From: Nitrospira sp.
GTDB lineage: Bacteria > Nitrospirota > Nitrospiria > Nitrospirales > Nitrospiraceae
NCBI GenBank assembly: GCA_019636835.1
Contig: JAHBWU010000007.1
Coordinates: 1-64,000, forward strand
Direction of reading: 5' to 3'
Length of the DNA: 64,000 nucleotides
The translations under genes were made by a program, and so were the position numbers. How positions within the stretch are numbered: the stretch's first letter is position 1; the number at the start of each line of letters is the position of its first letter. The notes beneath the pieces were generated by a model that was given only the letters and a program-made list of their open reading frames with translations, searched no databases and had not been told where the DNA came from. Shown here one piece after another: positions 1-64,000 of this stretch.

Positions 1-171
1 CGATAGAATCAGAAAACGTCATTTATCTAGCCGTAAATCATTGAAATACAAAGCACCAGATATTCACGCTATTTTCAAATCGGAGACACCTCGATATCAA
101 CGATACGCCACGCTGTTGTTGACCTTTCGAGCATGAGTCTCGGTTTCTATCGGACACTACTGATCATCGCT
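1..171. other. AT-rich intergenic stretch at window edge
   Basis: No open frame, RNA or clear terminator is visible. It lies downstream of the last gene of the polysaccharide locus, so it probably marks the distal border of that cluster. Confidence 0.4.
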
Positions 172-1563
172 CTATAGTTTTCGTGGCAGCTTACAGATCA
201 CAGCCTGAAACTTTCCGCTGGCTCCACGAGAAATCTCTGTCACTTGCTCTATCACAACCTCTATGTCTCCCATCCTTTCTTTAACTCTTTGTATAATTAA
301 TTGTTCGTGATGGGGAGCAAAGTCCAGCGTCGGCACTAATCTTACTTTCACACAGTCGAGTGATTCCTGAATGACCTGGGCTTCACGGATGCCAGGAACA
401 CCGTTAAATACCTGACCAAATCTGCTGACGCGTCTCCCATCCTTGGTATAGAGTACATCTCCGGTCCTTCCTTCCACTGACCTCATCACCGGTAAAGTAC
501 GCCCGCATTTGCATGCCTCGGTATTTTCCGCGAGTATCCCTCGATCACCAAGGCGATATCGGATGAGTGGCATATCGGCATTCAACAGCCCAGTACTCAC
601 AAGATCGCCGGAGACACCATAGGGTACCGACTGACCATCCTGGATAACTTCAACCCATCCAACTTCAGGCCACAGATGTAACCGCCCGGCAGTACACTCG
701 CTAGCCATTGCAACAACTTCTGCCATACCGTACGTTTCGCGAACAGGACAACCGAATGCCTCGGCAATGGCCACCCGCTGATAGTCATAGATAGGCTCGG
801 CGCTTGTTAAAGCGACGGTCATCTTCAAATCCTTTCGGCCTACCTCTAAGGCTGCCTGAGCTAAGGCATAAAGTGAGGAGGAGTACCCGTAGAGATAGGT
901 CACTCGATAGCGAGAGAGGGCATCAAGATATGCCCCCATGAGATCTGGAGCAAGGTGATAAGACGACATGTAGAGTTGGTTTAATCCCTGATTCCAGACC
1001 CAAAATGGCGGCTCTCGCTGACTCACGGGAGTGACCAATTGGCCGGCGATCATCGCCCATCGATCATGACGAGATACTCTGTTCCAGTAGCGAATCCTAG
1101 CTTCACTCCAGGCTGAGATTGTGCGCACTGTTTGTCGGCTCGCCCACAAACTCAATGGCTTTCCGGTGCTCCCGCTGGTCTGTTCGTGGAACATCTTTCG
1201 CACATCACAGTTCTTGGCCACGAATGCACACGAGTTCTCTCGGATTGCATCTTTTTCCAGGATCGGCCAATTCTCCAAATACTCCCATGAGGTCTTATCC
1301 CCGCCGCGACGTCGCGCGGCCCACTGCTCTCGATAATATGGCACCTGTGTAGCTGCGTGGTGGAGCACATACGCCAATCGCTCTTCTTGCCAGCATCTCC
1401 ACTGATCCTGGCTCCAGCCTTCCCGACTGATCGCTTCTTCCGCCAGACGTTCTGTCTCGGGGCCATACCTCCAGGATCGGAGATACATCCCGCGTATACT
1501 GGCCGCAATCGAACGTAGTGGCGCGGGCAAGCCATAGTAGACTTTGAGTAAAGTGGACGTCAT
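172..1563 (-). CDS. PaaK/CapK-like adenylate-forming enzyme
   Basis: A 463-residue member of the ANL superfamily, related to phenylacetate-CoA ligase and to CapK-type proteins of capsule loci. The phosphate-binding loop TSGSTGKP is near residues 129-136 and the adenylate motif ETYGMAE near 276-282, followed by a Cys-containing segment and a short C-terminal domain. Such enzymes activate a carboxylate as an acyl-AMP; the substrate here cannot be read from sequence. Its start overlaps the stop of the upstream glycosyltransferase by four bases (ATGA), so it is the distal gene of the same operon. A role in acyl decoration of the polysaccharide is inference from context. Confidence 0.85.
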   Translation of the reverse strand: MTSTLLKVYYGLPAPLRSIAASIRGMYLRSWRYGPETERLAEEAISREGWSQDQWRCWQEERLAYVLHHAATQVPYYREQWAARRRGGDKTSWEYLENWPILEKDAIRENSCAFVAKNCDVRKMFHEQTSGSTGKPLSLWASRQTVRTISAWSEARIRYWNRVSRHDRWAMIAGQLVTPVSQREPPFWVWNQGLNQLYMSSYHLAPDLMGAYLDALSRYRVTYLYGYSSSLYALAQAALEVGRKDLKMTVALTSAEPIYDYQRVAIAEAFGCPVRETYGMAEVVAMASECTAGRLHLWPEVGWVEVIQDGQSVPYGVSGDLVSTGLLNADMPLIRYRLGDRGILAENTEACKCGRTLPVMRSVEGRTGDVLYTKDGRRVSRFGQVFNGVPGIREAQVIQESLDCVKVRLVPTLDFAPHHEQLIIQRVKERMGDIEVVIEQVTEISRGASGKFQAVICKLPRKL

Positions 1564-2669
1564 GCCGTGTGCTTTTCAGAAAAATCCGTAAATAGTTGTT
1601 CCCATTTTGGAAGGATGGCAGACCAATCAAATTGGTCTACTTTACGTCGCCCATTACGAGACAGACGCTCGGCCGTTCCCTTCTCCGATACGAGACGTCG
1701 AACTGCCCTAGCCATAGCCACCTCATCACCATTGGGGACGAGGAGTGCGTCGTATTCATCATCAAGTAAATAGGGGATCCCACCTACATTGGTACTGACG
1801 ATGCATACACCGCAGGCCATTGCTTCAAGTATGCTCACCGGCATATTGTCTATCCTTGGTGTATTGAGCAGAATATCACCTCCATTGACCCACTGGGGAG
1901 TAGTAGCTTTAGGCACAGGGCCTGCGAACGTGATCTTCTCAAGAACCCCAAGCTCCACAGCCAAATTCTTCGCTGATTCGAGACTTCCGTCCTTCATGTC
2001 AGGGCCGATCATCACCAGCCGCACAGCAGGAAAATCTCTCGCAAGTAGCGCGACTACCTTCACAGCGAGCGAAGGATTATAGATATCATGAAAGGCTCGT
2101 AACCACACCAAATTCGGTTCAGGGCGATCTCGCTGTTTGAATTGATACTTCTTTAGCTCTAGCGAATTCGGCAAGCACATTAAATCCCGTCGATAGGTGC
2201 GCATCTGTTCGAAGAGATACGAAGAAGGAGTGGTGACAGCGTATGCGGTTTGCAGGAGGCGCTGAACCCGTTTGCTATGCCTTTGTGCGAATGATGGGAG
2301 GTTTCCTCCATGCAACGTCAATACGTATGGTTTTCTCACAAATCGCAGCGCCCAACAAACCCACTCAGCCCACAGGAATGACGACCTGCTGTAGACATCG
2401 ACCTGAGCAATCTTGTACCGCTTTCGTTGCCGCCATACAGTTGAAAGAAAGTCGATTAGACGTGCAAGGCGCCCAGGGCGAGAAGACGTGGTAATGACCG
2501 GCCAACCAGCAGCCTTCAGGTTATCCGCAAGATCTTCGCACACACCTCGAGTTCCTCTTGTAGCCGACAGAAAATTACCGATCAGCAGTATTCCTGGTCG
2601 CGAGGCACTAACAACCTTTGCCTGCCCTTGCTCTTGGTGCATGATACAATCCATCCTCTTGACGATCAT
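1560..2669 (-). CDS. glycosyltransferase family 4
   Basis: A 369-residue GT-B fold retaining glycosyltransferase. The N-terminal half has the GNFLSATRGTRGVCEDLA acceptor-domain start, and the C-terminal half has the nucleotide-sugar-binding E-x7-E region around PVSILEAMACGVCIVSTNVGG. It is cytoplasmic and probably adds one sugar to the lipid-linked glycan. It is coupled to the downstream PaaK-like gene by an ATGA overlap. No strong Shine-Dalgarno precedes the first ATG, and internal Met codons at residues 6 and 10 are possible starts. Donor and linkage are unknown. Confidence 0.85.
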   Translation of the reverse strand: MIVKRMDCIMHQEQGQAKVVSASRPGILLIGNFLSATRGTRGVCEDLADNLKAAGWPVITTSSRPGRLARLIDFLSTVWRQRKRYKIAQVDVYSRSSFLWAEWVCWALRFVRKPYVLTLHGGNLPSFAQRHSKRVQRLLQTAYAVTTPSSYLFEQMRTYRRDLMCLPNSLELKKYQFKQRDRPEPNLVWLRAFHDIYNPSLAVKVVALLARDFPAVRLVMIGPDMKDGSLESAKNLAVELGVLEKITFAGPVPKATTPQWVNGGDILLNTPRIDNMPVSILEAMACGVCIVSTNVGGIPYLLDDEYDALLVPNGDEVAMARAVRRLVSEKGTAERLSRNGRRKVDQFDWSAILPKWEQLFTDFSEKHTA

Positions 2670-3040
2670 TTATGCAGACCGTTCGAGTGTAATCTCGTGC
2701 CATCTGTTTCTGGGAGTAGCCATTCTACTCATTCTTCTCGGAACCGCCACAGTCCAGGGTGCCACATACTATGTGTCGACGACGGGCAGTGATTCCAATC
2801 CTGGTACGTCGGACCATCTATGACGTAACCCCCAGAAATGCCCCGCGCCACCAATCCAACCAAGCTGGTGATACCTGCATCGTACGAAATGGCACTTATA
2901 CGTCTTCTGATGAGAGTGGATTAGTCGTCTATGCCTCCAAGAGTTCACCTTCCGGTTGCAAAATAGGATTTCATCCCCCGTTCATATCTGTTCACAAACA
3001 TCACATCCACCCCCAGACCGATGCGTCTTAACCCTACAAC
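2668..3040 (+). pseudogene. decayed beta-helix (pectate-lyase-like) secreted protein
   Basis: The plus strand encodes a signal-peptide-like hydrophobic stretch followed by ATYYVSTTGSDSNPGTSD, the typical N-terminus of secreted right-handed beta-helix proteins. The frame then hits a stop near 2821. The expected continuation (NQAGDTCIVRNGTYTS, then a VVYASKSSPSG segment) resumes one frame away and ends after about 60 codons. At least one frameshift has occurred and the bulk of the gene is missing. It lies antisense to the surrounding glycosyltransferase genes. The 3' limit is approximate; up to 3336 nothing else is recognisable. Confidence 0.7.
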
Positions 3041-3336
3041 CTGCTGCTCAACAAAGGTGCCCATCGCAGGCTGCCGAGGCGTGGGATGTAATATATATTG
3101 GTCACAACCAGAATACGCAACGTAAGTTACCTTTCTGACTCTCACCTATGCCGATGTGGGACAAACGGACTGACTATTCGGTCGCAGCCGAACCGATGGA
3201 AGCGTAATGAGTCAGCTTATTAAGTTGCTACTCTTAACCGGTTCCCATTATTGACCTAGAGCTACTCTCCTAAATGTTCCGTGAAGCGACGTTGATCAAC
3301 ATGGTTTATCAGCAGTGTTGATTCAGTGGCTACTCC

Positions 3337-4560
3337 TCATACCGCTTCATTCATGCGCCGCGCTTGGTTCTCATCCTTCCAACCGGCAGCTCTATATGCG
3401 TCTAACGTCCTTGTCACGAAGGAAGAAAGCTCAAATTCTTGTTCTGCCTTTGCGCGGGCATTCTTGCCCATCTCTCGGCACAGATCAGGATTAGTCAATA
3501 AAGTCACGATACGATTTATTAAAGCTTCATCGTCATCCTGTCTAACCACAAATCCCGTCTTACCGTCTTCCACAAAATACGGTATGTCACCGGCGTCAGT
3601 TGCAACAATCGCCCTCCCGGCTGCCATAGCTTCCATCACCGCATTGGGACACCCTTCGCTCTCCGACGTATGAACAAGGAATTTCGCATTTCTTAGGAAT
3701 GCAGGAATATCATGAATTGCGCCCAGAAACTCCATGGCATGAGACACACCAAGTTCCCCCGCCGATTGTTCGAGAACCGAACGAAGCGGGCCATCACCAG
3801 CGAGGCAAAAGCGCGCATCCTTGATACCGGTGCTCATGACTTTTTGAACCGCCTTTAATAACCGATCCCAACGCTTCACAGGCAGCAAGGATCCCACGCT
3901 GGCGACATACGTACTCTTCTTGAGTGCATCATCCGAAGTTCGGAAAGCAGTCAGGTCCAGACCATTGCGCACAACAATGTATTGCTTCGAAACGAAGAAG
4001 GAAGAATACCGGTGTGCAGCCTCTACGCAAACCACACTATTTGATATATGCCAGTGAGGCAACCGGCTGTTTAGCGCACCTCGCAGCTTTCCACCAGACT
4101 TTATACTCCGAGCAATGTCGCTCCGCAGGGATCCGATCGCCAATGCACCTGTCCCGCGTGCTGCATAATAGGCGGCAAAGTTTGTGAAGAATACGTAGGA
4201 ATGGACGACCTCGGGAGCGAGCGCTCGTGCCACTTTACCCAGTGCTTGAAGCTTAGTGATCGGAGACCACCGGGCAGGTAATCCATAGATCGGAATCTTC
4301 AGCGCGTCGATAGCTCGATAGTACTTTTCATCCGAGTTATAATTCCACACCACCAAGCAGGGGTGGTATCGAGACCGATCAAGGTTCGCCAGCAGATAAT
4401 AGAGCTGGCGTTCCGCTCCACCAAGCCCAAGCTGTCCGATTACATACAGGAGTCGACATCTGCCTGGCGTTCTATTGAGCACAATGTCCGGAAGCATAAG
4501 TAGCTTATTAGGGACGCCTCGAACCATAAGACTTCCCTTCTGCAAGTTGCACCCCGGCAA
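3337..4560 (-). CDS. glycosyltransferase family 4
   Basis: A 407-residue GT-B glycosyltransferase. Near residue 40 it has LGLGGAERQLYYLL, the common GT4 acceptor-side glycine motif. In the C-terminal domain it has SEGCPNAVMEAMAAGRAIVA, which contains the E-x7-E sugar-nucleotide site, followed by a GDIPYFVEDGKTGFVV loop. It probably transfers a hexose or similar sugar on the cytoplasmic side of the membrane. Non-coding or decayed DNA flanks it on both sides (2670-3336 and 4561-4870), unlike the tightly packed genes further right. Confidence 0.85.
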   Translation of the reverse strand: MPGCNLQKGSLMVRGVPNKLLMLPDIVLNRTPGRCRLLYVIGQLGLGGAERQLYYLLANLDRSRYHPCLVVWNYNSDEKYYRAIDALKIPIYGLPARWSPITKLQALGKVARALAPEVVHSYVFFTNFAAYYAARGTGALAIGSLRSDIARSIKSGGKLRGALNSRLPHWHISNSVVCVEAAHRYSSFFVSKQYIVVRNGLDLTAFRTSDDALKKSTYVASVGSLLPVKRWDRLLKAVQKVMSTGIKDARFCLAGDGPLRSVLEQSAGELGVSHAMEFLGAIHDIPAFLRNAKFLVHTSESEGCPNAVMEAMAAGRAIVATDAGDIPYFVEDGKTGFVVRQDDDEALINRIVTLLTNPDLCREMGKNARAKAEQEFELSSFVTRTLDAYRAAGWKDENQARRMNEAV

Positions 4561-4870
4561 TCCTCATTCTCTTCTGTAAGCACCAGTCTGAGTTGCCTCA
4601 GAAGCCAATCCACATACCACCACGATCCATGATTATTTGAAAACCGTGTCTAACGGCATTATTTCGGACAATCCGAATGAAACCGCAGAGGGAGCAAGAT
4701 AAGCGCCTTGCCAAGTTCACGCGTTGTCTTGTCGGCTCCAAAGTCGTCAATCCCTGCCTGCGTAGGAGCTTCCAAGCTTCCTCATTGAACCCCCTCCTCT
4801 TTTGCGGATCGCTCCATGACATGAAACTAGAGAAAGAGGAAAGGTTAAAGACCACCCTTTCGAGCTCAAC
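4561..4870. other. 310-bp gap without a recognisable gene
   Basis: Short open frames exist on both strands (for example an 85-codon frame on minus), but none has a Shine-Dalgarno sequence, a family motif or a convincing composition. It may be decayed coding DNA, as expected next to the beta-helix pseudogene and the IS630 element. Confidence 0.4.
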
Positions 4871-5416
4871 TCACTGACACTCTCGGAAAGAAATTATTCT
4901 AAACCCTGGATCTTGGACAACGATAGCATTGTCCGGAATATTCTTGTATACAACCGCGTTAGCTCCTATTTTGACGTTCTTACCTACATGAATTTTCCCG
5001 AAAATCTTCGCCCCGGGTGCAATGTAAACGTTGTCGCCAATTGTTGGGACACCTCTCCGCTCTCCATGTCCTGACACGCCAATAACGACCAACTGTGAGA
5101 CACTAACGTTCGCTCCTAGCTCTGCCCGACCAGAAATTGTAATCCCTCCATAATGTCCAATATAGAATCCAGGTCCTATCTTGGCTGTTCTTCCTATATC
5201 GATCCCCCACGTACTACGGACTCGATGAGAAAGGATCAAGTATATAGGTCCAAATAGGCATTTCAGAAGCAGGCTTTTCCCTTCCAGCCACTGACCAAAT
5301 CGATAGATACCAATAGCATGCAGGCCAGGGCAGCGATAGCATGCGAACATCCTCTTGAGCCTATTACCCTTGGTCAACGCATAAAAACGCAGAAAGTCCT
5401 TCTTGAAACAATCCAT
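4871..5416 (-). CDS. serine acetyltransferase-like hexapeptide acetyltransferase
   Basis: A 181-residue left-handed beta-helix acetyltransferase resembling CysE and the colanic-acid/WcaF-type O-acetyltransferases. An alpha-helical N-terminus is followed by hexapeptide repeats (TAKIGPGFYIGHYGGITIS, then IGDNVYIAPGAKIFGKIHVG). It probably O- or N-acetylates a sugar using acetyl-CoA. The upstream in-frame ATG at 5437 lies inside the IS630 terminal repeat. I therefore chose the ATG at 5416, which has AGGA five bases upstream in non-IS sequence. The IS ends about 11 bp before this start, so native transcription from the right is likely disturbed. Confidence 0.8.
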   Translation of the reverse strand: MDCFKKDFLRFYALTKGNRLKRMFACYRCPGLHAIGIYRFGQWLEGKSLLLKCLFGPIYLILSHRVRSTWGIDIGRTAKIGPGFYIGHYGGITISGRAELGANVSVSQLVVIGVSGHGERRGVPTIGDNVYIAPGAKIFGKIHVGKNVKIGANAVVYKNIPDNAIVVQDPGFRIISFRECQ

Positions 5417-5427
5417 GATTGTCCTAC

Positions 5428-5454
5428 TATATAGCATTGCATAAATAACGTTAC
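5428..5454 (+). repeat. IS630 left terminal inverted repeat
   Basis: It begins TATATAGCATTGCATAAA and pairs with 6546-6572 at 26 of 27 positions. It contains the out-of-place upstream ATG (5435-5437, minus strand) of the acetyltransferase frame. Confidence 0.85.
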
Positions 5455-5486
5455 CTCATATAGCCTGGTCCCCGAGTGGGGATGCC

Positions 5487-6544
5487 ATGCGCGCGATTCA
5501 ACTTCGTAGCCATGCCAAAACAATCAAACGATTGGTGGGCCTCAGCAACCAAGCGCTTCGGGCAGGAGCCTATCGGGTGGCCCGTCGGCTCCAAGCCGTG
5601 GTCCTCAATATGGAAGGCAGGACGGCGCCGCAAATTGCTGATGTCCTCAAGGTGCACCGGGTCAACGTTTCCATCTGGCTGCAAAGGTGGTGCGAGGATG
5701 GCCTGGAAGGAATACTGGAAGGCCACAGGGCCGGTCGTCCTCCCAGCCTGTCCCAACGCCAACGGCAGGAGTTGGTCGACATCCTTGATAGTGGCCCCGT
5801 GGCCTATGGATTCACAGCCGGTGTCTGGACCTGCCCAATGGTATGCCGCGTTATTCAGGAAGAGTTTTCTGTCTCCTATCATCCCGCCCATGTTTCTAAA
5901 CTCCTCCACGAACTTGAGTTTTCGGTCCAGCGTCCCAGGAAGACACTGGCTCGGGCCGACAAGGCCCTTCAATCTCGCTGGGTCCGCTATCGATTCCCCG
6001 ACGTTAAAAAAAAGCCAAAAGCGAGGGGGCGGCTCTCCTCTTTGGAGACGAGGCCTCGTTCCGCCAAGACCCCACCCTCTATCAAACCTGGGCCAGGGTA
6101 GGGGCTCAGCCGGAAATCCTCACGACCGGCCAGCGCAACACCCTCAAAATCTTCGGCACCATCGAGCTGTACTCCGCCCGGTTCCTTTACCAATTCCAAC
6201 AGGTGTTCAACGCCCAGACCTACATCGAATACCTGGAAAGAATCCTTCGCCATTACGTTCCTCGCAGAATACATCTCATTCAAGACAACGCCTCCTACCA
6301 CAAAGACGGGGAGGTCTGGGCCTGGTTCTCGGATCACCGCAGATACATCGAGGTGCACAATCTCCCGCCCTACTCTCCACAACTCAACGCGCTGGAGAGA
6401 GTCTGGCACCATACCCGGTTACACGGAACCCACAATCGTTATTTCCCGACCCAGGACGAACTGCGTGGCACCCTGACATCAACATTTCGCAGCATCCAGC
6501 ACCGTCCCACGCAGGTCCAAGGCTATCTGCGTCCGTATCAATAA
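5487..6544 (+). CDS. IS630 transposase, two frames joined by -1 frameshift
   Basis: The first frame (5487 to about 6014) gives an HTH DNA-binding region with RTAPQIADVLKVHRVNVS. The catalytic part continues in the -1 frame from about 6014: LLFGDEASF (first Asp), LIQDNASYH (second Asp) and NALERVW (Glu) form the DDE triad. The frames meet at a run of eight A residues followed by G (6006-6014), a classical slippery site read as AAA-AAA-AAG. Programmed -1 frameshifting is known in several IS families, so I read this as an intact transposase of roughly 350 residues rather than a pseudogene. A simple indel in the A-run cannot be excluded. Confidence 0.8.
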
Positions 6545-6545
6545 T

Positions 6546-6572
6546 GTAACGTTATTTATGCAACGCTATATA
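6546..6572 (-). repeat. IS630 right terminal inverted repeat
   Basis: Inverted copy of 5428-5454 with one mismatch. It starts two bases after the transposase stop and ends six bases before the stop of the O-antigen-ligase-like gene. Confidence 0.85.
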
Positions 6573-6578
6573 CCATAA

Positions 6579-7823
6579 TCAAGCTACGTGGCCTCTGAAT
6601 TTGTCACCTGGGCAGTCATCAAGATTCTTGATAATGCTTCGTTTGCTAGCACTGGCGGCCAAGCCAAAGACGACGACTACCCACGATGTCATGAATGCAA
6701 AGTCAAGGACCATGGTCTCGAATAGCCCGAAGACGATTAACGGTGGGAGTAGCGCAGCTTCTCCCACTTGCACACTCCTCATCATCCGAACAGCCCCGGC
6801 AGCCACATGCCCACAATAGGCTAGAAAACAGATAACCGGGACGATTCCTGCCCCTAATGCAATATGAAGAAGTCCGTTGTGCGGATTCATCAGTTTGCCG
6901 CTGCGGGTACGGATCAGGATGTCACCCAAGCCGACGCCCACCCATGGCGAATCGAATATGCGATCCAGCGCCAATGGCCATAGCCTTCCCCTCCCCGACT
7001 CCTCCGCCCCGCGAGCCGTGTAGTAGGCGATCTCTTCATCAAACACACCGGATACATACACGAGGCACATCAGGAGAACGAGGGACAAGAGAGGCACAAA
7101 ACTGCGCTTCAGTTCAGAACGAAACCCCACCACACATGCCAAGACGATCGCCAACAAGGGACCACGGCTCACTGAGAGTGTGACGATGTAGAGACTGCCT
7201 ACTGCCGCAGTCCAAGCAGCAGCTCTCAGCATAGGCTTCCGGCATTGAAGACCCCAAAAGAGAAAATACACGGTGCTAAAACCAAACCACAGTCCCAGCA
7301 CATTTGGGTTTGAGATTCCCGTTCCAGAAGCCCAAGCCCGCATGACCCCCCCAACATTCCTAATATTGATATACGGCAAGCAAGCCACTCCTATCGCGAA
7401 CGCCACCAGTGCAAACCGCTGCAAAAAATAGGGGCGGAGGGATAGGGTTTGGACAATGATCAGCAGCGCGAGCCATCCGATAAAATATATGGCTTCCGTC
7501 GACGCCCGCTCACCGCCCTCATGAAAAAAGAACTGTATCGCGATCACGACGATTCCAGTGCAGAGCGCCCATGCGATTGGCTTATACGTTCGTACGGCTT
7601 GGCCGCCGACGTTCAGCAGGCAGACAACGGCCAAGAGCACCAATATCGCTCCGCCCACTGACGGGATGACGATGCCCCAGACTTGACCAAGCATCCCGTA
7701 GGCGAGGCTCGCATACCAAGTGTACTCCAAGAACGCCGGCGGATAGACGCTTGTCTCCCCGACCGTCCTTCCAACAAAACCTGCCTGCTCACTTTGGAGA
7801 CTGCGCGTCGTCGCCATCACCAT
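6579..7823 (-). CDS. O-antigen ligase / polymerase-like membrane protein
   Basis: A 414-residue polytopic inner-membrane protein with about ten hydrophobic segments. The large periplasmic-loop region of the Wzy_C/WaaL family includes RGRLWPLALDRIFDSPWVG and NPHNGLLHIALGAG, the latter holding the conserved His. Members either ligate undecaprenyl-linked glycans to an acceptor or polymerise repeat units. In a locus with a Wzm/Wzt exporter, ligation is the simpler guess. The start at 7823 is near an alternative Met at residue 3. Confidence 0.8.
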   Translation of the reverse strand: MVMATTRSLQSEQAGFVGRTVGETSVYPPAFLEYTWYASLAYGMLGQVWGIVIPSVGGAILVLLAVVCLLNVGGQAVRTYKPIAWALCTGIVVIAIQFFFHEGGERASTEAIYFIGWLALLIIVQTLSLRPYFLQRFALVAFAIGVACLPYINIRNVGGVMRAWASGTGISNPNVLGLWFGFSTVYFLFWGLQCRKPMLRAAAWTAAVGSLYIVTLSVSRGPLLAIVLACVVGFRSELKRSFVPLLSLVLLMCLVYVSGVFDEEIAYYTARGAEESGRGRLWPLALDRIFDSPWVGVGLGDILIRTRSGKLMNPHNGLLHIALGAGIVPVICFLAYCGHVAAGAVRMMRSVQVGEAALLPPLIVFGLFETMVLDFAFMTSWVVVVFGLAASASKRSIIKNLDDCPGDKFRGHVA

Positions 7824-7944
7824 TCCATCAGGATAAACCTTGTGGCATTCGAATCATCTGTGTTTTCTGTTCTTCTGCTCACCGCAGGCTATTGCTTTCC
7901 ATCACAACCTCGTTAGCAAGGATGAGGCGGTATAGACGAAGTCG

Positions 7945-9027
7945 CTACCGACTTGAGAGGACCGTTGGCACAGTGTCCGGGCGAACGCTGTACTGTTCGG
8001 ATCCGTACGCATCGTTCAGCAGATCGGTAAGAATTGCGTCTTGAGGCCAGAGGTGTCCTTCGTGTCGGTTTAACTTGGCATCCCAATAGCCGAAGCAGGA
8101 ATAGACTAATCGCGCGATATAACAATAGCTGACTTCAAGAATGAGAGGTTGCTGGTCTTCTCCGACTACGAAGTCAAAAGCCATACTTTGCGATCCGACC
8201 TTTCGCGCCACGGCAAACGCGATCTCCAAACACTTATGATTAATTCTCTCGGCATCGTACACCACGTCGCCGCTGCCGGAAGCCCGAAAATCACCGGGAC
8301 GAACGTTTCGTGTATAGGCGAATGCCCGGTCGCCGATGACGGTCACGCGTGTATCGAAATTGTTGCCGGGAATAAAGTCTTGGAAATAGACATACCCCTT
8401 CTCGTACCCCATCATTTTTTTCTTGCCTCGAATCGTTGTAAGAGCTTGAGGCAACCGTCTAATTACATTCAACAGGTCACCTCGCCGCTGTGCCGACCGG
8501 TAGCGTTTCACGGCATCCTGCCCATAGTGAGGGACCGGCGAGAATCCGGCAGAAAACGCCCGTTCTGCCAATGCACGAGCTTCGGCGGCACTGCGAACCA
8601 GCTTGACGTTGCTGGAGCCGGCTCCTCGACGTAGTTTGAAAACCTTCGGGTACGACGCTTGATCGATCCAGCGCAAGGCCTCGTGAAGATCATAAGACAC
8701 GTAAGTGGGAACGAACGGTGCTCCGATCGCTTCGAGCAGATACTTCTGCGCGAGTTTATCGTCGAAATACCAGCAGGTAGAGCTGTTTGGGAAAACTTTG
8801 ACGCCCATCGCTTCAGCCGCCTTGATGACATGGCGAGCTGCTAACTGCTCTCGTGGATCTCCATGACTCCAATGCCATAACAAACAATCACAAGAGGTGA
8901 GTTGTTCGATAATGTCCGAATCGAGGCAGTTTACCGCCTTGTACGGAATAGCATGCGTCTCACAATACGCAATCCAACGATCAGAAAAACTCTTTACGCG
9001 ATGGTGGATAGCTACGTGTCCGGTCAT
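7945..9027 (-). CDS. ATP-grasp enzyme (RimK-like)
   Basis: A 360-residue protein with an ATP-grasp core: a pre-grasp domain, then KYLLEAIGAPFVPTYV and YPKVFKLRRGAGSSNVKLV (nucleotide-binding lysine and Gly-rich loop near residues 130-145). A C-terminal metal-binding part ends in MAFDFVVGEDQQPLILEVSY. ATP-grasp enzymes join a carboxylate to an amine or thiol through an acyl-phosphate. Lying among glycosyltransferases, it may amidate a uronic acid or attach an amino acid to the glycan; that is inference. Confidence 0.8.
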   Translation of the reverse strand: MTGHVAIHHRVKSFSDRWIAYCETHAIPYKAVNCLDSDIIEQLTSCDCLLWHWSHGDPREQLAARHVIKAAEAMGVKVFPNSSTCWYFDDKLAQKYLLEAIGAPFVPTYVSYDLHEALRWIDQASYPKVFKLRRGAGSSNVKLVRSAAEARALAERAFSAGFSPVPHYGQDAVKRYRSAQRRGDLLNVIRRLPQALTTIRGKKKMMGYEKGYVYFQDFIPGNNFDTRVTVIGDRAFAYTRNVRPGDFRASGSGDVVYDAERINHKCLEIAFAVARKVGSQSMAFDFVVGEDQQPLILEVSYCYIARLVYSCFGYWDAKLNRHEGHLWPQDAILTDLLNDAYGSEQYSVRPDTVPTVLSSR

Positions 9028-9095
9028 GTCGATTCTCCTACACGTTAGGAATCTTCCTCAATCGACCGAAATTCTAAAACCATGCCAAAATCTCG

Positions 9096-10220
9096 TCACC
9101 TACTCTCCGATTGGATCAATCCCGCAGTTGTCGAATCCGACGCATGTGCGACAGCGGTTTCAAACGCTCGAACCGCCGCCACGGGACTGTGCAATTCTTC
9201 GACATGACGCCGAGCCTTCATCCCCATCTCGCGGAGACGCTCAGACGATGTCATGAACGAACGCACCGCATCGACCGCTCCGTCAAGTGTCTCAGTCACC
9301 TTTCCCAAATCACAATTCCTGATTTTGTGATCTGGGTCGATCTGTACGCTCACCACCGGTGTCCCGGCCGCCCACGCTTCCAAAAAGACACTGGGAAACC
9401 CCTCTCCATCCGACGTCGAGAGAAGAAGGCTGGCCTCCCCGATGATTTTCAGAGTGTGTTCAGGCGCGACATGGCCCCGGTAGTCCACATTCGGCAACGA
9501 ACGTAACTGCGTCATGATGAGTTCAATCTTTCCGGCATCCCAATGGCTCAAACTGGGGGCCCCGCAGACGACAAAGCGAATATCCGGCAGCCGGCGAGCG
9601 ATTTCAACCAAAAGATCAGGACGTTTGGCCGGCCTGATGACTGCTACCCACACTACGGCTCCATTTCGTTCTGAATGAGGTACAACGGTGTCAGTCAGAG
9701 GCACAATGCCTGGGAGCGGATACGCCCTTTTCTGCCACCGCATAGGTAGATGAACACGCTGGCCGTCATGCTGAACAAAAATGACATCTGAACGCTGAAG
9801 CCCCCATGCATAGAGAGGCCACAAATTCCCTCTCCGCGCGAGCGCTTTCCGGAGTTGAACGTGGTTATCGTGCATCATGGAAAAGGCCGTTCGCACCCCA
9901 AGCCATCGCGCTATTTCCGCAGCCGGTCCCCACAGGTGATCAGCACACTGCCAGAAACACCAGTCCGGACGTTCTTTCTTCAAAAATTTGTACCAAGCCG
10001 AGAGGAAATGCGTTCGACGGCCGATCCCGATAAAGCGCACACCATTGACCGTTCGTTCTTCACCCTCTTTTAATGCCGATCGAACCCCTACCGTAACGGA
10101 CCAGCCTACACTCGCCAACGCGCATGTGAGATGCCATCCATACCGCTCTGCCCCCCCTTTCGCCGTGGGATCTCCGGTCGCATATCCGTATAAAATATCG
10201 TTCACATAGACGATTTTCAT
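9096..10220 (-). CDS. glycosyltransferase family 4
   Basis: A 374-residue GT-B enzyme. It starts MKIVYVNDILYGYATGDPTA followed by GGAERYGWHL, the GT4 acceptor motif. The C-terminal donor site contains STSDGEGFPSVFLEAWAAGT with the E-x7-E pattern. Its start overlaps the end of the upstream glycosyltransferase by four bases, so the two are probably translated together and may act in sequence on the glycan. Confidence 0.85.
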   Translation of the reverse strand: MKIVYVNDILYGYATGDPTAKGGAERYGWHLTCALASVGWSVTVGVRSALKEGEERTVNGVRFIGIGRRTHFLSAWYKFLKKERPDWCFWQCADHLWGPAAEIARWLGVRTAFSMMHDNHVQLRKALARRGNLWPLYAWGLQRSDVIFVQHDGQRVHLPMRWQKRAYPLPGIVPLTDTVVPHSERNGAVVWVAVIRPAKRPDLLVEIARRLPDIRFVVCGAPSLSHWDAGKIELIMTQLRSLPNVDYRGHVAPEHTLKIIGEASLLLSTSDGEGFPSVFLEAWAAGTPVVSVQIDPDHKIRNCDLGKVTETLDGAVDAVRSFMTSSERLREMGMKARRHVEELHSPVAAVRAFETAVAHASDSTTAGLIQSESR

Positions 10221-11632
10221 CGAACTTCCTCCGACCGCAAACGCGCCGACAAGGTCGGCACTTCCCCCGTCATTACCTGCTCTGGAGACACTCCAGTTAA
10301 GGCGGTAATAAGGGCTGAAATTTGCCGATTAGAAGAGTAGCCTTCACAGGCGGCACGGTTCGGAATGAACCGCTCGAGAGTCCTGTTCGACCAGGCTTCG
10401 AGAACCCTCTCAAGTACGGCGACCACTTCCGCCGGAGTATCGGCATCCGCGATCATCGAGCTTCCAACTTGACCCAGGATGCGTCGTGTTTCGTCACGAG
10501 GCACAATTCCGATAATTGGCCGTCCCGCTTGCAGATAACCGAACAGCTTGGCTCCGGCAACCAGTTCGTGTGCCGTTCTTCCCGGCATTCTGCCCAACAC
10601 CAGGAGAGCATGGGCTTCTCGTTGAAGGCGACGAACTTCAGCACTTGGGACAGGAGGCATGATCTCAAACACATCGCGAAGGTCTAAGTCGGCCACTCGC
10701 TCTGCCAGCTGCTGAAGCCCTTCCCCGACAAACTGCATTCGCAACTGAGCAGCCCGGGCAGGATCTTGGCGTTTAAGTTGAACAAGTCCCTCAAGCAGCG
10801 TGTCATACCTATACGTACTCAGCGTGCCTGCATACAGAATCGTACAACGATCCCCTGGTGTGTGAACAAAAGACTCAACTTCTCCTTCGAACCCGTTTGG
10901 GATGATATGAATCTTCGTTCTATCCAATGCCCCTTGGAATGCCCGCAGATATGATTGTGCAACCGACTCAAACATGAACACCACGGACTGCGCTCTCTCG
11001 AAGATTCGGCACATGTTCCAGTGGTCGATTTTCTTGGCCCAGGACGGACGCCTGATTTCATGAGGATAATATTCCAATCCCCAAGGATCGCGGAAGTCCA
11101 ACACATACGGAATCCCTGTCGCCGTTGATGTCCGATAGGCAACCACACCGGTCGACAGTGGCCCGATCGTAGCCCATATCACATTCGGGCGATTTCGCCG
11201 ACACAAGTCGACGGTTGCTCGGGTCGCTGGTCTTATCCATGGCATCGCCATATCGGGACGGTACACCCAGGCTTCTGCCGTCCTGACCCACTCACGCAGT
11301 CTTGAGCGCCACGGGACATGATGTGGGGCTACAACCTGTCGCACTTCTTCCGTGGACAAGCCGGAGACCCTATTCTGAGTCTGCGTCCCGCGTCTGGTCT
11401 GAAACGCGCGCCAGGGATCCCGACCTTTGGCTTGAACAATCCGAGTAGCCGGCGGTATCTGCTCCAAAAGTCGGGGGTCGTATCGTTCATAACGATAGGG
11501 GTCACAGGAAACTACTGTCGCGTGCCACTCCCTCTTCACCAGCTCCTTGAGGAAACGAAGCGGACGATAGACGGCCGCGTTCCCCTCAGGAGGAAAGTAA
11601 TAGGAGATCATGACGACTGACTTGGAATCCAT
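10217..11632 (-). CDS. glycosyltransferase family 4 (long form)
   Basis: A GT-B glycosyltransferase of 471 residues from the ATG at 11632; a GTG further upstream at 11668 has no better ribosome site. The N-terminus VVMISYYFPPEGNAAVYRPLRF is typical of the longer GT4 proteins of exopolysaccharide loci. The C-terminal half has the HIIPNGFEGEVE linker and the KLFGYLQAGRPIIGI region. The donor-site E-x7-E is less regular than in the neighbouring enzymes. It is coupled to the next gene by an ATGA overlap. Confidence 0.8.
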   Translation of the reverse strand: MDSKSVVMISYYFPPEGNAAVYRPLRFLKELVKREWHATVVSCDPYRYERYDPRLLEQIPPATRIVQAKGRDPWRAFQTRRGTQTQNRVSGLSTEEVRQVVAPHHVPWRSRLREWVRTAEAWVYRPDMAMPWIRPATRATVDLCRRNRPNVIWATIGPLSTGVVAYRTSTATGIPYVLDFRDPWGLEYYPHEIRRPSWAKKIDHWNMCRIFERAQSVVFMFESVAQSYLRAFQGALDRTKIHIIPNGFEGEVESFVHTPGDRCTILYAGTLSTYRYDTLLEGLVQLKRQDPARAAQLRMQFVGEGLQQLAERVADLDLRDVFEIMPPVPSAEVRRLQREAHALLVLGRMPGRTAHELVAGAKLFGYLQAGRPIIGIVPRDETRRILGQVGSSMIADADTPAEVVAVLERVLEAWSNRTLERFIPNRAACEGYSSNRQISALITALTGVSPEQVMTGEVPTLSARLRSEEVR

Positions 11633-11686
11633 GGACGTTAGAGATGTAGAATGCTTGCCGAGCGGCACGAGTGGATGTCTCAGCTG

Positions 11687-12652
11687 TCAGTTGTCGAATG
11701 ACATCTTCCATTTCTTTCCTAATTCGAGATCCCATCTTTCCGGCCTCAGCTTCATAGTCCCGGCTGTAGGCGTAAAGGTCAACTCGCCAAAATAGATTTT
11801 TTCATTCACGCTGTATAAATCGACACGGACAAAATCAAAATCGGCCGAGAGCCGCGATGCGATCGACATCATCTGTTCAAGGTTAGCCGGCTTTGCCACA
11901 ACCGGTCGAGCTGCATCCTCTCGGTAGTGAAGATCCAGTAGATTCCATGCGGTGTCATAGAAAGGGTTCAAACCTCGGGTGTGATTGTTGAGTTGAATCA
12001 CCTCCGGCGTTCCTCTGAAGCACCAGAATTTATAGTCCAGAGTCATGCTTCCGTCCTCATTCCTCAGGCATTCTTCAATCAGGACTTTCGGTTTGATGTG
12101 ATAGTACTGGTATTCTCGTGCGCCCCAATAATAGTTCTTGCTCAACCAGCCCGACACTTTGCTCATAATGGCGTCTTGTTCAGCAGGTCCTTTGACTATC
12201 ATCACTTGTCTGCAAGCGTGGTTTGTCTTGATCACGTACTCTTCCGGAAGAGTGTGGAAGGGAATCGCCCTAGCATCTTCGCCGTGCCAGAAGAGGTTAA
12301 TGAGATACTCTTCTCCAACCTTGTTCGCCACGTAAGCCCTCGCAGCATACTTGTCCGTCAGCTGCGTAAAAATAGGATCGTGCCCTCGGTTCCAGAGAAC
12401 CATCCTGCAATTCAGCTTTTCCGTAAATGTCTGAGGATTCTTCACATCGAGAGACTTTCCATGCAAGCGCCGATATCGTTCCAGCAAAAAGGCTTCACCT
12501 TCGGATTGACGCATCAAGCCACGCTTTGCATTGCGTAATTTGTTAAAAATATGATGAATCCATGTCCCCCGCAACGTCTCTCGAAAAGCGGCCCCTCTCG
12601 CGTGAACAGATTGCTCCATTTTAGACGGCAACTCTTGGTGTTCTAACTGCAT
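11687..12652 (-). CDS. TupA-like ATP-grasp protein
   Basis: About 321 residues, matching the TupA-like ATP-grasp family found in teichuronopeptide and capsule loci. The family block YRRLHGKSLDVKNPQTFTEKL is followed by LTDKYAARAYVANKVGEEYL, YVIKTNHACRQVMIVKGP and ACLRNEDGSMTLDYKFWCFRG-like segments, ending with the usual LTFTPTAG motif near the C-terminus. I chose the ATG at 12652, with GAGGG eight bases upstream, over a GTG at 12715. The founding member is implicated in adding an amino-acid polymer to a polysaccharide, so peptide or amino-acid decoration is possible. The exact reaction is unknown. Confidence 0.8.
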   Translation of the reverse strand: MQLEHQELPSKMEQSVHARGAAFRETLRGTWIHHIFNKLRNAKRGLMRQSEGEAFLLERYRRLHGKSLDVKNPQTFTEKLNCRMVLWNRGHDPIFTQLTDKYAARAYVANKVGEEYLINLFWHGEDARAIPFHTLPEEYVIKTNHACRQVMIVKGPAEQDAIMSKVSGWLSKNYYWGAREYQYYHIKPKVLIEECLRNEDGSMTLDYKFWCFRGTPEVIQLNNHTRGLNPFYDTAWNLLDLHYREDAARPVVAKPANLEQMMSIASRLSADFDFVRVDLYSVNEKIYFGELTFTPTAGTMKLRPERWDLELGKKWKMSFDN

Positions 12653-12755
12653 GGCACTGACCCTCGGTATATTGTCATCACAGTTCAGCGGTCTGCTGAC
12701 AGTATATGATGGCACAACAACTCATCAAATTCTTACAAGATAAGCTTTTCTCGCC

Positions 12756-13757
12756 TTATCCACTCGTGGTCTTGGAAGAATGTGACAGTTTTTGGGTGAC
12801 TCTTCTGGAGCTGTTTAGCGGATTCAGAATCAGATCGAGCAGTCTGTCTATTGCCGCCTTGGCTAACAGTCCCCTACTTAACGAATAGCCGATTCTGCTC
12901 AGCGCCTTCCTCTGATACTCCCAGAATTCTTTGTCGTTATGGCGGAACATCTTGGAGGCCAAGAATGCATAATACGCATCTCTGCGCTTCTTGAACATGA
13001 TTTCAAATTCCTTCTCGCTTAAATACTCCCGACCGTACTTCGTCACGTGCTCCAACCTTCCAAAGGCATTGAAGCCGAAGCGACTGCCTCGGCTGCTCTC
13101 TGAGTCGGGATGTGAGCGGGAGAAAGTCAACATCTGATGTACAAATCCGAAATCACGATTGCGGAGAATATCGAGGCATGCCTCCATATCGCAATGAGGA
13201 TTGTCCACATTGTAGAAGGTCGGGCGTTTTCTCACTTCATCGGAATGAATCAACATGGCGGATGGTGATCCAAAAACAGACGGCATCCCTAGGAGGGTCT
13301 TCCGGCAGATTTCCCGACCAGGAATGACGGCATTTGCATAAGGCAACGCCCGCACCGTTATATCAGTGTTCGTCAGCCGATAGGAGCTTACGATTGCGAC
13401 CGTGGGGTGAGCTTCCGCCAATTCCACCATCTTGGTAATACATTCTGGGAACAGCCAGTCATCAGCCTGGATAACCTTACAGTACTTGCTGTCCGAAGAC
13501 ATTTGATCGAATGCAATATTCCCGTTCTCGTCACATCCGACAAACTCCGAATTGTTATGGATCCGGATCCGCTTATCTTTTTTGGCATATATTTCGGCAA
13601 TTTCAAGAGTCCGATCGGTACTGCAATTATTGATGATGCAATACTCCCAATTCTGATAGGTTTGCGCCAGCACGCTCTCAATACATTCCACAAGATATTG
13701 CTCACCGTTGTAAACCGGCGTGAGCACACTCACCAAAGGCTCTGATTCAGGCTTCAT
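12756..13757 (-). CDS. glycosyltransferase family 2
   Basis: A 333-residue GT-A enzyme. LVSVLTPVYNGEQYLVECIE near residue 8 and the IINNCSTDRTLEIA stretch form the nucleotide fold. VIQADDWLFPECI holds the metal-binding Asp pair. A clear GAGGTGA precedes the ATG. It is a cytoplasmic, probably inverting, sugar transferase of the same locus; sugar and linkage are unknown. Confidence 0.85.
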   Translation of the reverse strand: MKPESEPLVSVLTPVYNGEQYLVECIESVLAQTYQNWEYCIINNCSTDRTLEIAEIYAKKDKRIRIHNNSEFVGCDENGNIAFDQMSSDSKYCKVIQADDWLFPECITKMVELAEAHPTVAIVSSYRLTNTDITVRALPYANAVIPGREICRKTLLGMPSVFGSPSAMLIHSDEVRKRPTFYNVDNPHCDMEACLDILRNRDFGFVHQMLTFSRSHPDSESSRGSRFGFNAFGRLEHVTKYGREYLSEKEFEIMFKKRRDAYYAFLASKMFRHNDKEFWEYQRKALSRIGYSLSRGLLAKAAIDRLLDLILNPLNSSRRVTQKLSHSSKTTSG

Positions 13758-13860
13758 ACGCTCACCTCAAAAGATTATTCACTCAGCAAGACGCCAAAAC
13801 TGAACTAAGATAGAGCAAGTCGAGAAGATAGAGGGATGGTGTGTCACGTGATACACTTTG

Positions 13861-15222
13861 TCAACACCTTCTCTGCGGTTCAGTAACCACCGGCTCGGCC
13901 TGAATGTTTTCGGAGTTCAACACGGTATTCCAATTCAAGAGCGGCCTTACGACACCTCGAAGCTTTCCGGCATAGTCACCACGCGCCGAATCCCCCTCAC
14001 AACTGTCAACGACACTGAACGCCACAACCTGGCGCTCATAGAATTGTCCAACCAAAGGGTCGAGGGTGTCTAGGGATACGCTCACAAACATAGTTCCCTC
14101 GGCAAGGTAATTCCCTGGAATCCAGGCTGTGCTTCGGTAACGCCCTGGTGGTCGAACACGACCTCGCCAGGCAGGATCGTGTTCATTAGAATCAATGAGG
14201 CATACCCCCTGATCGTTCCACAACATAATACCTGGCATCAACTTGTAACCGGACTTCAACACGTCGTATTCCATCTCAAGTCCGACCGGCTTTCTGATAT
14301 CAAACTTCTCGGTAGACTGACCATCCATGGTGCGGACCCGCACAGCCCGCAACCTCGCCACCTCACTTCCAGGCGCTTTCAACGGATCTGACCATTCGCG
14401 CGCAGACATAGTGCCGAGTTCCGAATGCAAATAGGCATTCACCACCTCGTGTGAGGTTCCATCCAGACACAGTTTCCCCTCATCCAACAAGATCGCTCGC
14501 TCACACAGCCGCGTGACGGCAGACATGTTATGACTCACGAAGAAGATGGTGCGTCCTTCGCGAGCTACGCCTTCCATTTTCCCCAAACATTTCTTCTGGA
14601 AGGCGGCGTCCCCGACTGCCAATACTTCGTCGACGATCAGAATTTCTGATTCCAAATGGGCTGCCACGGCAAATCCCAATCGCATGGCCATTCCACTGGA
14701 AAACCGTTTTACCGGCGTATCGATAAACTGTTCCACTTCGGCAAACGCAACGATTTCATCAAACTTGCTGGTGATCTCAGCCCGTTTCATGCCCAGAATG
14801 GTTCCGTTCAGGTAAATATTCTCACGTCCCGTTAACTCGCTGTGAAAACCCGTTCCTACCTCCAAGAGCGCAGATACCCGACCATCAAGTTCGATCCGCC
14901 CACGAGTCGGTTCCGTGATACGTGAGAGCAGCTTGAGCAACGTACTCTTCCCCGCGCCGTTGCGGCCAATGATGCCGACAGTTTCGCCTCGTTTCACATC
15001 GAATGACACATCCTGTAAGGCCGAGAATGCGCCCGAAGCAACCACTCGCTCCGAAGATTTCCCCGAGTCGCCGCTTATTGATGATGTACTATGACCATTT
15101 CGTCGCCATAAAGATTTCAGGTTCGACATCAGATGATCGCGCAAAGTGCCGTGATCTTTTTGCCGAGCCCCGATTCTGTACTGTTTCGAGAGCCCCATAA
15201 CGCGGACAGCGATATCACTCAT
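13861..15222 (-). CDS. wzt: polysaccharide ABC exporter ATPase with glycan-binding domain
   Basis: A 453-residue Wzt-type protein. The N-terminal ATPase has Walker [16 protein letters not shown], signature [14 protein letters not shown], Walker [16 protein letters not shown] and the H-loop SHNM. The last 180 or so residues form a beta-rich domain ([16 protein letters not shown] onward, with [19 protein letters not shown]) that in Wzt proteins recognises the chain end or cap of the finished polymer. With the adjacent Wzm permease it exports a completed undecaprenyl-linked glycan. The presence of this domain indicates that chain length is set in the cytoplasm. Confidence 0.92.
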
Positions 15223-15307
15223 ATTGATTTCTCTTGCACTTATCTGTTGAGTGAAGAAGTCAAGTCAGAAAAGCCGTCAGAAGCGGCTGTGCGTCTATGG
15301 TCCATTT

Positions 15308-16192
15308 TTAGATGATATCCGCAAACTGTCTCTCCATCTGCCTGAAATACACTAAACCCGCTATTATCACGAGCACTAGCACCACGAGGCTCTCCGCCAT
15401 CACTATCGGATCCGGGGCAGTCCGCCCCAGCAACGCCCAGCGAAAGCCTTCAATCACTCCCGCCATCGGATTAAGGCCATAGAGCCATCTCCATCGTTCG
15501 GGCACGAGGCTTACTGGGTAGACGATCGGCGACAAATACATCCATATCTGAATGACAAATGGGATGGCGTGACCGACGTCTCGATACTTGGCATTCATGG
15601 CCGAAGTAAACAGGCTTAACCCCAGAGCGGTGAGCATCGCTAGGAGCACGAATACCGGAAGCGTGAGTATCTTCCAGGTGAGTGGAATTCCCGCGTAGAA
15701 GAGCAGTCCGAACAACAACACCATGGATAATGCAAAGTCGACTAACGGCGACACGACCATGGCGAGAGGAAGCCATAATCGCGGGAAATAAATCTTGCTG
15801 ACGATCTTGGCATTGACAACCACGCTTTCTCCCGCGCGAGTCACTGCTTGAGAGAAATAGGTCCACGGCAGGAGAGCAGTGAGCGAAAAAACGGGATACC
15901 AGATCCCATCCGAGGGCATTTTAGCCATGATTCCAAATATCGCCGTAAAGATCATCATCGTGATCAACGGCTGCAAAATCACCCAGGCCACACCGATCGC
16001 GGTCTGCTTGTAGCGGACTGTGATGTCTCGCCAAACCAGAATGTACCCCAACTCGCGATACTCCCAGAGGGCAGACCAGTCAACATCGAACAGTCTGTCT
16101 TGCTTTTCTATGATCAACTTACGTCGAGGTCGATTTACTACTGCGTTCACTTGGGCGTTCGCTTCCATAACGTGCCCCATACTTAGTTCCAT
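15308..16192 (-). CDS. wzm: polysaccharide ABC exporter permease
   Basis: A 294-residue ABC-2 type permease with six predicted membrane helices. The family's N-terminal amphipathic stretch WRDITVRYKQTAIGVAWVIL is present, as is the closing segment YGLNPMAGVIEGFRWALLG. It forms the inner-membrane channel used by the neighbouring Wzt. Its start overlaps the end of the beta-barrel gene by ten bases, and Met codons at residues 5 and 9 are equally possible starts. The overlap ties inner- and outer-membrane export genes into one transcript. Confidence 0.9.
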   Translation of the reverse strand: MELSMGHVMEANAQVNAVVNRPRRKLIIEKQDRLFDVDWSALWEYRELGYILVWRDITVRYKQTAIGVAWVILQPLITMMIFTAIFGIMAKMPSDGIWYPVFSLTALLPWTYFSQAVTRAGESVVVNAKIVSKIYFPRLWLPLAMVVSPLVDFALSMVLLFGLLFYAGIPLTWKILTLPVFVLLAMLTALGLSLFTSAMNAKYRDVGHAIPFVIQIWMYLSPIVYPVSLVPERWRWLYGLNPMAGVIEGFRWALLGRTAPDPIVMAESLVVLVLVIIAGLVYFRQMERQFADII

Positions 16193-17457
16193 TCCGCTGT
16201 GAACGCAATTCCCGCTTGATGCCGCGAAAATTGGTAGGACAGTGAGGTGCTATCAGCATCAACGTTTGTGAAGATATAAAAAAGATTTCCCGCAATGTTC
16301 CTCGTCAGCTTGTAACTGAGCCCGGACGACGCAGTAAAATTCTTGAAGGTCCTATCCGTACTGGGGAACAACTCATTATAGCCATATGCAACGGTCCCAT
16401 CGAGAGTGAGTCGCTCATAAATTGTATGGCTGATCGCCACTCGTCCAAGATTGCTGATCGTGGCTCCGCCCTGGAGAAAGTATGATGGCCTGGCTTCCCG
16501 TGACAGAATAAAACTAAGTACGGTGTCTCGTTCAGGACGCGTGGTAATCTTCATGCTGCCCGAAGGGGTCGTCCGACTGGCCGGCTCGATAAATGTAATC
16601 CCTCCCTCAATGGTAAAAGTCCACTCCTGGAACACCTTGGTATAGTCTCCAGCCAGCGTCACGAAATTGGTGTTAAATGTCCTTCCCCCGGTGGACCGCG
16701 ATTGCGTTATGAAGCTCTGTCGATACAAGACCGCAACACTGTCATTTTTCGTCAGACGATATCGGGGGCCTCCGTGCCAGGTGTGACTCATTGTGTTGAA
16801 GAAGGCGGGCTCCCCCGCAGTCGCCGCCAGAAGCTGACCCACCCGGCGCAGTCCGAACGTATAGCCACCTTCCAAAGAAAGGTCTCGGGAGACGGGATAT
16901 GCTCCGGTGAGAGTAGTTGTATTGATAAATGTGTTGGCCCGAAATGTTTGGATGCCGCGCAGGAAGAGATCATCCTGTTGCAACCCCAACCCCACGTCCC
17001 TCCCTCCTGTCACAAAACCGGGAGTCTCAGGGGTATATAGAAAGTGTTGGGTGAGGCGCAACCTCGCTCCCCTGACATACTGATCAACCCACCGATCCAA
17101 GCCAACGATGCCATCTACATTCGCGGTAAAAAAATTGAAGTTTGTGTTCTCAACGTAAGCATTGAAACTTCCTCCCACCTTGAAGTTCACATCGATGTCT
17201 CGAGTCTCATGCAACAGACCGACTGCACCGCCTATGGTCGTCGCAAAATCCTCGGTCTGCGTTCCCGCTGGGAGGAACTGTGCTGGTCTACGGAATATAT
17301 TGCTGTCATATCGTCCCGACACGGCAGCTGAGGGGACAATCTTCGTCTCGGCATGGACCAACGCCGGCTGGGATGCTCCAAAGAAAGTTACCGCTAGAAC
17401 TGCCAACCTGAGCAATTGCCTGATTTGAACACACCTACGACAGCACAATAGGATCAC
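16183..17457 (-). CDS. outer-membrane beta-barrel protein of the export locus
   Basis: A 424-residue protein with a signal peptide ending near PALVHAET. It then shows alternating beta-strand patterns rich in aromatic residues to the end, consistent with a 16-18-stranded barrel. The GTG start has AAAGGA seven bases upstream. It lies between two short OPX genes and the Wzm gene, and an ops-like element precedes it. Short OPX proteins that lack their own outer-membrane helix are known in other bacteria to work with a separate barrel, and this may be that partner. Sequence alone does not prove transport. Confidence 0.75.
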   Translation of the reverse strand: MILLCCRRCVQIRQLLRLAVLAVTFFGASQPALVHAETKIVPSAAVSGRYDSNIFRRPAQFLPAGTQTEDFATTIGGAVGLLHETRDIDVNFKVGGSFNAYVENTNFNFFTANVDGIVGLDRWVDQYVRGARLRLTQHFLYTPETPGFVTGGRDVGLGLQQDDLFLRGIQTFRANTFINTTTLTGAYPVSRDLSLEGGYTFGLRRVGQLLAATAGEPAFFNTMSHTWHGGPRYRLTKNDSVAVLYRQSFITQSRSTGGRTFNTNFVTLAGDYTKVFQEWTFTIEGGITFIEPASRTTPSGSMKITTRPERDTVLSFILSREARPSYFLQGGATISNLGRVAISHTIYERLTLDGTVAYGYNELFPSTDRTFKNFTASSGLSYKLTRNIAGNLFYIFTNVDADSTSLSYQFSRHQAGIAFTAEWN

Positions 17458-17515
17458 TCGACGTCCTTTCGGGAGTGGTGGGAAACGTGTCTAGATACTA
17501 GATAATCGATCAGAC

Positions 17516-17527
17516 CATGCTACCGCC
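17516..17527 (-). promoter_or_regulatory. ops-like element 2 (GGCGGTAGCATG)
   Basis: On the transcribed (minus-sense) strand the sequence is GGCGGTAGCATG, an 11 of 12 match to the E. coli ops site GGCGGTAGCGTG that recruits RfaH. A small hairpin (CCTGC/GCAGG, 17526-17542) abuts it on the 5' side. It lies 59 bases before the start of the outer-membrane barrel gene, inside the operon and after the two OPX genes. Confidence 0.65.
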
Positions 17528-17587
17528 TGCATAAAAAGCAGGAAACTCTAAGAAAAATCGCACTGCGCCCGGCCTGCATAGCGATGA

Positions 17588-18238
17588 TCACGGCACGACA
17601 ACCGTATCGCCGGAGGTCAACACGATGTTACCCGGTTCACCACGGCCGCTGACGAGGTCATCATAACGCAGCGGAATGTGGATCTCCTGACGTTTGTGAC
17701 CGGGGCTTTCAATCACCCGCACAACTTGCAACCGATTCTTGCTCGCATAGTTTGTGAAGCCTCCGGCCATGGAAATAGCTTGGAGTACCGTGACGTACGA
17801 TTTGAGCTGATACTTACCCGGCTTCGCAACCTCACCCAAGACGAACACCGAATAACTGTTCAGTTCTTTGACGTTCACGGACACCGATGGATTCTGTATA
17901 TACCCCTTGAGACGCTCGGTGATCTGCGCAGCAAGAGCCTCCGCCGTAAGGCCTGCCGCTTGAATGTCTCCGATGATCGGCATTGACACGTATCCGTCCG
18001 GCCGTATCAAGGTCACTCTCGACAGATCCGGGTTCTTCCAAACATTGATTTCGATGAGGTCTTCAGAACCGAGTAGAAATTCGGTCGGAACATCGGAGGC
18101 TTTATATTCTCTTGATGTCACTGGCCCCAGACAACCGGCTTGGACGGCAACGGAGTACAGTAAGAGCCCAATCGATAGAGCTCTCATCTTTGACGAAAAT
18201 GTCGTGCGCATCCCTGTCCGTCCCGCGTCGTCGTCCAC
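17588..18238 (-). CDS. short OPX polysaccharide export lipoprotein
   Basis: A 216-residue Wza-related protein. The signal peptide ends in a lipobox (VQAGC), so it should be a lipoprotein. The Poly_export domain has DLIEINVWKNPDLSRVTL, RPDGYVSMPIIGDI and an SLBB-type segment VFVLGEVAKPGKYQL. It is far shorter than E. coli Wza (about 380 residues) and lacks the C-terminal helix that lines the outer membrane. The GTG start is supported by AAGGA six bases upstream. It is a tandem paralogue of the next gene upstream and presumably forms periplasmic rings. Confidence 0.88.
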   Translation of the reverse strand: MDDDAGRTGMRTTFSSKMRALSIGLLLYSVAVQAGCLGPVTSREYKASDVPTEFLLGSEDLIEINVWKNPDLSRVTLIRPDGYVSMPIIGDIQAAGLTAEALAAQITERLKGYIQNPSVSVNVKELNSYSVFVLGEVAKPGKYQLKSYVTVLQAISMAGGFTNYASKNRLQVVRVIESPGHKRQEIHIPLRYDDLVSGRGEPGNIVLTSGDTVVVP

Positions 18239-18259
18239 AGCAATCCTTTCCGGTATTCC

Positions 18260-18979
18260 CTACCGACCAGGGAAAACCACCATTGACTCACTCGGTACCA
18301 CGAGGGTATCACCGGGCTTCAGTTCGAAATTATCACTGATTCCGCTGCGAAGCACGATATCGTCGTAGCTCGCGGTCAATCGCTTTTGCCCTGGCGCAGT
18401 TTCTGTAAACCGGAATATGACAATCTGATTTCTCGCCGCAGTCTCCTTAAACCCACCTGCAATGGTAATTCCCTGCAGGAGCGTCGTTTTGCTCTTTAGC
18501 GGATATTTGCCAGGATGTGCAACTTCACCAAGCAGGAAGATATTGGAGCTATTGACTTCTTTCAAAGTCACGGCGACGACGGGATTTTGGACATATTCCT
18601 TCAGTTTATTCGTCATTTCCTCAGCCAATTGGGTGGGCGTTTTACCTACGGCCACTACGTCACGAATGATCGGCATTGAAATTCGCCCGTCAGGACGCAC
18701 CTGCACCTGCTTCGACAGATCCGGATTCCTCCATACGGTGATGTCCAGCACATCTTCTGCACCGATCACATATTCACTACCGACCGCATTCGAGAGCTTA
18801 TCCATCATCACCTGACTAATTGCTTTCTCAGTCTGCGCTGTCGCAGCAGGCAATACTGAGGTATCTGTCGGTGATTTACCTGCGCCGGGTGGCTTCGGCA
18901 AACTCGAATCACAGAATCCGGAGACCGAGCTGAAACCTAAGGATATTAAGACCATTCCAATGCATAGGGTGCGCTTCAT
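18260..18979 (-). CDS. short OPX polysaccharide export protein, second paralogue
   Basis: A 239-residue paralogue of the adjacent OPX protein, sharing VLDITVWRNPDLSKQVQV, RPDGRISMPIIRDVV and FLLGEVAHPGKYPL. It has a signal peptide, but the residue before the first mature Cys is Phe (SGFC). A lipobox is therefore doubtful and the protein may be soluble in the periplasm. It also has a longer Pro/Ala-rich linker after the signal. AAGGAG lies eight bases before the ATG. No Wzc-type co-polymerase is present, consistent with an ABC-type system. Confidence 0.87.
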   Translation of the reverse strand: MKRTLCIGMVLISLGFSSVSGFCDSSLPKPPGAGKSPTDTSVLPAATAQTEKAISQVMMDKLSNAVGSEYVIGAEDVLDITVWRNPDLSKQVQVRPDGRISMPIIRDVVAVGKTPTQLAEEMTNKLKEYVQNPVVAVTLKEVNSSNIFLLGEVAHPGKYPLKSKTTLLQGITIAGGFKETAARNQIVIFRFTETAPGQKRLTASYDDIVLRSGISDNFELKPGDTLVVPSESMVVFPGR

Positions 18980-19122
18980 GAATTTTGCTCCTTCTTTGCT
19001 TTAAGCACCCACCTCGTCGCTTTCATGACACTACTCGACTTTCCCATTTGAATCAACATCGCATCAACTTCATGTCTGCAGATACACTGTTCCAGAGGCA
19101 AGCGTTGCTGCCGATCCAAAGG

Positions 19123-20046
19123 CTACCGTGTGGCCTTTACTGAGGGAAGCACGGTAAACTCTACCACAGGATGCGGATTGATGCCCCGAACAGCCTCCAG
19201 ATATCGCTGCTGGACCGCACTGAGGATTGGCGACTTCTCGGACAGCTGGTATTCATCAATCGTGGTAACTAATGTGACCTCATGAAGCGTGCCGCAGACG
19301 CCAAGTTCATCGGCGACAAGGAGTTCGGTTCGATCTATAGGACGGCGACAGAATTTAATACCGAGAGATTGAGCAAGAGCTTCCACGATATCGAGCGTGA
19401 TGCTTTCGAGGGCACCTTCCGTGGCGGGCGGAGTTACTATGGTATCGTTCCGCACCATGAGGATGCATGAGGCTGTCGCCTCGGCAACCCGTCCCGACTG
19501 ATTGAGCAACACCATATCTTCATAACCCCTTGGCCTCCCTTCGAGACGCGCCAAGAGGGATACTTGATAATTGCTGCCGGTTTTGATTCGAGCCGGCAAT
19601 GCGGTATCGCTGCTTCTTCGCCATGTGCTCACTCCGATTCTGATCGACCGCGGAATGACTTTATCCTGATGATAGGCAGTGAGAACAAGATCCGCAACCG
19701 TATCCTCGCCCCAATGACCTTCCGTTACAAACAAAGTGGTCCGCACCCACATGTCTCGATCCCCGGTAGACAGTGTGCCGATCAATTGATCGATGGCTTC
19801 ACAATAGTTTTCGAAGCTGTACCTACATGGGATATGGAGCAGGATGGCGGACCGTTTAAGGCGATCATAGTGCTGTCGCATCATGATGATTTTGAACTGT
19901 CCATCCGGTTGCCAGTATCCTTTAAGCCCTTCGAATACATTTCGCCCACGTGTGATCGCCTCACATCCGATGTGAAGCGTTGCTTGATCCCAGGGAACAA
20001 GCTTCCCGTTCATATATGCGAATGCGGGCCTCTGCAATTGTGCCAC
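19123..20046 (-). CDS. class IV aminotransferase (IlvE-like)
   Basis: A 307-residue PLP enzyme of the branched-chain/D-amino-acid aminotransferase fold. The N-terminus is FAYMNGKLVPWDQATLHIG, the PLP lysine lies in PARIKTGSNYQ near residue 158, and the cofactor-binding VAEATASCILMV follows. The GTG start has AGGAGG five bases upstream. Ordinary IlvE acts on leucine, isoleucine and valine. Its place inside a polysaccharide operon suggests a specialised amino donor or acceptor, but a housekeeping role cannot be excluded. Confidence 0.85.
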   Translation of the reverse strand: MAQLQRPAFAYMNGKLVPWDQATLHIGCEAITRGRNVFEGLKGYWQPDGQFKIIMMRQHYDRLKRSAILLHIPCRYSFENYCEAIDQLIGTLSTGDRDMWVRTTLFVTEGHWGEDTVADLVLTAYHQDKVIPRSIRIGVSTWRRSSDTALPARIKTGSNYQVSLLARLEGRPRGYEDMVLLNQSGRVAEATASCILMVRNDTIVTPPATEGALESITLDIVEALAQSLGIKFCRRPIDRTELLVADELGVCGTLHEVTLVTTIDEYQLSEKSPILSAVQQRYLEAVRGINPHPVVEFTVLPSVKATR

Positions 20047-20084
20047 ATCTTCCTCCTCTAGAATTATGCTGGATACGGCCTCGG

Positions 20085-20906
20085 TTAATAGGGAACGAAC
20101 CTTTGAGCTACGGAAAGTGCTTGAGGAGTTCCGATATCGATATAGCGCCCCGTTGGGAATGTCACGCCCTCAACTTTAAGCTTGGCTCGCACCGCCGCGC
20201 CAAGCACCGCTCCGACCGGGATATCTCCCTGCGGATCGATCCTGCGATTTCTAATCAGTTCTGCATACTGTCCCTTTCTTACTCGGCGCAAGAACTGATG
20301 CAAAAACTCCGTAAATACCGGCGTCCACACGGCACATAGCCAGGCGTATTTCAAACGAGTCACTCTCGGTTTTAAATGAACGGATCGGACGCGAAGACGC
20401 GCATCGAAGTCAATCATGTCCATCGCCTTGGTATCATGAGCCGGGAAAAGCGCTAGCACGACATCCGTCGTTCGACGATCCAACTGCGTAAGTAGTTTGA
20501 TGAACACGTCGCTTGGCCGAAACAAAATATCCGGAAAACCAAAGGCGACGATCTTGTCCTTCACGAACGAGTACGCTCGGTCGATTGTGTCTGGCGGCCC
20601 GCTGGAGCCTTCAATCACCACATAAGCCAGATCCATATCTAGCCTTTGTCCATCACCCCAGTACGCCGGGATATCCCATTTGCCATCCCGAATGATGATA
20701 TAGCCTTTATGAATACCGGCTTCGCGGAAGCGTTCCAAAAGATAGTGGCTGGCAACCTTGGGACTCCTTTCCTTACCCGTTGGATCCCTATCGAATCCAA
20801 TGGGGAGTAATTCCTTACTGCATGGGAGCGGTGCCAAGCGCCGAGAACGACCTGCTGCAGGGATGACTGCAACTACATCACCTCTGTGAGCGTCCCTGGT
20901 TCTCAT
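20085..20906 (-). CDS. sugar nucleotidyltransferase-like protein
   Basis: A nucleotidyltransferase-fold protein of about 274 residues. DVVAVIPAAGRSRRLAPLP is the Gly-rich nucleotide loop, followed by SKELLPIGFD, and AFGFPDILFRPSDVF supplies the metal-binding Asp region. It resembles glucose-1-phosphate thymidylyltransferases but lacks a recognisable specificity signature. I chose the ATG at 20906 because a longer frame would overlap the upstream oxygenase gene by almost 100 bases; no strong Shine-Dalgarno supports either. The product nucleotide-sugar is unknown. Confidence 0.75.
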   Translation of the reverse strand: MRTRDAHRGDVVAVIPAAGRSRRLAPLPCSKELLPIGFDRDPTGKERSPKVASHYLLERFREAGIHKGYIIIRDGKWDIPAYWGDGQRLDMDLAYVVIEGSSGPPDTIDRAYSFVKDKIVAFGFPDILFRPSDVFIKLLTQLDRRTTDVVLALFPAHDTKAMDMIDFDARLRVRSVHLKPRVTRLKYAWLCAVWTPVFTEFLHQFLRRVRKGQYAELIRNRRIDPQGDIPVGAVLGAAVRAKLKVEGVTFPTGRYIDIGTPQALSVAQRFVPY

Positions 20907-20928
20907 GTAAAGTTGATGTGATATAGCA

Positions 20929-21861
20929 TCAGCGGTCCTGTTTCTCCTCTGTTGTATACACAAGCTTCCCCCCACTAACTGTTTCGTCATCGTAGAGCGC
21001 AACAAGCTCATCGGGAATGTGTGCAAGGTCGGTTGCTCGAAGGTAGTCTCTCATCGTAGTCCCGGTGCATTCTTCATCCGTCCGAGAAGCACCCCTCTTC
21101 GAGGCTACATCATCAAGATGGACTACGCGAAAATCGATGCTAAACCTAGTCTTTCCCGAGGTATTGGGCACACTGGAGTGCATCTGGGCTCCTGAAAACA
21201 AAATGATGCCTCCAGCCGGCACAATGAGGCGAATCTGAGGATCGAGCACAATCGATTCGGTCGGCTTCGGCAGCGGCCTGGGATCTTCTTTTAGGAACCT
21301 GGCGACATGCGCTCCCCGATTTTGTTGATTCCAGACATAGTAATTATACCCCTTGGAGCTGTTCTTTACCGGCACGTTCCAATACTGCGGGTGGAAGGCC
21401 ATGGCATTGTTCGACTGGATATCATAGATCGGAATCCACCAATTGATCTGACAAGGAGGCGCGGAATACCACGTATCTCGATGTGGATGCCAGGCATAAG
21501 CAATTCCCGTCGTGAGATAATTATCGCTGGTGGAGCTTCGCATCTTCGGCACATCAAAATATGTCTTGTCAAGATCACAGCCCATCTCAGCAAAAATGTT
21601 GCCCATGAGCGCTTTCGATTCGGAATGATGGATAAAATTTGGTTTCAGCTTCCCAAGGAGGTCGGCGTACTGCTCAACGGAAAGATGGCGCTGAGCTGAC
21701 TCCGGATCATAAGGGGCAAAGGTCTCCTCGATCAATTTCCTGGCAAATTCGATAAACGCGAGAGTACTCCTCCTCGGGGAATATACAAGCAGCTGACCTT
21801 GATATAACTCTTCGCGACGTCGTTCGTCCGAGAATGGAGGGTCATAATAAACGGTGTTCAT
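20929..21861 (-). CDS. 2OG-Fe(II) oxygenase, phytanoyl-CoA dioxygenase-like
   Basis: About 310 residues with the double-stranded beta-helix iron motif: HPHRDTWYS supplies the His-x-Asp pair near residues 127-130. The distal metal His and the 2-oxoglutarate-binding Arg lie in SVPNTSGKTRFSIDFR. The ATG at 21861 has GGAG eight bases upstream. It should hydroxylate or desaturate a small substrate using oxygen and 2-oxoglutarate. Lying between a DUF4910 protein and a nucleotidyltransferase, it may act on a sugar or on an acyl or amino decoration; the substrate is unknown. Confidence 0.78.
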   Translation of the reverse strand: MNTVYYDPPFSDERRREELYQGQLLVYSPRRSTLAFIEFARKLIEETFAPYDPESAQRHLSVEQYADLLGKLKPNFIHHSESKALMGNIFAEMGCDLDKTYFDVPKMRSSTSDNYLTTGIAYAWHPHRDTWYSAPPCQINWWIPIYDIQSNNAMAFHPQYWNVPVKNSSKGYNYYVWNQQNRGAHVARFLKEDPRPLPKPTESIVLDPQIRLIVPAGGIILFSGAQMHSSVPNTSGKTRFSIDFRVVHLDDVASKRGASRTDEECTGTTMRDYLRATDLAHIPDELVALYDDETVSGGKLVYTTEEKQDR

Positions 21862-21874
21862 GATCACTTCTCCA

Positions 21875-23203
21875 TTAAGTGTTTCTCGGCCTCTGACATT
21901 CTTTCAATAGTCCAACCTCCAGGAGCGCTTCGGCAGCGGATTGAATTTTGCCGAACGGAAGATCGGCACGTTCCGCAATATCAAGTAGTGTATGGCGTCC
22001 ATCGGATGCGTTCAAGACCCAGAAGAGCGCCAATTCAGTCCATTGCTTTTCTTGTTGACCGGCAACGGCGCGATAGAGCCCCCGCCGCCCCAATTGCGGT
22101 TCGCATTTTTGGTTTTGATTCATGTACATACGATTTCCTTCTAAGAGCTCCCACACCTCTAGGCATTGGGCGTACGACTGTACAAGAGAGTCCGTCTTCA
22201 CAAAATCCAGATTGTCTGCAGAGGAGTGATACTCTGGATATTGGCCATGTGGGGCCCGCATGAAACATCCGACAGGCAGATCAAATCCCGGAGAACAATA
22301 CTGCCGCTCATCATACCCATAAGGGAAAAAGTCGATGATGGTATAGGTCTTTCCTGAATGCCTCAGCACATGCGCCACCGCCCGGTCGATCTCCGCATTG
22401 CCCTGACGACTTTTTTTGTAGGTGATGTTCCCCGCATCGCCTACCCCGGTCAAAACAAGCCCGTGTTTAATGCGAGACACCGTCTGTTCATTCAGAGCCA
22501 GCCAGGTAATTGACCCAATTGTTCCTGGAATGAAGAGAAAGCGGTAAGAATATCGTCTTTGGCGTGTAGCCATGGTTTCTGCCAGCTTCACGGCCACCGT
22601 AATACCCGACAAATTGTCGTTGCACATAGAAGGATGGCACACATGGCATGAGACCAGAATTTCATCAGAAATTTCACCCGGCACATAGAACTCGCCATAA
22701 GTAAGCGAGCCAGGTTGAAGACTCGAATCGATGACAACATCGTACTCGTCATTGGGTAGTCGTTCGAGATCCGTGTGTCGAAGACAAAACCCCCAATTCT
22801 CCTTGTAATAGGAGGTTCGATAAGGAATCCACTCGGGATGGTCAGGCAGCGTGAATAAATGGGGTCTGAGCTCCGCCAACGGCATCTTTTTCCTGACGGG
22901 TGAACTGTAGCTCATCAGATGTAGATTGTGAGCTTTGAAATCAACTACTCGTTTCCCTTCCTGGTTCATGATGTAGGCGTCGGACACATTCCACTCCTGT
23001 GGAACCGTCCAATCAAACACCTTGGTTCCGCTAGGAACCTCGTGCATTTCAAGCGGAATACGCTTTTGGATCGCTCGAAGGGTTTCCCTGACACCCTCGC
23101 CGGTAATACTCCGGCAGATCGGATAAAGCTCCGCCATGAAGTTATATATCTCTTTGCCCAGATCTTCACCGCTCGATGCCTCTTTGGGGCTGGCTAATGT
23201 CAT
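21875..23203 (-). CDS. DUF4910 aminopeptidase-like protein with C-terminal winged helix
   Basis: About 442 residues. The middle is a zinc-aminopeptidase-like fold with CHVCHPSMCNDNLSGITVA (metal-binding His, Asp and neighbours) and YDERQYCSPGFDLPVG. The first 100 residues (FMAELYPICRSITGEGVRET) form the companion domain usual for DUF4910 proteins. The last 80 residues look like a winged-helix domain (DGRHTLLDIAERADLPFGKI). The start at 23203 gives an ATGA overlap with the upstream gene. Such proteins recur in sugar-biosynthesis clusters, but I know of no established reaction. Confidence 0.8.
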   Translation of the reverse strand: MTLASPKEASSGEDLGKEIYNFMAELYPICRSITGEGVRETLRAIQKRIPLEMHEVPSGTKVFDWTVPQEWNVSDAYIMNQEGKRVVDFKAHNLHLMSYSSPVRKKMPLAELRPHLFTLPDHPEWIPYRTSYYKENWGFCLRHTDLERLPNDEYDVVIDSSLQPGSLTYGEFYVPGEISDEILVSCHVCHPSMCNDNLSGITVAVKLAETMATRQRRYSYRFLFIPGTIGSITWLALNEQTVSRIKHGLVLTGVGDAGNITYKKSRQGNAEIDRAVAHVLRHSGKTYTIIDFFPYGYDERQYCSPGFDLPVGCFMRAPHGQYPEYHSSADNLDFVKTDSLVQSYAQCLEVWELLEGNRMYMNQNQKCEPQLGRRGLYRAVAGQQEKQWTELALFWVLNASDGRHTLLDIAERADLPFGKIQSAAEALLEVGLLKECQRPRNT

Positions 23204-23748
23204 GATGGCAATGCGCTGTTCTTGATAAATGTTGGCCATGTGCGATCCTTCTCCGACATGACCAAAATAGGTGCAGGCCAGGCAATCTTGAAGATAGGAT
23301 CATCCCATCGAAATCCTCGAGCGCTAGCAGGTACATGGAACTCCGACATGTAGTACAACACTTCGCTATTTTGTTCGAGGGTGAGGTACCCATGGGCACA
23401 ACATTTCGGAATATAGACAGCCCGTCGATTGTCTGCTGAGAGCGTTATGCCGACATGCTGACAATACGTCGGCGATGCAGGTCGTAAGTCGACGATGACA
23501 TCGTAAATGGCTCCCGCCGTGCAACGAACCAACTTCGCTTCTTCATTTGGAGCGGATTGATAGTGAAGCCCCCGCATAGTGCCTTTCTGGGTGCTTACGG
23601 AAACGCTTGACTGCAGCCACGTGATCGGAAGCCCATGAGTCTCGAACTCCCGTTGGCACCAAGTTCTCATAAACATTCCCCGGTCGTCTCGTACCGGCTC
23701 AGTGTCAAGAAGGAATACACCCTTGAGGACGGTTTCTGTGAAAATCAT
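23200..23748 (-). CDS. dTDP-4-dehydrorhamnose 3,5-epimerase-like (RfbC family)
   Basis: A 182-residue cupin-fold epimerase. The catalytic-His motif MRGLHYQ is near residues 58-64, and VDLRPASPTYCQHVG and IPKCCAHGYLTL follow. It probably epimerises a 4-keto-6-deoxy sugar nucleotide. No RmlA, RmlB or RmlD is present, and its neighbours are a cytidylyltransferase, a C-methyltransferase and an SDR. The substrate is therefore more likely a CDP-sugar than dTDP-rhamnose precursors. It has ATGA overlaps at both ends. Confidence 0.85.
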   Translation of the reverse strand: MIFTETVLKGVFLLDTEPVRDDRGMFMRTWCQREFETHGLPITWLQSSVSVSTQKGTMRGLHYQSAPNEEAKLVRCTAGAIYDVIVDLRPASPTYCQHVGITLSADNRRAVYIPKCCAHGYLTLEQNSEVLYYMSEFHVPASARGFRWDDPIFKIAWPAPILVMSEKDRTWPTFIKNSALPS

Positions 23749-24980
23749 GAATGCACTTGCACTTCAGGAATCGGAACGACAAACTTCCCTCCCCACTCCC
23801 GAATGTAGCTCATTTGCTGCATCACTTCCTCCCGAATGTTCCAGGGCAGAATCAGGAGATAGTCAGGGTGTGTTTCACGAACTCGTTCCGGCTCATAAAT
23901 CGGGATGTGCACGCCGGGCAGACAATGCCCTTGCTTATGTGGACTCCGATCTACCGTGTAGTCAATAAGGTCCGTACGAACTCCGCAATAGTTGAGCAAC
24001 GTATTGCCCTTTGCAGGAGCCCCATAACCTACAACGTGCTTACCCTCTTGTTTCGCAGAAATGAGAAAGGACAGCAACTTTCTCTTCGTCGCCTCAACTT
24101 GTAGACCAAACGACAGGTAGTGATTCAGCTGACCAAATCCTGCGGTTGCTTCTCTCGATTTCAGTTCCTTTGCCCGCGCCTCAATAGGCTTGGAAGTATC
24201 GTCATCGTGGCAAGCATAGATTCGCAGGGACCCACCATGAGTCGATAGCTCCTCTACGTCAAACAGTTTCATTCCATGACGAGCAAACACCTGCTCGACC
24301 GCTAAGAAAGAAAAATAGGAAAAATGCTCGTGATAGATGGTATCAAATTGATTCTGTTGCATCAGCTGAAGCAGATGAGGAAATTCCATGGTGATCAGTC
24401 CCCTCGGCTTCAGCAGCACCTTGAGCCCATTCACGAAATCATTCAGATCCGGGACATGGGCCAGCACGTTATTCCCAATAATCAGATCAGCAACCCACCC
24501 GTCAGCAGCTAAATCCAGAGCTGTCTTCTCTCCGAAAAAGGCTACCTTCGTATGAATCCCCTTCTTCTTCGCCACCTCAGCTATATTGGAGGCAGGCTCG
24601 ACTCCCAGCACAGGGACGCCCCGCGATACGAAGTTCTGCAAAAGATATCCGTCATTGCTGGCGATCTCCACTACTTTGGAGCTGCGATCCAATCTGAATC
24701 GACCCACGATCATGTCAACATAGGCACTTGCGTGTGCCAGCCAAGAGTCTGAAAATGATGAAAAATATGCGTAATCCGAAAAAATATCGTGCGGCGTTGA
24801 GAATTGCTGCAGCTGAACCAACAAACACTTCTCGCAAACATATACATGCAATGGATAGAAGGGCTCCATGCGATTCAGATGATCTGGCTTAATGTAGGAA
24901 TTGGCCAATGGAGACATGCCAAGATCGACGAACGTACGCTCAAGAGTCGCACCGCAAGACCGACACCCTGATTGCCCCAT
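23745..24980 (-). CDS. sugar C-methyltransferase with zinc-binding N-terminus
   Basis: About 411 residues in three parts. The first is a Zn-ribbon-like N-terminus (CRSCGATLERTF, then CEKCLLVQLQ). The second is a SAM-binding domain with VVEIASNDGYLLQNF near residue 100. The third is the C-terminal domain of NDP-hexose C-methyltransferases (GYGAPAKGNTLLNYCG). The family methylates a carbon of 4-keto-deoxysugar nucleotides to give branched sugars. The ATG at 24980 has AGGAGG about ten bases upstream, preferable to a TTG at 25004. Confidence 0.87.
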   Translation of the reverse strand: MGQSGCRSCGATLERTFVDLGMSPLANSYIKPDHLNRMEPFYPLHVYVCEKCLLVQLQQFSTPHDIFSDYAYFSSFSDSWLAHASAYVDMIVGRFRLDRSSKVVEIASNDGYLLQNFVSRGVPVLGVEPASNIAEVAKKKGIHTKVAFFGEKTALDLAADGWVADLIIGNNVLAHVPDLNDFVNGLKVLLKPRGLITMEFPHLLQLMQQNQFDTIYHEHFSYFSFLAVEQVFARHGMKLFDVEELSTHGGSLRIYACHDDDTSKPIEARAKELKSREATAGFGQLNHYLSFGLQVEATKRKLLSFLISAKQEGKHVVGYGAPAKGNTLLNYCGVRTDLIDYTVDRSPHKQGHCLPGVHIPIYEPERVRETHPDYLLILPWNIREEVMQQMSYIREWGGKFVVPIPEVQVHS

Positions 24981-25053
24981 ACAGATATTTCCTCCTCCTG
25001 GCAAATGGATGATCCGCCGTGGTCAACACCAGATACGACAACCGACCCCACCC

Positions 25054-26112
25054 TCAAGCATTGCTTCGCTCTTTCCATACAAGGTCGTCTGTCAACTGCC
25101 CTCTCTCTCGCAATCGTTTTAACGCCACCAGCCGTATCAACTCACCTGTCCGGAACTCTTGGTCGCGAAACTGCATGGCCATGAGTCCATCACGAAGATC
25201 CTTCACAGCACTCTGAAGGTCAACCATAGGGAGAAATCCTTGCGCCAGCTTAGTGAACTTATCAAAATTTACCCGATATGAGCGTTTATCTGGTTGCGCA
25301 TCTTTATTGATCGAAACCTCGACATCCGGCACAAGATGGGCTACGGCGACCGCCAAATCCTTTACCTGATAATTCCATGCGTCGCTTCCCACGTTTATTG
25401 TTAAAAAGGATCCACCATCTCGACGGTCTCGCTGCACAGCCCAATCGATTGCTCTCGCCATATCTTTGACGTGAATCAAGGGGCGCCATGGTGTCCCATC
25501 ACTCAGGATATTGATGCGCTTTGACACAAGCGCGCCAGCCACAAAATCATTCAACACCAGATCCAATCGCAGTCGATCACTCATGCCGCATGCTGTTGCA
25601 AACCGGAGGCAAGTTGCTGTGAAAGCTTCCGATGTAAGTGATGCCAGGTCTTGCTCAGTTTGAACTTTCGATTTGGCATAGGCCGTAAGAGGATTCAAAG
25701 CATCCTCTTCTCGGCGGGGGCCACCTTCGGCAAATCCATACACACTGCAGCTCGATGCGAACACAAACCTTTTAATGCCTGCTCGTTTTGCTTTCTCAGC
25801 AAGATCGATGCTCGCTTGATGGTTTATATCGAGCGTAACCTTTTCAAAAGTGGCGCCCATAGGATCGTTTGAGATGGCACACAGATGTACGATAGCGTCA
25901 ACTCCTTGCAAGATCTGCTCAGGAACATGTCGGATATCCCCGAAATATTGATGATCAGCTAGACTTTCAGGGAGTCGGGGAGCACCCGTTAAACAATGTG
26001 CAAAGTAACCCATATCGTAGCCGATGAGCCTTGCTTGAGGATGGGATTCTCGCAAACGGCGCAGTACTAATGGACCGACATAGCCCATGTTGCCTGTAAC
26101 TAGAATCTTCAT
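25054..26112 (-). CDS. NAD-dependent sugar epimerase/dehydratase (extended SDR)
   Basis: A 352-residue SDR. The cofactor loop is VTGNMGYVGPLV at the N-terminus, the catalytic Ser and Tyr-x3-Lys lie in ASSCSVYG and YAKSK, and PWRPLIHVKDMARAI is the substrate-domain signature. It probably epimerises, reduces or dehydrates the CDP-sugar made by the next gene upstream. No separate CDP-glucose 4,6-dehydratase is visible in the window, so this protein may supply that step or the ketoreduction. Confidence 0.85.
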   Translation of the reverse strand: MKILVTGNMGYVGPLVLRRLRESHPQARLIGYDMGYFAHCLTGAPRLPESLADHQYFGDIRHVPEQILQGVDAIVHLCAISNDPMGATFEKVTLDINHQASIDLAEKAKRAGIKRFVFASSCSVYGFAEGGPRREEDALNPLTAYAKSKVQTEQDLASLTSEAFTATCLRFATACGMSDRLRLDLVLNDFVAGALVSKRINILSDGTPWRPLIHVKDMARAIDWAVQRDRRDGGSFLTINVGSDAWNYQVKDLAVAVAHLVPDVEVSINKDAQPDKRSYRVNFDKFTKLAQGFLPMVDLQSAVKDLRDGLMAMQFRDQEFRTGELIRLVALKRLRERGQLTDDLVWKERSNA

Positions 26113-26165
26113 ACCCTACCCCCAGATTTAATTTGCCACGGATACAGCTTAGCGCAAGTAAACAA

Positions 26166-26184
26166 TCACCGGAATGCCCGGTGA
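26166..26184 (-). terminator. possible weak intrinsic terminator
   Basis: A perfect seven-base-pair hairpin (TCACCGG/CCGGTGA, five-base loop), followed on the minus strand by TTGTTTACTT. The U-tract is poor. It lies in the 238-bp gap between the cytidylyltransferase and the SDR gene, so an antitermination complex would have to read through it for the locus to be one unit. Confidence 0.3.
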
Positions 26185-26350
26185 GACAGCATTCACCGCA
26201 GGTGTCGAATGTTAGACGCCTTTAAGACTAAATTGACCCTAAGTTTTCCCTTCCCGGTATAACTGCAGCGGGGAGCCCCAGACTTTCTCAGTCCTTTCCA
26301 ACTGTGACAATGTTGGATGAAAGAATAGGAAACCGTCGGGAATAGTACTT

Positions 26351-27124
26351 TTACCATATCTTCCAAGGAGCCTTCGACGACTGCCATAGCTCCTCTAAAT
26401 AATTCTTCTCTTTCAGCGTATCCATGCAGGACCAGAAATGATCATGTCGATAGCCCATCAATTGATTCTCTTTCGTGAGCTGCTGGATCGGATCCCCCTC
26501 CCACACTGTCTCATCACCCTTAATGTAATCAATGGCCTTATACTCAAGAACATAGAAACCGCCATTGATCCATCCTTCCTCGCCATGAGGTTTTTCTTTG
26601 AAGTCGACGATGTGATCGTGGTCGAACACAAGCCGTCCGAATCTAGATGGAGGCAAGACTGACGTCACCGTGGCTAACTTTCCATGAGACTTGTGGAATT
26701 TAATTGTGGCTTGAATGTCCACGTCTGAGACTCCATCTCCATACGTAAACAGAAACGTTTCGTTCTCGCCTATCCATTTCTTCAGCTGTTTAAGCCGACC
26801 GCCCGTCTGAGTGTGCAAACCGGTATCGACGAGATGCACCTTCCAGTCTTCATGCTGTTTCCCGTCATGAATCGTAGTCTTTCCACTCCCAAGGTCGACC
26901 GAAATATCGTTGTTGGAAGCATAGAAGTTGAGGAAATAGTCCTTGATCATTTCTCCTTTGTAGCCAAGACCGATAACAAATTCCTTTATCCCGTGAGCAG
27001 CATAAATCTTCATGATGTGCCACAGAATCGGTTTTCCACCGATTTCTACCATGGGTTTCGGCCGTAGGGTGGTCTCTTCGGATAGTCGAGTTCCCCAGCC
27101 TCCTGCAAGAATTACTGCCTTCAT
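26351..27124 (-). CDS. rfbF: glucose-1-phosphate cytidylyltransferase
   Basis: About 257 residues, highly typical of RfbF: MKAVILAGGWGTRLSEETTL, RPKPMVEIGGKPILWHIM, YGDGVSDVDIQATIKFH and the closing FWSCMDTLKEKNYLEELW. It makes CDP-glucose from CTP and glucose-1-phosphate, the entry to CDP-deoxysugars. The ATG at 27124 is eight bases after AGGAGG; the ATG two codons earlier would be too close. It is the first biosynthetic gene after the antiterminator. Confidence 0.93.
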   Translation of the reverse strand: MKAVILAGGWGTRLSEETTLRPKPMVEIGGKPILWHIMKIYAAHGIKEFVIGLGYKGEMIKDYFLNFYASNNDISVDLGSGKTTIHDGKQHEDWKVHLVDTGLHTQTGGRLKQLKKWIGENETFLFTYGDGVSDVDIQATIKFHKSHGKLATVTSVLPPSRFGRLVFDHDHIVDFKEKPHGEEGWINGGFYVLEYKAIDYIKGDETVWEGDPIQQLTKENQLMGYRHDHFWSCMDTLKEKNYLEELWQSSKAPWKIW

Positions 27125-27215
27125 ACTCATGTCCTCCTTGCGTCAGGCTTCAATACTTGGAAGGAATCCCCGTCGAAAGCCTTAAGAAAGAATCGATGAT
27201 CAGAGTCTGCGGAGT

Positions 27216-27776
27216 TCATGCTGCAGCATATGGAATTAGTTGGTTGATTTCCAACACAACCCGTGCCTGTATCTCGAGTGTGCGCAAAAGCACCATTGCC
27301 CTTTGGTGTCCGGACATTTCTCGCATAAACACGGCCTCAAGTCCGACGAATGGGCCGTCCTTAATTTGAACACGTTGGCCGCTACTTATTGGCTCCTTCG
27401 GCTTCTCCAGCATGCACACTTCAGAACTTGCCATTCTACTCTTGATGGCATCAATCATCGCAATATCGACCTCCACTGGAGTCGCACCGAACTCCACGAT
27501 TTTCCGAACTCCTCTTGCATAAGACACTGCTCGATAGTGTTCCGATAGATTGATTCGGACGAATAGATACCCGGGGAAGAGAGGAGCAATTACGGTTCTT
27601 TCCTTGCGTCGAATAGTCCTCTGTTCTTGTAACAGCGGCAAGAAACACTCTACTCCCATGCGTCGGATATTTTGCTCGACTTGCTTTTCGTGGTTTGACT
27701 TCGTACAAAGTACATACCATCGCATCTCGTTGCATCTCAATCTATCTGGAAAAGAATCGCTCATAGAATAGCTCAC
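27216..27776 (-). CDS. NusG-paralogue antiterminator (RfaH/UpxY-like)
   Basis: A protein of 169-186 residues. The NGN domain has MRWYVLCTKSNHEKQVEQNI, then ECFLPLL and PLFPGYLFVRIN. A KOW domain near the C-terminus has ISSGQRVQIKDGPFVGLEAV. Specialised NusG paralogues of this kind increase transcription of long polysaccharide operons. Its gene is first in the locus and has an ops-like site in its leader. Start candidates are GTG 27776 (GAGG ten bases upstream), ATG 27764 and ATG 27725; the last begins exactly at the NGN domain. Confidence 0.9.
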   Translation of the reverse strand: MSYSMSDSFPDRLRCNEMRWYVLCTKSNHEKQVEQNIRRMGVECFLPLLQEQRTIRRKERTVIAPLFPGYLFVRINLSEHYRAVSYARGVRKIVEFGATPVEVDIAMIDAIKSRMASSEVCMLEKPKEPISSGQRVQIKDGPFVGLEAVFMREMSGHQRAMVLLRTLEIQARVVLEINQLIPYAAA

Positions 27777-27792
27777 GTCTCTAAAGCCTCAA

Positions 27793-27804
27793 CAGGCTAC
27801 CGCC
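27793..27804 (-). promoter_or_regulatory. ops-like element 1 (GGCGGTAGCCTG)
   Basis: The minus-sense strand reads GGCGGTAGCCTG, 11 of 12 identical to the E. coli ops site GGCGGTAGCGTG. It lies 16 bases upstream of the GTG of the NusG-paralogue gene. A perfect hairpin (CCGGT, ATCC loop, ACCGG; 27808-27821) lies three bases to its 5' side. The position, in the leader of a long surface-glycan operon, is where such elements act. Confidence 0.72.
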
Positions 27805-27830
27805 GTCCCGGTATCCACCGGATCTTTAAC

Positions 27831-27859
27831 TTTCTAATAAACTATACCCACCAAGTCAA
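27831..27859 (-). promoter_or_regulatory. candidate sigma-70 promoter of the polysaccharide locus
   Basis: On the minus strand a -35 box TTGACT (27854-27859) is separated by exactly 17 bases from TAGAAA (27831-27836). Transcription would start near 27824, so the leader would contain the small hairpin and the ops-like element. The -10 box is weak; no other candidate in this gap is better. Confidence 0.45.
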
Positions 27860-27880
27860 CTTGCTATAGAAAAACTGTAA

Positions 27881-28041
27881 TGCCCCACTAATTTTGGACA
27901 GGCAGGTTTTTGACTAACCACTCGGACGGAGACCGCATATCCAATGCGCTGGGTGAGGCCTGGTGATTGGATCCACGTCGGTATCTGCTACACCACGTCC
28001 TCTAAGGTCTCGATCCCTTCCTTACGGAGCCAGACGGTGTG
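27881..28041 (-). pseudogene. IS3-family transposase (OrfB) C-terminal remnant
   Basis: The minus strand reads GIETLEDVV, a stop, QIPTWIQS, then after a frame change HQASPSALDMRSPSEWL to a stop at 27888. This matches the C-terminal end of IS3-group OrfB integrases (a His-x-x-LxMRSPxE pattern). The boundary sequence TGCCCC at 27881 may be an old terminal repeat end. Only about 50 codons survive, with one stop and one frameshift. It abuts the candidate promoter of the polysaccharide locus. Confidence 0.65.
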
Positions 28042-28052
28042 TGCAGGAAAAA

Positions 28053-28445
28053 CTAGAACATGAACTTAAGTCCTACGAAATACGTGACGTGGCTACTTGA
28101 ATTCCCAATCGGAAGCTTTCTTGTCCAGCGCACTTCAGCTAGCGTTGGGGTATCAGCAATCGTTATAGGTGTCGGCACATAGACTTTCAATACCTGCTCA
28201 ATATCCGGAGCTTGATCCATAAGTACTAACATGCCTCCACTACTAATATTCAGCGATAGCGCCTTCCCTCCTTTAGCAAGATTACCATTTCCCACCTCTG
28301 GCGCTGTCATCTCATAAAGAATTGGCCTCAGCAGTGCCACCCGCTCACTATGGTTTTCATAACTGTCTCTTATCGGCCACTCCCATTCCATTGGCGTCAC
28401 GTCCATTCCTCCCTCAGTAAGAAATCGTTGCCCCATTTTCCTCAT
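28053..28445 (-). CDS. PilZ-domain protein
   Basis: A 130-residue protein. KGGKALSLNISSGGMLVLMD and LAEVRWTRK match the PilZ fold, whose members often bind cyclic di-GMP through an upstream RxxxR and a DxSxxG motif. Here the second motif reads NISSGG, with Asn in place of Asp, so ligand binding is uncertain. It may link second-messenger state to surface behaviour. Met codons at residues 4 and 14 are alternative starts. Confidence 0.7.
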   Translation of the reverse strand: MRKMGQRFLTEGGMDVTPMEWEWPIRDSYENHSERVALLRPILYEMTAPEVGNGNLAKGGKALSLNISSGGMLVLMDQAPDIEQVLKVYVPTPITIADTPTLAEVRWTRKLPIGNSSSHVTYFVGLKFMF

Positions 28446-28741
28446 TTACCATTTAAATGGGTGGTCATAAGCCCCTATAGGCTCTTCGGATATCGCCATC
28501 GCTGTGCTCAAACTAGCCCTCAATCTAATGTCAAATCTATGTGGAATATATTCATCGGTTTCCTGAATCGACAATACCAATGACGTAGGCTGCATTCTCG
28601 AAGGTATATGTTGACTCCCTCGAAAGGGTTAGGTACTATTCCCGCATTACCCTAATGCTTGTTTCCCAATCCAGTTAAGCTAATTGCTGTCGAGGCTCTA
28701 TACCTACTAATCCTAACTATCTTGTGATGTCTTAACGCATT
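28446..28741. other. divergent intergenic region, PilZ and LuxR genes
   Basis: About 300 AT-rich bases between two divergently transcribed genes; it should hold both promoters. I could not pick a convincing -35/-10 pair or an operator palindrome. Confidence 0.4.
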
Positions 28742-29350
28742 ATGACAGAAGCAGTTAAAGGTATTGACCAAACAGATGCCCTTGCTGATCAGAGGGCGGG
28801 GTCTGGGATAGTGGTGCTGTCGGCGTCCATGCAACTTCTACATATGAATCGACAGGCTACGGAGCTTGCCAAAAAGATCAACGCAGTCGAGCATGGGAGA
28901 ACTACCACGATTTCAGCGCACGGAGTGCTCCCGACTGACCTGACTGAGCTTTGTGCGGAAATTATTAAAGCCCTTCACATTCGCACGGAAGCCAAGGATT
29001 GGGAACAATTCGAACTCAAACGTGTGACAGGCGACCCTAATCAGCCTATCCTTCTAAGAGGCTTTGGCTTACCGGATCGAGGAGGTATCCAAAACGCCAG
29101 GCTTGTGGTTACCATGGAAGAGTTGGGACGGAAACAAAACCTCAATACAGAGCATGCTCGAGAGCGTTTTCAATTGACTAACCGCGAGCAATCAGTCGTT
29201 GAACACCTGGCAAAAGGGTGGACCAATAAAGAAATCGCCAATGCTCTCCAGATTACTGAACAAACTGTAAAAGAACACATTAAGCACATCATGCGAAAGA
29301 CTAACGCTACCACCCGCACTGGAATTCTCGTCCAGATCTTCAATTCTTGA
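28742..29350 (+). CDS. LuxR-type HTH transcriptional regulator
   Basis: A 202-residue protein. An N-terminal PAS-like region (SGIVVLSASMQLLHMNRQA) is followed by a C-terminal GerE/LuxR helix-turn-helix (FQLTNREQSVVEHLAKGWTN, KEIANALQITEQTVKEHIKH). There is no receiver domain with phospho-acceptor Asp. It probably senses a small molecule or a partner through the PAS-like part. It is divergent from the PilZ gene, and its targets are unknown. Confidence 0.85.
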   Translation: MTEAVKGIDQTDALADQRAGSGIVVLSASMQLLHMNRQATELAKKINAVEHGRTTTISAHGVLPTDLTELCAEIIKALHIRTEAKDWEQFELKRVTGDPNQPILLRGFGLPDRGGIQNARLVVTMEELGRKQNLNTEHARERFQLTNREQSVVEHLAKGWTNKEIANALQITEQTVKEHIKHIMRKTNATTRTGILVQIFNS

Positions 29351-29546
29351 CACTCGTGTTCCAAAGCCTCCTTGATATTCAGGTCTCCTCTCGCTGTGTT
29401 GATAGCGCAACACTGAGTCGGGTTTGACACATTACTGTTAGGGAGAACCCATTAAATTATCAAGTTTTCGAGCTATTCCAGGCTATATTTCTGCGGTCTA
29501 TCATTTGCATAAATTAAGTTGTACACATAGGGTGGGTATAGAAGAA

Positions 29547-30041
29547 ATGAACTGTGACATGATTAGAAAAGGGCTGATGGTGTGGTTATTGGGAACGGTA
29601 ATTTTAGCATCAGGTTGCACAACCGGTCCTGTATCCCAGGTGACAGAGCTAAAGAATAGCGGCTTCATGTCACTGTGGAATACCTATGCCGATTGTAAAT
29701 CAACCTCTGACTTAGCCCAGGCAACCTCAGATCTAACGCAACTGCGCTCAGCTAGCCAAGAAGCGAACGAAGGGTTTATCTTGCCGCTTCCAACTCATCT
29801 TGAGCGTCTAGTGGCTAATCCAACGAGTCGGGTGGCAGTCGATGTAGAAGCGATGGCTGTTGCTTGTGCCCTACACACCGGAGAACTAGCCCTTAATCAA
29901 GGGCAAACTGACATCGCTCGAGATCTCCTGGTTTCGGTCATCAAGCTCCATAAAGAAGAAGGCTCTTACTACGTTTTAAAGGCAAAGACGTTGCTGGCAA
30001 AACTCGGGCAAGGGATCAACGTTTCCTTCAACGTTCACTAG
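29547..30041 (+). CDS. small predicted lipoprotein, unknown function
   Basis: A 164-residue protein with a signal peptide and lipobox (VILASGC), so probably membrane-anchored in the periplasm. The mature part is alpha-helical with no motif I recognise. ATG 29547 and ATG 29559 are both possible starts. Its stop codon shares the palindrome CTAG with the stop of the convergent glycogen synthase gene, so the two genes overlap tail to tail by four bases. Confidence 0.65.
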   Translation: MNCDMIRKGLMVWLLGTVILASGCTTGPVSQVTELKNSGFMSLWNTYADCKSTSDLAQATSDLTQLRSASQEANEGFILPLPTHLERLVANPTSRVAVDVEAMAVACALHTGELALNQGQTDIARDLLVSVIKLHKEEGSYYVLKAKTLLAKLGQGINVSFNVH

Positions 30042-31549
30042 CTCTCTCGTCTTTCTCTCTGCAGCGCTCGGTATAAATCACCGTACAGTTTTGCCGATCG
30101 ATCCCAAGATAGATCGGCCTTCATTCCTGCATGGATCATGGATTGCCATATCTTCGGCTCTCTGTACACATGAAGCGAGAGCAAGAGCACCGAGAGAAGA
30201 GAGTCGGTCGAAGCATCAATGAAATGGAAGCCAGTTGCGCACCTAGATTTGACCGTTGACGGTCGAAAGGGAACAACAGTATCCGCTAATCCTCCAGTAC
30301 GGCGCACAATAGGTACCGTGCCGTATCGAAGGCTATACAGCTGACTTAATCCACATGGCTCATAGCGAGATGGCATGATTAACATGTCCGAGCCAGCTTC
30401 AATACGATGCGCCATCCCCTCATCAAAACCAAGGCATACGCCAATTCGATCGGGATATCTGGCTTTAACTGCAATAAATTGTTGTTCCAAATGACGATCT
30501 CCCGTACCGAGCACTGCGATTTGTGTATCTAAGGACATGAGTTCAGGAATCACACCTATCAGGAGATCAAAGCCCTTCTGGAAAGTCAGCCGACCGATCA
30601 CAGCCAACAATGGGACATCACGATTCGGCAGTCCAAGCTCGCGTTGTAGTGCTCGCTTGCATACTTGTTTTCCCGACAAATCAGCAGCCGTATACTTTGC
30701 CGATAGATAGGGGTCGCTCTCAGGATTCCAAGCGGTGACATCGATACCATTTGTAATCCCTTTGACACCATCTGCACGACTTGCCAACACACCTTCAAGA
30801 CCACACCCATATTCTGCGGTCATGATTTCTTTCGCATAGGTCGGACTCACCGTGGAAACAACATCCGAAAAGATGATGCCGCCCTTCAGACAATTGATAG
30901 ACCCATAGAACTCGAGGCCGCTCGGAGAAAATAGTGATGGGGGAAGCCCCATCTTCATAAACTGCTGGCCAGGGAAGATTCCTTGATATCCCATGTTGTG
31001 TAGGGTCAAAAGCACCTTCAGCCGTTCAAGTCCCTTATACTCGTAAGGAAGAGTTTTCAGATATACTGCGCATAGAGCTGCCTGCCAATCGTGCAAGTGC
31101 AGCACATCAATCTTTTCCTGTCTTGTCTCGATTAGATCACGCACTATTTCGAGGACCGCACGACAGAATAGGGTAAACCGCTCTAGGTTGTCAGAGTAAT
31201 CGTGATGGTCCTGTTGGTAGAGCCCTTGGCGATCAAAGTAGGGATCGTACCGCACAAATAACACCCTCAACCGGTGCAATGCACCGGTCACCGGTACGCT
31301 CTCTTCTTCCACTGTTACGTCGACCGGCTTCCCCTCCACTGGAATAGAAAGTCGCATGGCCAATTGACGAGATTCACCGGTTGCTGGACCTCGGTACCCC
31401 GGCATCAGTAATGTCACATAATGCCCCGACTTCGTTAGCTCGATCGCCAATGCGCCGACCACGTCGGCCAATCCTCCTGTCTTGGCATAGGGAACGGCTT
31501 CGGAGGCTGCCATCACGATATTCAATCCATCTCCGGACGCTGGTATCAT
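30038..31549 (-). CDS. glgA: glycogen synthase (ADP-glucose)
   Basis: A 503-residue GT5 enzyme. The ADP-glucose-binding KTGGLADVVG is near residues 23-32, ITNGIDVTAWNPESDP lies in the linker, and PSRYEPCGLSQLYSLRYGT gives the catalytic Glu region near residue 400. It extends alpha-1,4-glucan chains in the cytoplasm. No other glycogen genes are adjacent. Length and motifs are complete. Confidence 0.95.
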   Translation of the reverse strand: MIPASGDGLNIVMAASEAVPYAKTGGLADVVGALAIELTKSGHYVTLLMPGYRGPATGESRQLAMRLSIPVEGKPVDVTVEEESVPVTGALHRLRVLFVRYDPYFDRQGLYQQDHHDYSDNLERFTLFCRAVLEIVRDLIETRQEKIDVLHLHDWQAALCAVYLKTLPYEYKGLERLKVLLTLHNMGYQGIFPGQQFMKMGLPPSLFSPSGLEFYGSINCLKGGIIFSDVVSTVSPTYAKEIMTAEYGCGLEGVLASRADGVKGITNGIDVTAWNPESDPYLSAKYTAADLSGKQVCKRALQRELGLPNRDVPLLAVIGRLTFQKGFDLLIGVIPELMSLDTQIAVLGTGDRHLEQQFIAVKARYPDRIGVCLGFDEGMAHRIEAGSDMLIMPSRYEPCGLSQLYSLRYGTVPIVRRTGGLADTVVPFRPSTVKSRCATGFHFIDASTDSLLSVLLLSLHVYREPKIWQSMIHAGMKADLSWDRSAKLYGDLYRALQRERRES

Positions 31550-31570
31550 GTGGGGTATCAGGCAGAGGAC

Positions 31571-32056
31571 CTAGGGTCTGGAAATTTCGTCCAGTCGGGT
31601 TTTGAATCGATCCTCATAGGCCCAGGATTTTGCAAGGGCATGCAATTCCTCAGCTTTGAGTTCTTCCCTGTAAACAAGTCGATCATCGAGAAATACGAGA
31701 AGCCAACCACGATCGGGGTATGCGAAATACACTCCTTCTCCTGCATGCACACCGGCCTTCCACCCCTTCGGAGCCTCTCCTGTCGCCACGCGCGATCGAG
31801 GAATAACACTGAAGTCCGGCATCACAAAAAAATGGCTAAACTCACTGTGGTAAAATAGCGGTTTCCCCCAGGCGTTGACGACGGCCCTTGTGGTGATCTG
31901 ATCCAGCACAAGATTATTGGCTTGTACCAACTGTTCTTGTTGCTCCAGCGTCGGCATGCTCGTGCAGCCGACGATCACTACAAGTATCAAAACTCCACTG
32001 AGCCACCGTATCACCTTTATCGAGATAGTATTGATCACGTTGAATCCTAGCCTCAC
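31571..32056 (-). CDS. predicted lipoprotein, unknown function
   Basis: A 161-residue protein with a signal peptide and lipobox (VVIVGC). The mature part contains an AVVNAWGKPLFYHSEFSHFF segment and no enzyme motif. It overlaps the DUF971 gene by four bases (ATGA), so the two are co-translated, and it is followed by glgA 21 bases later. Confidence 0.7.
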   Translation of the reverse strand: MRLGFNVINTISIKVIRWLSGVLILVVIVGCTSMPTLEQQEQLVQANNLVLDQITTRAVVNAWGKPLFYHSEFSHFFVMPDFSVIPRSRVATGEAPKGWKAGVHAGEGVYFAYPDRGWLLVFLDDRLVYREELKAEELHALAKSWAYEDRFKTRLDEISRP

Positions 32057-32424
32057 ATGAGTCGTCGGGATTTTGACTCAACTGGTTTCACCGGTTGACA
32101 GATGTCACACTGACACAATTTTCTTAGCAATGAATAAGAATAGATACCGGTATCGTGACCGTCACTCCATTTGAACTGAAACGCGTAGCGTCCCACCGAC
32201 TCGATATCCTGAAGCATAATCACGATCGGCACATCCTCCGCCTTAAGACGTCGCTCACCCGTCCACTCATCGACACAAGCCGCGCAGGGACAATGCTGCC
32301 GCAGATAGCGAACCGGATAGATGCCCTTGTGGCCATCGCTCCACTGGATGCCCAGCACTCCCTTGTCGACCCATTCCATATCTCGAGGCTCCAGAACGGT
32401 GGTCGTCATATTTTCATCTCTCAT
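32053..32424 (-). CDS. DUF971-family protein
   Basis: About 123 residues. DUF971 (related to the N-terminal domain of gamma-butyrobetaine hydroxylase) occupies most of the protein, as two IQWSDGHKGIYP / FKWSDGHDTGIYS half-repeats. Four Cys occur as CPCAAC and CQCDIC. In some bacteria such proteins are linked to Fe-S cluster carriers; that is family knowledge only. ATG 32409 is a second possible start. Confidence 0.8.
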   Translation of the reverse strand: MRDENMTTTVLEPRDMEWVDKGVLGIQWSDGHKGIYPVRYLRQHCPCAACVDEWTGERRLKAEDVPIVIMLQDIESVGRYAFQFKWSDGHDTGIYSYSLLRKLCQCDICQPVKPVESKSRRLM

Positions 32425-32434
32425 TGTGTCCCAC

Positions 32435-33193
32435 TCATCCTGGCGATGCGAGCGATAGGAAATCAACCGGTGGTAACCGTTTTCCGGCAACAATCGTGAC
32501 ATACCCTTCGATCGCTTCCTCCACTTCATTCCGCACTTGACCCGTAGCTCGCAACCGCGTGAGTAACGTAGGAGCGAGTCGAATCGCTTGTTGGAGGAAC
32601 AAAAGGCTGCCTCGTGAGAATGCGACACATCGTACTCGTTGACGTGCGGCACAGGTCAGGCACACAAGGCCTCCGGCGATCGGGGAAAATTGAGGCTCGC
32701 CGAGGAAATGCGTCTTCCCGCAGGCGGCGCAATGATCCGTCTGCGGGCGAAACCCCGTCAATCCGAGCAATCTGATCTGAAAGAGAAGCGCTGTAAAGGT
32801 TGAGTCCTCACTTTCGTGGAGCGAGGCGAGGCCTTGTTCCAAGGTATCAAACAAGAGGGGGTCCGGATCTCCATCCGGAGTGATCGCTGCGACGACATTG
32901 ACCATCCGAGCCGCCGAGGCCATCAAGCGAAGGTCTTCCCGTAATACTTGAGACGACCGCACGAGGTCAACATGCGAAATCCGAAACAAGGAATCCCCTG
33001 TTTTTTCAAACAGATTCAGACGACACACACTGAACGGTTCGACCGCCCCCCCGAAACGGCTTTTCTGACGGCGGGCACCGCGAGCTACACCCCGGATTTT
33101 ACCAAGATCCTTGGAATACAAGGTGACGATTCGATCGGCGTCGCCCCACTTGCGGCTCCGCAAGATGATCGCCGTCGTCTTTACCAGAGGCAC
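32435..33193 (-). CDS. recO: DNA repair protein RecO
   Basis: About 252 residues. The N-terminal OB fold has VKTTAIILRSRKWGDADRIV, a helical middle follows, and a zinc-binding region has CAACGKTHF and CLTCA. RecO helps load RecA in the RecF pathway. I prefer the GTG at 33193, with GGAGAG upstream and the family's usual first residues, over an ATG at 33244 that overlaps the mgtE end without a ribosome site. Confidence 0.92.
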   Translation of the reverse strand: MPLVKTTAIILRSRKWGDADRIVTLYSKDLGKIRGVARGARRQKSRFGGAVEPFSVCRLNLFEKTGDSLFRISHVDLVRSSQVLREDLRLMASAARMVNVVAAITPDGDPDPLLFDTLEQGLASLHESEDSTFTALLFQIRLLGLTGFRPQTDHCAACGKTHFLGEPQFSPIAGGLVCLTCAARQRVRCVAFSRGSLLFLQQAIRLAPTLLTRLRATGQVRNEVEEAIEGYVTIVAGKRLPPVDFLSLASPG

Positions 33194-33245
33194 GGTTCTC
33201 TCCACTCCCTGCCGCGACAGAATCGTGGGCACGCACCAGTCCATG

Positions 33246-34703
33246 TCACCGGAGATACTCTAAGAAAAGAGTGGCTAAAGTCAGATAAATTGTAATGCCG
33301 GTGATGTCATTCGCCGTCGTGACAAAGGGACCGGCCGCAACGGCTGGATCGACCCCCACGCGTTTGAGGAGAATCGGCATGATCGTCGCCATACTGGTCG
33401 ACACCAGAAATGCGATGATCAGCGAAGCTCCGAGGACCATACCCAAAAACCCTTGGTGCAAGACCCAGGCGACCAGTGTCAGTGTCACACCGCAGGCCAG
33501 CCCCATGACCAGGCCGATCTTCGCTTCACGAAAGAAAACAGGCCATACATGGGTGAGTTCCACAGAACCGGTGGCCAATCCTCGAATAATCAGCGTCGAG
33601 GACTGCAATCCCACATTACCGCCCATTGCCGCAATCACGGGGATAAAACTCACAATCGCCACAACTTCTTGGATCGTATAACGGAAATACCAAAGGATCG
33701 CACCGGACAAGAGACTGCCGACCAGATTGGTGAAGAGCCATGGCAACCGCAGTTTTGCCGAACCGAAGCTCGAAGACTTCGAGCCCGTTTCTTCTTCAAT
33801 CGCCCCGGCCATTTTCAACATGTCTTCGGTCGCTTCTTCCCGGATTACATCGACGACGTCATCAACCGTGATGATGCCCACGAGTTTGCCGTCCCGTTCC
33901 ACAACCGGGATAGCCAGCAAGTTATAGCTGGCCACCTGGCGCGCGACTTCTTCTTGATCCATGTCGATCGCCACACTCATGACCTCTCGGGTCATGATGT
34001 TTTTCAGCGGAGTCGTCGGAGGGACGGTGATCAGCTGGCGGAGCGAGAGGACACCGACCAGACGATCATCCTTGTCCGTCACATAAATATAGAACACCAT
34101 CTCCGCATCGGTGGCTTGCTGTAACCGACGAATCGCTTCCTGTGCCGTGGCATCCTCCGACAAGGAAAAGAATTCCGTGGTCATAATCGCGCCTGCCGTA
34201 TCCTTCGGATACTTCAGGATGTCGGCCACCTCGGTCGAATCCTCGGTCTTCATCAAGGCAAGAATTTCCTTGCTGCGCTCTTCGGGAAGGAATCCGAGAA
34301 TATGCGCCACGTCGTCGGGGCCGAGGTCTTTCAGGAGCCACGCGATGTCGGAATGCAACAGATCGGCGAGTACATGTTGGATGCTTTCGCCGTCGAGTTC
34401 ACTGAGCGCTTGCCCGCGCTTGCCTTCGCCACGGACCAGCTCGAAAATTTCACGTTTTTCCTTCGGAGAGGAGAGATGGGTCACGACTTTGGCGATGTCC
34501 GCGGGATGCATACGTCCCAACATCTTGGAGAGGTTGGTAATGGCTCCGCGTCGCAACAACTTCTGCACCGACTGGATCACAATGTCCGATTTCATCTGCC
34601 CACGTTCGGTTTGATCACGCAAGATTTCCCGCAATATGTCGCGTTCGGACGGACGAGGTCGCTGATCCGGTACCCGCGGCTCTATCGGTCGTTCCGTCTG
34701 CAT
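33246..34703 (-). CDS. mgtE: magnesium transporter MgtE
   Basis: 485 residues. An N-terminal acidic MgtE_N helical domain is followed by two CBS domains (KDTAGAIMTTEFFSLSEDAT, then LKNIMTREVMSVAIDMDQEE and VVERDGKLVGIITVDDVVDV). A five-helix membrane domain has NVGLQSSTLIIRGLATG and FVTTANDITGITIYL. It imports Mg2+ through a channel gated by cytoplasmic Mg2+. Confidence 0.95.
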   Translation of the reverse strand: MQTERPIEPRVPDQRPRPSERDILREILRDQTERGQMKSDIVIQSVQKLLRRGAITNLSKMLGRMHPADIAKVVTHLSSPKEKREIFELVRGEGKRGQALSELDGESIQHVLADLLHSDIAWLLKDLGPDDVAHILGFLPEERSKEILALMKTEDSTEVADILKYPKDTAGAIMTTEFFSLSEDATAQEAIRRLQQATDAEMVFYIYVTDKDDRLVGVLSLRQLITVPPTTPLKNIMTREVMSVAIDMDQEEVARQVASYNLLAIPVVERDGKLVGIITVDDVVDVIREEATEDMLKMAGAIEEETGSKSSSFGSAKLRLPWLFTNLVGSLLSGAILWYFRYTIQEVVAIVSFIPVIAAMGGNVGLQSSTLIIRGLATGSVELTHVWPVFFREAKIGLVMGLACGVTLTLVAWVLHQGFLGMVLGASLIIAFLVSTSMATIMPILLKRVGVDPAVAAGPFVTTANDITGITIYLTLATLFLEYLR

Positions 34704-34713
34704 GCCCGTTCCG

Positions 34714-35598
34714 TCAGTACCCCAACTGCACCAAGGTCTGCTCGTCCTCGCGCCATGCCTTCTTCACCTTCACCCACAGTTCAAGGAACACTTTCATGCT
34801 GAATAGCCGTTCCATATCCAGTCTGGCTTGCGTACCGATCGCTTTCAAACGCTCTCCTTGTTTACCTATCAGGATGCCCTTCTGCGTCTCTCGCTCCACT
34901 AAAATCGACGCTCGAATCTTCGCCAATTTTCCCTGCTCGACGAACTCATCGATTTCGACCGCAACCGCATACGGCACTTCTTCCTCCGTCTCTTGCAACA
35001 CCTTCTCACGGATCATCTCAGCCGCAAGCGTCCTCATTGTCTGATCTGTCACGACATCGTCGCCGTAGGCTCCTTCTCCAGACGGAAGATAGGGGACCGT
35101 CACGGCCAACAACCGGGCAACATTGTCGTCGGCCTGGGCAGAAACCGGCACGATCTCCGTCCACGCGAAGAGTTTGCCGTAACGATCAAGAACCGGGAGC
35201 AGCTTCTGTTTGTTGACGAGATCGATTTTCGTGACGACAAGGATGACCGGACGCGGCTGTTTGGCCAACGCCTCCTTCATATGCTTCACAGCGGTCAGAT
35301 CTCCGGGACCCGGCAGACTCGTCGCCTCCATGAGCATGTAGAATAGATCTGCATCTTCCATGGTCTCTACGGCAGTACGCACCATTCGACGATTCAGCAA
35401 GTGCTCGGGTTTATGAAGCCCCGGCGTGTCGAGAAAGGCAATTTGTGCTCTTTCCACATGCACGACGCCCATAATGCGGGTCCTTGTAGTCTGAGGCTTA
35501 CTCGACACAATCGAAATTTTTTCGCCAAGCAGGCGATTGAGCAGTGTCGACTTGCCGACGTTGGACCGGCCAATGATGGCCACTGTTCCGAACTTCAT
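34714..35598 (-). CDS. era: GTPase Era
   Basis: 294 residues. The GTPase domain has G1 GRSNVGKSTLLNRLLG, a DTPG G3 and a VTKID G4; the C-terminal KH domain has IRASILVERETQKGILIGK. Era binds the 3' end of 16S rRNA and assists small-subunit maturation. Its start overlaps the stop of the FtsB-like gene by four bases. Confidence 0.95.
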   Translation of the reverse strand: MKFGTVAIIGRSNVGKSTLLNRLLGEKISIVSSKPQTTRTRIMGVVHVERAQIAFLDTPGLHKPEHLLNRRMVRTAVETMEDADLFYMLMEATSLPGPGDLTAVKHMKEALAKQPRPVILVVTKIDLVNKQKLLPVLDRYGKLFAWTEIVPVSAQADDNVARLLAVTVPYLPSGEGAYGDDVVTDQTMRTLAAEMIREKVLQETEEEVPYAVAVEIDEFVEQGKLAKIRASILVERETQKGILIGKQGERLKAIGTQARLDMERLFSMKVFLELWVKVKKAWREDEQTLVQLGY

Positions 35599-35954
35599 GG
35601 TTTCGAGAAGGGCTCCGGTTTTTTCTCAGGACCCGGCGTCAATTGATACACAGTTTCGCCCTTGCGCACATAGCCCAACTGCTCTCGAGCCAACTGCTCA
35701 ATTTTGGCGGGGTCATGCTGGAGACGGGTAATATCTCGCTGCAATGTGGCATTTTCTCGACGTAAAGCCGAGAGTTCTTGCTCCAAACCCCTCGCGTGAT
35801 CACGCATAGAGAGATACCGGGTCAGGCCCATTTCTCCGGAAAACAAGGCCACAAATAACCACACACAGCTACCAGCGCCGACCACCTGCATGACGATGAG
35901 TACGCGCTGTCGCCATTCCAGCCACTGCCGCCCGCGATTCTGTTTGATAATCAT
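35595..35954 (-). CDS. FtsB/DivIC-like septum formation initiator
   Basis: 119 residues. One N-terminal membrane helix (VVGAGSCVWLFVALFSG) is followed by a coiled coil of the DivIC/FtsB family (LEQELSALRRENATLQRDI) and the short EQLAREQLGYVRKGETVYQL tail. It is a bitopic division protein expected to pair with FtsL and FtsQ. It is encoded 27 bases after eno, as in many bacteria. Confidence 0.88.
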   Translation of the reverse strand: MIIKQNRGRQWLEWRQRVLIVMQVVGAGSCVWLFVALFSGEMGLTRYLSMRDHARGLEQELSALRRENATLQRDITRLQHDPAKIEQLAREQLGYVRKGETVYQLTPGPEKKPEPFSKP

Positions 35955-35981
35955 CTGCCCATCCGCCGACTACGGAATCAG

Positions 35982-37277
<1,296 letters not shown>

Positions 37278-37475
37278 CTACTTGTACAAATCACGAATCT
37301 CCCTACCCACATGGATAAACTTGTACTCATATAACTTGCGCACTTTCGTAGTTCGTGGAGGCTTATGTATTATTTCTGTCATCAGCCGTCGCAAGCATCC
37401 TTCAAGCTTTCTCATTCTTTTGTAGCGAGGTTGTCTTCCTTTTCGCGCGATTCTTGTGATCTCTCCATAGATCAT
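37278..37475 (-). CDS. small, highly basic ORF upstream of eno
   Basis: A 65-codon frame with an unusually good ribosome site: AGGAGG six bases before the ATG. Its stop lies within the Shine-Dalgarno region of eno. About a third of its residues are Arg or Lys (for example RIARKGRQPRYKRMRKLEG). I do not recognise the family. It could be a nucleic-acid-binding mini-protein or a leader ORF that couples to eno. Confidence 0.5.
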   Translation of the reverse strand: MIYGEITRIARKGRQPRYKRMRKLEGCLRRLMTEIIHKPPRTTKVRKLYEYKFIHVGREIRDLYK

Positions 37476-37594
37476 CTTCTTCCTCCTAAGCGCGGGTGGC
37501 GCCGACTGGGTGCCCATTCGCCCGCAGCGTAAGGGACCCACTGGGGGATGGGTGAAGCGAGGACGAATGGGTGGGTCGGCGACAGGACCCGCGA

Positions 37595-39022
37595 TCATCC
37601 CAGCTTCTTCTTCAATAGCTCATTCACCTTTCCCGGATTCGCTTTCCCCCCGCTCGCCTTCATTACCTGCCCGACAAGAAAACCCAAGACTTGTTGCTTG
37701 CCTTCCCTGAACTGCGCGACTTGCCCGGGATTCTTGCTAAGGACCTCTTCGATGATCTTCGCCAGCGCCCCTTCGTCGGAGACCTGCGTCAATCCTTTTT
37801 CCTGCACGATCTGTTCGGGAGTCTTCCCACTACCATAGAGTTCTGGAAAAATTTCACGGGCGACCTTTAAGCTGATGGTCCCTTTGTCTACCATCTGCAA
37901 GAGGCTCACCAGCCGTTCATGTGTGATAGGTGACGCTGAAATATCTGTCCTGGAGTTGTTCAACTCTCTCGTCAACTCTCCCATCACCCAATTACTCACG
38001 GTCTTGGGTTGATTGAACTGCTTTGCGCAAACTTCAAAGTAGTCCGCCATGCCCTTCGAAGCCGTCAGAATGGTGGCGTCATATTCAGGCAACCCATAGT
38101 CCGACACGAATCGCTTCGTCCGCACGGCCGGCAGTTCGGGTAAGTCGGCACGGAATCCTTCGATCCACTCATCGTCCAACTTCAACGGCACCAGATCAGG
38201 GTCGGGGAAGTACCGATAGTCATGGGCTTCTTCTTTGGAACGCATAACTGCCGTTTCACCACGTTCGATGTTCCAGAGCCTCGTTTCCTGGCGAATCTTG
38301 CCTCCCTCATTCAACACTTTGGTCTGCCGTTTGATCTCATACTCGACCGCATCCTTCACATACTTGAAGGAGTTGATGTTCTTCAGCTCGACTTTCGTCC
38401 CAAACTCTTTCTGCCCCGACGGGCGCAACGATAGATTCGGCTCACACCGAAAGCTGCCCTCCTCCATGTTCCCGTCGCAGACATCAAGGTACATTAAGAT
38501 TTCCCGCAGCCCTTTGAGGTAGGCGACCACCTCGTCGGCCGTACGCATGTCCGGTTCCGTCACGATTTCCAACAGCGGCGTGCCGGCGCGGTTTAGATCT
38601 ACCCGGCTCCCACTGGTGCCGGTCTCATGGATGTTTTTCCCGGCATCCTCTTCCAAATGCGCGCGACGGATTCGGATTTGTTTTGTCCCACTATCATCGC
38701 GAATCTCAATCCATCCATGCTGGCAAATGGGGGACTCATATTGGGAAATCTGATACCCTTTGGGCAGATCCGGGTAGAAATAGTTCTTCCTCGCGAATCG
38801 ATTGTTCTCCGCGATCGTGCAGTTCAGCGCCAAGCCTGCACGAACCGCCATTTCAACTGCCGTTCGATTGATGACGGGCAAACTGCCTGGCAGACCGAGA
38901 CAGACCGGACAGGTCTGGCTGTTGGCCGACAGACCGAACGTCGTGCCGCACCCGCAGAACATCTTGGAATTGGTCCGCAGCTGTGCGTGAACCTCCACTC
39001 CGATGACTGTCTCAAAGATCAT
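37595..39022 (-). CDS. gatB: Asp-tRNA(Asn)/Glu-tRNA(Gln) amidotransferase subunit B
   Basis: 475 residues. The N-terminal kinase-like domain has [20 protein letters not shown] and [17 protein letters not shown], with [14 protein letters not shown] after it. The C-terminal YqeY-like tail domain binds tRNA. With GatC and GatA, encoded nearby, it converts misacylated Glu-tRNA(Gln) and Asp-tRNA(Asn). Its start overlaps the YtxH gene by four bases. Confidence 0.96.
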
Positions 39023-39342
39023 CCTCGATCAGGCCTCTCGTCGTGGATGCGACCACGCTCGCGTTTCACGGCTTCGCGTCCGGCATCGAATGCCTCTTGC
39101 AGAACCGACCGTTTCGTCTCGACAAACTCCTTGCCCTGATCGACGACTTCTTCAAATGCCTCACCGGCCCGGCCGGCAAGGTCTCGCAGATCGTTTTCCG
39201 CGCGACGGGCATAACCCCGAAGTTGGTCGCGCGATTCGCTTCCTGATTGAGGCGCCAACAACAGTGCAGCCACTGCGCCCATCGCTGCGCCGCTCAGAAA
39301 AGCCAAAAAGACCGCCGCTGATGTTCCTCGTTCATCCGCCAT
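39019..39342 (-). CDS. YtxH-domain protein
   Basis: About 107 residues. One N-terminal membrane helix ([20 protein letters not shown]) is followed by an APQSG motif and a charged helical tail, the YtxH layout. The ATG at 39342 has AGGAGG eight bases upstream, inside the end of the DUF948 gene. These envelope-associated proteins are often next to DUF948 proteins. No reaction is known. Confidence 0.8.
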
Positions 39343-39739
39343 TGTGTATCCCTCCTTCATGTCTCATTCGTTCTCGTACGACTTTGGTGGCCGCCTTGAA
39401 GCCCGCAACCATACTGACTACATTGCTCAAGAGCGTGCCGCTCGACCCACGAACAACATTATGGACGTGTTGCACAGACTCGCCGACTTCACCCACCGCA
39501 TGAAGCAATACCGCCGCATGTTCGACCCCTTCACGCGCCTGGTTCGTCACATCGTTCAGATTCTGGCTCATGGCCCGGAGTTCAGCCACGAGAGCCGGCA
39601 CCTCGGCATTCATCTTCGAGAGGAGCTGCTCGGACTCGGCAACTGTTTTACGGACTTGCATCAACACCGGCACGAGATACCCGACCAACACCGCGAAGGC
39701 TACGGCCACAAGAAGCGCGGCGATCTCCACAATCGTCAT
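39332..39739 (-). CDS. DUF948 membrane-anchored protein
   Basis: 135 residues. One N-terminal membrane helix (IAALLVAVAFAVLVGYLVPV) is followed by a long helical segment predicted to form coiled coils. AGGAGGG lies five bases before the ATG. It overlaps the downstream YtxH start, so the two proteins are made together and may be partners in the envelope. No enzymatic motif is seen. Confidence 0.8.
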   Translation of the reverse strand: MTIVEIAALLVAVAFAVLVGYLVPVLMQVRKTVAESEQLLSKMNAEVPALVAELRAMSQNLNDVTNQAREGVEHAAVLLHAVGEVGESVQHVHNVVRGSSGTLLSNVVSMVAGFKAATKVVRERMRHEGGIHNGG

Positions 39740-40962
39740 AATTCCCTCCTAGTCTCCGCCGGCATCGGCACGGCATCCCTCCGCTGATTCTCCTTGATTT
39801 CCACAGGTGTCGGTCGGACCAATCTCTTTACCGCTCGATACCCTTTCAAAAGCATCCCATCAGACCAATGAGGTAGGCTGGTCCGCAAGAGAGTCACATA
39901 GACTCGTGGTTGCCAGAATTGGTATCCCAAGCTGCGGATGAGGAACCGGCGGGCCAGTCGTCGCTTTCCCAGACGAAACAGGGCGCTGCCGACCCATTCA
40001 TACGCTTGTGCCAGGAGTAACTGTATCATGGACGGCGATAGATGAATCCGGTCACGGTCTGCGTGGAGATAGCCTCGGGCACTCTTCAGGTAGCCCCTCG
40101 CAAAAAAGAAATTGAAATCTTTCACCGTAATTTGATCGTGCCACCCGACGCGATAGTAAATCGAAGGCGCGTCCACGAATGCTACCGGACCGGCATGACA
40201 GGTCCGCAAATGGAAGTCATAATCCTCGCCCGCATGCCGCAGATTCTCGGGGAAATACCCGACTATCGCCAGTCGCTCGCGCCGCATCAGTACCGTCGAA
40301 GTGTGCACCAAGTTCCCCATCATCATCGGCGAGAAAATATCACCCACGTGTACCCGCCCAAGCTGACCGCTCCTGACCCGATCGGCCAATTCTCCCGGAA
40401 GCATATATGCCGACGTAAACAACGATTCCGTCGTGGGGAACCATTGATAGGTCGAGTACATAGTCCGCAAGAACCGTGGGGCGATCAGCTCACCATCCGG
40501 ATTCACAGCTTCCATATCGGTCCACGTCATCCCGACCTCCGGACGTTCGCGAAGAACCTGGACCTGAACTTCGGTCTTCCACGGCTTCCACACGTCGTCG
40601 GAATCCAGCAACGCCATGAATTCCCCGCGAGAGAGTCGTATCCCATGATTCCGGGCCACTGCCACGCCGCCGTTGGATTGGTGGACATACCGGACCCGTG
40701 GCTCGCTGGCATATGCTTTTTCGATCAGCAGACGCGTGTTGTCCGAAGAGCCATCATCGATAACGATGACCTCAATGTTCCGATACGTCTGTGCCAACGC
40801 GCTATCGATCGACTTGGTAAGGCAGTACGCGCGGTTATACGTTGGGACAACGACGCTTACGAGGCCGGGCACACCCTCAGGATCAATCGATGGATAAGCC
40901 TTTTTCTTTGGTATACGTGGCATAGTGACGGTTACCGGACCACTGGGGATTTTGTCCGCCAT
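39736..40962 (-). CDS. glycosyltransferase family 2
   Basis: A GT-A enzyme of about 408 residues. [20 protein letters not shown] is near the start, then [12 protein letters not shown], and [14 protein letters not shown] carries the metal-binding Asp motif. The start is uncertain: ATG 40962 overlaps the end of gatA by about 30 bases, while ATG 40923 follows gatA. It is isolated from the large glycan locus, and its acceptor is unknown. Confidence 0.82.
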
Positions 40963-42398
40963 TGGGTTGATTTTTCGTACACATGAGCGGCCTGGAGAAT
41001 CGTCTCTTCCTCGAACGCACGCCCGATCAGTTGCAGCCCGATCGGAAGTCCCCCTTTGCTGAAGCCGCATGGTAGGGCGATCGCCGGCAAACCGGCCAGA
41101 TTGACCGAGATCGTAAAAATATCGGAAAGATACATCTGTAAGGGATCTTCGCTCTTTTCACCGAGCTTGAAGGCCGGCGTCGGCGTGGCTGGAGTCACGA
41201 TCAAGTCCACTTCTTTGAACGCGGCCGAGAAATCCTGGCAGACCAACGTTCGCACAGCTTGGGCTTTCCCATAGTAGGCATCGTAATAACCGGCACTGAG
41301 TACATACGTCCCCAGCATGATCCGACGCTTCACTTCCGATCCGAATCCTTCCTGCCGCGTTTTCATGTAGAGTTCCAGAAGGTCTTTGGTTTCCTTCGCG
41401 CGAAAACCAAACTTCACCCCGTCGAAGCGGGCGAGATTGGAGCTGGCTTCCGCCGTCGCGATCACATAATACACGGCCACAGCCGCGTCGGTGCTCGGCA
41501 GACTGATTTCTCTGATCTCAGCTCCAAGATTCTTCAACTCCCCAATAGCCGCCCTGACCGCCAGCTCAACGTCCGGGTCGAGTCCTTCGGTAAAAAATTC
41601 GACCGGTACGCCGATCTTCAGAGTTTTGAGATCCCGTTTTTGCAGCGCTTTCATGTAATCCGGCACGGAGCGGTCGACCGAAGTGGAGTCCATCGGATCA
41701 TGGCCTGCAATGGCCTGCAGAAGAAATGCCGCGTCAGACACGTCTCTCGTGATCGGCCCGATTTGATCCAGCGAGGAAGCGAACGCGACCAAGCCATACC
41801 TCGAAACTCGTCCATAGGTAGGCTTCAGTCCCACCACGCCACAGAAGGCTGCTGGCTGCCTGATGGACCCGCCCGTGTCTGAGCCAAGTGCCGCCACACA
41901 TTCCTCCGCCGCTACCGCCGCCGCAGACCCGCCGCTTGACCCTCCCGGCACACAGTGCAAGTTCCAGGGATTTCGGCTGGGGCCGAACGCAGAATTTTCC
42001 GTTGACGATCCCATCGCGAATTCATCTAAATTCGTCTTGCCCAACAAAATGTACTCTTGCGCACGTAACTTGGCGACGGCCGTCGCATCGTAAGGCGGTA
42101 TGAAGTTCTGCAACATTCGAGAGCTGCAGGTCGTGTGAACACCGTCCGTACAAATATTGTCCTTGACGGCAAGAGGCATTCCGGTAAGAGGCTTGGTCTT
42201 CCTCCATTCCTTGAGCTTCCGGTCCAACGCTTCAGCCTGCAGGAATGCCGACTCTTTCGCTTGGGTCACGAAGGCCTTCACCTTGGGCTCTACTTGGCTG
42301 ATGCGCAGGAAGTAGGCGCGCACGATCTCCGCCGCCGTCACTTCCCCTGCCTTGAATTGCTTCTGAAGCTCGAAGAGGGTCAGTTTATGAAGGGACAT
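40932..42398 (-). CDS. gatA: Asp-tRNA(Asn)/Glu-tRNA(Gln) amidotransferase subunit A
   Basis: 488 residues of the amidase-signature family. The catalytic Lys region is [19 protein letters not shown], and [28 protein letters not shown] holds the two Ser of the Ser-cisSer-Lys triad (split here across the Gly/Ser-rich loop). It releases ammonia from glutamine for the GatB site. The ATG at 42398 has GGGAG upstream, better than the GTG/ATG starts before it. Confidence 0.96.
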
Positions 42399-42470
42399 GA
42401 ATCTCCCATTACCGACGGGTGAGATGGCCACGGATCAACAGGCGTCGTCGATCGGCCTGTCCGTAGCAGA

Positions 42471-42827
42471 TCAGCTCACCGTCACAATTCGATTTTTATC
42501 ATTCACCCGAACGATCTTAGGTGCGTGCTTTTTGATCTCTTCTTCGCCGTAATACTCATAACAAAAGATGATGATCTGATCTCCGACCGCCGCTTTTCGC
42601 GCGGTGGGCCCATTCAAAATGATCTCCCCTTTCCCTCGCGTCCCATTGATCGCGTAGGTCATGAATCGCTCGCCGTTGTTCAAGTTCGAGCAGATAATCG
42701 CCTCATACGGCAGGATCCCGGCCGCCTCCATCAAGTCTTGATCGATCGTCAGGCTGCCTTCATACTCGAGATGGGCACCCGTCACTGTCGCACGGTGAAT
42801 TTTCGAACGTAGCATTTGTCGGAACAT
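42471..42827 (-). CDS. panD: aspartate 1-decarboxylase (pro-enzyme)
   Basis: 118 residues. The self-processing Gly-Ser site is in EYEGSLTID (Ser 25), which forms the pyruvoyl cofactor after cleavage. MLRSKIHRATVTGAHLEY, YAINGTRGKGEIILNGPTA and IIFCYEYY are typical. It makes beta-alanine for pantothenate and CoA. Confidence 0.96.
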   Translation of the reverse strand: MFRQMLRSKIHRATVTGAHLEYEGSLTIDQDLMEAAGILPYEAIICSNLNNGERFMTYAINGTRGKGEIILNGPTARKAAVGDQIIIFCYEYYGEEEIKKHAPKIVRVNDKNRIVTVS

Positions 42828-42906
42828 CTATCTTCCCCTTATTCGTCAATCGCTGCTCATCATTCGTTGTCGTCAATGTACGAGGTACGAGTCGGCTGCC
42901 TGACGA

Positions 42907-43200
42907 TTAACGCTCCTCTAGAATTTTGGGTACAACGAACCCGTCAGCTTCACGCTCAGGCGCATTGGACAAAGCTTTGTCCGAAGGGAGCGATGGCCGC
43001 ACGAGGTCATCACGAAACACATTGACTTGCCCCATGACGGTGGCGGTCGGCTCGATTCCCGTCGTATCGTACTTGTTCAACGTATCGACATGCGCGAGAA
43101 TCTGGGTCAACTGTTTGGCAAATGTCTCCTTCTCGGCCGGCGTGACAGCCAATCGTGCCAACTGTGCCACCTTTTCCACATCCTGTTGCGTAATCTCCAC
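42907..43200 (-). CDS. gatC: Asp-tRNA(Asn)/Glu-tRNA(Gln) amidotransferase subunit C
   Basis: About 97 residues. VEKVAQLARLAVTPAEKETF and ILAHVDTLNKYDTTGIEPT are GatC hallmarks, and DGFVVPKILE is the usual C-terminus. It is the small subunit that stabilises the GatA-GatB complex. The GTG at 43200 has GGGAAG about eight bases upstream; a TTG at 43221 is the other possibility and touches the palindromic repeat. Confidence 0.93.
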   Translation of the reverse strand: MEITQQDVEKVAQLARLAVTPAEKETFAKQLTQILAHVDTLNKYDTTGIEPTATVMGQVNVFRDDLVRPSLPSDKALSNAPEREADGFVVPKILEER

Positions 43201-43221
43201 TCCGGTTCTTCCCTTTCCCAA

Positions 43222-43343
43222 GGATGTTCAAAATGGTCTTCCAGCAAGGCCGCAGGGAGTCTCGCGACTGAGGGGTACTTTCAGAAGTACCTCGCAGGGA
43301 GAGAGACGACCGAGAACACCGCTGGAGACCATTTTCAACATCC
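43222..43343. repeat. 122-bp palindromic intergenic element
   Basis: The 24-base left arm (43222-43245, starting GGATGTTCAAAATGG) and the 23-base right arm (43321-43343) are inverted copies differing by one substitution and one extra T. Between them is a second hairpin, GGTACTT-TCAG-AAGTACC (43274-43291). The element fills nearly the whole gap between gatC and the glmS stop codon. It has no ORF; it looks like a large REP/MITE-type element able to fold on either strand. Confidence 0.8.
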
Positions 43344-43345
43344 GC

Positions 43346-45175
43346 CTATTCTACCGTCACGCTTTTTGCCAGGTTTCTGGGCTGATCGACATCCGCTCCA
43401 CGCAACACTGCAATATGATACGCGAGGAGTTGAAGCGGGATGGTAAACAAAATCGGCGAAATCAGCGCATGGGTGTCAGGAACGGTAAACACCGCATCCG
43501 CAATCTTGCCGAGTTCCCGCTCTCCTTCGGCCACGAAGGCTATCACCGGCGCACGGCGCGCTTTCACTTCCATGAGATTACTGACCGTTTTGTCGTAGAG
43601 TCGATCCCGAGGCGCTAAGACGACAACCGGCATGTCTTTGTCGATCAGCGCGATCGGCCCATGTTTCATCTCGCCCGCCGCGTAGCCTTCGGCATGGATG
43701 TAGGAAATTTCTTTGAGCTTCAGCGATCCCTCCAGTGCGATCGGATAGTTGATGCCGCGGCCCAAAAACAGAAAGTTCCGTTTCTTATAAAACCGCTTGG
43801 CGATCGCCACGATTTCGGCTTCTCGCTGCAATACACGCTCGACCAATACCGGCAACTGCACCAACCGGTCCAACCAGGCCTTCCCGTCCGCTACCTTCAT
43901 CACATTACGAACTCGCGCGAAATGCAAGGCCAGGAGATACAGCGCGGTGAGTTGGGCGGTGAATGCTTTGGTCGAGGCCACCCCGATCTCCGGCCCGCAG
44001 TGCGTGTACAGCACCCCGTCGGATTCACGCGCCAAGGTACTGCCGACGACGTTGACGATCGAGACAACGCGCGCACCTTTTTGTTTTGCCTCTCGCGCAG
44101 CAGCCAGCGTATCGGCCGTCTCTCCGGATTGAGAAATCGTAATAAACAAGTCGTTTTTCCCGACCAGCGGGTCGCGATACCGAAACTCGCTGCCGATATC
44201 GACCTGGACCGGAGTGCGAACCATCTCTTCGAACAGATACTTTCCGACTTGCCCCGCATGCCAGGACGTGCCGCAGGCCACGATCCAGATGCGTTCGACT
44301 GCCGCGAATTCTTTCGGCGTCAGGCCGATGTTAGGAAGATCCGCCTCGCCGGTTTCATAGGAATACCGTCCGCGCATGGTATCTAGAATGGTCTGCGGCT
44401 GTTCGTGAATCTCTTTCAGCATGAAGTGGGGATAGCCGCTTTTCTCCGCGGCCGAGGCATCCCACGTAATCGTCGATGACTTACGCGAGACGGCATGGCC
44501 GTCGGCATCGGTGAGGTCCACTCGGTGTTGCGTGACCACCGCCACGTCCCCCTCTTCGAGATAGGTCACTTCTCTTGTGTGCGCGAGCATCGCCATCACA
44601 TCGGAAGCGACGTAGGAGGCGTGCTTCGTCCGACCGACGACGAGCGGGCAGCCGGAGCGCGCGGCAATCAACGTTCCTGGTTCCCGCTCGGAAATCACCG
44701 CCAGCGCATAACTGCCCCGCACGTCTTTCGTCGCAAGCCGCACGGCATCGGCCAGCTTATTTTCTTTCTGAAGATACTTATCGATCAAATGGGCGACCAC
44801 CTCCGTATCGGTTTCCGATTCGAATTTATAGCCGTCTTTTTGCAACTGCTGCTTCAGCTCCTGATAGTTTTCGATAATCCCGTTGTGCACCAACACGCAC
44901 CCCTTTGATCGATGCGGATGGGCATTCTGTTCCGAGGGCTTTCCATGAGTCGCCCACCGAGTATGGCCGATGCCGATGGTTCCCTTGATCTCGTTGGTTT
45001 TGAGTGCCATTTGAAGATTAGCCAGTTTGCCCACACTCCGTCTGACGGCAATCTTTGCTTCCTGCATGACGGCTATTCCGGAGGAGTCGTACCCTCGGTA
45101 CTCCAACTTCGCCAGTCCCCCGATGAGAATCGGAACCGCATCTTGATTGCCGACATATCCGATGATTCCACACAT
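43346..45175 (-). CDS. glmS: glutamine--fructose-6-phosphate aminotransferase
   Basis: 609 residues. The N-terminal nucleophile Cys follows the initiator Met (CGIIGYVG), with HTRWATHGKPSEQNAHPH in the glutaminase domain. Two SIS domains have VACGTSWHAGQVGKY and ISQSGETADTLAA, and the C-terminus is AKSVTVE. It makes glucosamine-6-phosphate, the first step to UDP-GlcNAc, and GlmU for the later steps is encoded 57 bases upstream. Confidence 0.97.
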   Translation of the reverse strand: MCGIIGYVGNQDAVPILIGGLAKLEYRGYDSSGIAVMQEAKIAVRRSVGKLANLQMALKTNEIKGTIGIGHTRWATHGKPSEQNAHPHRSKGCVLVHNGIIENYQELKQQLQKDGYKFESETDTEVVAHLIDKYLQKENKLADAVRLATKDVRGSYALAVISEREPGTLIAARSGCPLVVGRTKHASYVASDVMAMLAHTREVTYLEEGDVAVVTQHRVDLTDADGHAVSRKSSTITWDASAAEKSGYPHFMLKEIHEQPQTILDTMRGRYSYETGEADLPNIGLTPKEFAAVERIWIVACGTSWHAGQVGKYLFEEMVRTPVQVDIGSEFRYRDPLVGKNDLFITISQSGETADTLAAAREAKQKGARVVSIVNVVGSTLARESDGVLYTHCGPEIGVASTKAFTAQLTALYLLALHFARVRNVMKVADGKAWLDRLVQLPVLVERVLQREAEIVAIAKRFYKKRNFLFLGRGINYPIALEGSLKLKEISYIHAEGYAAGEMKHGPIALIDKDMPVVVLAPRDRLYDKTVSNLMEVKARRAPVIAFVAEGERELGKIADAVFTVPDTHALISPILFTIPLQLLAYHIAVLRGADVDQPRNLAKSVTVE

Positions 45176-45232
45176 GACGGTGCTCCAGATTTGACTAGGC
45201 TGACCGGCAGACGATTCCCTCTCTCACCGTGA

Positions 45233-46831
45233 TCAACGTTTCGATGACTTTGCGCGCCCCTTCTTCACGTTGCTTGAAGTATTGTCGGTTTTTAGTTTCG
45301 TCTGTTCACCCGGAGCTCGTGCTGAGTCCCTGCTCGGCGCACTACCGGCCAGCAACACTCGACGTTTAGCCACCCACCCTACTCGATTCACCTGCAGCAC
45401 ACGGGCGATCGCCAACGAATCAGCCGGCACGTCCTGTGTCACAGTCGTCCCTGCCGCCACAACCGACCCTTCTCCGATCGTGACCGGCGCAATCAGCTGC
45501 GTATCGCTCCCAAGAAACACATTCTTGCCGATCACCGTACGATGTTTTCGCGCACCGTCGTAATTACAGGTGATGGTACCGGCGCCGATGTTGACGCCTT
45601 CCGCAATCGTGGCATCACCCAAATAACTGAGGTGATTGGCCTTGGACCCTTCCCCCAATTCGGTTTTTTTCATCTCGACAAAATTCCCGACTTTCGCTTT
45701 CCGCCGGATCACCACACCCGGGCGAAGATGCACGAACGGTCCCAGATGTGCGTCATCATCCACGTCTGACTCAGAGAGCACAGAGAAATCCAAAATCTCG
45801 ACACGATCGCCGATCATACAATCCGTTACGCGGACCCCGGAACGGATGGTCGTCCCTTCACCGACCATAGTTTTGCCTTCGAGACTCACGTGTGGATAGA
45901 GTACCGTGTCTCTTCCGATGGTAACTCCGGCATCAATCCACACGGAGCCAGGATCTCGCATCGTGACTCCGGCTTCAAGCCAGCGCTCTCGAATCTGCTG
46001 ACGGACGACCTGTTCCGCAGCCGCCAGTTGTTGTCTGGTATTGACTCCCAGCCCCTCTTCGGGATCGTGAAGGGTCACAGCCGCAACACGCCGCCCCTGG
46101 GCAACTGCCGTCCCGACAATATCCGTCAGATAGTACTCATTCTGTGCGTTGCGTGGCTCCAACTTATCGAGGGCATCAAAGAGAAATTCTCCCGACACGA
46201 CATACGTCCCTACGTTGATTTCCTTCGCGGCCCGTTCTACCGCAGTGGCATCACAATCCTCGACGATCTTCAGCACATCGGAGGAAGTTATTGCACCCTG
46301 ATGATCGCCGCCGGGCTGCCGGCGGATGACTCGGCCATAGCCGCTGGGATCATCGAGCATCGCCGTGAGAATCGTCACGGTCGCGCTCTGCGTTTGATGA
46401 ACCCTCAAAAGTTCGCGCGCCGTCTCCTCTTTCAGCAACGGAGTGTCCCCGTTCAGGATAAGATAATTCCTCGGACGCGCTTCGTCGTCGTCACAAAACA
46501 CGGGGCGGCTTTGCATCACGGCATGGCCGGTCCCCAGTTGCTTGGCTTGCTCGACGATACGCACGGACTTTGATCCCGGCCTGCCCGCAATACCTGTTTC
46601 AATCACTTGCCGAACTCTGTCGGATTGATGCCCGACCACGACCGCAATGCGATGGCTCGCCAGTTGGAGTGCCACATCAACAGCGTAGAGCACCATCGGC
46701 TGCCCTGCGACATGGTGCAGCACCTTTACTTGGCTGGATTTCATCCGCTTGCCCAACCCGGCTGCCATCACGATGACACCTAGGCCGGGAATACGCGACG
46801 CCGTCGTGTGTTGCTCTGCCGATTGTTTCAT
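45233..46831 (-). CDS. glmU: bifunctional GlmU (GlcN-1-P acetyltransferase / UDP-GlcNAc pyrophosphorylase)
   Basis: 532 residues. The uridylyltransferase domain has VIVMAAGLGKRMKSSQVKVL, and NGDTPLLKEET and NEYYLTDIV follow. A left-handed beta-helix acetyltransferase domain has hexapeptide repeats, YLGDATIAEGVNIGAGTITC and the catalytic His region. A basic Ser/Lys-rich tail of about 60 residues is longer than in most GlmU. It is followed by glmS, so two of the UDP-GlcNAc enzymes are co-transcribed. Confidence 0.95.
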   Translation of the reverse strand: MKQSAEQHTTASRIPGLGVIVMAAGLGKRMKSSQVKVLHHVAGQPMVLYAVDVALQLASHRIAVVVGHQSDRVRQVIETGIAGRPGSKSVRIVEQAKQLGTGHAVMQSRPVFCDDDEARPRNYLILNGDTPLLKEETARELLRVHQTQSATVTILTAMLDDPSGYGRVIRRQPGGDHQGAITSSDVLKIVEDCDATAVERAAKEINVGTYVVSGEFLFDALDKLEPRNAQNEYYLTDIVGTAVAQGRRVAAVTLHDPEEGLGVNTRQQLAAAEQVVRQQIRERWLEAGVTMRDPGSVWIDAGVTIGRDTVLYPHVSLEGKTMVGEGTTIRSGVRVTDCMIGDRVEILDFSVLSESDVDDDAHLGPFVHLRPGVVIRRKAKVGNFVEMKKTELGEGSKANHLSYLGDATIAEGVNIGAGTITCNYDGARKHRTVIGKNVFLGSDTQLIAPVTIGEGSVVAAGTTVTQDVPADSLAIARVLQVNRVGWVAKRRVLLAGSAPSRDSARAPGEQTKLKTDNTSSNVKKGRAKSSKR

Positions 46832-46879
46832 CGAGGACTCCGGATATGAGAGGATCGCAATCGAGTATACGGCACGTAT

Positions 46880-47548
46880 TTATCCGATCGGCACACCGGC
46901 ATCCGGCTGTTTGACTCGACTCCACTTCGAGTCCCCGTTCAGGGCCGAAGCCATGGTGCCGGACGGTGTATAGAGGCCGCCCGACACAATCAGTTTCATC
47001 GCTTCCTCAATGCTGATATCAACAGATGTCACTTCCCGTTCCGGCACCAATAGAAAATAGCCCGATGTCGGATTGGGCGAGGTGGGCACGTAGACATGAA
47101 CCAGCGCTTCCTGGCCCAATGCCGTTGTCTCTCCTTTTGTCATGCCGGTCACAAACGCAAAACAATAATGGCCGTTCTTCGGGAATTGGATCAAGACAAC
47201 ACGCCGATACGACCCTCGCTCCGAAAAGGACAGAATGTCCATCATGGATTTCAACGTGGAATAAATCCCCCGTACGAGGGGCAATCGGTTAAGCCAATCC
47301 TCCCAATGACCGACAATCTGACGCCCGATGAAATTCGCCGCGAACAGTCCGACTAAAAAGATGAGTAGAACCAGAGTGACGATCCCTAGGCCTGGGATAT
47401 AATGGTCCGGCACCAATTCTGCGACGGCGTCGCCTAAAATACCGTCTAACGCGACGAACAGGGTCTTGAGGACAAGAATAGTGCCCCAGATAGGAGTGAC
47501 AAGAAGGAGTCCTGTCAAAAAATATCGTCTTAACGCGGTTTTGAGCAT
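46880..47548 (-). CDS. DUF502 membrane protein
   Basis: 222 residues with two N-terminal membrane helices (RYFLTGLLLVTPIWGTILVL and GIVTLVLLIFLVGLFAANF). Then come the conserved RLPLVRGIYSTLKSMMDILS and the PNPTSGYFLLVPEREV motif of DUF502. Function is not established. It is divergent from tmk across about 200 bases. Confidence 0.87.
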   Translation of the reverse strand: MLKTALRRYFLTGLLLVTPIWGTILVLKTLFVALDGILGDAVAELVPDHYIPGLGIVTLVLLIFLVGLFAANFIGRQIVGHWEDWLNRLPLVRGIYSTLKSMMDILSFSERGSYRRVVLIQFPKNGHYCFAFVTGMTKGETTALGQEALVHVYVPTSPNPTSGYFLLVPEREVTSVDISIEEAMKLIVSGGLYTPSGTMASALNGDSKWSRVKQPDAGVPIG

Positions 47549-47752
47549 GAATCACCCGCACCCAGCCAGAGGGTGAGCATTCAGTGGTTTATCTTACAGA
47601 GTTCCGGATGGACCCCGCAAGCGTTTTATTGTAAATTTCAACGGGTTATGTGCTTAGTCTGGATGAAGTTTCAGCAAGGTACCGGTCTTGCTATTCGCCG
47701 AGACCTGACATAGGATCGCTCCACGAAATTACGACTGAAATGAAAATCGCCG

Positions 47753-48427
47753 ATGGGTAGACCAGCTGGAAAACCGACGGGCATCTTCATCACGCTGGAA
47801 GGCGGTGAAGGAAGCGGAAAAACGACACAAGCTCGAAGACTGTGTGAACGGCTGACTGCGCAAGGCCTGGACGTGCTCCATACCAGAGAACCGGGAGGGA
47901 CGCTCCTCGCTGAACGTCTGCGGAGTATCCTGCTCGACAATTCGGGAGAAACCATCGCCCCGGAAACAGAAGCCTACCTCATTTTTGCTGCAAGACGCCA
48001 ACATGTGGATCACGTCATCAAACCTGCACTCGCACGCGGGATGACGGTTGTCTGCGATCGATTCTCAGACTCGACGATGGCCTATCAGGGGTACGGACGG
48101 GGGCTGGATCTACGAGCGTTGCGCACAATGAACGACTGGGCGACCGGGAAGCTTGCTCCCCAGCTCACGTTGCTCTTCGACGTCCCCGTCAGTGTCGGAC
48201 TCAGACGACGCCGTGGTGGCGCTGCCACTCAAAATCGACTCGACCGAGAAACGGAACGGTTCCACCGGAAAGTCCGTGCGGGATTTCACGCGTTGGCACG
48301 ACGAGAACCTCGACGCATCATAGTGATCAATTCTGCACAATCTCTGGAATCTGTCACGCAAACGGTAGAGGAACTGGTCATGACCCGGCTCAAGACCTAC
48401 CCTACACGGACATCGAAACGCCGATAG
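47753..48427 (+). CDS. tmk: thymidylate kinase
   Basis: 224 residues. The P-loop EGGEGSGKTTQARRL is near residues 13-27, the DR motif is HTREPGGTLLAERLRS, and CDRFSDSTMAYQGYGRG is the dTMP-binding signature. It phosphorylates dTMP to dTDP. It is three bases ahead of holB, a common pairing. Confidence 0.95.
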   Translation: MGRPAGKPTGIFITLEGGEGSGKTTQARRLCERLTAQGLDVLHTREPGGTLLAERLRSILLDNSGETIAPETEAYLIFAARRQHVDHVIKPALARGMTVVCDRFSDSTMAYQGYGRGLDLRALRTMNDWATGKLAPQLTLLFDVPVSVGLRRRRGGAATQNRLDRETERFHRKVRAGFHALARREPRRIIVINSAQSLESVTQTVEELVMTRLKTYPTRTSKRR

Positions 48428-48430
48428 CCT

Positions 48431-49459
48431 ATGCCTTTCGCCGATATTACAGGCCACGAACAACCCATCTCCCTACTTCAAGCGACCTTGTGCAATGGAC
48501 GCCTGGCCCATGCGTATCTGTTCTATGGCGAAACCAGGGTCGGAAAGTTGATGACCGCCGTGAGGCTGGCCCAAGCCCTCAACTGCGAGCAGTCCTCACA
48601 GACAGCGACTTACGACAGCTGTGGGCGTTGCCGATCTTGCCTGCAGATAGCCGCACGGACGCACCCGGATTACTTCGTCATCGAGCCCGACCCGAAAGCG
48701 GCGACACCGCAAATCAAAATCGAGCAAGTGCGGGAGATCGAACAACAGTTCGTCTATCGACCACTCGTCGGGGAACGGAAGATTTGCCTGATTGACGACG
48801 CGGACCGACTGACGATCGGTGCCGCCAATGCGCTCCTCAAGACCTTGGAAGAGCCTCCGGGTCACAGCCTCTTCATCCTGATCACCAGCCGGCTCCATGC
48901 GCTTCCGATCACCATTCGATCACGCTGCCAAACGCTCCGTTTCACGACGCCCGCCCGCACGCAAGTTGAAGCGGCATTGATACTCAAGCGGGAGCTGCCT
49001 CCTGCCGATGCCCGTTTCCTGGCGGTCTTCACCGATGGCCGTATCGGAGAAGCGCTCACGGTGGATGTAGGAGAAGTCCGCGCGCGACAACAAGAATGCC
49101 TGAATTTGGTGAAGCGGGAAGGCTTGACGTCGAGCGCGACCATCCTCTCTGCATCGGAAAGCTTGGCCAAGTCAGACCGTGGAGAAGAAACGCTCGCATG
49201 GCTCACGCGATGGATCCGTGATCTTGTCATCGTCATGGTGGACGGAGATCAGGATCAGATCCTTCACCTCGACCAACTCGCCGACCTGCAACGATATGCC
49301 CAGCGAGCGGACGTCGACACTCTCCTGACCCTCTTGAATGACATTGAGCGGACCGAGCAACAAGCCACGCGGCACGTGAACGTGCAGATGGCGCTAGAAA
49401 CGACGTTCCTTCGCCTGCGCGAAGCGCTTGGGCTTGTTCCAGCCGGAGCTGCAACCTAG
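48431..49459 (+). CDS. holB: DNA polymerase III subunit delta'
   Basis: 342 residues. The AAA+ fold has GETRVGKLMTAVRLAQALN in place of a strict Walker A, a zinc module CGRCRSCL and the Walker-B region ICLIDDADRLTIGAANALLK. SRC follows at the sensor-1 position (ITIRSRCQTLRF). The weak ATP site is normal for delta-prime, the clamp-loader stator. Confidence 0.93.
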   Translation: MPFADITGHEQPISLLQATLCNGRLAHAYLFYGETRVGKLMTAVRLAQALNCEQSSQTATYDSCGRCRSCLQIAARTHPDYFVIEPDPKAATPQIKIEQVREIEQQFVYRPLVGERKICLIDDADRLTIGAANALLKTLEEPPGHSLFILITSRLHALPITIRSRCQTLRFTTPARTQVEAALILKRELPPADARFLAVFTDGRIGEALTVDVGEVRARQQECLNLVKREGLTSSATILSASESLAKSDRGEETLAWLTRWIRDLVIVMVDGDQDQILHLDQLADLQRYAQRADVDTLLTLLNDIERTEQQATRHVNVQMALETTFLRLREALGLVPAGAAT

Positions 49460-49495
49460 CCAAGACCGCCGTCAACCTGTTATCTTGCCTTCGTG

Positions 49496-51466
49496 ATGAC
49501 GCAAGAGAACACCTTTTACATCACCACTCCCATCTATTACGTCAACGACGTTCCACATATCGGCCACGCCTACACTACCGTGGCGGCGGACGTGCTGGCG
49601 CGCTACTGGCGGCTGCGCGGCCGCGAGGTGTTTTTTCTCACCGGCCTCGATGAACATGGCCAGAAAGTGCAGCAGGCGGCCGCCAAAGCCGGTATCGACC
49701 CACAAGTCCACTGCGACAAGCTCGCGCCGCAATTTGAGACTCTCTGGAAAAAGCTGAACATTTCGAATAACGCCTTCATCAGGACGACGGATCCCGAGCA
49801 CAAATCCATCGTCCAACAATACCTTAATAAGCTCCACGACAAGCAGCTGATCTACAAGGATTCATACACCGGATGGTATTGCACCTTCGATGAACGGTTC
49901 TGGACCGAGAAAGACGTGGAGTCCGGACTCTGTCCGGACTGTAAGCGTCCCGTCGAACAGCTCAGCGAGCACAACTACTTCTTCAAGATGGGGCAGTATC
50001 AGGACCGCTTGATCGAGTACATCAAGACACATCCAGACTTTATCCGCCCTGAGTCGCGGCGCAACGAAGTCCTCGGCTTCTTACAAACCCAAAAACTTGG
50101 AGACCTTTCGATCTCCCGTCCGAAGTCCAGGCTCTCCTGGGGCATCGAACTGCCATTCGATAACAACTATGTGACCTACGTCTGGTTCGATGCTTTGGTC
50201 AACTACATATCCGCCTTGGAATACCTCCCCCGTGGAAACCCAGCGAGCAACCGATTCTGGCCGGCCAATGTCCACCTGGTTGGGAAGGATATCTTGACGA
50301 CACATGCCGTCTATTGGTCCACGATGTTGATGGCGTTGAACCTTCCGTTACCAGAGACCATCTTCGCTCATGGCTGGTGGACCGTGGATGGCGAGAAGAT
50401 GTCGAAGAGCCGCGGCAACGTCGTCGATCCTAACAAGATGATCGACGAATTCGGCGCAGATGCATTTCGGTATTTCTTATTGAGAGAGGTGCCCTTCGGG
50501 CAGGATGGAGACTTCTCGCTTACCGGAATGGTCACACGAATCAATAGCGATCTTGCCAATGGTCTGGGCAATCTTTTGAGTCGTACACTGACCCTCATCG
50601 AACGGACGCAAGCAGGGTTGCTGCCGGCTCCGGGACCGATTAGACCAGCAGAGCGAGAACTGGAACAAGCGACGGTGTCTCTCTTGAACGAAGTGTTGCC
50701 GCGCCACCTTGAACAGTTGGAATTTAATCGGGCGCTCGAAGCCATTTGGCACGTCGTGCAACTTGCCAATCAGTATGTCGACAAAACTGCGCCATGGACA
50801 TTGGCCAAGAATGCGAGCGACGCTGAAACACTCCGGACGGTCCTCTACACCATGGCAGAGACCCTCCGCTGCCTCAGCCTAGCTGCCTACTCAATAATGC
50901 CGAATAGCGCGCAGTCTATCTATTCGCAACTTGGCATTTCGGTTGAATTCACGAGCCCTTTGCTGAAAAACAAGATCGAATGGGGTGGCCTGAAACCTGG
51001 CACCCTCATCCATAAAGGACCGTCGCTTTTCCCCCGCATCGAATCAAAACCAGGAGCAAGACCAGTGACCGAATCATCAGTGCCTTCACAACCAATCGCT
51101 GCAACACCCACACTCACAACCACTCCAACACCACCGACTCCACCGCACATCACCATCGACGAATTCATGAAGATACAGCTCAAGACGGCGAAGGTGCTCT
51201 CCGCCGAGCGGGTGCCCAAATCGGAGAAGTTGATCAAGCTCCAAGTGTCCCTCGGCGCCGAACAACGCCAGATCGTTGCCGGCATCGGCAAGAAGTACGA
51301 GCCGGATGCCCTGGTCGGCAAAACCATCGTGATCGTGGCCAACTTGAAGCCGGCCAAGCTCATGGGCATTGAATCGCAGGGCATGGTACTCGCGGCAGGT
51401 GATACCGATGTACGCGGGCTGCTCACGATTCAGGAAGAAGTCGATCCCGGCACCAAGGTGAAATGA
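49496..51466 (+). CDS. metG: methionyl-tRNA synthetase with C-terminal tRNA-binding domain
   Basis: 656 residues. The class I HIGH motif is in VPHIGHAYTTVAADV, a CPDC zinc-knuckle part follows, and KMSKSRGNVVDPNKM is the KMSKS loop. A Pro/Thr-rich linker near residues 530-550 leads to an EMAP/Trbp111-like domain (KTAKVLSAERVPKSEKLIKL). The true start is probably the ATG at 49496, one codon after a GTG. Confidence 0.96.
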   Translation: MTQENTFYITTPIYYVNDVPHIGHAYTTVAADVLARYWRLRGREVFFLTGLDEHGQKVQQAAAKAGIDPQVHCDKLAPQFETLWKKLNISNNAFIRTTDPEHKSIVQQYLNKLHDKQLIYKDSYTGWYCTFDERFWTEKDVESGLCPDCKRPVEQLSEHNYFFKMGQYQDRLIEYIKTHPDFIRPESRRNEVLGFLQTQKLGDLSISRPKSRLSWGIELPFDNNYVTYVWFDALVNYISALEYLPRGNPASNRFWPANVHLVGKDILTTHAVYWSTMLMALNLPLPETIFAHGWWTVDGEKMSKSRGNVVDPNKMIDEFGADAFRYFLLREVPFGQDGDFSLTGMVTRINSDLANGLGNLLSRTLTLIERTQAGLLPAPGPIRPAERELEQATVSLLNEVLPRHLEQLEFNRALEAIWHVVQLANQYVDKTAPWTLAKNASDAETLRTVLYTMAETLRCLSLAAYSIMPNSAQSIYSQLGISVEFTSPLLKNKIEWGGLKPGTLIHKGPSLFPRIESKPGARPVTESSVPSQPIAATPTLTTTPTPPTPPHITIDEFMKIQLKTAKVLSAERVPKSEKLIKLQVSLGAEQRQIVAGIGKKYEPDALVGKTIVIVANLKPAKLMGIESQGMVLAAGDTDVRGLLTIQEEVDPGTKVK

Positions 51467-52317
51467 CGCGATCTTCTTCCGTCCCGGTCGGACTGATTTT
51501 CACGCTCCCCTTGCTCCCCTGCTTTCTGACGCCCGCCACAAGCCAAGTCCTCGCTGATTCATCGCTCAACGGTCCCCAGCTAACGACGGTACTCGTGCGG
51601 GTCGTCGCGCAGGGGGCGATGGTGTTGGGCCGCGAAGTCGGTGGGGCGCGCGTAGCGATTACTGATGTCGCGAGCGGCCACATTTTGGCGACCGGCCTGC
51701 AGCAGGGCGAAGCGGGAGATCAGAATCACATCATGCGTACCCCCCATCTGATGGAAGAGCCGATCTACAGCTCTCGTCCTTCTGCCGCCTTCACCACCAC
51801 GTTGGAGCTACAGAAACCGACGTTAGTGGAGATCTCCGCTGAAGGGCCACTCGCCTATCCCGCCGCATTACAGAAGACCAGCCAAACCTTGTTGTTGATC
51901 CCGGGACAAGACCTGACGAACGACGGCATCGTCCTACATCTCCATGGCTACCTGGTTCAGATCGAATGGCCCAAGCCACGCGAGGCATTGATCGCAAAAG
52001 ACGATGTGACACTCAGAGCCTCAGTCCGAACCCTGTCCGGCTCATTGGTCCGCCCCCATGGGGATTGGGACTCGCGGAAGATCCGTATTTATGGAGAGGT
52101 GTTGATCGGGGACCGAATCATCGAGCGACTACAACTGTTTTATGAAGAAGGGAGCCGTACCTTCGAAGCGCCGTTCTTCGTGCCGCCGTCGAAGGAGGTT
52201 CCCGACGGGATCAAGCTCCGAGTGATTGCGACGGACATGTCTACCGGCAATTCAGGAATGGATCAAGCCAACTATCCGGTGTTCAGCGAGCGTCTCCCGC
52301 CCAAATCCGTTCGGTAG
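51463..52317 (+). CDS. secreted protein, unknown function
   Basis: 284 residues with a signal peptide (VGLIFTLPLLPCFLTPATSQ). The mature part is beta-rich with no catalytic motif I recognise. Its ATG overlaps the metG stop by four bases (ATGA). I would call it a periplasmic or exported protein and go no further. Confidence 0.7.
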   Translation: MTRSSSVPVGLIFTLPLLPCFLTPATSQVLADSSLNGPQLTTVLVRVVAQGAMVLGREVGGARVAITDVASGHILATGLQQGEAGDQNHIMRTPHLMEEPIYSSRPSAAFTTTLELQKPTLVEISAEGPLAYPAALQKTSQTLLLIPGQDLTNDGIVLHLHGYLVQIEWPKPREALIAKDDVTLRASVRTLSGSLVRPHGDWDSRKIRIYGEVLIGDRIIERLQLFYEEGSRTFEAPFFVPPSKEVPDGIKLRVIATDMSTGNSGMDQANYPVFSERLPPKSVR

Positions 52318-52391
52318 CCGGCTCCAACTTCTTTGATAGAAACCTTCAGCAAGGCTTGCCGCATCGCGTTCCCCATGCGAAACTGTCATTG

Positions 52392-53330
52392 ATGACAGCA
52401 CTGGCTTCGTATGCACACCTCCGATCCCGGCTCCAGCTGGCCTTGGCCGTCAATGCCGTGATCATCGCGGCTGAGTTTGTCGGCGGCTGGCTCCTTAACA
52501 GCATCGGGCTCATGAGCGACGCCGGCCACAATCTCGTCGATCAAGGGGCGCTTTTTCTGGCACTGTATGCCCATCTCCTCACCGCGCGCCCAGCTTCGGA
52601 AAGCCGAACCTTCGGCTACCATCGTGCCGGCATCATCGCGGCTTTTCTCAACAGTTTTATCCTCCTGGTGACCGCGCTCGGCATCGCGCTCGTCGGCGTG
52701 AAGCGACTCCTGCAACCGGTTCCCATCGACGGTGGATGGGTGATGGCGGTCGCGGCCGTCAGTTTCGTGGCCAATCTCGGAATCGCTCTGTTGCTTCAGC
52801 AAGGAGCAAAAGACGATCTGAACATCCGGAGCGCATTCTGGCACATGGTAGGAGACGCGTGGGTCTCGCTCGGCGTGATTGTCAGCGGGGGGGCCATTTT
52901 CCTGACAGGCTGGACCGTCCTGGATCCGCTCGTAAGTTTGCTGGTGGTCGGCGCGATCGTTCGAGGAGCCTGGCCGATCTTCAAAGAATCGATGGAAGTC
53001 TTACTGGAATCGACACCGCCAGGCATCAGCGCCTCCCATGTCGCAGCCACGATGGAAGCCGTTCCCGGCGTCAGGAACGTGCATGATCTGCACATTTGGG
53101 CGGTCGAACCACGCTTGGTCATGCTCACCAGCCACGTCATGATCGAACATCATCGCACCCCGTTGGAGTTGCTGCAGTTGATTCAGAACCGGATCACGAC
53201 GGATTTCGGCATCAAACACATGACCATTCAACTGGAAACCGAGTGTTGCGATCCCGACGACATCCACTGCGATCTTCGGAAACTGACCGGGCACCACCAC
53301 GAAACACACACCTTCGCGCACCATCATTGA
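52392..53330 (+). CDS. cation diffusion facilitator (zinc/cobalt exporter family)
   Basis: About 312 residues with six membrane helices. SDAGHNLVDQGALFLALYAH in helix 2 carries the metal-binding Asp/His pattern. A cytoplasmic ferredoxin-like C-terminal domain ends in a His-rich tail (GHHHETHTFAHHH). It should export divalent metal against protons. ATG 52392 is preferred over a TTG at 52356, although neither has a strong ribosome site. Confidence 0.9.
   Translation: MTALASYAHLRSRLQLALAVNAVIIAAEFVGGWLLNSIGLMSDAGHNLVDQGALFLALYAHLLTARPASESRTFGYHRAGIIAAFLNSFILLVTALGIALVGVKRLLQPVPIDGGWVMAVAAVSFVANLGIALLLQQGAKDDLNIRSAFWHMVGDAWVSLGVIVSGGAIFLTGWTVLDPLVSLLVVGAIVRGAWPIFKESMEVLLESTPPGISASHVAATMEAVPGVRNVHDLHIWAVEPRLVMLTSHVMIEHHRTPLELLQLIQNRITTDFGIKHMTIQLETECCDPDDIHCDLRKLTGHHHETHTFAHHH
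53164..53191 (+). repeat. direct repeat, copy 1 (inside CDF gene)
   Basis: This 28-base stretch beginning TGGAGTTGCTGCAGTTGAT matches 54103-54130 at 26 of 28 positions. The two copies flank the MNT-HEPN pair. Confidence 0.7.
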
Positions 53331-53419
53331 CCGTTCCACTCGTTCCAGACATCGCGTCCCGTCTCACTGAGCTGGACGACGCAGGTTGACATCATCGCCA
53401 GAACCGATACACTGAGCCT

Positions 53420-53728
53420 ATGATTTCTCAGGAGCTTGTCGCTCGACCACGACAAATTGCACAAGAGGTCGAGAAGCTTGCTCGATACATCCTGGGCACT
53501 GAGGTTGACGTCATTTGGTTTGGTTCGTGGCCCAAAGGTACGGCTCACGCCCACGCCGACATCGACATTGCTGTCTCCGGGTCCACGGCATTTCCCCCTG
53601 AACGACTCGCCGAACTCCGCGCCGCAATCGAGGATCTGGCGACGCTGCATGAAATCGACATCGTTGATCTACACACTGTCGATGAACGATTCAAACAAGA
53701 GATTCTCCGCCATGGACTCCGCTTATGA
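53420..53728 (+). CDS. mntA: MntA-like nucleotidyltransferase antitoxin
   Basis: 102 residues of the minimal-nucleotidyltransferase fold. GSWPKGTAHAHADIDIAV fits GS-x10-D-x-D, the signature of type VII MntA antitoxins. Such enzymes inactivate the HepT RNase by adenylylating it. The next gene overlaps by four bases. The promoter was not identified. Confidence 0.85.
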   Translation: MISQELVARPRQIAQEVEKLARYILGTEVDVIWFGSWPKGTAHAHADIDIAVSGSTAFPPERLAELRAAIEDLATLHEIDIVDLHTVDERFKQEILRHGLRL

Positions 53729-54099
53729 CCACACGACTCGACAGCTTCGCCACGGCCATCACGCGTTTCAGCGAAGCCCTCATCGCTCCCGTGAACGATC
53801 TCACCCGCGACGCCGCCATCCAACGGTTTGAATTTTGCTTTGAGTTGGCCTGGAAGGTGATTCAAGAACGGGCACGGGCGGAAGGACTCGACTGTCAATC
53901 CCCGAAAGGCTGCCTCAAGCTGGCTTACAAAAACAGTTGGATCAACGATGAAACCGGGTGGCTCGCCATGCTTGAAGATCGAAACCGCACCGCCCATACG
54001 TATGACGAAACACTCGCCAAAGATGTGTATCGCCGCCTTCCCGCCCATCTGCCGCTGCTGCAGGCATTGAACACCTACCTGCAAAATACGCGGACATAG
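53725..54099 (+). CDS. hepT: HepT-like HEPN toxin
   Basis: 124 residues of all-helical HEPN fold. RNRTAHTY fits R-x4-H-x-Y, the catalytic and target motif of HepT RNases. RFEFCFELAWKVIQERARAE is the usual core helix of the nucleotidyltransferase-substrate-binding family. It forms an operon with the MntA-like gene through an ATGA overlap. As a HEPN/MNT pair it may act in phage defence or stress. Confidence 0.85.
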   Translation: MTTRLDSFATAITRFSEALIAPVNDLTRDAAIQRFEFCFELAWKVIQERARAEGLDCQSPKGCLKLAYKNSWINDETGWLAMLEDRNRTAHTYDETLAKDVYRRLPAHLPLLQALNTYLQNTRT

Positions 54100-54102
54100 G
54101 GC

Positions 54103-54130
54103 TGGAGTTGCTGCAGTTGATCGAGAACCG
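54103..54130 (+). repeat. direct repeat, copy 2 (after hepT)
   Basis: Second copy of the 28-base repeat of 53164-53191 (26 of 28 identical), beginning four bases after the hepT-like gene. It is outside any gene here. The 54131-54183 gap holds nothing else I recognise. Confidence 0.7.
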
Positions 54131-54183
54131 AACGCTAAAGCAAGCGATCAATGTACTAGCGGAGACTGCTACAGCACGGCTTC

Positions 54184-57100
54184 TTAAGAAATGCTCAAAG
54201 CTTCGCTGCAAACAATCTTTGGTGTTGGGTGAGTGAGCGAGGAGTCTTGGCGATCCACACAAGACCGCATGTTGTGTTGGGTGAAGAGATTGGCCAGCGT
54301 CTTTAAAAGGGCCTCGCCGGTTACGCCGTTACGACGTAAAAGATTCAATTCTTTATTGATGGCCTTTGTCACACGCCCACGGAAAGCCTTTTCCAGTACA
54401 TTGATTTGAGCCTTGATGTCTTCATCTGTCGTGACGCCGAATAAGAGGCGCATTTCGCGCAGAATGTATCGCTGCCCGGAAGACAAGCCAAGAGTGAGCG
54501 CTCGCTCAGCCTGCCGATGTTTCACTTCTTCGGCAAACAACTGCTTCACGCGCGTCACCGTTGCATTGTAGCCGGCGGGCAATGCTGATCCGGTTAGTTC
54601 ATGCCCACACTTCAGCGCGCCCAGGATACGCGGAATATCTCGTGATATAACTCCCCCCTGCTCGTCCAACAAAAATAATTGCTGATACCCTTTGATGTCT
54701 GTGTCTTCCGGGTATGAAGCCTCGCAAAAGACATAGGTACCTTTGTGAGAGGAAGGCTTGACCGTCCGGATGCCATCCCGAAGCGTTGCAATCCGTTCAT
54801 ATTCCGATGGATCATCCTTTCGCAACTGGCGCAGGATCTCTTCCGCTTCGTTTAAATCCAGGAATTCCTCTTCTTCCTCGTAGAGACCCAATTGTGCCCC
54901 GCGCTTCTCATAAATCGCGTACATCGCCTCTTCGTTCAGCTGCTCGCTCTTATCCAGGATCGCGGCGTCTTCTCCTATCGTGTCGTGGATTTCCTGAATG
55001 CGATTCCGAAGCTTCAGCTTCAGCCCCAAATTCTGTTCAAGACCTGTCTCCGGCAAAAAGTTATATCCATAAATGACGTCATGATCGCTCCCAATACGAT
55101 CAATCCGCCCAAATCGCTGAATCAAACGAACCGGATTCCAATGCAGGTCGTAATTGATGATCTTATCGCAGTCTTGCAGATTCAGCCCCTCCGCAAACAC
55201 ATCGGTGGCTACAAGGGTCATCAGTTCAGATTTTCCTGATGCCAAGTGGTATTCCGGGTTGGCTTTGGGAGCGAAGCGCCCGGCCATCCGCGCCTTGCTC
55301 TTGTCACCGCTGTAGATCACATCAATGTCATCTCGCTTGCCATCTGGATTTAGATTCTCGTACAGGTAGCGCGCCGAACCGGCATACTGCGTGAAAATCA
55401 ATCGCTTGCCGTCTTTCAGAGGCTTCTCGGACAATTTTCTTTTGAGTGTTTGCAGCTTGGCATCTTGTGTTGGGGTAATCGGCTCTACCAATTGAAGAAT
55501 TTCACTCAGCATCCGAATGTCGTGCGCGAGGTGCTCTTCGAGTTTTCCAAGGTCGAAGTGTGCCGCATCGTACCGATGAGCGACTTCTCGCAAGGCCTCC
55601 ATCAAGTCCATTTCCTCCGGATCATCCGCCTCGTACAGCAGCGTTTGGGCGTCTTCCCCGGCCGGCACAATCCCCTGCTGTAATGCCGCGACAAAGGTGC
55701 GGTGTATATTCAGCAACCGCCGTACTGTTTCCCTGAAGGCATACACGCTCGATTCGAATCGTTTGAACAGCAAGATCCGAATGAGCCCTCGCAAGTTTGA
55801 TCCGGCACGTTGCAGATTCGTATAGGGTTCCTGGCGCTGCTTGTCCTTGATCACGTAGTGCCAAAGCCCATACCTGGCATAGGTGAGTTCACCTTCCGCA
55901 GGCTTAGCCGGTCGTCCTTTTGAAGCTTTGCCTAAATAACCCCGCAACGTCTGGTACAACCCCTGATAGGTCTCCTCGATGCTGTACTCGATCGTTTCCA
56001 GTTCTCTTTTAGGGAAGAACTGATGCCGCCCACCTACGAGCACATAGGCTCGTTTGACTCCGGTTACATATTCGTGAAACCGTGAGCTATCCACCGGCTC
56101 GTGGGTTGTCTCATCCCGACCGTACCAGCGCAGAATGTGATTTCTGGTCCGACGGATGAGAATATGGGCCAGCAGGTCGGGCAATTTTTTTTGCCCTCTT
56201 TCGACCAGACGGAAGTACTCTTTGAGGTTCGGCGGATCGACTGGAAGATCAGTTTTATCGTCTTGATGAAACAGTTTGATCTGGTGATACACATCCCATG
56301 AGCTTTTGTTGCGCGGCGTCGCCGTCAGAAAACAGCATCGTTTGCCCGTCGCCAGGAACTCTTGCACCACTTTATATCGCTGTGTATCCGGAGAACGAAC
56401 ATTGTGGCTCTCATCGATCAGCAGAAAGTCTCGATCGCGATACTTGTCATCTTTGAGTAGAAGATTCGCACTGGCACCGTTTTCGCGCAGATAGCCCATC
56501 GAAAGAATCTGCGCATGAAGGTCATAGACCGCGTTGTAGCGTTCCCACATCTCGACGAGAGGGGCCGGGCAGATGATGAGCGGTCGCGCATGGTCTGTTC
56601 GCTCGAAATGTTTCACAATAGCCGCCCCGATATAGGATTTTCCAAGACCGACGACATCGGCAACGAATGTCCCGCCGTGATCCCGAATATTCTGAACCGC
56701 TTGCCGGACGGCTACTTTCTGAAAGTCGGCTAACTTCTTGGTAATCTCATCATCCCAGAGAATGTCCTTGTCGTCGGTCCCCTCCAACCGATCCTTGACC
56801 AGCGCATAGAGCGTCTTCATATAAATGTCGTATGGACGGACCGTAGCAACAGCCCACGACTGTTGCATCTCTTGCATGAGGACTGCATCAAAGTCTTCAG
56901 CTTCCTTCCAGAGTTCGTCGAACCACCGTCCGAGTTCTGCATGATTGTCATTTCCCTGCACAACCACATTGAGTTCGGTGTTATGAGTGACCCCGGATAA
57001 GGTCAAGTTGGATGACCCGACAATAGCGATCCCTTTCTCATGGCGGGCGATCGGCTGCCCGCGCTCATCAAAGACCGTTCCATAGTCAAAGATATATGCC

Positions 57101-57540
57101 TTCGCGTGCATCCGGCCTTTCGTGTAGACCTTCACTTTAAGCTGTTTCTCCTCGATCATTCGCACCAGCGTCTTAACAAGCGTCTCGCTCTCGTCCGTTT
57201 GATCCATCACTTCCATCGATAGGCGGAGATTCTTAGCGGTCTCACCGACCATCTGCTTTCCATCCGTCCGCCTTGGATATTTCTGGGATTCAGCCGTCTC
57301 AGCTACCATCTCTAGTCGACGGTATCCTTCAGCAAGTTGTTCCAAAGTCTCTCGATTAGTCGTGTTTCCTATGAGGAGGCGCAGTTCCTTTACCTGGGCG
57401 AGCTGCTGGGCAATGCTGGTCAAGCCGGAAAGAAAGAAATAGCCGACGGCGAATCGAGCACTGTCGGTAGAACTGAGGATACGGTTGATGTGATCCACCA
57501 ATCGCTCCTCACGGTTATCGATGATGTCATGCAAGGGCAT
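54184..57540 (-). CDS. PLD-nuclease / SNF2-family helicase fusion
   Basis: 1118 residues. An N-terminal phospholipase-D-type domain has HAK (145-147) and GSSNLT (175-180), the single HKD half-site seen in PLD nucleases. A superfamily 2 helicase follows: VVGLGKS (296-302), DESH (375-378), TATPRN (about 405) and the second lobe with DVFAEGLNLQDC and QRFGRIDRIGS (808-818). The last 250 residues are helical and unassigned. Its ATG overlaps the methyltransferase stop (TAATG), so the two are translated together. It should move along and cut DNA lacking the partner's methylation; that is inference. Confidence 0.87.
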   Translation of the reverse strand: MPLHDIIDNREERLVDHINRILSSTDSARFAVGYFFLSGLTSIAQQLAQVKELRLLIGNTTNRETLEQLAEGYRRLEMVAETAESQKYPRRTDGKQMVGETAKNLRLSMEVMDQTDESETLVKTLVRMIEEKQLKVKVYTKGRMHAKAYIFDYGTVFDERGQPIARHEKGIAIVGSSNLTLSGVTHNTELNVVVQGNDNHAELGRWFDELWKEAEDFDAVLMQEMQQSWAVATVRPYDIYMKTLYALVKDRLEGTDDKDILWDDEITKKLADFQKVAVRQAVQNIRDHGGTFVADVVGLGKSYIGAAIVKHFERTDHARPLIICPAPLVEMWERYNAVYDLHAQILSMGYLRENGASANLLLKDDKYRDRDFLLIDESHNVRSPDTQRYKVVQEFLATGKRCCFLTATPRNKSSWDVYHQIKLFHQDDKTDLPVDPPNLKEYFRLVERGQKKLPDLLAHILIRRTRNHILRWYGRDETTHEPVDSSRFHEYVTGVKRAYVLVGGRHQFFPKRELETIEYSIEETYQGLYQTLRGYLGKASKGRPAKPAEGELTYARYGLWHYVIKDKQRQEPYTNLQRAGSNLRGLIRILLFKRFESSVYAFRETVRRLLNIHRTFVAALQQGIVPAGEDAQTLLYEADDPEEMDLMEALREVAHRYDAAHFDLGKLEEHLAHDIRMLSEILQLVEPITPTQDAKLQTLKRKLSEKPLKDGKRLIFTQYAGSARYLYENLNPDGKRDDIDVIYSGDKSKARMAGRFAPKANPEYHLASGKSELMTLVATDVFAEGLNLQDCDKIINYDLHWNPVRLIQRFGRIDRIGSDHDVIYGYNFLPETGLEQNLGLKLKLRNRIQEIHDTIGEDAAILDKSEQLNEEAMYAIYEKRGAQLGLYEEEEEFLDLNEAEEILRQLRKDDPSEYERIATLRDGIRTVKPSSHKGTYVFCEASYPEDTDIKGYQQLFLLDEQGGVISRDIPRILGALKCGHELTGSALPAGYNATVTRVKQLFAEEVKHRQAERALTLGLSSGQRYILREMRLLFGVTTDEDIKAQINVLEKAFRGRVTKAINKELNLLRRNGVTGEALLKTLANLFTQHNMRSCVDRQDSSLTHPTPKIVCSEALSIS

Positions 57541-60500
57541 TAGTCAGACTCCTCCACATCGGTATTGCCAGCGCTGCCTCGTCGCACTCGTGTTTGGTCT
57601 CGGATCAACTGACGTTCGGCCTCCGTAAGCTTATAAAGATCAAAGATCAAATCATCAACTTTAGCTTCTAATTCTCCAACTTTGGTTGTGCCGGAATCCT
57701 TGAGGATCGTTTTCACTGGCTTGACAATGGAAGTCCTCTGGTCAGCAGTTGCTGTCGCAATCGGTATTTCTCCGATGTACTGAGAAAACATTCGGAGGTA
57801 TCCTCCTCTAATTTGTGAACTGATGTGGCGGTAGAAAAAGTCAACCAACGATGAGTTAAGTGCAGCCAAGAGAACTGGATCCTCAGAAGGAATGAAATAG
57901 GTCGTATTCCCCGAGTAAGAGCTAGATTCATCAAACGAAAATCGCATCTCGGCGCAAATATCAGGGTACAAAATCTTTTGTCCATCGAATTCGGCATAGT
58001 AGGCGCAGGATCGCAGCTCCCACCAAAATTCTCCCTGATCATCCCGTTCCCGCAGTTTTTTCTCATAAGTTGACAAATGTTGCGCTATGGCCACGTAGGA
58101 CTTCTCAAATACCTTGAACGCCTTCTCGTCACTTTTAATACCGCTCCACGGCCATTCCTTATTGACACTACTAGGGATTGCAATGACGTAGAGTTTTGCC
58201 CACTCAGCTCGCCATTTCTTAATGTCCCGTCCCCGCAGCCAGGGTTTGATCAGTTCGGCTGACTTCGGATCTTCCTTAATGAGCCGGCGACGAGTAGCTT
58301 CATCGATGACAAAGGCTTCGTTAAAGCCCGTCAAAATACCGCGGTAGAACCGTCCCTTCACATAGTCCCCAAGCGGCACACCCTTGTCTCGCAGCTTTCT
58401 CATCAATCGCAACACTTCCGGTCGTTCCAATGTCCATCCCGCATCAGATAAATCTTGCACCTGCATGGCGAAGCTTTCTGATTTGATGGTCTCATCAAGA
58501 TGCACTAACTTTGATTCATCCTTCATCACCGCCACTGTGGCCTCTTTGTGGTTAGCAGGAACTTCTTTCTTGATGAGGAGGATTGCGGGATAGGTGGTGG
58601 CTTCAAAGATAGGCAGATCACCAAAATCAATAATGAGTTCCGGCGTTGCGTTGGATGTCAGCAATTTTCTCGTATTTGCCCCGTACGCCGCCCGCATGAA
58701 TTTATTCGGCGCGATATAGCACAGCACTCCTCCTTCCCGTAGCAGGTCTAATCCTCGCTTATAGAAGTAAGTATAAAGGTCCGCCGTTCCACAGAAGAAC
58801 GAGTCGAATTCATCCTCAAGTTGAGGCTTCAGCTTTCGAATCAGCTCCTGCCGCACATAGGGCGGGTTGGCAATGACGATATCGAATCCACTGGGAGTAG
58901 CAGCAAAGACCTCCGCGAATAACAATCGAAGCGGGGTGACCGGCAATGTGCCGTCTTTCAAAAATGCGTCGCGTTCGGCTTCGATTCGGTTCAAATGGTT
59001 TTGGGCTTCGGTAAGCTTTGCCTGCCAGTCTCTCGGAAGATCCTCAGGCTTTCGATGCATCTGCAGCGCCTTGTCCAATACAAGGTCAGATTCTCGCTTC
59101 CAATGTGCCTCATGAACCCGCCAGTGTTCTTGCAGGATGGCGCCGATGTCCAATTGAATCGCTTCGCGCAATCGGCGTTTTTCTGCATCTGCTGTTGTAT
59201 TAAAATAGCCGGCTAAATGGCGAACCATCGACACGGTTCGCTTTGCGCGTTCGTCGACGTACAACTTTCCTTGTGGTTTGACCGTCCCGAAAAGATTGTG
59301 TTCCTTTTCAAAGCCGGGGCCAGTTTGCGGGGGGAGGATCGGCTCGCCATCCAAATACTCCCGCAATGTGTCACCTTGGACGATGCGGTAGTCCAGATTA
59401 GGCAGAGGCGAAGCTTCCGGTTCGTCCACGACCAACGACAGCCAGAGACGCAGTCGAGCAATTTCACAGGCTTCATGGCTGATATCGACGCCGAAGATAT
59501 TGTTTCCCACGATCTCACGCTTCCACTGTCCGATGCGGGCCGCTTGCATCGTTTCAGACTCTCCAAGCATGCGGCCGCAGATGGTCCTCAGATGGATCAG
59601 CTCGTGAAGCGCACCCAACAAGAACGCTCCACTGCCGACTGCAGGGTCCAGAATGCGAATACTTCGAAGTGAAGTCAGAATATGACGGGCAACGTCTGCA
59701 TTGACCTTTGGAAGGCGGCCATCAAGAGGAGCCTCGAAGAAATCATCAAAGCTCTCTTTCGTCAATCCAGTTGTCCCCGTCAAGTATTGAAAGATACTTT
59801 CACGGCACATAAAGGACACGATGGCCCGGGGCGTGTAATACGTGCCGGAGGCATGACGATCTTCAGCGGCCAACAGGTTTTCAAACACTCGCCCCAGCAT
59901 CTCCGGATCAATGTCCACGTCCTGATCCAAAGGAGTACTTTCAGCAACCGTGAAGTTATACGAGTTCAGAAATGTGAAGAGATCACTGAACTGAGCATTC
60001 GACACCACCGGATGCTTTAAGTCATCCGCTTCAAAAAACTCCGTCTGGGGTTCAAACAGCCCACCGTTCAAATATGGAATGACGCAGGTCTCGTTCAGGA
60101 TTGTCTTGTGCTTACCTGGACGATTCAGCCCTTCAAAAAATAACGGCTCCACAATATCCCAGTAATAATTCCTTCTTTCGTGACCCTGATAAAGCATAAA
60201 GCGAGTGAAGAGAAATTCCGGCTCGCTGTTCAACCAACGCTTCTTCTGAATGAAATACAAGAACAGCACACGGCCTAAGAGAAGCTGGGTAAACCGACGA
60301 ACATTCTGTTCGCCCCTGTCTCCCATGAAATGGGCTTTGCCTTTGTTGATTTTGCCGATGGCATCGACAAAATCCCAAAACCGATCGCGATATCCACGGT
60401 AGAATCCTTGGCCCACCTCTTCGACATCGAAAGCTTGATCATGGCGCTGCTGAATATCATTCACTCCGAGCGGATGTCGTAGCGCTTGAATCCAATCCGC

Positions 60501-60977
60501 ATCATCCGCCACATCCAACATCGCGATTCGTTCGCAGGCTGTGCGAAGCTGTTCTTCGGGGCCGACCGTGATGCGCCGAAACAGTCGACGCTTGTCGCGC
60601 TGTTCATCATCTTTGACATTCACAAAATGCCAGTGCTTCTGTGTCGAGTCGGAGAACACAAATAACGCATAGGGGTGATCCTGCAACAACCGTGAAACCA
60701 CCGGTCGTTCTACGCCAAGCTGTAGTTTGTCCGAATCGAGTTGCGCATAGATGACGCGAAAATCTTTGTCGGGTCCGGCTGCAGCGAGGAGTACCGGATC
60801 TGTCGCTAACGCCTTGGCTGCGGTATCAGGCCAGGTTCGGCGAGAAATGAGACTATTGATGCGGCGGTAGTTGAGTTGTGTCCAGAACAACTCTTTGAGT
60901 GGCGAGAGATCACGATTCCCTTGTCCAAGCGCCTTTAGGGCCTTGAATATATCCGCCTGGCGTTCTGAGAGTCCCAT
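57540..60977 (-). CDS. Eco57I-type N6-adenine DNA methyltransferase
   Basis: 1145 residues. Motif I DPAVGSGAFLLG is near 444, and catalytic motif IV NPPY is near 704. A C-terminal target-recognition part has WLRGRDIKKWRAEWAKLYVI. An all-helical N-terminus of about 350 residues precedes the methyltransferase. No PD-(D/E)XK nuclease motif stands out. It resembles the methylase of type IIG, type ISP, BREX PglX and DISARM DrmMI proteins. The partner genes of BREX and DISARM are absent nearby; only the PLD-helicase follows. Confidence 0.88.
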   Translation of the reverse strand: MGLSERQADIFKALKALGQGNRDLSPLKELFWTQLNYRRINSLISRRTWPDTAAKALATDPVLLAAAGPDKDFRVIYAQLDSDKLQLGVERPVVSRLLQDHPYALFVFSDSTQKHWHFVNVKDDEQRDKRRLFRRITVGPEEQLRTACERIAMLDVADDADWIQALRHPLGVNDIQQRHDQAFDVEEVGQGFYRGYRDRFWDFVDAIGKINKGKAHFMGDRGEQNVRRFTQLLLGRVLFLYFIQKKRWLNSEPEFLFTRFMLYQGHERRNYYWDIVEPLFFEGLNRPGKHKTILNETCVIPYLNGGLFEPQTEFFEADDLKHPVVSNAQFSDLFTFLNSYNFTVAESTPLDQDVDIDPEMLGRVFENLLAAEDRHASGTYYTPRAIVSFMCRESIFQYLTGTTGLTKESFDDFFEAPLDGRLPKVNADVARHILTSLRSIRILDPAVGSGAFLLGALHELIHLRTICGRMLGESETMQAARIGQWKREIVGNNIFGVDISHEACEIARLRLWLSLVVDEPEASPLPNLDYRIVQGDTLREYLDGEPILPPQTGPGFEKEHNLFGTVKPQGKLYVDERAKRTVSMVRHLAGYFNTTADAEKRRLREAIQLDIGAILQEHWRVHEAHWKRESDLVLDKALQMHRKPEDLPRDWQAKLTEAQNHLNRIEAERDAFLKDGTLPVTPLRLLFAEVFAATPSGFDIVIANPPYVRQELIRKLKPQLEDEFDSFFCGTADLYTYFYKRGLDLLREGGVLCYIAPNKFMRAAYGANTRKLLTSNATPELIIDFGDLPIFEATTYPAILLIKKEVPANHKEATVAVMKDESKLVHLDETIKSESFAMQVQDLSDAGWTLERPEVLRLMRKLRDKGVPLGDYVKGRFYRGILTGFNEAFVIDEATRRRLIKEDPKSAELIKPWLRGRDIKKWRAEWAKLYVIAIPSSVNKEWPWSGIKSDEKAFKVFEKSYVAIAQHLSTYEKKLRERDDQGEFWWELRSCAYYAEFDGQKILYPDICAEMRFSFDESSSYSGNTTYFIPSEDPVLLAALNSSLVDFFYRHISSQIRGGYLRMFSQYIGEIPIATATADQRTSIVKPVKTILKDSGTTKVGELEAKVDDLIFDLYKLTEAERQLIRDQTRVRRGSAGNTDVEESD

Positions 60978-61398
60978 CGCGAGGGACGCTCATAGCAGGT
61001 CGCATGCCCTGAAGACGTTCTACTGCATCATCAAGTGAACAGCGATTGGAGCATCATATGGAGCTAACGACACTTGGACCTAACACTCCGCAAAAACACT
61101 GGGTTTTCATCTCACATCCATCGCACCAGGTCGTTTTTGACCAGAGTGATGGGGAAGTATTCCTATCCCAATTCGGTAATCATCATGATATTTCTTGCCT
61201 ACTCAACCGGCAGAAACATTCTAGCCATGCTGAACCTGTGTAGGCTCCTGGATTTTGTCTTGTCTGCGCTGAGATAAAATGCGTAGTGTTTTGCTGCGGC
61301 AGTCATGACGAGTATCTAAGGAAATTGTCCTGTTGAACACAGTACTCTCTCCGATTACTATTCTTCCCCATCAGGACTAAATCAACGGAGCGAGATTC
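60978..61398. other. 421-bp gap upstream of a secreted-protein gene
   Basis: I see no credible coding frame: a 65-codon frame at 61046 has no ribosome site. The region should contain the promoters of the methyltransferase gene (minus) and of the adhesin-E-like gene (plus). Confidence 0.45.
61333..61361 (+). promoter_or_regulatory. weak sigma-70-like promoter candidate
   Basis: TTGAAC (61333-61338), a 17-base spacer, and TACTAT (61356-61361), 38 bases before the ATG of the adhesin-E-like gene. Each box matches four of six consensus bases. Confidence 0.3.
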
Positions 61399-61818
61399 AT
61401 GTACCAGTTCCCGCTGATCACCTTGCTGGTGTTGAGCCCTACCATGGCCTTTGCAGAATGGGTGGTGGTAGAGCGGGACTACTTCTCACCGGGCTTGCAG
61501 ACAGTGTTCGTGGATCCAATAAGCCTTGAACGAGACGGAAATCTCGTGACGATTTCGCAATTGATCGACTACAAATGGATGCAAGGGAACTATGTCGGCA
61601 CCCCTCGCTTCTTGTCTACAACGGCACGCAAGCAGTTTGACTGCAGCGCCCGACGCGTCCGATCGCTGTCGTTCACAGAATACTACGGCCATATGGCAAC
61701 TGGTATGGCGGCGATGGGATATGTCTCCACGGACCACTGGCGGACAGTCGAACCACGAACGCTCAATCACGCGCTCTTGGAAATCGCCTGCGGAACAGGT
61801 GAAGGAAATCCAAATTGA
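61399..61818 (+). CDS. surface-adhesin-E-like secreted protein
   Basis: 139 residues. A signal peptide ending at AFA is followed by EWVVVERDYFSPGLQTVFVD, the short beta-sheet pattern of the surface-adhesin protein E family, and by a Cys near residue 76. CGGAG lies eight bases before the ATG. The name comes from an adhesin; here only export to the envelope is supported. Confidence 0.72.
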   Translation: MYQFPLITLLVLSPTMAFAEWVVVERDYFSPGLQTVFVDPISLERDGNLVTISQLIDYKWMQGNYVGTPRFLSTTARKQFDCSARRVRSLSFTEYYGHMATGMAAMGYVSTDHWRTVEPRTLNHALLEIACGTGEGNPN

Positions 61819-61873
61819 GTTGGAATTGATCCGAAACAGCTGAAAAGGGGAGCAGCCCACGTAACTTGCGTTA

Positions 61874-62176
61874 ATGTCCTATCTCACCCATCACAAATTT
61901 TCAGTGCCTCTCGACCGTGACAAGGTCGCGCACGACTGGGGCCGACGGGGTTACTCCTGCGATGTGTTCACCGATCCACCCGGACGCGAGTGGAATGATT
62001 TCGTTCATGCGACGAACGAGCTGGTGACCGTTATGGAAGGGAAGCTCAAGCTCACCATCGACGGGGAAGAGATCATCACAGAACCAGGCGACGAAGTATT
62101 TATTCCGAAGGGCGTTCGCCATTCCGTCAAGAATGTGTCCGCCTCCACGACGCATTGGCTCTATGGGTATGATTAG
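61874..62176 (+). CDS. cupin-domain protein
   Basis: 100 residues, a single small cupin: EGKLKLTIDGEEI and GDEVFIPKGVRHSV carry the cupin motifs, with a metal-binding His in the second. It is a cytoplasmic, probably metal-dependent small-molecule or sensor protein. Nothing shows its substrate. Confidence 0.82.
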   Translation: MSYLTHHKFSVPLDRDKVAHDWGRRGYSCDVFTDPPGREWNDFVHATNELVTVMEGKLKLTIDGEEIITEPGDEVFIPKGVRHSVKNVSASTTHWLYGYD

Positions 62177-62377
62177 CAATACGCACAAGCGAAACAACCC
62201 AACGGCGAGAACCGCGAAGTGCCTTGGAAACCCGATCCACATCACCGCTCTTTTCCCCTGACAAAGCCTAGTAGGATTCTGCTATCCTAGCCGCCATTCG
62301 CAGGCCTCACAATCTACCTATTCAGGTACCGAGGTAAGATTTCACGCGATCACCGATTTAGCCAAAGGAAGAAACCG

Positions 62378-63919
62378 ATGCTTCCTCCTTCAATACGCAA
62401 AGCGCTCATCGTGTTGTCCGTAACGGTAACCCTGACGGGTTGTCTCGCCAAGCAGTATGTCGTTCGCCCACCGGCGCCGACGCTACTGCCGGAAACCCCG
62501 AACCCCCTCTCCTCGCCGACAGAGTCCAGCGTCAGCTTTCCCGTTCAAGTAGACCTGTCGCCGTTCATCCATGCCGCTAACGATGACAGCGTGATTCCCA
62601 AAAAGTTCGATCATTGGAGGAACTCCATCAAGCACCCTAAAGGTGTCGAGTATAGGTATTACGCCGAGCGGGATGATTTTGCGGTGGCACCTTCAGGCTC
62701 GCCTCAAGCCATCAGCACGAATTCTGGGACCATGCTCCGCGATTGGTGGAAGGGCATTGAACCACTCAGCTCCAGCTTATCCATCAGCACAGCCCTTCGC
62801 TATAAGATTGGAGCCCATCCACTTCAATGTGGCGATGGCACCGAATGGCCCAAAAGAGCAACGCTAATTGGGAATCTCATCGTCGGCATGACACCGAGTT
62901 ACGGTGTGTCGGCATCAGTAACCGGCGTGACGCTGAACGCCATTGATCCTTGCAAAATCAGCATCACCGATACTGATGTGCTTCAGGAAGTCAAAAATCA
63001 GCTGACAGAGAGAGTACAGGGAGGGCTCAGCAACGCGATCGCACGCGTGAACACGCTGACAGCCAGATCCCGGGTGGAAGATGTCTGGCACACGCTGCGC
63101 AATCCCATACCTCTAGAACCGGACGCGTGGCTCCTGTTCAATATCGGTACCGTGTGGCGCAGTGGCTTCTCTTCAGGGGGTACAGATCTCATCGATGACA
63201 CCATTCATATAACCGCGAAACCGGTTCTGGTTTTCGGTGCCGAACCACCACCTGCCGGCGAGGCACTTCCTCAACTTGAAACTGAACCGGCTTCTACGGG
63301 GTTCCATGGCGCCGCCGATGCCCAGTTGTATGGCACACTGCCCAAGACACTTGCGAACCGGCTGGCTTCCACTGGGTTCCACGTCGTCGCTGACATCCCG
63401 CTGGACTATCCCTCGCTGTCTCGATCACTTGCAAAGCGGTTGCAGGGAAAACGTGTCGCCGTGAAAGGAGACTTCATTCAGATCGCTGATGCGGCCATTT
63501 TGGGCCGTGGTGGCAACCAAGTGGTCCTGCGGATAACGTTTGAGGGAGATGCGACCGGCCACTTGTATTTCGTGGGAAAGCCTGAAATGAACACGTTGGC
63601 CCATTCCGTTCAGATCGGTGGCCTCCGCTTGGACCTCGATTCCGAACAGCTCCTCGTGAAGAGCGGCCCCGATTGGCTCGCCCGTTCTACCATCAGAGAA
63701 CTCGTTATGAGTGAAGCCGTGCTCGGTGTGTCTCCGGCGAGTGATCGCATGCGCGACCTTGTGACGAAGGCCCTGAATCGGGAGTTGAGTCCGACCATCA
63801 CGACGAACGGGACCGTCACATCGGTGCAGGGCATCGGCGTGTTCGCCGATGTGAACGCGCTGTACGTTCGGGTGATGAGTGACGGGTCACTCAATCTGAA
63901 GGTCGACGGTAAGCAGTAA
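62378..63919 (+). CDS. DUF4403 lipoprotein
   Basis: 513 residues with a signal peptide and lipobox (VTLTGC). It matches the envelope DUF4403 family: WHTLRNPIPLEPDAWLLFN and FQIADAAILGRGGNQVVLRI-type segments. The middle contains an imperfect 25-residue tandem repeat (ASTGFHGAADAQLY and ASTGFHVVADIPLDY; 63290-63439). The family may have lipid-binding (SMP/BPI-like) folds, but no function is established. Confidence 0.85.
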   Translation: MLPPSIRKALIVLSVTVTLTGCLAKQYVVRPPAPTLLPETPNPLSSPTESSVSFPVQVDLSPFIHAANDDSVIPKKFDHWRNSIKHPKGVEYRYYAERDDFAVAPSGSPQAISTNSGTMLRDWWKGIEPLSSSLSISTALRYKIGAHPLQCGDGTEWPKRATLIGNLIVGMTPSYGVSASVTGVTLNAIDPCKISITDTDVLQEVKNQLTERVQGGLSNAIARVNTLTARSRVEDVWHTLRNPIPLEPDAWLLFNIGTVWRSGFSSGGTDLIDDTIHITAKPVLVFGAEPPPAGEALPQLETEPASTGFHGAADAQLYGTLPKTLANRLASTGFHVVADIPLDYPSLSRSLAKRLQGKRVAVKGDFIQIADAAILGRGGNQVVLRITFEGDATGHLYFVGKPEMNTLAHSVQIGGLRLDLDSEQLLVKSGPDWLARSTIRELVMSEAVLGVSPASDRMRDLVTKALNRELSPTITTNGTVTSVQGIGVFADVNALYVRVMSDGSLNLKVDGKQ

Positions 63920-63925
63920 ATTACC

Positions 63926-64000
63926 TTAGCGCAGGAATACCAGCCAGAGATAGATCGCGCTGAGCGCCACCGACCCGATCATGATGGGAAATCCGAACTT
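63926..64000 (-). CDS. C-terminal end of a membrane protein (partial)
   Basis: The minus strand has 24 codons ending in TAA at 63926, containing one hydrophobic segment (SVALSAIYLWLVFL). The start lies outside the window, so the protein cannot be identified. It converges on the DUF4403 gene with a six-base gap. Confidence 0.5.
   Translation of the reverse strand, partial: KFGFPIMIGSVALSAIYLWLVFLR

Follow-up and report, generated by a model that had tools for sequence, protein, structure and literature searches.

The methylase and helicase genes and their probable insertion site

The window (the whole 64,000-nucleotide stretch of Nitrospira sp. DNA that was analysed) carries two adjoining genes on its minus strand. 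The upstream gene (57540..60977) encodes a predicted N6-adenine DNA methyltransferase of 1145 aa, the putative modification/specificity subunit, and the downstream gene (54184..57540) encodes the predicted restriction subunit, a protein of 1118 aa with an HKD/PLD nuclease fused to a Swi2/Snf2 motor; the two are referred to below as methylase and helicase. The genes share 1 nt in a TAATG stop/start overlap (57538..57542, minus strand), and the junction reads CTGACTAATGCCC. Two genes with these domains and with translational coupling had been proposed in a preliminary description of this DNA, and this was borne out: the ORFs lie at exactly these positions, the domains are found by Pfam, and the catalytic motifs are intact.

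In the methylase, Pfam places an Eco57I domain at residues 492-791 (E 2e-37) and a TaqI_C specificity domain (PF12950) at residues 912-1073 (E 3.5e-15); the latter represents the target recognition domain (57759..58244, minus strand). The SAM-binding motif I, DPAVGSG (residues 444-450; 59628..59648, minus strand), and the catalytic motif IV, NPPY (residues 704-707; 58857..58868, minus strand), are kept as DPxxGSG and NPP (704-706) in an alignment of 51 relatives, with D444, P445, G448, S449, N704, P705 and P706 invariant and G450 present in at least 90%. The AlphaFold2 model of the methylase (pLDDT 85.5) matches the structures of CamA (Z 29.8), MmeI (Z 25.2) and BrxX/PglX (Z 24.5). Its N-terminal domain, residues 1-183 (60429..60977, minus strand), takes the place of the nuclease in Type IIG enzymes such as MmeI, in which this position carries the nuclease; the structural alignments with MmeI, BrxX, LlaGI and BpuSI begin at model residues 181-194. 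Within residues 1-183, no D, E or K is kept in at least 60% of the 51 sequences and no conserved catalytic acid/lysine set is present, the question of a dead nuclease being judged here from sequence conservation and strand/helix order alone.

The helicase comprises PLDc_2 (residues 19-211, E 7e-14), SNF2-rel (370-468) and Helicase_C (695-817) domains by Pfam; the HKD nuclease domain thus covers 56908..57486 and the Swi2/Snf2 motor (residues ~251-817) covers 55090..56790, both on the minus strand. The nuclease motifs are HAKAYIFD (H145, K147, D152), GSSN (175-178) and E189. In a 51-sequence alignment, H145 and K147 are kept in 50 sequences, the remaining row having X there, and S176, N178, E189, the Walker-A K301, D376/E377/H379, T408-P409 and R812/R815 are invariant; D152 is not conserved across the family. 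The AlphaFold2 model (pLDDT 81.9; the alignments used for both structure models were without rows from plasmid records) places the motor close to Ino80 (Z 18.6, rmsd 3.7, 391 aligned residues), and Isw1-type Snf2 cores also match. The only structural match that starts in the nuclease domain is SauUSI (7clg, range 1-863, Z 18.4; rmsd 27.5 over the whole chain). Methylase residues 1-183 and the helicase past residue ~890 are barely covered by the structural lists, and no fold was found there for either part. Models for DrmD, DpdE and RapA scored far under their cut-offs with the helicase, and the NCBIfam model NF042964 ('phospholipase D-like anti-phage protein') reached 152 bits against a cut-off of 1100, so that the helicase is not a member.

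In this genus, the site of the module is a hot spot for islands, and some genomes have it empty. Among 77 genomes of the genus, a DNA match to the full pair was found in the window genome only. The flanking genes adjoin each other in two genomes (G089 and G094), which represent empty sites; two others (G131 and G107) retain only C-terminal helicase stubs (162 aa at 88% and 92 aa at 83%), and three (G128, G139 and G140) have different genes in this interval. Past an MNT/HEPN gene pair, G128, G153, G089 and G077 (loci L161, L163, L167 and L173) carry a repeat of the last 165 bp of the neighbouring CDF transporter gene (window 53166-53330). In the window, all that is left of this repeat is a 28-bp stub (54103..54130, plus strand) just before the module, at the left border of the inserted island; insertion seems to have recurred at the 3' end of the CDF gene. 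The MNT/HEPN-type pair of the window itself (53420-54099, plus strand; MntA-like nucleotidyltransferase and HI0074/HepT-like protein, a toxin-antitoxin-type pair) adjoins the module. Related genomes have, at this place or next to it, closely related Snf2-type proteins of 1183 and 1350 aa (L161 4380-7931; L049 7488-11540) as other cargo of the hot spot. In G153, a further genome of the genus, the right flank of the hot spot is present in a copy with a DUF499 gene nearby (L191, contig C18 1-9000).

Conservation of the pairing

A total of 105 loci was gathered; 80 stem from a scan that covered 84,980 species genomes, the rest from five plasmids and from class relatives. These loci were picked by their similarity to the window helicase, and the following counts therefore describe the family of this helicase, not all HKD-helicases. 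With profiles of both proteins, a methylase on the same strand was found in 87 of 103 helicase-bearing loci, and a methylase on the opposite strand only in none. When only those homologues were counted whose helicase gene has 4 kb or more on each side (fully flanked loci; n = 59), 54 had a same-strand Eco57I-type methylase and again no locus had one on the opposite strand only, which argues against chance. The median gap between the two genes of these 54 loci is 21 bp, and their order varies (38 downstream, 16 upstream). The pair spans Chloroflexota, Bacteroidota, Cyanobacteriota, Planctomycetota, Pseudomonadota and archaea, among others; this two-gene layout, kept across phyla, backs the suggestion of the preliminary description that the pair is a stand-alone module.

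In the 105 loci, the pair has no further large partner family that recurs. Small extra genes were found near it, comprising an OLD-like AAA protein as the commonest (11 loci), DprA-like (6), Schlafen-type (6), DUF4276-like (5) and Fic (4) proteins; none of them is general. Plasmid records that match into the N-terminal half of the methylase (e.g. Nostoc, Calothrix, Deinococcus, Natrinema) also have a helicase match within a few kilobases; many plasmid matches are confined to methylase residues ~684-1085, and their records have no helicase among the matches listed.

The helicase family is not confined to this pairing, since five of the 59 fully flanked homologues are without an Eco57I-type methylase, two of them (L060 and L061) beside Type III genes. 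At these two loci (L060 8967-17948; L061 3024-12012), an HKD-Snf2 homologue with a degenerate HKD motif lies beside a methylase and a Type III res gene, supplemented in L060 by DUF4391; the arrangement is that of a Type III-like system with an extra motor.

Source of specificity and proposed mechanism

The distance matrices of helicase and methylase are correlated (Mantel r 0.74; best of 999 permutations 0.15), and the correlation is unevenly distributed along the methylase. The helicase distance correlates best with methylase residues 1-100 (r 0.88) and 101-200 (r 0.81), followed by the catalytic core (330-540, r 0.73), the motif-IV part (r 0.37) and the recognition domain (r 0.28); these values are without tree correction, the numbers of sequence pairs differ by segment, and fewer pairs enter for the recognition domain because distant members align poorly there. 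Recognition domains evolve fast in any case, and the low value for this domain is, by itself, no proof of exchange.

In individual locus pairs, helicases that are 70-94% identical are found with methylases whose recognition halves differ strongly. The helicases of L056 and L058 are 94% identical, and so is their C-terminal part, with 54% identity in the methylase core and 26% in the methylase motif-IV segment. The helicases of the window and L066 are 70% identical along their length, compared with 36% overall for the methylases, which retain 46-66% in residues 1-150 and 46% in residues 151-200. In neither of these pairs is there a helicase block that falls to the identity levels of the recognition domain. 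The window and L072 have 44% identity between the helicases, 38-80% in methylase residues 701-1145 and 13% in the first 100 residues.

A further arrangement is found on plasmid pJM1F of Lactococcus cremoris (L198 7794-10230), where the helicase-methylase pair is followed by an inverted ORF that comprises only a recognition domain (47% identical to methylase residues 799-1018). Also present are an inverted repeat of 321 nt with 71% complementarity and a gene for a serine invertase of the Mpi family; the arrangement is probably a specificity switch by DNA inversion. The pJM1F pair matches both family profiles (538 and 693 bits). No opposite-strand, recognition-only ORF was found in the other 105 loci; the sole opposite-strand match (L038) lies outside the recognition domain.

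Taken together, the segment co-variation, the close helicases with distant methylases, and the pJM1F cassette suggest that the specificity of the methylase can be exchanged while the nuclease stays constant, and that the nuclease-motor probably has no recognition of its own and is directed by the specificity of the methylase, in the manner of Type I enzymes; methylase residues 1-183 are the likely docking surface. The preliminary description had assigned the specificity region to the methylase. It does lie there, but it probably serves the whole pair.

We consider it probable that the pair is a two-subunit, ATP-dependent restriction-modification system in which the specificity of cutting comes from the methylase. 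That it is a restriction system is suggested by the intact active sites of both subunits, the conserved pairing and the SauUSI-like order of nuclease and motor. The methylase would mark an asymmetric host motif with m6A through its own recognition domain, and the nuclease-motor would dock on the N-terminal domain of the methylase, which has no conserved nuclease motif. At an unmodified site, the complex would hydrolyse ATP and move along the DNA, and the HKD domains of two such complexes would pair, as is the case for BfiI and SauUSI, and break foreign DNA; the dimeric HKD and the shredding are borrowed from SauUSI (PMC7913695). As with Type I and Type ISP systems, the nuclease subunit would not itself set the cutting specificity, which the methylase would supply. 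No motif is assigned to the family: a methylase encoded on pSYSX beside a homologous Synechocystis helicase was considered as a characterised m6A enzyme and set aside, since slr6095 belongs to a Type I system with a bipartite motif, and no mention of slr6050 was found in the literature searched.

Two separate genes would also be expected of a Type II-like system, in which the nuclease-motor works independently of the methylase and both find the same site on their own; the C-terminal ~230 residues of the helicase, for which no fold is assigned, could bind DNA in such a system. However, this part is as conserved as the rest of the helicase between pairs with different methylases (L056/L058), and an invertible recognition domain, as in pJM1F, would leave fixed nuclease sites unprotected. 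We regard independent recognition as unlikely.

The pair could, slightly less probably still, be an incomplete DISARM- or BREX-type system that needs partners elsewhere in the genome. DrmD and DrmMI are distant relatives of the helicase and the methylase, and the same genome does contain a DISARM cluster on contig C89 (L147 3683-13426), which encodes DrmA (E 0) and DrmB (E 2e-157) together with a cytosine methylase and a DrmE-like protein; the sole MZB/DUF1998 match of the genome lies on this contig. This cluster has its own methylase, however; no match for DUF499 or PglZ was obtained in the genome (Pfam), absences that are not absolute because the assembly is 88% complete; and the commonest of the extra genes in the 105 loci reaches only 11. 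At the locus itself, eight proteins were scanned (the pair and its six nearest neighbours) and no BREX, DISARM or DUF499 partner was found, among them PglZ, BrxC, DrmA and DrmB, in agreement with the preliminary description of a split restriction system without such partners. Elsewhere in the genome, contig C57 (L046 3734-10410) has a second helicase-methylase pair, which may be inactive because its methylase is split into ORFs of 807 and 316 aa, and on contig C77 (L148 6860-17774) the gene for a DrmD-like Snf2 protein is followed downstream by mod and res genes of Type III.

About as improbable is a system that does not cut, in which methylation is combined with an HKD-Snf2 sensor, and this sensor stops phage DNA or causes cell death, a mode of action under debate for BREX and Pbe. 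PbeABCD, which has an HKD-helicase, has been proposed to work without cleavage of viral DNA (discussed in PMC10853773), but the authors of that discussion themselves favour cleavage, and the catalytic HKD residues of the present family are kept in every row that is readable at these positions.

Finally, the methylase as a single-chain Type IIG enzyme with the HKD-Snf2 protein as an accessory is the least likely of these alternatives: the window methylase matches the PADLOC model REase_MTase_IIG (E 1e-118) and all 13 methylases tested have 'REase_MTase_IIG' models as their best matches, but the N-terminal domain has no conserved nuclease motif and the pairing with a catalytically intact HKD nuclease is near-constant.

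Comparison with known systems

The pair is known as a prediction. In 2018, orf33/orf34 of the Lactococcus lactis plasmid pLd8 were predicted as a restriction-modification system (PMC6098607). Like the window pair, they comprise a protein with PLD, SNF2 and Helicase_C domains and a methylase that has a recognition domain but lacks a nuclease domain, and the authors already placed the nuclease in orf33. The pLd8 system differs in its phylum and in that a third gene, orf35, was counted, and the report is without a mechanism, a survey, or evidence for shared specificity. The split-restriction interpretation of the preliminary description stands in its domains, coupling and missing partners, with the specificity region probably serving both subunits, and the 2018 prediction preceded it. 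No named system with the same two-gene layout was found in the libraries and papers searched, which exclude REBASE and most subscription journals. The PADLOC profile C3a139 'HKD+Snf2' fits the window helicase (E 4.5e-81 over residues 5-865) and the helicase of all 15 members tested; no publication was found for this label or for Gao_RL, and no biochemical, methylome or phage data were found for any family member in the literature searched.

The family, with its intact, fused HKD-motor and an adjoining same-strand Eco57I-type methylase with a recognition domain, is apparently a widespread and unnamed two-subunit, ATP-dependent restriction family, its cleavage, methylation and complex formation being predicted from sequence. 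More tentatively, it might constitute a phylum-spanning class in which the methylase provides specificity as well as docking, the domain that stands where a nuclease usually lies has turned into a docking platform, a generic HKD-Snf2 protein plugs into methylases of many specificities, and some 'Type IIG' enzymes are half-enzymes; we consider this joint proposal quite possible, though not yet probable. If true, a two-chain design with an HKD-type nuclease would close the gap that separates the three chains of Type I from the single chain of Type ISP, and its nuclease would be a plug-in part for which exchangeable methylases supply the specificity. Some 'Type IIG' annotations would then miss the true nuclease, which would affect counts of defence systems, and a small two-gene system with an exchangeable recognition domain would be available for studies of mechanism.

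Among the established classes, the separate HsdS, HsdM and HsdR subunits of Type I systems are not found here, as recognition domain and methylase form one chain. Type ISP enzymes (LlaGI, LlaBIII) likewise combine motor, nuclease, methylase and specificity in one system, and the methylase matches their structures (5ffj, Z 22.1; 4xqk, Z 21.2), but LlaGI and LlaBIII are one polypeptide, whereas the window has two ORFs split by a stop codon, with a nuclease that is of the HKD type and lies on the motor chain. The Type IV enzyme SauUSI (PLD-helicase-SRA), a proven ATP-dependent DNA-shredding enzyme (PMC7913695), shares the order of PLD nuclease and SF2 motor on a single chain; it differs as a single-polypeptide enzyme whose own SRA domain reads methylated DNA. 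CglI and NgoAVII are also ATP-dependent restriction systems of several genes with a PLD nuclease, but in these the PLD domain shares a chain with a B3 recognition domain, with the ATPase as a protein of its own (PMC7913695), whereas PLD and motor form one chain in the window.

Class 1 DISARM (DrmD, DrmMI and DrmABC) resembles the pair in its SNF2 helicase, adenine methylase and PLD protein, but its PLD protein is a separate gene and DrmA and DrmB, both missing at the window locus, are part of the system. ARMADA also pairs a Swi2/Snf2 helicase with a PglX-like methylase; it differs in having a YprA-family helicase as well, with ArmD in addition in Type II, and all four genes were essential there (PMC12458937).

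Of the published architectures, the Type-2 DUF499 BREX-related (BR) system comes closest: an N-terminal HKD nuclease is likewise fused to a Swi2/Snf2 motor and combined with an N6-methylase, but the system needs a DUF499 ATPase and DUF3780 (PMC12839542). DUF499, the ATPase expected of BR Type 2 / Hma, is present in 23 of 197 relatives of the class and was not found in the genome of the window. A class relative (L189) has the BR layout, with DUF499 and a DUF1156-type methylase, and its helicase reaches 128 + 52 bits with the family profile, compared with more than 500 for paired members. In the helicase tree, BR and DrmD helicases form a separate split (support 0.998) and the window helicase lies outside the BR clade; as judged from the profile scores and this tree, the window family is a lineage distinct from the sampled DUF499 BREX-related systems.
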